A DNA stretch of 21,670 nucleotides, from positions 1-21,670 of the IMG/VR virus record IMGVR_UViG_3300020123_000329; one strand, given 5' to 3'. The translations under genes and the position numbers were made by a program. The stretch comes from a virus. The notes beneath the pieces were generated by a model, which ran no database searches, was not told the DNA's origin, and was given only the letters and a program-made list of their open reading frames with translations. Of this stretch, positions 1 to 21,670 are shown piece after piece (the stretch's first letter is position 1; each line of letters starts with the position of its first letter).

Positions 1-111
1 CGCTTGTGCCTCGATCTCGCTGAGATACGGCGTCGGCGCTGATGTCCCTGTCGAAGCAGAGAACACCGCCCTCGATGTCCAGATCAGCACATTTGGCAAC
101 ACGATTGGCAT
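1..111 (-). CDS. Partial unknown protein downstream of the connector gene
   Basis: The first 37 codons of a leftward gene are present and the rest lies beyond the left edge. The ATG at 109-111 sits 10 nt after the stop codon of the connector-like gene, with a purine-rich stretch (GGGTTGAG) in front of it. The N-terminus reads MPIVLPNVLIWTSRAV and is not enough to assign a family. By position it should belong to the head-completion or tail-junction module. Its length, domains and function cannot be judged from this fragment. Confidence 0.6.
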   Translation of the reverse strand, partial: MPIVLPNVLIWTSRAVFSASTGTSAPTPYLSEIEAQA

Positions 112-121
112 AACTCAACCC

Positions 122-1045
122 CTACGCAATGGCTATCGCTGCGTAATCCGTGAGGCACGCCACGGCCTCCTCGCAGAGCGCCTCGACCTTGCTCACTCCC
201 CTGACTTGTCTGATTCGTTGGACCTGTTGATCTGCGCTCCTTGCCATATCCAAGCCACCTAGCCCCTGTTTCTTGAGTGCTCTCTCTTCCAAGAGATGTG
301 ACACCTGTCTGACACAGGCTTCCCTTGCCGCATCCGGGATTGTCGCCGTGTAGTCCGCTGTGACCACGGCAGTCCCCGATTGCGATGAACCGAAGGTCAC
401 TCGCCCCTCGGTGTAATTCACGGTGTATCCAGAGCTTTGCAGGGAACCGTTCACATACACCACAGGTGGCACAGCAGGCAGCTGATTCGGCTGTATGTGC
501 TTTGCTGCAAGATACGTACTTGCCCAAAACCCACGCAGAGCTTGGTAGTTCAAGTTATCCCCTGTGTTGATCAGCGTCTCCCCAAAGATGGCATTGTAAA
601 AGCTGGTGAAACAATCCATCTGGATCAATGGGTTTCTGAGTCCCAATTGCAAGATGACCGGCGAGAGAGAGTACGTGATGGCTTGCAACGGGACGATCTC
701 GACATACCCTGCGTACGGCGCAATCACTGCATCCACTGGATTGATCGTGGCGAAAAACCCTGAGCCATCCGTGCTCAGATTGGACACCTGTATCCTGTAC
801 CGATTGACCGCCTGGATCGGCACAGGATGCGACGGGAACCGGATCTGCCGTGTGTTAAAGTCCCACCTCTGCTCAAGCCACACATTATGCGGTTCAAAGC
901 CCCCGACCTTCATATCGAACTTCATGAAGGCATCAATGGCAGTCTCAGCGCGTGCAATGTATCTCACCAAGGATAAGTCATTGAGATCCTTGAGTGAAAC
1001 ACCGACATCCTCGTCTTTAAATTGTTGCACGCTGAGATACTTCAT
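122..1045 (-). CDS. Head-tail connector / adaptor candidate
   Basis: This is a 307-residue soluble protein with no membrane segment or signal peptide. The ATG is preceded by AAAGG at suitable spacing. The first 45 residues are helical and include a YIARAETAIDAFMKF segment. A beta-rich middle contains paired turns such as YVNGSLQSSGYTVNYTEG (about residues 195-215). The helical C-terminus (about 235-300) carries AAREACVRQVSHLLEER. A helical N-terminus recognising a joint, followed by a strand-turn insert, is typical of phage gp6/gp15-like adaptors, but the protein is long for that group. It is the last complete gene of the head module, where a connector is expected. The connector role is inferred from position and general pattern, without a diagnostic motif. 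Confidence 0.5.
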   Translation of the reverse strand: MKYLSVQQFKDEDVGVSLKDLNDLSLVRYIARAETAIDAFMKFDMKVGGFEPHNVWLEQRWDFNTRQIRFPSHPVPIQAVNRYRIQVSNLSTDGSGFFATINPVDAVIAPYAGYVEIVPLQAITYSLSPVILQLGLRNPLIQMDCFTSFYNAIFGETLINTGDNLNYQALRGFWASTYLAAKHIQPNQLPAVPPVVYVNGSLQSSGYTVNYTEGRVTFGSSQSGTAVVTADYTATIPDAAREACVRQVSHLLEERALKKQGLGGLDMARSADQQVQRIRQVRGVSKVEALCEEAVACLTDYAAIAIA

Positions 1046-1065
1046 GAAATGCCTTTATGCTTGAA

Positions 1066-2214
1066 TTACTCTTCTGAGTAGCCAATAAAGCCAGAGACGT
1101 TTCCTGTATCAGTGACGTCAATGAACAAGTGATGGTTGATAGCGTCTGCAGGTACCCCTTGCCCTAAATCAGGAGTAGCTGACCCGCTCGCAACGGTGAT
1201 CAAGGTTGTCCCAGAGACCGACTGGATTTTAATGCCGCCCTTGCCTGCGTCGTTGGTCAGGTGCGCACAAATCACACGGAATTTCTTGCCACTCGTCGGG
1301 GTCAAGGAATCCACCGGTGTCGCGGCGGTCACTGCGACCTTATTGAAATTGAGGATCTTCGTGAAGGTGCGTACCTGATCAATGGTTGCGCCATTGAAGC
1401 GCCCTTGCGCCTCAAGTGGTACATTTGCCGCTGTATTACCATCAGCTCCTGCCATCACAGGAACAACACCTGCGTACTTGCCAATGTTAACTGAAGCATT
1501 ACCAGAGCTATCAATGGCTAATTTCTGCGTGGGAGTTGTGCCATCTCCAAGCTCGACAACTTGGTTAGGGACAAGTGTCAATCGCCCAGAAGAGTCAACG
1601 GCAAGCTTGTTGGTGCCCGCGCTATCCACAACATTCACGCCACCTGCAAGGTTCGATCCGGTTGCAAGCTTGATCTGTCCTGTGCTATCAGAGGCAATCG
1701 TGACACGTTGCACACCGGTGCCACTGACACCATTGCCCATCGTGGTCGTCACGCCGTTGATCTGCGAGACGTTCACGGAATTCAGGGCACTCCCTGCACT
1801 CTGGAAATTGGCAAGGACACCAACGCTTCCTGCAGTCGGAGCAGAGGCAAAGGTTATGCTGAGCTGAGCGTTTTTGAGAATGCCATTGGAAAGCGCAACC
1901 TCGAAGGCCTGAGTTGCGCCGCTTGCGCAGCTTACACTGGTTAGCGTGTAGTCAATTTCCGCTGACAAGGTATCAACGGTATCCAAGAACGACAGGGTAG
2001 CCGCATTGATGGTCACCGACGTGCCAAGGTTTGCGATGACAATTGCCACTGATTTGGCATCGTAGGCATTGCCGTTCCCGGAAGGCGCAAGGGAACCGAG
2101 GGAGATAGAGAATACTGTTGCTGTGTTCCCTGCTCCAATGACCTGAGAGCCTGAGAGAGGCAACACCTCATTTATCTGTGGAAGCGGCGTATTATCGCCG
2201 GTCAATTGAGCCAC
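1066..2214 (-). CDS. Beta-rich virion structural protein (decoration or fibre-like)
   Basis: This 382-residue protein starts at GTG (2212-2214), with a perfect AGGAGG seven bases upstream. It is very rich in Ala, Gly, Ser, Thr and Val and almost free of Cys. The middle (about residues 145-245) contains short strand repeats of the form V-D-S-x-G-x-x-K/R-L, including LAVDSSGRLTLV and LAIDSSGNASVNIG, plus the motif VQRVTIASDSTGQIKL. These are common in phage surface and fibre-type proteins. The C-terminal 100 residues (GKKFRVICAHLTNDAG and after) look like a compact beta domain. It lies in the head module rather than with tail fibres, so a head decoration or head-fibre role is plausible but unproven. 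No enzymatic motif is visible. Confidence 0.55.
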   Translation of the reverse strand: MAQLTGDNTPLPQINEVLPLSGSQVIGAGNTATVFSISLGSLAPSGNGNAYDAKSVAIVIANLGTSVTINAATLSFLDTVDTLSAEIDYTLTSVSCASGATQAFEVALSNGILKNAQLSITFASAPTAGSVGVLANFQSAGSALNSVNVSQINGVTTTMGNGVSGTGVQRVTIASDSTGQIKLATGSNLAGGVNVVDSAGTNKLAVDSSGRLTLVPNQVVELGDGTTPTQKLAIDSSGNASVNIGKYAGVVPVMAGADGNTAANVPLEAQGRFNGATIDQVRTFTKILNFNKVAVTAATPVDSLTPTSGKKFRVICAHLTNDAGKGGIKIQSVSGTTLITVASGSATPDLGQGVPADAINHHLFIDVTDTGNVSGFIGYSEE

Positions 2215-2226
2215 GTGCGTGCCTCC

Positions 2227-2778
2227 TCATACTTCATGATCGAGATACATCAGGGTGAAATCCCCCATGGTTCCGTTGCCTGCAGCTGCAGCGCTATAAA
2301 AGAGCCCGTGATCAACACTGCATCCAAAGTCAAAGAATGGCGTGGATGGGCTTGGTGTAATCATGGCAAAAGCCGAGCCTGCAGGGAAATTCGCGGGATG
2401 TCCATTGTAGAGCGTGATGGTGACTGCCGACCCAGGATTGTTGACCGTGATCTTCCCAAGGTCCGTGCCCTTCTGCGAGAAAATGCTATAGGCCCCGCTA
2501 TGGGAGTACAGGAAATCAGCAGTGAAGGTCCCGCCGACGGTATCGATGGATTTCACCAGGACACGCTCTGCAGTTCCCATGCCACCCGCGATCATCAATG
2601 TCAATCCGACGTAAATCCCTGCCATCGATGCAGGGGTGACGACCACATTGTTCCCTGCGGTGATCGTCGTTGCCGACGTGGTTGAGACGTTGTTCCCGAC
2701 GGCAACCCAGGTCCCCTGCTGATGAATCCAAAGGGGTTGGTATTGCGGTATCGGTGAAAATCTCTGATGGCGTCTCAT
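2227..2778 (-). CDS. Head module structural protein sharing a domain with its neighbour
   Basis: This 183-residue protein starts at ATG with AGGAG upstream. Residues about 32-101 form a module with VVVTPASM, YVGLTLMI, a G-x-x-E-x-V segment and FTADFLYSHSG. The same module recurs at residues 95-163 of the protein encoded immediately upstream (2791-3489), so the two genes share a duplicated domain. The module type (a short beta domain with TP-A-x-M and TFTA-x-F motifs) is frequent in phage virion proteins. The rest of the protein is also beta-rich. A head decoration or minor capsid function is inferred from position directly after the capsid gene. I cannot name a defined family. Confidence 0.5.
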   Translation of the reverse strand: MRRHQRFSPIPQYQPLWIHQQGTWVAVGNNVSTTSATTITAGNNVVVTPASMAGIYVGLTLMIAGGMGTAERVLVKSIDTVGGTFTADFLYSHSGAYSIFSQKGTDLGKITVNNPGSAVTITLYNGHPANFPAGSAFAMITPSPSTPFFDFGCSVDHGLFYSAAAAGNGTMGDFTLMYLDHEV

Positions 2779-2790
2779 TTCGTCGCTCTC

Positions 2791-3489
2791 CTAGCCCGCA
2801 AAGCCGCGTCCCTGTGCAAGCACAAAGTCAGGCTGTACCGTCACTGCAGGACTTGCCAAGCCTGTTGCGTTGCTGCTCACGCGTGCAAACGTGATGATGT
2901 CTTTCGGATGGATTGCATTCGCAGTGTAGGTCGTTGCAATTTCATGGGGAACCAAGGCAGTCTCATTGGTGCCACTGGCATAAGTCACGCTTGCAAGCGG
3001 TGCCGACACCACGTTCCATGTGCCGCTATGAGTAGTTGCAAAGACGGCCGTGAAGGTCGTCGCAGTCACGGCGGTAACATAGACCGTTTCAGCGCTTGCC
3101 CCGGTATCTACCAAGAGAGCCGTGCCCACAAAAATGTTGGTCATAGCTGCCGGGGTGATGGTCACCGACCCAGCTGACCCAACTGCCGTCGCTGTGGTCG
3201 TGCTGACGAGCAACACGCCCGCCCGTTTGTGCAAGATCTGCCAGGAAAAGTTGTTGGTCGCCGCGCCGGTCAGTGTTGTCTCGGTTGTCCACCGAACAAG
3301 GCGCATCCTCAATGCGTCGAGCGGCAATGCGCCCGCTTGGCCTGTCCCTGCAAGCTTTGTCAAATCAGGGACGGCAAAAAGCACATGCTCATAATCGCTC
3401 GCAGAGCCTGCAGAAGCAGACGGGATCAGCACAGGACTGCCAAGCGGGAAATCCCGATGCAATCCAAGAAATTCATTGAGAAGGGCCAT
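2791..3489 (-). CDS. Head module structural protein with duplicated beta module
   Basis: This 232-residue protein has ATG preceded by GGAGG at a spacing of five. The N-terminal 90 residues are unlike the next gene's product, whereas residues 95-163 (VTITPAAM, IFVGTALLV, SAETVYVTAV, FTAVFATTHSG) match residues 32-101 of the protein encoded just downstream. The N-terminal half includes a strand-rich SDYEHVLFAVPDLTKL stretch of the kind found in small head proteins. It is separated from the 175-aa gene upstream by two bases and lies in the capsid-distal operon. A capsid decoration or head-stabilising role is plausible by context. No catalytic motif, coiled coil or membrane segment is visible. 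Confidence 0.5.
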   Translation of the reverse strand: MALLNEFLGLHRDFPLGSPVLIPSASAGSASDYEHVLFAVPDLTKLAGTGQAGALPLDALRMRLVRWTTETTLTGAATNNFSWQILHKRAGVLLVSTTTATAVGSAGSVTITPAAMTNIFVGTALLVDTGASAETVYVTAVTATTFTAVFATTHSGTWNVVSAPLASVTYASGTNETALVPHEIATTYTANAIHPKDIITFARVSSNATGLASPAVTVQPDFVLAQGRGFAG

Positions 3490-3491
3490 GG

Positions 3492-4019
3492 CTACCTCCG
3501 TCGTGCCTCTGCTGGCAAGTGCTTCTCAAGGCCTGCAATGAGGGTTGTGAGTCGCTCTGCGCCAAGCTGCGCCGCAAGGGCGTCAAGGTCAACCCCTGCA
3601 AGCTGAGAAGCAAATCTCTCAACAGGGACAGGAGTGATTCCTGTTGCCTCGCAGAACTCTTTTTCGCCGACATCGCGAAGCTTGCCATCGTTACCCGATA
3701 CCTGATCAGGCAGAATGGCCTGAATAGCGATCTTGCCGTAGACCTGATCGAGCTTTCCATCGGGTCGCGTGTTCTGTATCCAGTGCTTGACCACGCCATA
3801 GGGCACATGGCGAGCAATGCCATCAAGGAAAGGCGTCTTGTCTACAAACTGCTTGTATCCAGGGGTCACCTTGTTCCACCCGTACAGGACAGTGACCTTT
3901 TCGTGGTCCTCAAATTCTCGTTTCTTAGGTTTTTCCAGGACAGCAGTGGCAGCCTTGCTTTGCGTTGGCTCGTCCTTCTTCTGCTCGTCCTCTGATGGAT
4001 TAGGTTTCTTTTCTGACAT
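3492..4019 (-). CDS. Unknown head-module protein with charged N-terminal tail
   Basis: This 175-residue protein starts at ATG with AGGAG eight bases upstream. The first 40 residues are a disordered, Lys/Glu/Pro-rich tail (MSEKKPNPSEDEQKKDEP). A compact central region follows, containing VTVLYGWNKVTPGYKQF, then helices ending in AAQLGAERLTTLIAGLEKHL. It is the first gene after the major capsid gene, a place often taken by small head-completion or decoration proteins. I do not recognise the family, and the function is not assigned. Confidence 0.5.
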   Translation of the reverse strand: MSEKKPNPSEDEQKKDEPTQSKAATAVLEKPKKREFEDHEKVTVLYGWNKVTPGYKQFVDKTPFLDGIARHVPYGVVKHWIQNTRPDGKLDQVYGKIAIQAILPDQVSGNDGKLRDVGEKEFCEATGITPVPVERFASQLAGVDLDALAAQLGAERLTTLIAGLEKHLPAEARRR

Positions 4020-4034
4020 TCAATGATCTCCTAA

Positions 4035-4053
4035 GAGCCTCAAGGAGAGGCTC
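4035..4053 (-). terminator. Hairpin downstream of the major capsid gene
   Basis: A perfect 7-bp stem (GAGCCTC / GAGGCTC) with a 5-nt loop lies 27-45 nt after the capsid stop codon and before the 175-aa gene. On the minus strand it is followed only by TTAGG, not a long T run. It would act at best as an attenuator or an mRNA 3'-end protector that lowers expression of the distal genes relative to the capsid gene. Chance occurrence cannot be excluded. Confidence 0.3.
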
Positions 4054-4079
4054 ATTGCATTCTCAAGGACAGCAGTGGC

Positions 4080-5342
4080 TTACGACGCTAGTCTGCGAAC
4101 TTTTGCGTTAAAGGATGGAGCGGCGATTTCCAAGCCAAACATGCCGAAAATTATCCACCTGGAAGACAAGACACTATCGACACCAGAAGGTATCTGAAGC
4201 ACAGTGAAGCTCTCGCTGTACAGCCAAGGAATAGCCACGTGGGCGTCGTCTACGATGTAGATGTCCTCGACGGTTGCGCTGTCAGATGTCCGTGTGTACT
4301 TTCCACCGGTTGACCCAGCGAACGGCACAATCATCAGCTCGCCGTCGCCGTAGGTCAACGAATTAACACGGGTACCAACAGTGAGATCTCGCAGATTTGC
4401 AGAGCTGTCATAGCGGACATTGGTCATCTGCTCGTCATCCCAGGCTTGCTTCGAGTTGAGAGACATGAATGCAAGGTTGGGAGACCCGCCGTTGTTTGCT
4501 GCTTGGGTGGCTGCAAACCGCATGGACTCAGTGATGTTGAGCGAATTGATGTCTACCTGGGTTGCGCCGTTTGCGGAGAACGCACCGACACTTCCAAGCA
4601 CGCCACGAAATCCATCGATGCCATTGGCGTTGTACTTGCCCTTCTCTGTGGTGTTATCGGCGCTCGGTGTATTCGATGCGTTTCCCTGCAAGATGTAGTA
4701 CTGGATGTCCTGAGCGAGCTTAATCATTCCATTGCTCATCTCAGTCAGCTCAGGAGAATAAGCAGGAGGGGAACCACCAGCAGAAACGGCAGCGATTTCC
4801 TTGAAGCTCACACCGCGTCCCGTTGCGAAAACACCGATTGGAAAGGTCAAACGGTCATATGCGCCGCTTGTGTATGTTACGGTGCCTACCTCTGATATCA
4901 AGGTAGAACCAGCGGAACCACCGTCAGGAGATGTAATTCGGTTAGCAACATGAGAAAGACCATTTGATGGTTTCTTTGTAAGACGCTCCCAAACGGGGAA
5001 ACGCTTAACAAAGATAGAATGAAGAATTGGTTCAAGATCTTGACGCAACAACACATTGCCTGTCGTGGTGTTCGTTGAGTCAAGGATATCCTTGGTTGCG
5101 GCAGGAATGAATGGCTGTGTGCGCATCTCCCCAAGGATCTTCTGGGTCATGTCGCTGTCGTCATTGATGGGCTGGTCATTATGGATGGTGTGCTTGAGCA
5201 ACTGCTTGAGTTCAGGCTCGGTCATTTTCAGGCATTCGTTGATTTGGCGCTGCCTGTCTTGGGCATACTTCGAACTCGTTGGGTGCTGCACTGCGGTAAA
5301 GGTGTTAGACACAGTGTATCCCTCGTCTTGCGGGACTATCAC
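4080..5342 (-). CDS. Major capsid protein, HK97-fold type
   Basis: A 420-residue protein that should form the icosahedral shell. The N-terminal 100 residues are helical and charged (TEPELKQLLKHTIHNDQ), resembling the delta or scaffold-like domain of HK97-type capsid proteins. The body from about residue 100 follows the usual pattern: RQDLEPILHSIFVKRFPVWERL, then GGSAGSTLISEVGTVTY, an ILQGNASNTPS segment in the middle and a C-terminal IYIVDDAHVAIPWLY before strands ending at the stop. It follows the prohead protease gene, the standard order. The start used here is GTG at 5340-5342, which lacks a ribosome-binding site and overlaps the TGA of a 21-codon leader ORF. The frame has no other start upstream before a stop, so coupling or frameshifting from the leader is possible. 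Its own promoter lies at 5462-5491. Confidence 0.85.
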   Translation of the reverse strand: MIVPQDEGYTVSNTFTAVQHPTSSKYAQDRQRQINECLKMTEPELKQLLKHTIHNDQPINDDSDMTQKILGEMRTQPFIPAATKDILDSTNTTTGNVLLRQDLEPILHSIFVKRFPVWERLTKKPSNGLSHVANRITSPDGGSAGSTLISEVGTVTYTSGAYDRLTFPIGVFATGRGVSFKEIAAVSAGGSPPAYSPELTEMSNGMIKLAQDIQYYILQGNASNTPSADNTTEKGKYNANGIDGFRGVLGSVGAFSANGATQVDINSLNITESMRFAATQAANNGGSPNLAFMSLNSKQAWDDEQMTNVRYDSSANLRDLTVGTRVNSLTYGDGELMIVPFAGSTGGKYTRTSDSATVEDIYIVDDAHVAIPWLYSESFTVLQIPSGVDSVLSSRWIIFGMFGLEIAAPSFNAKVRRLAS

Positions 5343-5404
5343 CGTTGTGCCGTGGGTCGCTTGTGCTGGGGGATGGTCTCAACTCCCTGGGGAGTACGGG
5401 CCAT
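5339..5404 (-). CDS. Putative 21-codon leader ORF overlapping the capsid start
   Basis: A short ORF beginning MARTPQGVETIPQHK lies between the capsid promoter and the capsid gene. AGGA stands 11 nt before its ATG. Its TGA stop overlaps the capsid GTG start as GTGA, the same arrangement seen for the minor head gene at 9228-9231. Because the capsid GTG has no ribosome-binding site, ribosomes ending this ORF may restart on the capsid gene. Alternatively, the ORF is the true capsid N-terminus joined by a -1 shift, or the reading is split by a sequence error. No paralogue or motif supports an independent function for the peptide. Confidence 0.35.
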   Translation of the reverse strand: MARTPQGVETIPQHKRPTAQR

Positions 5405-5461
5405 ATCTCTGCGCGTCCTGCTCACTTGGCTTGGACTGTAAGTAGATGTGTTGTTGCTATG

Positions 5462-5491
5462 ATAGTACGTCATGATGGGCGAGATTGTCAA
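5462..5491 (-). promoter_or_regulatory. Promoter for the major capsid gene
   Basis: On the minus strand a perfect -35 TTGACA (5486-5491) is followed after 18 bases by TACTAT (5462-5467), a 4/6 match to the -10 consensus. It begins one base after a perfect hairpin and lies about 120 bp before the capsid start. Initiation here would give extra capsid mRNA beyond read-through from the late operon. This is seen by eye only. Confidence 0.5.
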
Positions 5492-5520
5492 GGGACTTGG
5501 CGAAATCAACGCCAAGTCCC
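5492..5520 (-). terminator. Perfect 11-bp hairpin after the prohead protease gene
   Basis: GGGACTTGGCG and CGCCAAGTCCC pair perfectly around a 7-nt loop. The stem begins eight bases after the TAA of the protease gene. On the minus strand only TTGACAATC follows, so there is no classical T run. It may terminate weakly, protect the upstream mRNA 3' end, or insulate the capsid promoter that starts at the very next base. Confidence 0.5.
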
Positions 5521-5528
5521 TCAACGAT

Positions 5529-7598
5529 TTATGCACTGACACCGCCAGGATCATCGTAGCACGGCACTGCCGCCTCACTGCCATCATTGTACGAGAGCAT
5601 CTCTGCAGGGTGCATCCAGGTCTTCTGTGTCCCTGTGAGAGGCGGTCTCACCCCGTCCTTGACGCTGCCACCCACGCCCTCTGGCCATTTGCGGTAATTC
5701 ATGGTTTCCCCGCCTGCGAGCGTCCTTGGAACGACAACGGTCTCTTTGAGAGCTTCTTCGAGACTCCACCGACGTTCATTGTCATTCATAGTCGAAGTCG
5801 ATGAGAGAGCCTTGAAGTCCTGGTGAGTCACGGTATCACCATTGTCTCGAATGCCACGCTTCAAGAGGGTAGGCTGTCCAAGTGGCGCATTTTGGAGTTT
5901 GGCAAGGCGTTCCTCTGCCTCCTTGGTCGTGGCTTGGAGTTCCTTGATCCTTCGTTGCTCAGCATCGATCTGACTTTGCAGGGCTTTGATTGCCTTGGGC
6001 TCGATGCCATGCTTGGACAAGGTCTCGATGAGCATGCCGACTTGCTTGGCCAAGGGCTCAATCTCTGATTTGATGTCCAGTGGCAGGGAGAGCTGCTTAT
6101 CATCGCCCTCGTCGTCAGATCCATCATCCATCTCTTCACAGGGATGAAACTGACTCTTGCACATATCGACGATGCTATTGTGCAAGCTTTGAAGAGTTTG
6201 CTGGTTCTTCTTATTGAACTCGCTGCCGGCCTTGATCGTCTCGCCGAAGTTCAGCGCTTTGGCAATGGCTTCCTGGATGCTCTCAGAGGTCAACTCAGGG
6301 GAAGCATTGACCGCCTGGACATTGCCATGCCCATCAAGGGTAATCACAGGCTGTCCAAGACGCTCAGCGAGGACGTTGAAAAGCTGCACGTCGGCAGGGA
6401 CGGGAGCAGATTCAAATTTTGCTTTGTCCAGGACAGCAAGAGGAACTTCATGCGCATGATCATGGCGTTCCTCTGCTGCTGCGATGGCATCAAGGGCATC
6501 TTTGGAAACAGTGACTGACTCAGCGGTTTCCTCAGCAGGGGTTGTCTCTTTCTCTTCTGTTGGGTCCACCTCGGTCTCCTTTTCTTCAATGGTCTCCTTA
6601 TCGGCATCTGAGGCGACAATCCCTGAATCAACAAGGATCGGATCGTCAGGCTCGTCGAAAGCCGGTGCCTCTTCCTCGTTTTCAATGCCGCTCAGCAGCT
6701 TCTCAATGTCGAGATTTGGAAGAGTAGCTTTCACTGCAGTGCCCTCTGTGCTTTCCTTGGCAAATCCTGGGTATCGTGGCGTCTCAATGCCCTTTGCGAG
6801 GATAGCAGGGATGTCCTTGCGATCCAGGGATTTGTACACGCCCTTCTGGTTCATAACAAACATGCGCTCGTTGGGGACCCATTCAACACGCTGCTTCGGA
6901 GTAGGCCTTGCCTCAACGCGTTCAAGGTCCTTGCGCAGCGCTGCGTTGCCAAAGGTCAAGGTCTTCAAATAGTCCTCGTAGGCACGGGGATAGAGCCCCT
7001 TGACTGCAGGGGCCAATCCTAGCGCCTCATCGCCCCTGCCCTGAGATGCCATGCGTTCAAAGAGCCCCTTCGTTGCCGTCTCGGTCCAGCTGCGTTGGTT
7101 CGCTGGAATCCCAACCACCGACCATTCAAGCGTGAGCACATGCAGCATAATGATCGGTGGCCACCACGACCGACCATCGTCATTCTCTTCATCGATCTCG
7201 TATTCCGTGACCATACAGCCGATTGAGCAACCCAGACGCTTGCCTTTCTTGATGTATCCGTAGGTCTGGACAGCGTTAGGATTGCTTGTCTCGACATCGC
7301 TGACAATGTGAAGATCAGCGATCCCTCCCTGCAATCGCAGTTCTGGCTTTTCCTGCAACGATCCAAAGAGCGAGCCTGGAAGTTCGTAGTCATGGTTGAG
7401 CCAAATGATCAAGCCTGGTTCAACTTGAGCCATATCAGTGAGCGCCGAGACTGCCATTGTATCGCCGTGCAGGTCTCGCTCGGTGCTCGATCCGATCATA
7501 CGCACCACATTGCGCTCTGGATCAGCTTCCATGGCGCTTGTGAAGATAGTGAAGTCCGGTGTTGTAGAGCCCTTGAGCCCTGCAGACGATACTTTCAT
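5529..7598 (-). CDS. Prohead protease fused to a long scaffold-like region
   Basis: The N-terminal 180 residues match the caudovirus prohead protease family (peptidase S78 type), which cleaves scaffold and capsid precursor during head maturation. Expected catalytic positions are visible: His69 in WLNHDYELPGSLFG and Ser125 in LGCSIGCMV, with the typical LEWSVVGIPAN strand at 158-167. The remaining 500 residues are unlike a protease. They comprise an acidic Glu/Thr/Pro-rich stretch (about 300-370), helical segments, an Asp/Glu run near 495 and a coiled coil at about 540-590 (AEQRRIKELQATTKEAEERL). Such a tail fits a built-in scaffold. At 689 aa it is much longer than stand-alone proteases (around 200 aa), and no separate scaffold gene is seen between it and the capsid gene. 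It ends eight bases before a strong hairpin. Confidence 0.8.
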   Translation of the reverse strand: MKVSSAGLKGSTTPDFTIFTSAMEADPERNVVRMIGSSTERDLHGDTMAVSALTDMAQVEPGLIIWLNHDYELPGSLFGSLQEKPELRLQGGIADLHIVSDVETSNPNAVQTYGYIKKGKRLGCSIGCMVTEYEIDEENDDGRSWWPPIIMLHVLTLEWSVVGIPANQRSWTETATKGLFERMASQGRGDEALGLAPAVKGLYPRAYEDYLKTLTFGNAALRKDLERVEARPTPKQRVEWVPNERMFVMNQKGVYKSLDRKDIPAILAKGIETPRYPGFAKESTEGTAVKATLPNLDIEKLLSGIENEEEAPAFDEPDDPILVDSGIVASDADKETIEEKETEVDPTEEKETTPAEETAESVTVSKDALDAIAAAEERHDHAHEVPLAVLDKAKFESAPVPADVQLFNVLAERLGQPVITLDGHGNVQAVNASPELTSESIQEAIAKALNFGETIKAGSEFNKKNQQTLQSLHNSIVDMCKSQFHPCEEMDDGSDDEGDDKQLSLPLDIKSEIEPLAKQVGMLIETLSKHGIEPKAIKALQSQIDAEQRRIKELQATTKEAEERLAKLQNAPLGQPTLLKRGIRDNGDTVTHQDFKALSSTSTMNDNERRWSLEEALKETVVVPRTLAGGETMNYRKWPEGVGGSVKDGVRPPLTGTQKTWMHPAEMLSYNDGSEAAVPCYDDPGGVSA

Positions 7599-7601
7599 GT
7601 C

Positions 7602-8096
7602 CTAATTTCCCTTTTTGTTACCCGTTGTTACTACGTCGGAGGTTGGAACCTTGACCGTGGTCTCCTCATCGGTATCCTCGCTTGTCGTGGTATCCAATGG
7701 CGCTGCCACTGGTGCCTCAGTGCTTGCAGGGGTTTCAACGAGAGGCTGTGTTGTCTCGCTGGATGGCGTTGGTGTCACGGGCTCAAAAGCAGCACGTGCC
7801 GCGATAATCGATGCCGACTCAGGTTCAGGTTCACTGACTGCCTCTACCGCAGGAGCAGGAACCGTTGGCAGATCCGTCGGCGTATCGACAGCCGTGAATG
7901 GTCCAAGCAGTCTATGATTGATCCCATTGGTCAAGTGCACAAAGAAGTCCTTGACTGCCAGGAAATCCTTGCGAGGGTCAAGGCAAGCTTTGATAGTGGC
8001 TACCTTGGTCCCATTCTCTTCTGTCACATGGATTCCGAGAATGTCAGAGATGTCATCGGTCTCAATGACATCTTTTCTCTCGTTGTGAAAAGTCAT
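7602..8096 (-). CDS. Unknown protein with Pro/Thr/Glu-rich disordered tail
   Basis: This 164-residue protein starts at ATG with AGGAG ten bases upstream. Residues 1-68 form a compact domain (IETDDISDILGIHVTE, DFLAVKDFFVHLTNGI). The rest is low-complexity sequence dominated by Pro, Ala, Thr, Ser and Glu and is probably disordered. It ends three bases before the protease-scaffold gene. I do not recognise a family. Its place just before the protease suggests a minor head or assembly factor, but that is positional inference only. Confidence 0.45.
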   Translation of the reverse strand: MTFHNERKDVIETDDISDILGIHVTEENGTKVATIKACLDPRKDFLAVKDFFVHLTNGINHRLLGPFTAVDTPTDLPTVPAPAVEAVSEPEPESASIIAARAAFEPVTPTPSSETTQPLVETPASTEAPVAAPLDTTTSEDTDEETTVKVPTSDVVTTGNKKGN

Positions 8097-8097
8097 G

Positions 8098-8319
8098 TTA
8101 GTTTTGCTCCTTTTGCGATGTAGCTGAATTTAGATACCACGGTCGTCCTGGAAAGGGCACCGTTGCGTTGCTGATAGTCACTGGCAGGGGTTGCGCAAAC
8201 TTACGAATGACCATGCGGTCATAGGCCTCGCAGTACTCTTCGTGGGTCATGCCAATGATCCCCATGGCCTCAGCGATCCTCGGATGTTCTTTCTTGAAAT
8301 CCTCAAATATCTGGGTCAT
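8098..8319 (-). CDS. Small unknown protein in head operon
   Basis: This 73-residue product has a helical N-terminus (IFEDFKKEHPRIAEAMGIIG) followed by THEEYCEAYDRMVIRKF and a short Pro-rich end. Its ATG overlaps the stop of the previous gene by four bases, and its own stop is one base from the next ATG, so it is translated as part of a tight operon. The pattern loosely resembles small phage proteins that follow minor head genes. No motif supports a specific role. Confidence 0.45.
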   Translation of the reverse strand: MTQIFEDFKKEHPRIAEAMGIIGMTHEEYCEAYDRMVIRKFAQPLPVTISNATVPFPGRPWYLNSATSQKEQN

Positions 8320-8579
8320 TCGTTCTTGCTCTCTTGTACGCTCTTAATAACCATCATCTCTTGTTTCAACTGCTGAATGACTTGGATGGCAAATTGAGGA
8401 TTGGCCTTGAGCCACTGAAGCACAATGCCATTCACTGACTCAGCATTGATCCCCTGGGTAAAGGTGAATCCAGGAGCCAAGACAATCTGAATAAAGAGCC
8501 CCTCGTTTGCCTTGATCTCCATTGCCATCTGTGGAAACGTTGGCTGTGGGACTCCAATCATTGGTATTTGACTTGCCAT
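8316..8579 (-). CDS. Small unknown protein in head operon
   Basis: This 87-residue protein begins MASQIPMIGVPQPTFPQ. It has an amphipathic middle (GLFIQIVLAPGFTFTQGI) and a helical C-terminus (AIQVIQQLKQEMMVIKSVQ). AGGAG lies ten bases before the ATG, and the stop overlaps the next gene by four bases. The middle is hydrophobic but too short and Pro-broken to be a clear membrane helix. The family is not recognised. Confidence 0.4.
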   Translation of the reverse strand: MASQIPMIGVPQPTFPQMAMEIKANEGLFIQIVLAPGFTFTQGINAESVNGIVLQWLKANPQFAIQVIQQLKQEMMVIKSVQESKNE

Positions 8580-8592
8580 ACTCTAAATACTC

Positions 8593-9231
8593 CTATTCAT
8601 CTTTCATAACGATAACTTTGCGATGAGGGCAATTTGCGTGGGATGGCAGTTCTGGCAGGTCTTCATCGATATCAAAGCGCTCCCCTGCTATTTCCTTGCA
8701 TTCATCGCACACTGCGTCATCCGGTTGTATTTCTACCTCAATGTCATTAACACTGATATCCTCTGGCAGCTCAATGTCTTCATCGATGAGATCCAAGATC
8801 CATTGGTCAATGCCGCCATTGGCCCCACTGCCACAGGTGTAATCAGCGATCTGCTCCGACTTCCACGCTGATCTCGTTGTCGCCCACGATGCCAATTCCT
8901 TGCGTGCAGCAGCTTCGCAACCGTCAAGGTTTTCATGACTGCTCATCCACCCCACAACGAAGGCTTCTGCCTGATTGCTCAGCTCGCTCTCATAGGTTGC
9001 TGCAATGCCCTCAGCGTCTTGCTCTGACTCATCCTTGGCGGTGCTTTGCAGGTCGCTGTCTGGTTCCCAGTCCGTGTCGGCTCCAACTGTGTCGCTTGCC
9101 TGTGCGTACGATGCCTTCATGGAAGCGACGCGTCCGACAAGGATAGCCGCTGCCATGTCCTTGATATCTGCCTTGGAGAGCAGAAACGCCGCGATAAGCA
9201 AGGCAATCAGGGCCTTTTCGTCGGAGGTCAC
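8593..9231 (-). CDS. Minor head protein, Mu F / SPP1 gp7-like
   Basis: This 212-residue protein starts at GTG (9229-9231) with GGGAG eight bases upstream, overlapping the previous stop as GTGA. Residues 12-110 are helical. A core with ELASWATTRSAWKSEQIADYT follows. The C-terminal end (about 170-205) has the family hallmark DAVCDECKEIAGERF, then LPELPSHANCPHRKV, with paired cysteines and the His-x-x-Cys that ends Mu gpF-like head morphogenesis domains. Such proteins sit inside the prohead near the portal and help assembly or ejection. It is shorter than full Mu F, so it may be a reduced form or a C-terminal half whose partner is encoded by a neighbouring gene. The portal gene lies upstream in the same operon, as expected. 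Confidence 0.65.
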   Translation of the reverse strand: MTSDEKALIALLIAAFLLSKADIKDMAAAILVGRVASMKASYAQASDTVGADTDWEPDSDLQSTAKDESEQDAEGIAATYESELSNQAEAFVVGWMSSHENLDGCEAAARKELASWATTRSAWKSEQIADYTCGSGANGGIDQWILDLIDEDIELPEDISVNDIEVEIQPDDAVCDECKEIAGERFDIDEDLPELPSHANCPHRKVIVMKDE

Positions 9232-9791
9232 CGTTGCGTCTCCCCATTTATTGCATCAAATACCAATCGTTCTGCATTACCCAATGCCTCTCGAAGACCC
9301 TTGATGTGTTCCCCTGCCATCCATACATTGTGAGTTTTAAGATCACGCACAACCATACTGCCTAGCATTTCGATCGTATTTGCTTCAATCCGCATTTGAA
9401 ATGCAACGCTTTTCTCTTCTTTGATCTCCTTGATCTCAATGGTCGCTTTGCGCTCTTTGTCCTCTTCCTTGATGGCAGAGACACCATTGACCAGAATGTC
9501 TGACAGGAAGACCGTCCTCGTTTTGAAGTCCTTGCTGCTTTCACTGGTATAAATAGGTGTTACACTTGGCAACGTCTCGACCTCTGGGATATCAGGGGAA
9601 GAGACGATGACCTCGATGTATCCATGCCCCTTGAAATAGTGACCGCCGCGTCGTACCTGCTCAACTGCATACCGATCAGGGAGAAGCAATGTCTCCTTGA
9701 GCTTGTCAAGGTCAATCAATGCAGGGTCAATGGTGAGATCAATGCGATCTTCGAGCCCGATGGGACTTACCTGGATAATTCCTTGTGCCAT
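9228..9791 (-). CDS. Unknown 187-aa protein between portal and minor head genes
   Basis: The protein starts MAQGIIQVSPIGLEDRIDLTID and has alternating strands and helices, with a Lys/Glu-rich segment near residue 115 (IKEEDKERKATIEIKEIKEE). Its C-terminus is a helix (EHIKGLREALGNAERLVFDAI). The stop overlaps the GTG of the minor head gene as GTGA, implying translational coupling and perhaps joint function. No catalytic motif, membrane segment or known family is recognised. Confidence 0.45.
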   Translation of the reverse strand: MAQGIIQVSPIGLEDRIDLTIDPALIDLDKLKETLLLPDRYAVEQVRRGGHYFKGHGYIEVIVSSPDIPEVETLPSVTPIYTSESSKDFKTRTVFLSDILVNGVSAIKEEDKERKATIEIKEIKEEKSVAFQMRIEANTIEMLGSMVVRDLKTHNVWMAGEHIKGLREALGNAERLVFDAINGETQR

Positions 9792-10064
9792 TTATAGCCA
9801 CCTCACTGTATTCTTCTCAATGCTATATCGTTGCCGTGCCTTGCTCCCATGGCAGTGCAGCGGTTGCGTGGATGAAACCGTGCCATCCTCATGCAGGGTG
9901 ATTTTGTCCTCATCTACAGGTCTGAGATTGCCACAACCAGGACAGCGAATCATCCACCCTTGATGTCCCTGAGATTTCAAGGGTTGTCCAATGTCACCTC
10001 GTTGATAATCAAAGATAGCCTTGCTGTCAGGGACGACGGTGACGGCGGTGATGTCTTGGGTCAT
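9792..10064 (-). CDS. Small zinc-binding protein, resembling DUF6527-type phage proteins
   Basis: A 90-residue protein with a metal-site pattern: CPGCG at residues 41-45, then HEDGTVSSTQPLHCHG and a C-terminal SIEKNTVRWL. A CPxCG knuckle, a Ser/Thr-Pro-rich turn and a final Cys-His before a strand ending in a hydrophobic residue recall small phage zinc proteins of the DUF6527 type, but I cannot confirm membership. GGAG stands eight bases before the ATG, which overlaps the upstream stop by four bases. The function is unknown. Protein or nucleic-acid contact through the zinc site is possible. Confidence 0.45.
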   Translation of the reverse strand: MTQDITAVTVVPDSKAIFDYQRGDIGQPLKSQGHQGWMIRCPGCGNLRPVDEDKITLHEDGTVSSTQPLHCHGSKARQRYSIEKNTVRWL

Positions 10065-10261
10065 GGCAATGTCTCCTTTGCCGGATAGAGCATTCCTTCG
10101 TATCGCACGCCCTCATGCTCAACATTGACTTGTATCCCAAATGGCATCTTATATCCAATCATCTCTATAGGCTTGTGGATATCAAGCCACCATTGTGGTT
10201 TAACTTTAAGATCACTCAGATCAGGGATGGATGGGCGCTTGGCACGTCTCGCTCTAGGCAT
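10061..10261 (-). CDS. Small unknown basic protein
   Basis: This 66-residue product has a strongly basic N-terminus (MPRARRAKRP), then SDLKVKPQWWLDIHKPIEMI and a beta-rich end. Its ATG lies inside the last codons of the preceding gene (8-nt overlap) and its stop overlaps the next start as ATGA, which supports real translation in the operon. No family is recognised. Confidence 0.4.
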   Translation of the reverse strand: MPRARRAKRPSIPDLSDLKVKPQWWLDIHKPIEMIGYKMPFGIQVNVEHEGVRYEGMLYPAKETLP

Positions 10262-10478
10262 TCTCTAGCCACCTCCAATCCTGTGGAAAGACAATCTTCC
10301 TCTGTTCAATCGCCCGTTTCAAGTCCTCTATCATCGCTTGCTTCTTTGCAAGGAATTTGCGTTCAGAGATCTCAACGGGTTCCCCTGACTCTGCCATGGC
10401 TTTCGCTGCTTCTCGCAGGACTTCCAATGCGGGCTTTGTAGGTTCGTGACTCTCGATGTACTCATCAGGATTGAGCAT
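10254..10478 (-). CDS. Small unknown helical protein
   Basis: This 74-residue, charged and mostly helical protein contains ALEVLREAAKAMAESGE and AKKQAMIEDLKRAIEQRK. It overlaps the upstream gene by 14 bases and the downstream gene by 8. The two helices could pair as a short coiled coil. Nothing points to a specific role. Confidence 0.4.
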   Translation of the reverse strand: MLNPDEYIESHEPTKPALEVLREAAKAMAESGEPVEISERKFLAKKQAMIEDLKRAIEQRKIVFPQDWRWLENA

Positions 10479-10962
10479 GGCGATTCTCTCCCTTCCTCAT
10501 CCGCTCTAACATCGGGTATTGCTTCACAAAGGTGACAGGGATCGATTCAAGGGCTCCTCCAAGGTCTACCCTGATAAATTGTTCCTTGAACACAATGTCC
10601 TCAAAGCTAGGGCATTCCCCGATACACCCTGCTTTCTTCCATGCCATCACAGCTTGACTATGCTTGATATGGAGGGCATTGATCCTCTCTGCTTCTCGCT
10701 GCTCTTTCGTTGAGGCGTCCTCGACTTGCTGTGCTCTCAATGCCTCTTGGAGTTCTTCGAGGTTGCCTCGTTGTTCCTTGAGCCAGTCAAGGAGGGCAAG
10801 GGCTTGGGAAGGATCGAGATAGATACTTTCAGTCCCTTCTAGAAGGACAAATGGTTCATTGGTTCGCAGTGTCACATAGCGGACATTGATTTCTTCATTG
10901 CCTTCCAAGTCAATCGATGGTATTTCCAGGAGTTCAGTGATCAGCTTTTCAAGATCGGTCAT
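10465..10962 (-). CDS. Unknown 165-aa protein with coiled-coil segment
   Basis: The N-terminal domain is beta-rich (INVRYVTLRTNEPFVLLEG) and leads to LDPSQALALLDWLKEQ. A predicted coiled coil at about residues 75-120 follows (LEELQEALRAQQVEDASTKE), then a C-terminal domain with AGCIGECPSFEDIVF. The ATG overlaps the upstream stop by four bases. Two cysteines at about 126 and 130 do not form an obvious metal site by themselves. The gene is one of a group of small unknown genes between portal and minor head protein. Confidence 0.4.
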   Translation of the reverse strand: MTDLEKLITELLEIPSIDLEGNEEINVRYVTLRTNEPFVLLEGTESIYLDPSQALALLDWLKEQRGNLEELQEALRAQQVEDASTKEQREAERINALHIKHSQAVMAWKKAGCIGECPSFEDIVFKEQFIRVDLGGALESIPVTFVKQYPMLERMRKGENRHAQS

Positions 10963-11228
10963 GGTTGTTTCTCATCCACTTCTTCGATAATTAATGTAGG
11001 TTTTCCATTGGCAATAGAAGATGCCACCAACTCAACGCGAAACTTCCCCGATGCAAGAACACGACATATCTCGTTGAGAGGGTAGGGCATTGACATCATC
11101 ATAGGGTATTGCATTTCCTTGCGTTCCTTTGCCATGACAAGGACTTGCGCATCAAAGGTTTCTTTGCGTGCAGGGACAGTAACTTCATGCGCCTCGTTAT
11201 TGTGAATGACTTTAACGTATTCACTCAT
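10959..11228 (-). CDS. Small unknown protein next to portal gene
   Basis: This 89-residue protein has its ATG immediately after the TAG of the portal gene (no gap), so it is probably reached by ribosomes ending the portal message. A beta-rich start (YVKVIHNNEAHEVTVPAR) is followed by a Met-rich helix region (MQYPMMMSMPYP) and a C-terminal strand pair ending IIEEVDEKQP. No family is recognised. The overlap with the next gene is ATGA. Confidence 0.4.
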   Translation of the reverse strand: MSEYVKVIHNNEAHEVTVPARKETFDAQVLVMAKERKEMQYPMMMSMPYPLNEICRVLASGKFRVELVASSIANGKPTLIIEEVDEKQP

Positions 11229-13199
11229 CTACTTTTTGCCTCTCTTTGCCGCTTCCTCGAATATCCGTGAAGCTTCCTTGGCTAAAGCCTTGTTTGCCTT
11301 GACCTCATCCTTGGGGATCACTGGCTTGTCGTTGCTTTTCTTGGAGGTGGGCAAAGTCTTGACAGAACGTTGCATATACTTTGGTTTCCATGGCATGCCA
11401 GGCGGACGTGCGTCGAACCACACTCCCTTGGTATCAGAGGGAGCAGGGCTGTCCCCTGAGTCCCCATTGCTTGCAGGGGTCCCATTGGCGTCCGGTGAAG
11501 GGCCATCGCCTTCCTCGAATCCAGGGTCTTCACTGTCTGTGTCCGGGCCTCCCTCTGGACTCTGTGAACCAAGCGCACCTCCTGTGCTGATCGGCGCAAA
11601 GTCACCCAACTCACCATCATAGGACAGCAATGGCACAGCACCGGTCGCAGTCTTTATCCAAAAAGTGTCCCCGCCAGACTTCACAGTTTCTGCACCTCTT
11701 GCAGCTAATACCTCGTTAAGCGTGACAGATGGCATTCCCGCTAATCCCTGAGATGCCATCTGCATGGACTCTTGTGCATGGCGCATCCTTGCCATCTCTG
11801 AGACCAAGGGAAACATCACACACAAGTTGACCGCTCGCAGATCGTACCTGCCGTATGGAAGAGGCGGCGCATAGTCTGCCACGAGTTCACGGTTGAGATA
11901 GCCTTCCAGCGAGAGCAGAAGAGGAATGAGCCCCGTGTCTTCGTCGATCTCTTGCTGCGTCTCGCCGGTTGCCTTGTTGATATCAAAGGTGACACCGAGT
12001 TGCTGTGGGCTCATCTGAAGCAGGGCACAGATCTTGCGAACGAGGTAGACCTGGTACTCCAAGAATTGGTTTTCACGGGCACTGAAGACCAAAGGAAACT
12101 TTGTAGCCGCTGCAGGTCCTCCGAACCAGAACAGCTCTTTTTGCCCACTGATGTCCCTGTCATAGGCATCCCTGAGTGCCTCGAGCTGCGAGGAAGACGC
12201 GCCTGGTATCTGAAAGGCATTCGGCGGGGGCTTTTGCTGCATTGTCCTCAAGGCTTGCCGTGTCGCCTCAAGGTCGGCCTTGATCGTGTCGAGAAGTACC
12301 TGGACAATCGACAGGCTGTATCTGTAGGTGGCAGGGGACAAGAAAGGCATGATGATCTCATCATTGCGCAAGGGGACTTTCCTTGAGGTCCCTACCTCTT
12401 CATAGAGATAGCGAGGAGAGTCAGGGTTGCCATCCCAGCCGGGGTATATTTTGATGGTGCTAGCGTCTTCTGCATAGAGGGCAATGGGCTTGCGATCGAC
12501 GGTCATCGACTTGGACCACACGCCACGACCGAGCACGATCATATCCTCGATCACAGACGAGGCTTGCTCAGGCCAATTGTCACGGCGCTCATTGGGTTGG
12601 TCCAGCATCAATTCCAGGCTGTACTGGATCTTCTTGTCATACTTGCGCTTGGGATCACCAGGGGCTACCGTGATTTCGGCGCGACCCACTTGATCTCGCC
12701 GCTTGTTGATGCCAGCACGGAGCCACTCATCGTTATCAGCGTAGTTACGCAATAAGTAGGCATTGGGCACGCCTTGAGGTTGGTCCTTGCTTGCAGACCA
12801 TCCTGCCATATTCCCCCTGGATTGGGGATAGGATTGCGTCGGTGACTCTCTCTGCAGTTCAGGGATTACCGTGGTTTCTCGAAGCATCTCACGGCGCTCA
12901 CTGTGCTGCAACTCCCTGATGTAGGGGATGAGTTCAGGGTGTTGGTCCAGCACAACGAGGGCAGGGGAAAGGTCAAGGAATTCCGAGGCAGGGGCTCTCG
13001 ACGAGGATCTCACGGCGCGCTGCTCTGCGAGGGCATGGGCGCGTTGCATCCGCACTGAGAACTCCTGGAATGCCCCGGATAGCGTGGTGTCCGATGCCAA
13101 CTGCTCCCAATCGGATGCAGGGACTGCACGGGGTCGATGACCACTGTGGTCCTTGACGAGGGTCACCGTTTTGCGTTTCTTGTGCTGCTTTTTGCTCAT
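11229..13199 (-). CDS. Portal protein
   Basis: This 656-residue protein should form the dodecameric ring at one capsid vertex through which DNA is packaged and ejected. The N-terminus is basic (SKKQHKKRKT). The conserved portal body starts near residue 155 with NDEWLRAGINKRRDQV, followed by SVIEDMIVLGRGVWSK and later DEIIMPFLSPATYRYSLSIV, the region leading into the stem or clip. A segment with LVRKICALLQMSPQQLG then ETQQEIDEDTGLIPLL (about 395-430) is characteristic of portals of this class. The C-terminal 130 residues are low-complexity (Gly/Ser/Pro/Asp) and end in a basic helix. It lies four genes after terS in the usual order. The ATG has AAAGGACA upstream. Confidence 0.85.
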   Translation of the reverse strand: MSKKQHKKRKTVTLVKDHSGHRPRAVPASDWEQLASDTTLSGAFQEFSVRMQRAHALAEQRAVRSSSRAPASEFLDLSPALVVLDQHPELIPYIRELQHSERREMLRETTVIPELQRESPTQSYPQSRGNMAGWSASKDQPQGVPNAYLLRNYADNDEWLRAGINKRRDQVGRAEITVAPGDPKRKYDKKIQYSLELMLDQPNERRDNWPEQASSVIEDMIVLGRGVWSKSMTVDRKPIALYAEDASTIKIYPGWDGNPDSPRYLYEEVGTSRKVPLRNDEIIMPFLSPATYRYSLSIVQVLLDTIKADLEATRQALRTMQQKPPPNAFQIPGASSSQLEALRDAYDRDISGQKELFWFGGPAAATKFPLVFSARENQFLEYQVYLVRKICALLQMSPQQLGVTFDINKATGETQQEIDEDTGLIPLLLSLEGYLNRELVADYAPPLPYGRYDLRAVNLCVMFPLVSEMARMRHAQESMQMASQGLAGMPSVTLNEVLAARGAETVKSGGDTFWIKTATGAVPLLSYDGELGDFAPISTGGALGSQSPEGGPDTDSEDPGFEEGDGPSPDANGTPASNGDSGDSPAPSDTKGVWFDARPPGMPWKPKYMQRSVKTLPTSKKSNDKPVIPKDEVKANKALAKEASRIFEEAAKRGKK

Positions 13200-13223
13200 G
13201 CCCTGTTTGTCCTTTTGAGGTTA

Positions 13224-13553
13224 CTATTCCTCGATCTTCCCTGACTCTCGCAACAGCACTTCACCGATCTTCTCCATGATTCCACGGCCTCCATTGAGTG
13301 CTGCGAATCTACCAAGCAGATCCTCGAGCCCTCCCTGTTGCTTCTCAGGCTCATAAGGCTTGGCAAGGATAACCATGCAGATCTTTGCCCTTCCAAGCCA
13401 GCCACGCATTGCCACAGGGACGACATTGACAAGGATCACTGGTATCCCTGCTTCCGCTGAGAGGGCATTGAGACCGCGCTGTATCGCGTCGTTGATGCCT
13501 TGCGACTCATGGCCTGCAGTGAGCAAGACGCGCTGTGTACTGTAGTAGATCAT
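13224..13553 (-). CDS. Small unknown protein between YopX-like and portal genes
   Basis: This 109-residue protein starts MIYYSTQRVLLTAGHESQGI and continues with NALSAEAGIPVILVNVVPVAM, a hydrophobic strand-like stretch. It ends in helices (GIMEKIGEVLLRESGKIEE). Its ATG overlaps the stop of the YopX-like gene as ATGA. No known family is recognised. The hydrophobic segment is short and flanked by charged residues, so it is probably a core strand rather than a membrane helix. Confidence 0.45.
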   Translation of the reverse strand: MIYYSTQRVLLTAGHESQGINDAIQRGLNALSAEAGIPVILVNVVPVAMRGWLGRAKICMVILAKPYEPEKQQGGLEDLLGRFAALNGGRGIMEKIGEVLLRESGKIEE

Positions 13554-13987
13554 GCGAGCAGGTCCTTATTTTCGTAGATGTTCCCAATGATCTCAAACTT
13601 CGATAGATCCCACCATAGCTCACCGGTACCATCAGCATCATTGCTAGGATCATAGAGAGGCTTAAATCCAAAATCGGACGGATCTTGAGGAGATAGCCAC
13701 CTGATACCACAGGTAAGATGTTCAATAACCACCTGTGCTTTACTTTGATTAGTTTTCCAATTATAAGTAGTTTGTACAATATCCCCTTCATAGATTTCCT
13801 TGCCCTTGCAGTCTTTGAGTCCAGTGAATTGCATAAGCTCTACATTGTCCCCTACACCAAAGTAGTGGATAGGGCTCTTGCCTGTAAGCTTAAGATGCAT
13901 ATAGGGACTAGTGAGCAATTTGATCTCACTCACCTCAAGCATCTCTTTTGTATGCTTATACCACGCTCTATATTTATGCTCTCTCAA
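13550..13987 (-). CDS. YopX-family protein (TTG start)
   Basis: The start chosen is TTG at 13985-13987 because a perfect AGGAGG (13995-14000) stands seven bases upstream and the family begins in this way. The longer ATG start at 14077 would overlap terL. The 145-residue product reads LREHKYRAWYKHTKEM at the N-terminus, ELMQFTGLKDCKGKEIYEGD in the middle and EIIGNIYENKDLL at the end, all hallmark pieces of the YopX family of phage and prophage proteins. The biochemical role of this family is not established. The gene is visibly richer in A and T than the neighbouring terminase and portal genes, and an extended -10 element lies upstream, so it may be a late insertion into the packaging operon. 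Confidence 0.8.
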   Translation of the reverse strand: MREHKYRAWYKHTKEMLEVSEIKLLTSPYMHLKLTGKSPIHYFGVGDNVELMQFTGLKDCKGKEIYEGDIVQTTYNWKTNQSKAQVVIEHLTCGIRWLSPQDPSDFGFKPLYDPSNDADGTGELWWDLSKFEIIGNIYENKDLLA

Positions 13988-13994
13988 CCCAAAC

Positions 13995-14000
13995 CCTCCT
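13995..14000 (-). promoter_or_regulatory. Perfect ribosome-binding site deciding the YopX-like start
   Basis: AGGAGG is seven bases before a TTG codon that opens the conserved YopX N-terminus. No in-frame ATG near the family start is available, so this site fixes the start at 13987. Confidence 0.75.
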
Positions 14001-14021
14001 GATTGATTGCCTTTAGCACCG

Positions 14022-14027
14022 ATTGTA
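14022..14027 (-). promoter_or_regulatory. Possible extended -10 promoter before the YopX-like gene
   Basis: The minus strand reads TGGTACAAT, an extended -10 (TG one base before TACAAT, 5/6 match). No good -35 hexamer is found at 17 bases. It would start transcription about 20 bases before the ribosome-binding site of the YopX-like gene. Confidence 0.3.
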
Positions 14028-14054
14028 CCACCATCCGTATCTCCATTGCTACGG

Positions 14055-15458
14055 TCAACGTGTCCCAAGCATGCCACCCAAGCCTTGCAACAATCTCCCT
14101 AGGTTTGCTTGGCGATGCGTATCATCGATTCTCACTGGACCTGCATTGTCATCAGTGCGACGGGTACCCCCACCGGAAACAGCGACACCAATGCCACCTG
14201 CTTTGCTCATTGAGTTCACTGCCATCATCAGTGAGCTGACGCAGTCATCATGGATCTCCATGCCCTCGTCCTGGTTCTCAGGGGCTCCGTAGACGATATT
14301 GCCACTGCCTGTGATCTTGTAGCCGTACGCTCGCAACTCTGAGATCAGGATGGCAATGTTTGGCAGGGAGATCTGTTGATGCTCGGTAGCCAGCTGCAAG
14401 CGCTCCACCATTTCACGCTTCTTGATATTAGTCCAGACGACGCCATCCACTGAGAAGTCTGCATCCCTGATCTGTTCGAGGAGTGGATCACCGACGCCCG
14501 TGGCATCCATGGAAATCACTGCTCTGTTGTACTTGAGAGCCAAAGCAAGCACACGGATAATCTGCAATCGGTAGTCCGTCTTGTTGTCCCTGTCAAAGGC
14601 AACCAGGCGGTTGGTGTTGCAATCGAGAATGGTTATCACACTGAAGTCTCTATGCTTGGCAGGGTCCCAACCAAGAATGTAGTAGTGTCCTGGAATGGGG
14701 TCCTCTGCATAGGAATTGCCGTGAATGACTTTCTTGGGATCTCGGATGCAAGAGTCGATGCGCTTGAAGACTGTTGCGGCATTCTTCAAGAAGCGGGCCA
14801 GGATCTCCTGAGCAAACTTATCTTCAGTGAGCTTGCTACGCATCTCTTCAATGAAGCTCAATGGCAGGTAGGGATTGATCATGGATGGCGCTGAGAAGGA
14901 CCAGTATTCTTTTTCGAGGGGATCTTTGCCGTACTGGTAGAGTTGATGAAACCAGTCATGACCTTGCGGCGTCGAGATGAAGGTTGCCTCGCCGTCCGTG
15001 TCGGTCATCATAGGCATCAGGACTTCGAACCACGCCCTCGCACGGATCTCCCTGCATTCATCCATGGTCAAATAGTGCACGCCATCGCCTCGCAGGCTGT
15101 CTGGGTCCTTGGCAGATCTGAACTCAAATTCAGATGAGTAGAGCTTGAAACGAAGATTGGTGTAATTCGGGGGAGAGGTCATTTGATCCCGCATTGCCCT
15201 CACAATGGTCTCAAAGGCAATCTCTGCTTGCTTATACGTCGGGGCTACCCACCAATTCAACGACCGACGACGTTCGACACCCTTCTTGACATGCTCGTTG
15301 CAACACCCAAACGTCTTGCCAGCTCTGCGTCCCCAACACGACACACGGAAACGAGCCCGTGCATTGTGGAGCTTGAGCTGTCCTTTGTGGGGACTGTAGA
15401 GCCCTAGACGGATCTTCTTCGTTGGCCTCTCTGTGCTGGCAAGGAGATCAAGGCTCAT
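14055..15458 (-). CDS. terL: Terminase large subunit
   Basis: This 467-residue packaging motor has an ATPase domain and a nuclease domain. Walker A is CWGRRAGKT at residues 41-49 and Walker B is VHYLTMDE at 127-134. The coupling motif ISTPQG (161-166) follows. The RNase H-like nuclease has acidic positions at D265 (GWDPAKHRDFSV), D318 (ISMDATGVGD) and D404/D405 (EIHDDCVSSLMMA). Length and motif order are normal, so it appears intact. The ATG overlaps the stop of terS as ATGA, so the two subunits are translationally coupled. It cuts genome concatemers and pumps DNA into the prohead through the portal. Confidence 0.9.
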   Translation of the reverse strand: MSLDLLASTERPTKKIRLGLYSPHKGQLKLHNARARFRVSCWGRRAGKTFGCCNEHVKKGVERRRSLNWWVAPTYKQAEIAFETIVRAMRDQMTSPPNYTNLRFKLYSSEFEFRSAKDPDSLRGDGVHYLTMDECREIRARAWFEVLMPMMTDTDGEATFISTPQGHDWFHQLYQYGKDPLEKEYWSFSAPSMINPYLPLSFIEEMRSKLTEDKFAQEILARFLKNAATVFKRIDSCIRDPKKVIHGNSYAEDPIPGHYYILGWDPAKHRDFSVITILDCNTNRLVAFDRDNKTDYRLQIIRVLALALKYNRAVISMDATGVGDPLLEQIRDADFSVDGVVWTNIKKREMVERLQLATEHQQISLPNIAILISELRAYGYKITGSGNIVYGAPENQDEGMEIHDDCVSSLMMAVNSMSKAGGIGVAVSGGGTRRTDDNAGPVRIDDTHRQANLGRLLQGLGGMLGTR

Positions 15459-16168
15459 TCATCGTCCTCCCCTGGCAACTCAATGCCAAACGCTGCCTCT
15501 TCATCGGTCTCCCCTGCATCCTCATCGGATTCCGTGTCGGCAGGGGTTTCCTCTGCATCCGAGGATTTGCGACGAGGGTCGGTGCCACGTCCCCAGAAGG
15601 TCTCAACGGTGGCATCTAGTTCGAGCTTGCCGCCGTCTTTGCCGGTTAGTTCGGACTTGGTGAGCTTGACTCTTTCGCCCTTTTCCTTGGCGATGTCATC
15701 AAGGGTCGCTCTGTATTCTCGGACAATGCTATCATTGAATTGCTTCACATAATACGGCGATTTCCCCACTGCCTTTACATCCTCAATCCATCGCTTCCCC
15801 TCATCGAACACTTCTTCATTGAGTAGCTCAGCTAATGCATTGAGATCCTTGATCCTATTGCTTTTCAATGCATACGCTGATTTTAGTATCTCTGCTTCTT
15901 CTAATGCTATAAGCCTGTCTTGTTCTTCTGTTCGATGTTTGTCCCAAGCATCGGCACGGCTATCCCATTGCCATTGTTTTGCAATGCCATACCAAGACTT
16001 TCCTGGAAACGTCGTGGGCTTCTGTGGGTTCCTGTGGGCTTGCTCCTCTTTGTACACGGCATTAACCGAGCGCTTCCAAGGTTTCATCAGTCTAAATTTT
16101 TCGAATCTAGAAAACCAGCGAAGCGGCTCGCTTGGCATCCTTTCCCACGGCTTTTTCTCGTTGTCCAC
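15455..16168 (-). CDS. terS: Terminase small subunit
   Basis: The start chosen is GTG at 16166-16168, eight bases after GGGAAAG and downstream of a good promoter. The longer TTG start at 16252 would fall inside that promoter. The 237-residue product opens DNEKKPWERMPSEPLRWF and continues with KSWYGIAKQWQWDSRADAWD, a pattern well known in phage small terminases (W-E-R-x-P, then W-x-W-x-x-R-A-x-A-W-D). A long helical segment (about 75-165) and an acidic C-terminus (DESDEDAGETDEEA-like) follow. It should recognise the packaging site and stimulate TerL. It is the first gene of the late operon. Confidence 0.75.
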   Translation of the reverse strand: MDNEKKPWERMPSEPLRWFSRFEKFRLMKPWKRSVNAVYKEEQAHRNPQKPTTFPGKSWYGIAKQWQWDSRADAWDKHRTEEQDRLIALEEAEILKSAYALKSNRIKDLNALAELLNEEVFDEGKRWIEDVKAVGKSPYYVKQFNDSIVREYRATLDDIAKEKGERVKLTKSELTGKDGGKLELDATVETFWGRGTDPRRKSSDAEETPADTESDEDAGETDEEAAFGIELPGEDDE

Positions 16169-16222
16169 AGATGAATCTTTCCCTGTCCGGTTGTTGGTTG
16201 TATGGTTGTTCGGTTTGCTTGA

Positions 16223-16252
16223 AGTATAGCAGGGAAGTCGAGGAAAATGCAA
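16223..16252 (-). promoter_or_regulatory. Late operon promoter with extended -10
   Basis: The minus strand shows -10 TATACT (16223-16228, 5/6) with TG one base upstream (TGCTATACT). It has a partial -35 TTGCAT (16247-16252) at 18 bases. It begins 12 bases after the T run of the upstream terminator and would start transcription about 50 bases before the terS GTG. A weak -35 with an extended -10 is typical of a promoter that could be activator-assisted. Confidence 0.55.
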
Positions 16253-16263
16253 GGGGTGCGAGG

Positions 16264-16304
16264 AAAAAGCGAGGACTGCTATAGTATGGGGGACAGCAGT
16301 CCTC
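16264..16304 (-). terminator. Intrinsic terminator after the HTH-protein gene
   Basis: A perfect 10-bp stem (GAGGACTGCT / AGCAGTCCTC) with a 14-nt loop is followed on the minus strand by GCTTTTTCC. It lies about 105 bp after the stop of the HTH protein gene and immediately before the late promoter, so it separates the middle and late transcripts. The tail GCTTTTTCCTCG is identical to that of the terminator at 18253-18303. Confidence 0.75.
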
Positions 16305-16409
16305 TTGATCTCTCTGAGTTCTCAGACGAGCTGGTTGGTGGAAGTTCCAAACAAAGAGAATAGTATGTGTCCATGTTATAATGGGCTGTCAATGCGAGGT
16401 CAGGGATTA

Positions 16410-17021
16410 TCAACGATCCCTCGGATTATCCAATGCTCCGAGGTCAAGGCACACATCAAGAAACCAGAGCTGATCCACGCGACGCAGGTCAACCTCAAGG
16501 GGATGAGATCGCAGAAAATCACGGATTTGTGCATCCGTGAAGTTCCAGGTCGTTGCATTGAACGTACAACGACGACCCTTGAGCCATCCAAGCTTAACCC
16601 ATTTGTTGACGGTCTCCCAAGATCGTCCAAGGCCTTGACGGACTTCATCGAGGCTATAGCCATCAGAGACATCAAGGCCGATATGGCTTGCCTTGGCCTT
16701 CACGGCGAGCACGGTCCTGCCAAGGTATGCAGCGATATCCTCGGTCTGCTTTGCGTTGTAGTGCTTTTTCAAGTAGACAATCTCATCTTCTGTCCAATTG
16801 GCCCCTTTTGAGCCTGTCAAGTGCATCGCTCTTGCCCATCGATGTACAACGTAGCGTGGCACACCAAGATAGCGCTGCAGTTCACTGATGCACTCTGACG
16901 AGCCATCATAGCGTTCGATCATTAGGCGGCGGCCTTGTTCAGTGAGCACCCACTTTTGCGGCACACCACCGTGCCGTGTGCGCTTTGCTCCGACTTGCTC
17001 AACGGGCTTTGCGGCTTCCAT
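16410..17021 (-). CDS. DNA-binding protein with several helix-turn-helix segments
   Basis: This 203-residue protein starts at ATG with GGAGG seven bases upstream. Three DNA-binding type segments are visible. Residues about 45-67 (LQRYLGVPRYVVHRWARAM) are helix-turn-helix-like. Residues 76-115 (NWTEDEIVYLKKHY then AAYLGRTVLAVKAKASHIG) resemble SANT/Myb or GcrA-type folds. Residues 122-150 (YSLDEVRQGLGRSWETVNKW) form a third recognition segment. The end carries DAQIRDFLRSHP then DLRRVDQLWFLD, a tail I associate with phage-encoded DNA-binding proteins of this type. As the last gene before the late promoter it is a candidate late-gene activator or packaging regulator, but binding and direction of effect are inferred. 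Confidence 0.65.
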   Translation of the reverse strand: MEAAKPVEQVGAKRTRHGGVPQKWVLTEQGRRLMIERYDGSSECISELQRYLGVPRYVVHRWARAMHLTGSKGANWTEDEIVYLKKHYNAKQTEDIAAYLGRTVLAVKAKASHIGLDVSDGYSLDEVRQGLGRSWETVNKWVKLGWLKGRRCTFNATTWNFTDAQIRDFLRSHPLEVDLRRVDQLWFLDVCLDLGALDNPRDR

Positions 17022-17332
17022 TAAGGCACCTCCCTTGCAGACAAGTCCACTCTGAACATCTGCTGATCAGGGAGACACACCGAGGTCACGGGACTATCCT
17101 TGAAGTCGATGAGCGTGCCATGGATGCGACGATGGGCATTGCCTGCTCGCTGTGTCTCAGTGACACGCACTCGGTAGGTGGCATTGGAGCAGAAAGGTTG
17201 TAACCACCTTCCCAAGACGAAGACGACCTGGCCAGGGCCGATCTCAATGAGCATCTTGAGATCAACGAGGGCTCTCTTCGGAGTGCTTGGAGGGCTGTGG
17301 TAAGGCAAGGACTCTAGTTCAGTTTGCTGCAT
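17021..17332 (-). CDS. Unknown protein
   Basis: The start chosen is ATG at 17330-17332 because AGGAGG stands six bases upstream. A further 20 codons of open frame lie beyond it without such a site. The 103-residue product contains ALVDLKMLIEIGPGQVVFVLG, a strand pair that looks like the core of a small beta domain, then TYRVRVTETQRAG and a C-terminal FRVDLSAREVP. It overlaps the upstream gene by 14 bases and shares one base with the HTH gene (TAATG). No family is recognised. Confidence 0.5.
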   Translation of the reverse strand: MQQTELESLPYHSPPSTPKRALVDLKMLIEIGPGQVVFVLGRWLQPFCSNATYRVRVTETQRAGNAHRRIHGTLIDFKDSPVTSVCLPDQQMFRVDLSAREVP

Positions 17333-17654
17333 TGGTTCCCTCCTTTCCCCATGCCATCTCTGCAATCCGTGCTGATCGTTGAGCAAACACATCGTCCTCC
17401 AATGTCCACAGCGCCTTGCAGATCTTCGTCAATGTCGTAGCAAGTCGAGCTCCCTGTGTGCCTGCACTGAACAGCTCAGCGTTCTCAGTGCTGCCTTCAC
17501 TGATGATCTGCTGTGCAGCGTCCAGGAAACACGGCGAGAGGGCACGGAATGATTCAATGGCTTGCAATGCCCCGTCTCGCTGAAGGTCGGTGAGGCCCGA
17601 TGAAGAGCTGAGAGAGTCGGCGACGGCAAGGACGAGAGGGATATTGTCGTTCAT
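17319..17654 (-). CDS. Unknown helical protein
   Basis: This 111-residue, mostly helical protein carries LTDLQRDGALQAIESFRAL, then CFLDAAQQIISEG and LATTLTKICKALWTLEDDVF. The ATG overlaps the stop of the zinc-ribbon gene as ATGA and follows AAAGG at eight bases. No motif or family is recognised. Confidence 0.5.
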   Translation of the reverse strand: MNDNIPLVLAVADSLSSSSGLTDLQRDGALQAIESFRALSPCFLDAAQQIISEGSTENAELFSAGTQGARLATTLTKICKALWTLEDDVFAQRSARIAEMAWGKEGTNAAN

Positions 17655-17845
17655 GATTTTTGCCTTTCCAAAGGGTCGATCCGAAAGATCGCCAAGGGCT
17701 CAATCCTTGTGATGCCACCCTCCCTTGACTGCGTAATTTTGATCTTGCACGTGCTACAGGACCACACGCCCCAACTGTAAAGGATCTTGATTTCTCCCTT
17801 ACACTGAGGGCAGATCTCAGTGTAAGCAGGGATATCATCAGGCAT
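17651..17845 (-). CDS. Small zinc-ribbon protein
   Basis: This 64-residue protein has CPQCKGEIKILYSWGVWSC followed by STC, giving two CxxC knuckles about 14 residues apart, a classic zinc-ribbon. The ATG overlaps the stop of the preceding basic protein gene by eight bases. Zinc ribbons of this size often contact nucleic acid or another protein. The specific partner is unknown. Confidence 0.55.
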   Translation of the reverse strand: MPDDIPAYTEICPQCKGEIKILYSWGVWSCSTCKIKITQSREGGITRIEPLAIFRIDPLERQKS

Positions 17846-17993
17846 CTTTCTTTGCCTCTTTCTTCTTCAGCAGTTCTTTTCGCCTCTCGACCGCATCGTC
17901 TTGAGAGCGGAAAGAGAACTTCTTTTCCGTGCTGTAATTGGAGTCCCTGTTCTTCCTTGACCCACCGACTTTCGATGTTTTAAACTTTGGCAT
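17838..17993 (-). CDS. Small basic protein, first gene of its operon
   Basis: The start is placed at ATG 17991-17993 (MPKFKTSKVGGSRKNRD) because GGGGA stands seven bases upstream and the promoter -10 is only 37 bp further on. A longer frame to 18032 would begin at the transcription start. The 51-residue product is strongly basic and ends RRKELLKKKEAKKDA, so nucleic-acid binding is possible. No family is recognised. Confidence 0.5.
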   Translation of the reverse strand: MPKFKTSKVGGSRKNRDSNYSTEKKFSFRSQDDAVERRKELLKKKEAKKDA

Positions 17994-18030
17994 AGCTATT
18001 TCCCCTTTCCACAGGTTGATTACACGCTCC

Positions 18031-18059
18031 ATCTTACCCCTTTCAGCTCAGTCTGTCAA
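18031..18059 (-). promoter_or_regulatory. Promoter of the middle operon
   Basis: The minus strand shows -35 TTGACA (18054-18059) and -10 TAAGAT (18031-18036, 4/6) with a 17-base spacer. It would start transcription about 30 bases before the first gene (17993). The -35 lies inside a 29-bp sequence that recurs with three mismatches at 20903-20931. Confidence 0.6.
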
Positions 18060-18080
18060 GACTTTCAGAAGGGTAAAGGA
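18052..18080. repeat. 29-bp repeat, copy 1 (with 20903-20931)
   Basis: The plus-strand sequence beginning TCTGTCAAGACTTT and ending GGTAAAGGA matches 20903-20931 at 26 of 29 positions. Here it covers the -35 of the middle-operon promoter. At 20903 it directly precedes the first rightward gene. It could be an operator or a small duplicated segment. Confidence 0.5.
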
Positions 18081-18251
18081 AATCGGGCCATTCCATGCAT
18101 GTCATCGCCAAGACTTTGGACTCGCTGTAGAGACCATGGGATCATTGATGACAGGGACGTGTCTGTGGCTGGCAAGGTGAGAACGATAGAGAGGATGAGG
18201 GAAATAGTGAAACGCCGTACGGGGCTCTCATGGCTATTCAGAGGGATCGAG

Positions 18252-18466
18252 GAAAAAGCGAGGCCCCTTCACTGGAAAGCGAGGAAAGCAGTGAAGGGGC
18301 CTCTATGCAAATTTAGGGTATAGTATCCGCCACTGAATCGAACAGCCTTCCCACTAGTGTGGGCGTGCCCCTTACACCTACGGATGTGGTTTGCTCCCAT
18401 TTGATTATGGACAGTTAGGAGCGACTGTCACATAAGCCTCGGTCCCTTTTATGGGGTTTCGGCTTT
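18252..18466 (-). ncRNA. Candidate free-standing structured RNA of about 210 nt
   Basis: Between a strong promoter (18471-18500) and a perfect terminator (18253-18303) there is no plausible ORF on the minus strand, but many nested helices. These are AAGCC/GGCTT (18465-18461 with 18438-18434) and ATGTG/CACAT (18433-18429 with 18388-18384), the latter enclosing ACAGT/ACTGT (18428-18424 with 18415-18411). GCTCC in the loop of that stem (18422-18418) can pair with GGAGC (18397-18393), which makes a pseudoknot. TCCGT/GCGGA (18384-18380 with 18330-18326) encloses a GTGT-GGG/CCC-ACAC hairpin (18377-18357) and a T-loop-like GTTCGATTC (18343-18335). The last part resembles a reduced cloverleaf but lacks a canonical anticodon loop. 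I do not recognise a known RNA family. The function is unknown. Confidence 0.5.
18253..18303 (-). terminator. Intrinsic terminator of the structured RNA
   Basis: A perfect 14-bp stem (18260-18273 with 18290-18303, GAGGCCCCTTCACT / AGTGAAGGGGCCTC) and a 16-nt loop are followed on the minus strand by GCTTTTTCC. The same tail follows the terminator at 16264-16304. It closes the RNA candidate and insulates the next operon. Confidence 0.85.
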
Positions 18467-18470
18467 CGCC

Positions 18471-18500
18471 ATGATAGCACTGATCATCAAGGCTTGTCAA
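18471..18500 (-). promoter_or_regulatory. Strong promoter of the structured RNA, inside the end of a gene
   Basis: The minus strand reads TTGACA (18495-18500), an 18-base spacer and TATCAT (18471-18476, 5/6) preceded by TG one base upstream (extended -10). The -35 lies inside codons of the 18487-18888 gene, and the -10 follows its stop. Transcription would start near 18464, at the first base-paired nucleotides of the RNA. Confidence 0.6.
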
Positions 18501-18888
18501 TGAATTGCCTCGTAAACTCACAGAAGAACCAATCATTACTATTGTCCGTCTGAATCATGCCCTCAACCTTGCCAAGCAGTGGATGGTCCTTGATCTTCTC
18601 AAAGTCTTCCTTGGTCATCTCCTTGCATTCATCGATGGCTATTTCAGGGATATCGCCGATCACAGAGCGTATATCCTTCTCTGCTTGCTCAATGCTCATT
18701 CCATGCAAGTCACTGATTTTTACAGCTTCTTCATGGATTGCCTTGGCAGAGATAAGCAAGGAGTTGTCCGCTCTTGCTTTCTTGATTTCCTGCCATCGTT
18801 CATAGGATCGCAATGTGCCATGACGGTCACTGCGAGCCAATGTGTGGCGACGGCTGTCCTTCAAGATCTTACGTTGCTGTTCATGCAT
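18487..18888 (-). CDS. Unknown protein with helical and acidic segments
   Basis: The start chosen is ATG at 18886-18888 (MHEQQRKILKDSRRHT), which overlaps the stop of the upstream gene (ATGCATGA) and has GGAG ten bases before it. A 33-codon longer frame would overlap the neighbour by more than 100 bases. The 133-residue product has a basic N-terminus, a helix (AKAIHEEAVKISDLHGMSIE) and an acidic helix (DECKEMTKEDFEKIKD). It ends FFCEFTRQFIDKP. No family is recognised. Its last codons contain the -35 of the RNA promoter. Confidence 0.5.
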   Translation of the reverse strand: MHEQQRKILKDSRRHTLARSDRHGTLRSYERWQEIKKARADNSLLISAKAIHEEAVKISDLHGMSIEQAEKDIRSVIGDIPEIAIDECKEMTKEDFEKIKDHPLLGKVEGMIQTDNSNDWFFCEFTRQFIDKP

Positions 18889-19072
18889 CTTCTTTGATCT
18901 CCTTGCGCTTTCTCTGCATTTCCAGGTCTTTCCGTGTGGGTCTCCCTGACCTCTGATCAATGAAGTCCTCTTCATCGATGACGCCACGGGCTATCGGGGC
19001 CGACGCATTGAGAGACCGTGGGCGCTTGGCTTTCGATGGGAACAGGGGTCCTTTGAACATTGGTTCTGGCAT
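18881..19072 (-). CDS. Small unknown basic protein
   Basis: The start is set at ATG 19070-19072 (MPEPMFKGPLFPSK) because GGAG stands seven bases before it. The 63-residue product is basic, with RSGRPTRKDLEMQRKRK near its end, and is likely helical there. It lies two bases after the stop of the previous gene. No known family is recognised. Confidence 0.45.
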   Translation of the reverse strand: MPEPMFKGPLFPSKAKRPRSLNASAPIARGVIDEEDFIDQRSGRPTRKDLEMQRKRKEIKEDA

Positions 19073-19074
19073 GG

Positions 19075-19434
19075 TTATTCTCCTTTTGCGGGCTTGACTT
19101 CCACTGCTGAGAGTGGAACATCCCAATCGTGATTGCCGCAATTGCAGGGGCTTGGCATCGCAAGGTAGCCATTGGACCCAGGGATCTCATGGCCGTGCAT
19201 TGGCTTCCCTGTGGCAGGGTCACGGTATATCTCCGTGTTTGCTTGGTAGCCTTCATTGTACTGATAGCAGAGCGACGAAGGGACCTTAGCATCCGGCATC
19301 TTATCATCATCCCATTGAATAAAAGCCCATTCAGTACCTTCAAACATCTCAGTAGAGAGGACCTTGCCGTATTGAAGCGGGAAGCCTTCCATTACGATAT
19401 GATCTCCCTCTTTGAGTTCTCCTTGAACTGCCAT
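19075..19434 (-). CDS. Unknown 119-aa protein with a metal-site-like C-terminus
   Basis: The protein begins MAVQGELKEGDHIVMEGFPL and has beta-rich segments (GKVLSTEMFEGTEWAFIQWD). The C-terminal third carries MHGHEIPG then SPCNCGNHDWDV, with Cys and His residues that could bind a metal. AGGAG is eight bases before the ATG. The pattern GDHIVMEG...GKV...WAFIQWDD resembles small KOW/SH3-like barrels, but I cannot assign a family. It is second in the operon after the HNH nuclease. Confidence 0.5.
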   Translation of the reverse strand: MAVQGELKEGDHIVMEGFPLQYGKVLSTEMFEGTEWAFIQWDDDKMPDAKVPSSLCYQYNEGYQANTEIYRDPATGKPMHGHEIPGSNGYLAMPSPCNCGNHDWDVPLSAVEVKPAKGE

Positions 19435-19476
19435 TGCTATTCTCCTTGACTTCTATGATATCACCTCGATTCCAGT

Positions 19477-19507
19477 GCCCAGCCTTGATTGCAGGGAAAG
19501 GCTGGGC
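19477..19507. other. 10-bp inverted repeat in the gap after the HNH gene
   Basis: GCCCAGCCTT (19477-19486) and AAGGCTGGGC (19498-19507) pair perfectly around an 11-nt loop, 18 bases after the HNH stop on the minus strand. No T run follows on either strand, so it is more likely an mRNA 3'-end or processing hairpin than a full terminator. Confidence 0.4.
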
Positions 19508-19524
19508 TTGGGGATTAGGGATGG

Positions 19525-20154
19525 TTAGTCTGTACTGCTACTATGTTTTTCGAGATATAGAGCCGCTTTTCTCAGGATATCAGGGCTGTCATGGACATGT
19601 CCAAGTGCCGTATTGCAATTATGGCAAAGCAATTCACGGACAAAGCCTGTTTTGTGATCATGGTCAACATATAAGCGTTTTCTTTCCTGGGGTGGGCTGC
19701 CACATATGGCACAAGCGCCACCTTGCTTAAGCAGCAGAAGTTCGTATTCTTCGTAGGCCATATTAAACTTATATTTAAGCTGTGTCCCCCTAGCATACGC
19801 AACATAACATTGTTCACAATGGAGCCGACATTCTGGACCGAATTCAGAAAGAGGCTTTGACTCTTTGCACGTCTTGCAAATTTTAAATCCTCCCAACGCA
19901 TCAAGCTGCTTCTGCTTTTTGTATTCATGCTCCTCTGCACAAGAGACACACATAAAAGGGACATGCTTCACACCTGACTTGACTTCACGGAATGACGTGA
20001 CGGGGTAAATTTTCTTGCAGTGGTAGCAGAACTTTTCAGGGACTGCGGAGGCAACATTGTTATTCAGCGGTATTTCATTGGACGCTACTTCACAACTCAG
20101 CGCATCAAAATCAAACGTGCACTGAATGGAGGTTTGATGTATACTACGTTTCAT
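19525..20154 (-). CDS. Recombination endonuclease VII-type HNH nuclease with extra zinc clusters
   Basis: The start is set at ATG 20152-20154 (MKRSIHQTSIQ) because the promoter -10 at 20260-20265 excludes the longer frame. AAGGAG stands 12 bases before the ATG. The C-terminal 90 residues match the endonuclease VII family: MAYEEYELLLLKQGGACAIC, then LYVDHDHKTGFVRELLCHNC and NTALGHVHD. Key residues are C148/C151, D164-H165-D166-H167, C177/C180 and N181. Two further cysteine clusters precede it (C43/C46 with C69/C72; C93/C96 with C113/C116). T4 endonuclease VII resolves DNA branches during packaging. The same role is inferred here, though free-standing homing-type nicking is an alternative. Location beside the origin-like region and upstream of the packaging genes fits a DNA-processing role. 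Confidence 0.8.
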   Translation of the reverse strand: MKRSIHQTSIQCTFDFDALSCEVASNEIPLNNNVASAVPEKFCYHCKKIYPVTSFREVKSGVKHVPFMCVSCAEEHEYKKQKQLDALGGFKICKTCKESKPLSEFGPECRLHCEQCYVAYARGTQLKYKFNMAYEEYELLLLKQGGACAICGSPPQERKRLYVDHDHKTGFVRELLCHNCNTALGHVHDSPDILRKAALYLEKHSSSTD

Positions 20155-20220
20155 GGTAAGGGTCAACTCCTTGTCATCAGCTCCGGGTTGTTTCAGCAAC
20201 GCCGGAGCAAACCATTTTTG

Positions 20221-20246
20221 GCAGGGATAGCAGAGATTATCCCTGC
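20221..20246. promoter_or_regulatory. Dyad just downstream of the HNH promoter
   Basis: GCAGGGATA and TATCCCTGC are perfect 9-bp inverted repeats separated by 8 bases. They begin 14 bases after the -10 (20260-20265) in the 5' leader of the HNH transcript. They may be a repressor operator or an RNA hairpin. On the plus strand the repeat is followed by TTTT, so it could also stop rightward transcription. Confidence 0.45.
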
Positions 20247-20259
20247 TTTTGTATCTATC

Positions 20260-20288
20260 ATTATCACACACTTGCGGTATTTTGTCAA
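20260..20288 (-). promoter_or_regulatory. Strong promoter for the HNH operon
   Basis: The minus strand shows TTGACA (20283-20288), a 17-base spacer and GATAAT (20260-20265, 5/6) with TG one base upstream. This is the best match to a sigma70-type promoter in the window. It excludes the longer HNH ORF start at 20292 and leaves a leader of about 100 nt. Confidence 0.7.
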
Positions 20289-20317
20289 GCATTAGGACAA
20301 AAGTAAAGAAGTCTTGC

Positions 20318-20342
20318 AGGGGCAGACAGAAGGGGCAGACAG
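20318..20342. repeat. Tandem 12-bp direct repeat
   Basis: AGGGGCAGACAG occurs at 20318-20329 and 20331-20342, one base apart, just upstream of the HNH promoter on its strand. It may be an activator or repressor binding pair. Confidence 0.5.
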
Positions 20343-20420
20343 CATTGTGTCTCTTTGCCGGGACCTATCCAAGTATAAAAGTGTAGCAGTTTTCTGTAGT
20401 GGCCCTAAATCGTCTTCACA

Positions 20421-20683
20421 AGCAGGGTTAGATAGCAAGTGTTAAGTGTTGCAACTGTAGTACTTTCCTAGTATGCCTAAGTATAGAGCAGGATGTCCTT
20501 ATAAGTACTATAGTACTATATAAGCTCTATATACTACTACTTATGTTCATCATTATATCAATATATCATCATTACAAATTCTTGTTTTTGTCTCTATATG
20601 TTGTCGGACAACCTGACAAGTGTGTACATATACTAGGGAGGCACTACACTTGCAACACTTAACACTTGCTATCTCACCCTGCT
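20421..20683. repeat. 54-bp imperfect inverted repeat with 155-bp spacer
   Basis: The left arm 20421-20474 and right arm 20630-20683 match at 49 of 54 positions in reverse complement. The core AGATAGCAAGTGTTAAGTG is identical. A further 12-bp match (20378-20389 with 20726-20737) lies outside the arms, so the symmetry covers about 360 bp. No transposase, target duplication or ORF is associated with it. Confidence 0.85.
20475..20629. other. AT-rich centre of the inverted repeat with nested palindromes
   Basis: This gene-free segment is made mostly of A and T. It holds a perfect 14-bp palindrome (AGTACTATAGTACT, 20504-20517) inside TATAGAGC (20482-20489) and GCTCTATA (20524-20531), plus TTGTCGGACAA (20601-20611). 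It may melt easily and could serve as a DNA unwinding element. No coding potential is visible on either strand. Confidence 0.5.
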
Positions 20684-20752
20684 TTGCAAACAAGGTTGTT
20701 AGGCTATACGTGTTACTACATTTTTCTGCTACACTTTGCCTTGCCACTACAC

Positions 20753-20869
20753 TGCCTTTCCTTGCTAACCATCGACTCCTCACAGCCATCCCTGCAACAG
20801 TTCCCTCGATCCCATTGTCCTATAGTCATTGCCTCTCTGTGTCATTCCCTGCCCAATCATCGCGCTTCG
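20753..20869. other. Gene-free stretch, nothing recognised
   Basis: This pyrimidine-rich sequence lies between the last TGTAG-type motif and the rightward promoter. Frames crossing it begin in the AT-rich repeat region and lack ribosome-binding sites, so I regard them as chance. I see no hairpin or repeat here. Confidence 0.4.
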
Positions 20870-20898
20870 TTGCGTTTCAGCGAGTGCAGTGGTATCAT
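20870..20898 (+). promoter_or_regulatory. Promoter of the rightward operon
   Basis: TTGCGT (20870-20875), a 17-base spacer and TATCAT (20893-20898, 5/6) lie 34 bp before the ATG at 20932. The -35 is only half matched. The 29-bp repeat copy 2 falls in the resulting leader. Confidence 0.45.
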
Positions 20899-20902
20899 GG
20901 CA

Positions 20903-20931
20903 TCTGTCAAGACTTTGAGAAAGGTAAAGGG
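20903..20931. repeat. 29-bp repeat, copy 2 (with 18052-18080)
   Basis: It matches 18052-18080 at 26 of 29 positions and includes the ribosome-binding region (GAAAGG) of the 20932 gene. In both copies the same frame reads SVKT-L/F-R-K/R-VK, and here that frame can be read as a 12-codon ORF (20897-20935) overlapping the next ATG as ATGA. Confidence 0.5.
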
Positions 20932-21123
20932 ATGAAAAGAATAACCACGCTCACTTATCAGAAATACTACAATAAGGGTCTGGATAAGCCTGATATCCTG
21001 AAAGATGGGGACGAGGACACCACGCCCAAAGCCATTCTTACTGAGATACAGAAATGCATCGAAGATGTCATGGCCTATCATGGGGCAGCCTCGATTACCG
21101 TGACCATCGAAGAATCCAACTGA
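20932..21123 (+). CDS. Small unknown protein, first rightward gene
   Basis: The ATG at 20932 follows GAAAGG at seven bases, and the longer upstream frame runs through the repeat region without support. The 63-residue product reads MKRITTLTYQKYYNKGLDKP, then TPKAILTEIQKCIEDVMAYH and ends ASITVTIEESN, so it is a small alpha-beta protein. It is the first gene of a rightward operon with an 11-bp gap to the next. No family is recognised. Confidence 0.5.
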   Translation: MKRITTLTYQKYYNKGLDKPDILKDGDEDTTPKAILTEIQKCIEDVMAYHGAASITVTIEESN

Positions 21124-21134
21124 GGAGAAGACAC

Positions 21135-21305
21135 ATGAACGAAGCATTAGCACAGAAACCCCTGCCCTCAACGCAACCATTGGCTACGCCGCATCGACAT
21201 CGATTCATCTTTGCGGTCGGGGAAGGCGGTGCGATTCGAGGATGTGAGTTCTGTGGCAGAGCATGGGTGTTGCCACAGACGAATAGTATCTGGCGTGGTC
21301 GGTGA
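21135..21305 (+). CDS. Small protein with a CxxC zinc knuckle
   Basis: The start at 21135 has GAGGAG seven bases upstream. The 56-residue product contains HRHRFIFAVGEGGAIRGCEF followed by CGRAWVLP, a short pattern (H-x-F ... C-x-x-C-G-R-x-W) common in tiny phage zinc proteins. The function is unknown. It belongs to the rightward operon. Confidence 0.55.
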   Translation: MNEALAQKPLPSTQPLATPHRHRFIFAVGEGGAIRGCEFCGRAWVLPQTNSIWRGR

Positions 21306-21343
21306 CAAGAAGTTGGAGAGCCTGTGAGGGAGGCTGAAGGTCA

Positions 21344-21670
21344 ATGAAAGAGCTCATGGTGGGCATTTCGAATGAAGAGCCTCGCACGCATCGAAGCGCC
21401 AAGGAAGTCATTGACGAGGCCATGGAGATTGCCAAGGGTATCCCTGCCATGCGTGTCTACCCGACGATCCCTGTGGGGAACTGGATCTCGACAGGCTGGA
21501 CGATCAGCTTTGAGGACAATGACTACAAGGCAAAGGCACGGGGATCAGAGGCGTTGCTTCGAGAGGTCAAGGAAGCCAAGGCATTCTGGGAAGCGTTGCA
21601 AGAGCTTGAGGCGAAGGAACAGGCAGATGCAAAGAGCAAGGCTGTTCGATTGGACGAAGAGGATGAGGAA
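21344..21670 (+). CDS. Partial unknown protein at the right edge
   Basis: The ATG at 21344 follows GGAGG and GAAGG. The frame stays open for 109 codons to the window end. It reads MKELMVGISNEEPRTHRSAK at the start, GNWISTGWTISFEDNDYKAK in the middle, then a long charged helix with an acidic end (RLDEEDEE). The C-terminus is missing. No family is recognised. It is the third gene of the rightward operon. Confidence 0.6.
   Translation, partial: MKELMVGISNEEPRTHRSAKEVIDEAMEIAKGIPAMRVYPTIPVGNWISTGWTISFEDNDYKAKARGSEALLREVKEAKAFWEALQELEAKEQADAKSKAVRLDEEDEE

Follow-up and report, generated by a model that had tools for sequence, protein, structure and literature searches.

The window analyzed here, that is, the complete 21.7-kb IMG/VR virus record, represents a fragment of a tailed phage genome which encodes a terminase composed of TerL (PF03237/PF17289) and TerS. 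Among annotated phages, the TerL of the window is closest to that of Tunturi_4 (38%), followed by that of the Thermus P23-45 group (30%), and the window phage is a soil-type phage and kin to Thermus phage P23-45. Searches with the terminase and with neighboring proteins provided the relatives used for comparison, namely, seven IMG/VR records, while scans of GTDB genomes with TerL and with a 123-amino-acid (aa) protein yielded no relatives and a BLASTN search of the RNA locus against 50,697 phage records returned no match. The genes around the RNA unit described below are transcribed leftward, and the unit is located between an open reading frame (ORF) of 166 aa, for which no Pfam or PHROG match was obtained, and a block leading toward the genes encoding TerS, TerL, the portal protein, the protease, and the major capsid protein. 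Also upstream of the unit, an Endonuclease VII/HNH protein (PF02945) is encoded at positions 19525-20292 (-). The locus comprises the following features, of which the RNA elements are predicted.

18487-18987 (-): upstream ORF, 166 aa, with its stop codon inside the promoter of the RNA unit; relatives in L005 and L007
18471-18500 (-): promoter, with -35 TTGACA (18500-18495), an 18-bp spacer, and an extended -10, TGC-TATCAT (18479-18471)
18434-18465 (-): 5' helix, AAGCC/GGCTT with inner CCC/GGG and the internal loop GAAA/ACCGA
18393-18429 (-): H-type pseudoknot, with S1 GACAGT (18429-18424)/ACTGTC (18415-18410) and S2 GCTCC (18422-18418)/GGAGC (18397-18393)
18325-18385 (-): tRNA-like cloverleaf, 61 nt, with acceptor ATCCGT/GCGGAT, D arm GTG-TAAGGGG-CAC, and T arm GCTG-TTCGATT-CAGT
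18253-18303 (-): intrinsic terminator, 15-bp stem GAGGCCCCTTCACTG (18303-18289)/CAGTGAAGGGGCCTC (18274-18260), then GCTTTTT
18031-18059 (-): separate promoter for the downstream genes, TTGACA-N17-TAAGAT, also present in L007 (4242)

An initial annotation, made from the sequence alone, had interpreted the unit as a gene dedicated to a phage non-coding RNA and equipped with a promoter and terminator of its own, a proposal which is now backed by synteny. The promoter that it described matches 11 of the 12 consensus positions with the TG in place; such a match alone proves little, because a scan for promoter-like sites found six where 3.9 were expected. The promoter is retained in the syntenic records L005 (3392), L007 (3451), and L010 (1793), with the -35 box falling within the 3'-terminal codons of the upstream ORF, which ends in IDKP-stop in the window and in IDNP-stop, LDKK-stop, and VDKP-stop in L005, L007, and L010, respectively. 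Transcription is predicted to start at approximately position 18464, thus defining a unit of approximately 210 nt that extends to position 18253. The terminator likewise consists, as described, of a stem with a T run, the stem being a perfect 15 bp in length rather than the 14 bp originally reported, and it covaries with that of L007, two pairs being changed on both sides. The view that the unit harbors no supported leftward ORF was also upheld, as just two frames of 43 aa are present and gaps of 1 and 2 nt in the alignment of the window with L007 break frame.

For the complete RNA, the folding energy corresponds to a z of -3.4; this value was discounted, since it derives mostly from the terminator. 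Energy alone is no proof of a structured RNA, and evidence must therefore come from comparison. The number of helices counted earlier, at least seven, does not exceed chance expectation, the fold without the terminator having a z of -1.1. No known family had been recognized, and in agreement with this, Rfam yielded nothing for the window at either gathering or relaxed thresholds. ARAGORN and Rfam were also negative for the window with respect to a tmRNA, in which tRNA-like ends would enclose a tag ORF. An exact 18-base match in L006 was dismissed as chance, since it falls in an apparently coding region, and a phi29-type pRNA was rejected, there being no Rfam match and an ordinary terminase consisting of TerL with TerS. 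The more general suggestion of a packaging RNA is not supported: the phage possesses an ordinary P23-45-type pair of TerL and TerS, and among relatives the RNA has given way to another in L005 and is missing from L010.

The same genomic slot was compared across syntenic relatives. In L007, the same promoter and terminator flank a tRNA-shaped gene which scores 39.8 bits with RF00005 (cut-off, 29 bits) and which ARAGORN reports as "tRNA-???", with no real anticodon and with the acceptor GCTGCATG/CATGCAGC followed by CCA. The slot of L004, a record which starts at a contig end, contains a 5' helix, an H-type pseudoknot, a degenerate tRNA (23.9 bits, RF00005), and the terminator. That of L005 holds a promoter, another pseudoknot-type RNA, and a terminator; its body (3420-3530, equivalent to L002 6342-6452) is predicted to form a long pseudoknot in which the stem GCAGGG-GACT/AGTCCCTGC is crossed by CGGGTAG/CTACCCG, and it aligned to the body of the window RNA no better than chance. 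L010 retains the promoter, a short stretch, and the terminator, with no tRNA part. At the level of sequence, the slot is fixed while the predicted RNA is variable, promoter and terminator being conserved around changing bodies, and the putative window RNA is a composite of L004 and L007 features. Because it has been replaced in L005 or lost in L010, the RNA is not essential.

Additional features were observed among the relatives. L009 and L010 are apparently overlapping contigs of close phages, and tandem GCAGTGCAGACCAT repeats occur within or after the gene encoding the 123-aa protein (L010 3148-3252 and L009 1-80). Two records carry group I introns (RF00028, approximately 53 bits), at L066 2102-2357 (-) and L080 3551-3755 (-).

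The 3' half of the unit contains the cloverleaf at 18385-18325, which had been overlooked initially. A "reduced tRNA-like molecule" had been mentioned among the possibilities, and this description fits the 3' half by way of the relatives L007 and L004. The T-loop, TTCGATT, is canonical and conforms to TTCRANY, and the hairpin at the anticodon position, CCCAC-ACTA-GTGGG, possesses a 4-nt loop, ACTA, with no anticodon. A readable anticodon in a 7-nt loop with U33, as expected of a tRNA, is absent from the window RNA. A descriptor combining the cloverleaf and the T-loop, the lower length bound of which was relaxed once after its first version (inner length of at least 40) had missed the window, gave a single match across both strands of the window, at 18385-18325. 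The same descriptor gave a single match in 428 kb of the relatives' strand sequence, this being the gene of L007, and every match across other phage loci totaling 1.09 Mb was an ARAGORN tRNA, save for one false match encountered twice in overlapping loci. The 3' part of the window RNA aligns with the T arm, acceptor end, and trailer of L007 with a score matched by 11 of 2,000 shuffles, and in a structural alignment by hand of just three sequences, the only ones with a tRNA-like part (window, L007, and L004), 8 of the 12 acceptor, D, and T pairs exhibit two-sided changes with pairing kept. These comparisons demonstrate that the predicted 3' domain is homologous to the tRNA-shaped gene that occupies this position in L007, with the acceptor, D, and T arms and the T-loop being kept.

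RF00005 did not match the window even at an E value of ≤10 (gathering cut-off, 29 bits), and the RNA is considered tRNA-like rather than a tRNA because it lies below the detection limit of the tRNA model. CTA is encoded at 18323-18321 in the window, at the place where L007 has CCA. The cloverleaf as drawn exceeds the predicted energy minimum by 3.5 kcal/mol under a model without tertiary elbow contacts, and in the thermodynamic ensemble the acceptor and the anticodon-position hairpin dominate while the D and T arms of the cloverleaf are absent.

The 5' portion of the RNA is shared with L004. The first 60 nt of the window RNA align with L004 over the shared GCCGAAACC..GGACMGAGGCTT, with a score matched by 6 of 2,000 shuffles; the 5' helix is common to both (CCGAAACCC..GGACAGAGGCTT), its internal loop is conserved as GAAA/ACMGA, and in both sequences the pseudoknot directly follows GAGGCTT. 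The fold z of the 5' helix domain is -3.1. The pseudoknot originally described as ACAGT/ACTGT crossed by GCTCC/GGAGC is present, the first stem being in fact 6 bp (GACAGT/ACTGTC), and a pseudoknot of such size arises by chance in 1.7% (window) and 1.5% (L004) of shuffles. That of L004 has the same topology and place with different letters, 7 of its 10 pairs being changed on both sides relative to the window in a structural alignment of these two sequences by hand. A helix ATGTG/CACAT, said to enclose the pseudoknot, is present as letters and was dropped because two of its bases, an A-U (18385-18384), are shared with the acceptor stem and because it is absent from L004. An IMG/VR pattern scan with GCCGAAACC..GGACMGAGGC returned six matches, all of which were coding-like by inspection and had no cassette around them, which leaves the window and L004 as the only known sources of the 5' domain. 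Considered together, the aligned sequences establish a predicted two-domain plan, with a 5' helix and H-type pseudoknot, a 3' tRNA-like domain, and then the intrinsic terminator.

We propose, with a probability of about one-half, that the locus is a self-contained phage gene for a non-coding RNA of approximately 210 nt, which was derived from a tRNA, gave up its anticodon, and is now a tRNA mimic. Its origin would lie in a phage tRNA gene that abandoned decoding. Host tRNA-handling proteins would bind or process the acceptor/T-arm elbow, and RNase P would probably be the first enzyme to process it, at a 5' edge near position 18385; alternatively, the partner may be a tRNA-binding or tRNA-cutting enzyme, defense nucleases included. 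The part played by the pseudoknot leader would be to protect the RNA or to direct it.

A number of characterized systems resemble parts of this plan. Plant-virus tRNA-like structures of the TYMV and TMV type are located at the 3' ends of RNA genomes and possess a pseudoknotted acceptor. They share with the window RNA the coupling of tRNA mimicry to pseudoknots, whereas the latter is encoded by a gene of its own in a DNA phage and combines a cloverleaf of normal order with an upstream pseudoknot. As in tmRNA (RF00023), a tRNA-like domain and pseudoknots would occur within one RNA, but the window RNA has neither a tag ORF nor an acceptor that would join the two termini of the full-length molecule. 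It resembles phi29 pRNA in being a structured phage RNA of the 100- to 200-nt range and differs in its lack of an Rfam match, in its association with a TerS/TerL motor, and in its replacement or loss among relatives. In the case of T5 tRNA-Lys and the PARIS system, phage tRNAs with altered anticodon arms resist anticodon nucleases (PMC11455837). The window RNA would similarly be a tRNA-derived phage gene with an altered anticodon arm and a retained acceptor and T arm; unlike T5 tRNA-Lys, it is devoid of any anticodon, so that it could not replace a cut tRNA in decoding, and it has a 5' pseudoknot domain as well as its own promoter and terminator.

In all seven records, a second cassette composed of a promoter, a short RNA, and a terminator is present directly upstream of TerS, with a body that varies; these cassettes have the motif TTGACANCCCNTGCTATCATAGA in common, their terminators covary, and several of their bodies have CATTGA..TCAATG closing stems.

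Window, approximately 16391-16260 (-): second cassette
L007, 5447-5590: second cassette
L003, 3063-3207: second cassette
L004, 2885-3005: second cassette
L005, 8158-8280: second cassette
L009, 2908-3070: second cassette
L010, 6082-6245: second cassette

A 203-aa HTH protein adjoins TerS and is present as two tandem copies in L003 (1750-3055). In the more distant relative L029, the non-coding stretch upstream of TerS (approximately 600-1250) contains several AGTATA(A/C)CA elements in tandem, each with a T-run hairpin immediately after it, an arrangement which looks like a promoter-hairpin array.

The lambda 6S RNA, corresponding to the pR'-tR' late leader, is a short unit made up of promoter, RNA, and terminator and situated ahead of late genes. 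The strongest rival to a tRNA mimic, itself unlikely, is a late-operon leader of this type, in which a host-RNA polymerase (RNAP) promoter would read into an early terminator, a phage antiterminator would permit passage into the late genes, and the body would be mostly a by-product. The window unit is comparably short, is likewise composed of promoter, RNA, and terminator, and precedes terminase and structural genes that share its orientation; the second cassette before TerS, whose body is similarly fluid, also favors such a leader. Furthermore, the late genes of P23-45 are transcribed by host RNAP (PMC10770324), and gp39, which acts on T. thermophilus RNAP, is a reported antitermination factor (PMC6624301). 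Conversely, the window RNA differs from lambda 6S in its tRNA-like content and in that downstream genes have their own promoters after each cassette (at 18059 in the window, and TGCTATACTT before TerS), and the conserved tRNA-like and pseudoknot folds of the bodies are not needed by a plain leader.

A decaying phage tRNA gene, half decayed in L007, further decayed in L004 and the window, and lost in L010, is a doubtful alternative. The anticodon is lost in L007, L004, and the window alike, the 3' end of the window RNA is without an encoded CCA, RF00005 scores fall from 39.8 (L007) to 23.9 (L004) to none (window), and the RNA is absent from L010. A pseudogene would nonetheless have to be reconciled with pairing that survives many two-sided changes, a surviving T-loop, an added pseudoknot domain common to the window and L004, and a promoter and terminator still near consensus. 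It is improbable that the RNA is an unrelated structured regulator, such as a base-pairing sRNA, which resembles a cloverleaf by chance: the tRNA model does miss the window, and the body is not unusually stable (z = -1.1), but the syntenic homology with the tRNA-shaped gene of L007 and the very low false-match rate of the descriptor argue otherwise. Finally, an attP-type tRNA fragment through which an integrase would restore a host tRNA upon integration is very improbable, as the tyrosine recombinase (PF00589) found in one 75-kb relative (G007 9432-9920, +) stands alone, with no integrase match in the window and none in the remaining six records, the L007 gene is a whole tRNA shape with its own promoter rather than a 3' fragment, and a cassette of the kind present in G007 (that of L010) has no tRNA part.

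Returning to the tRNA mimic, a decoy role against tRNA-cutting defenses may be speculated by analogy, and its appeal lies in the ability of phage tRNAs with altered anticodon arms to escape such enzymes (PMC11455837). A more far-reaching and rather unlikely proposal is that of a new phage RNA class, i.e., an anticodon-less tRNA mimic with a 5' pseudoknot domain, carried in its own late-region cassette, subject to fast turnover at a fixed genomic slot, and serving to decoy or inhibit host enzymes that act on tRNA, e.g., tRNA-cutting defenses.

The purpose of many phage tRNAs is debated, and some of them defeat tRNA-cutting defenses. If the proposed reading is true, phage tRNAs would be convertible to non-decoding effector RNAs through loss of the anticodon, retention of the elbow, and gain of a pseudoknot leader. 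The slot, with its constant promoter and terminator and its changing RNA, is a place in which to seek other phage RNAs.
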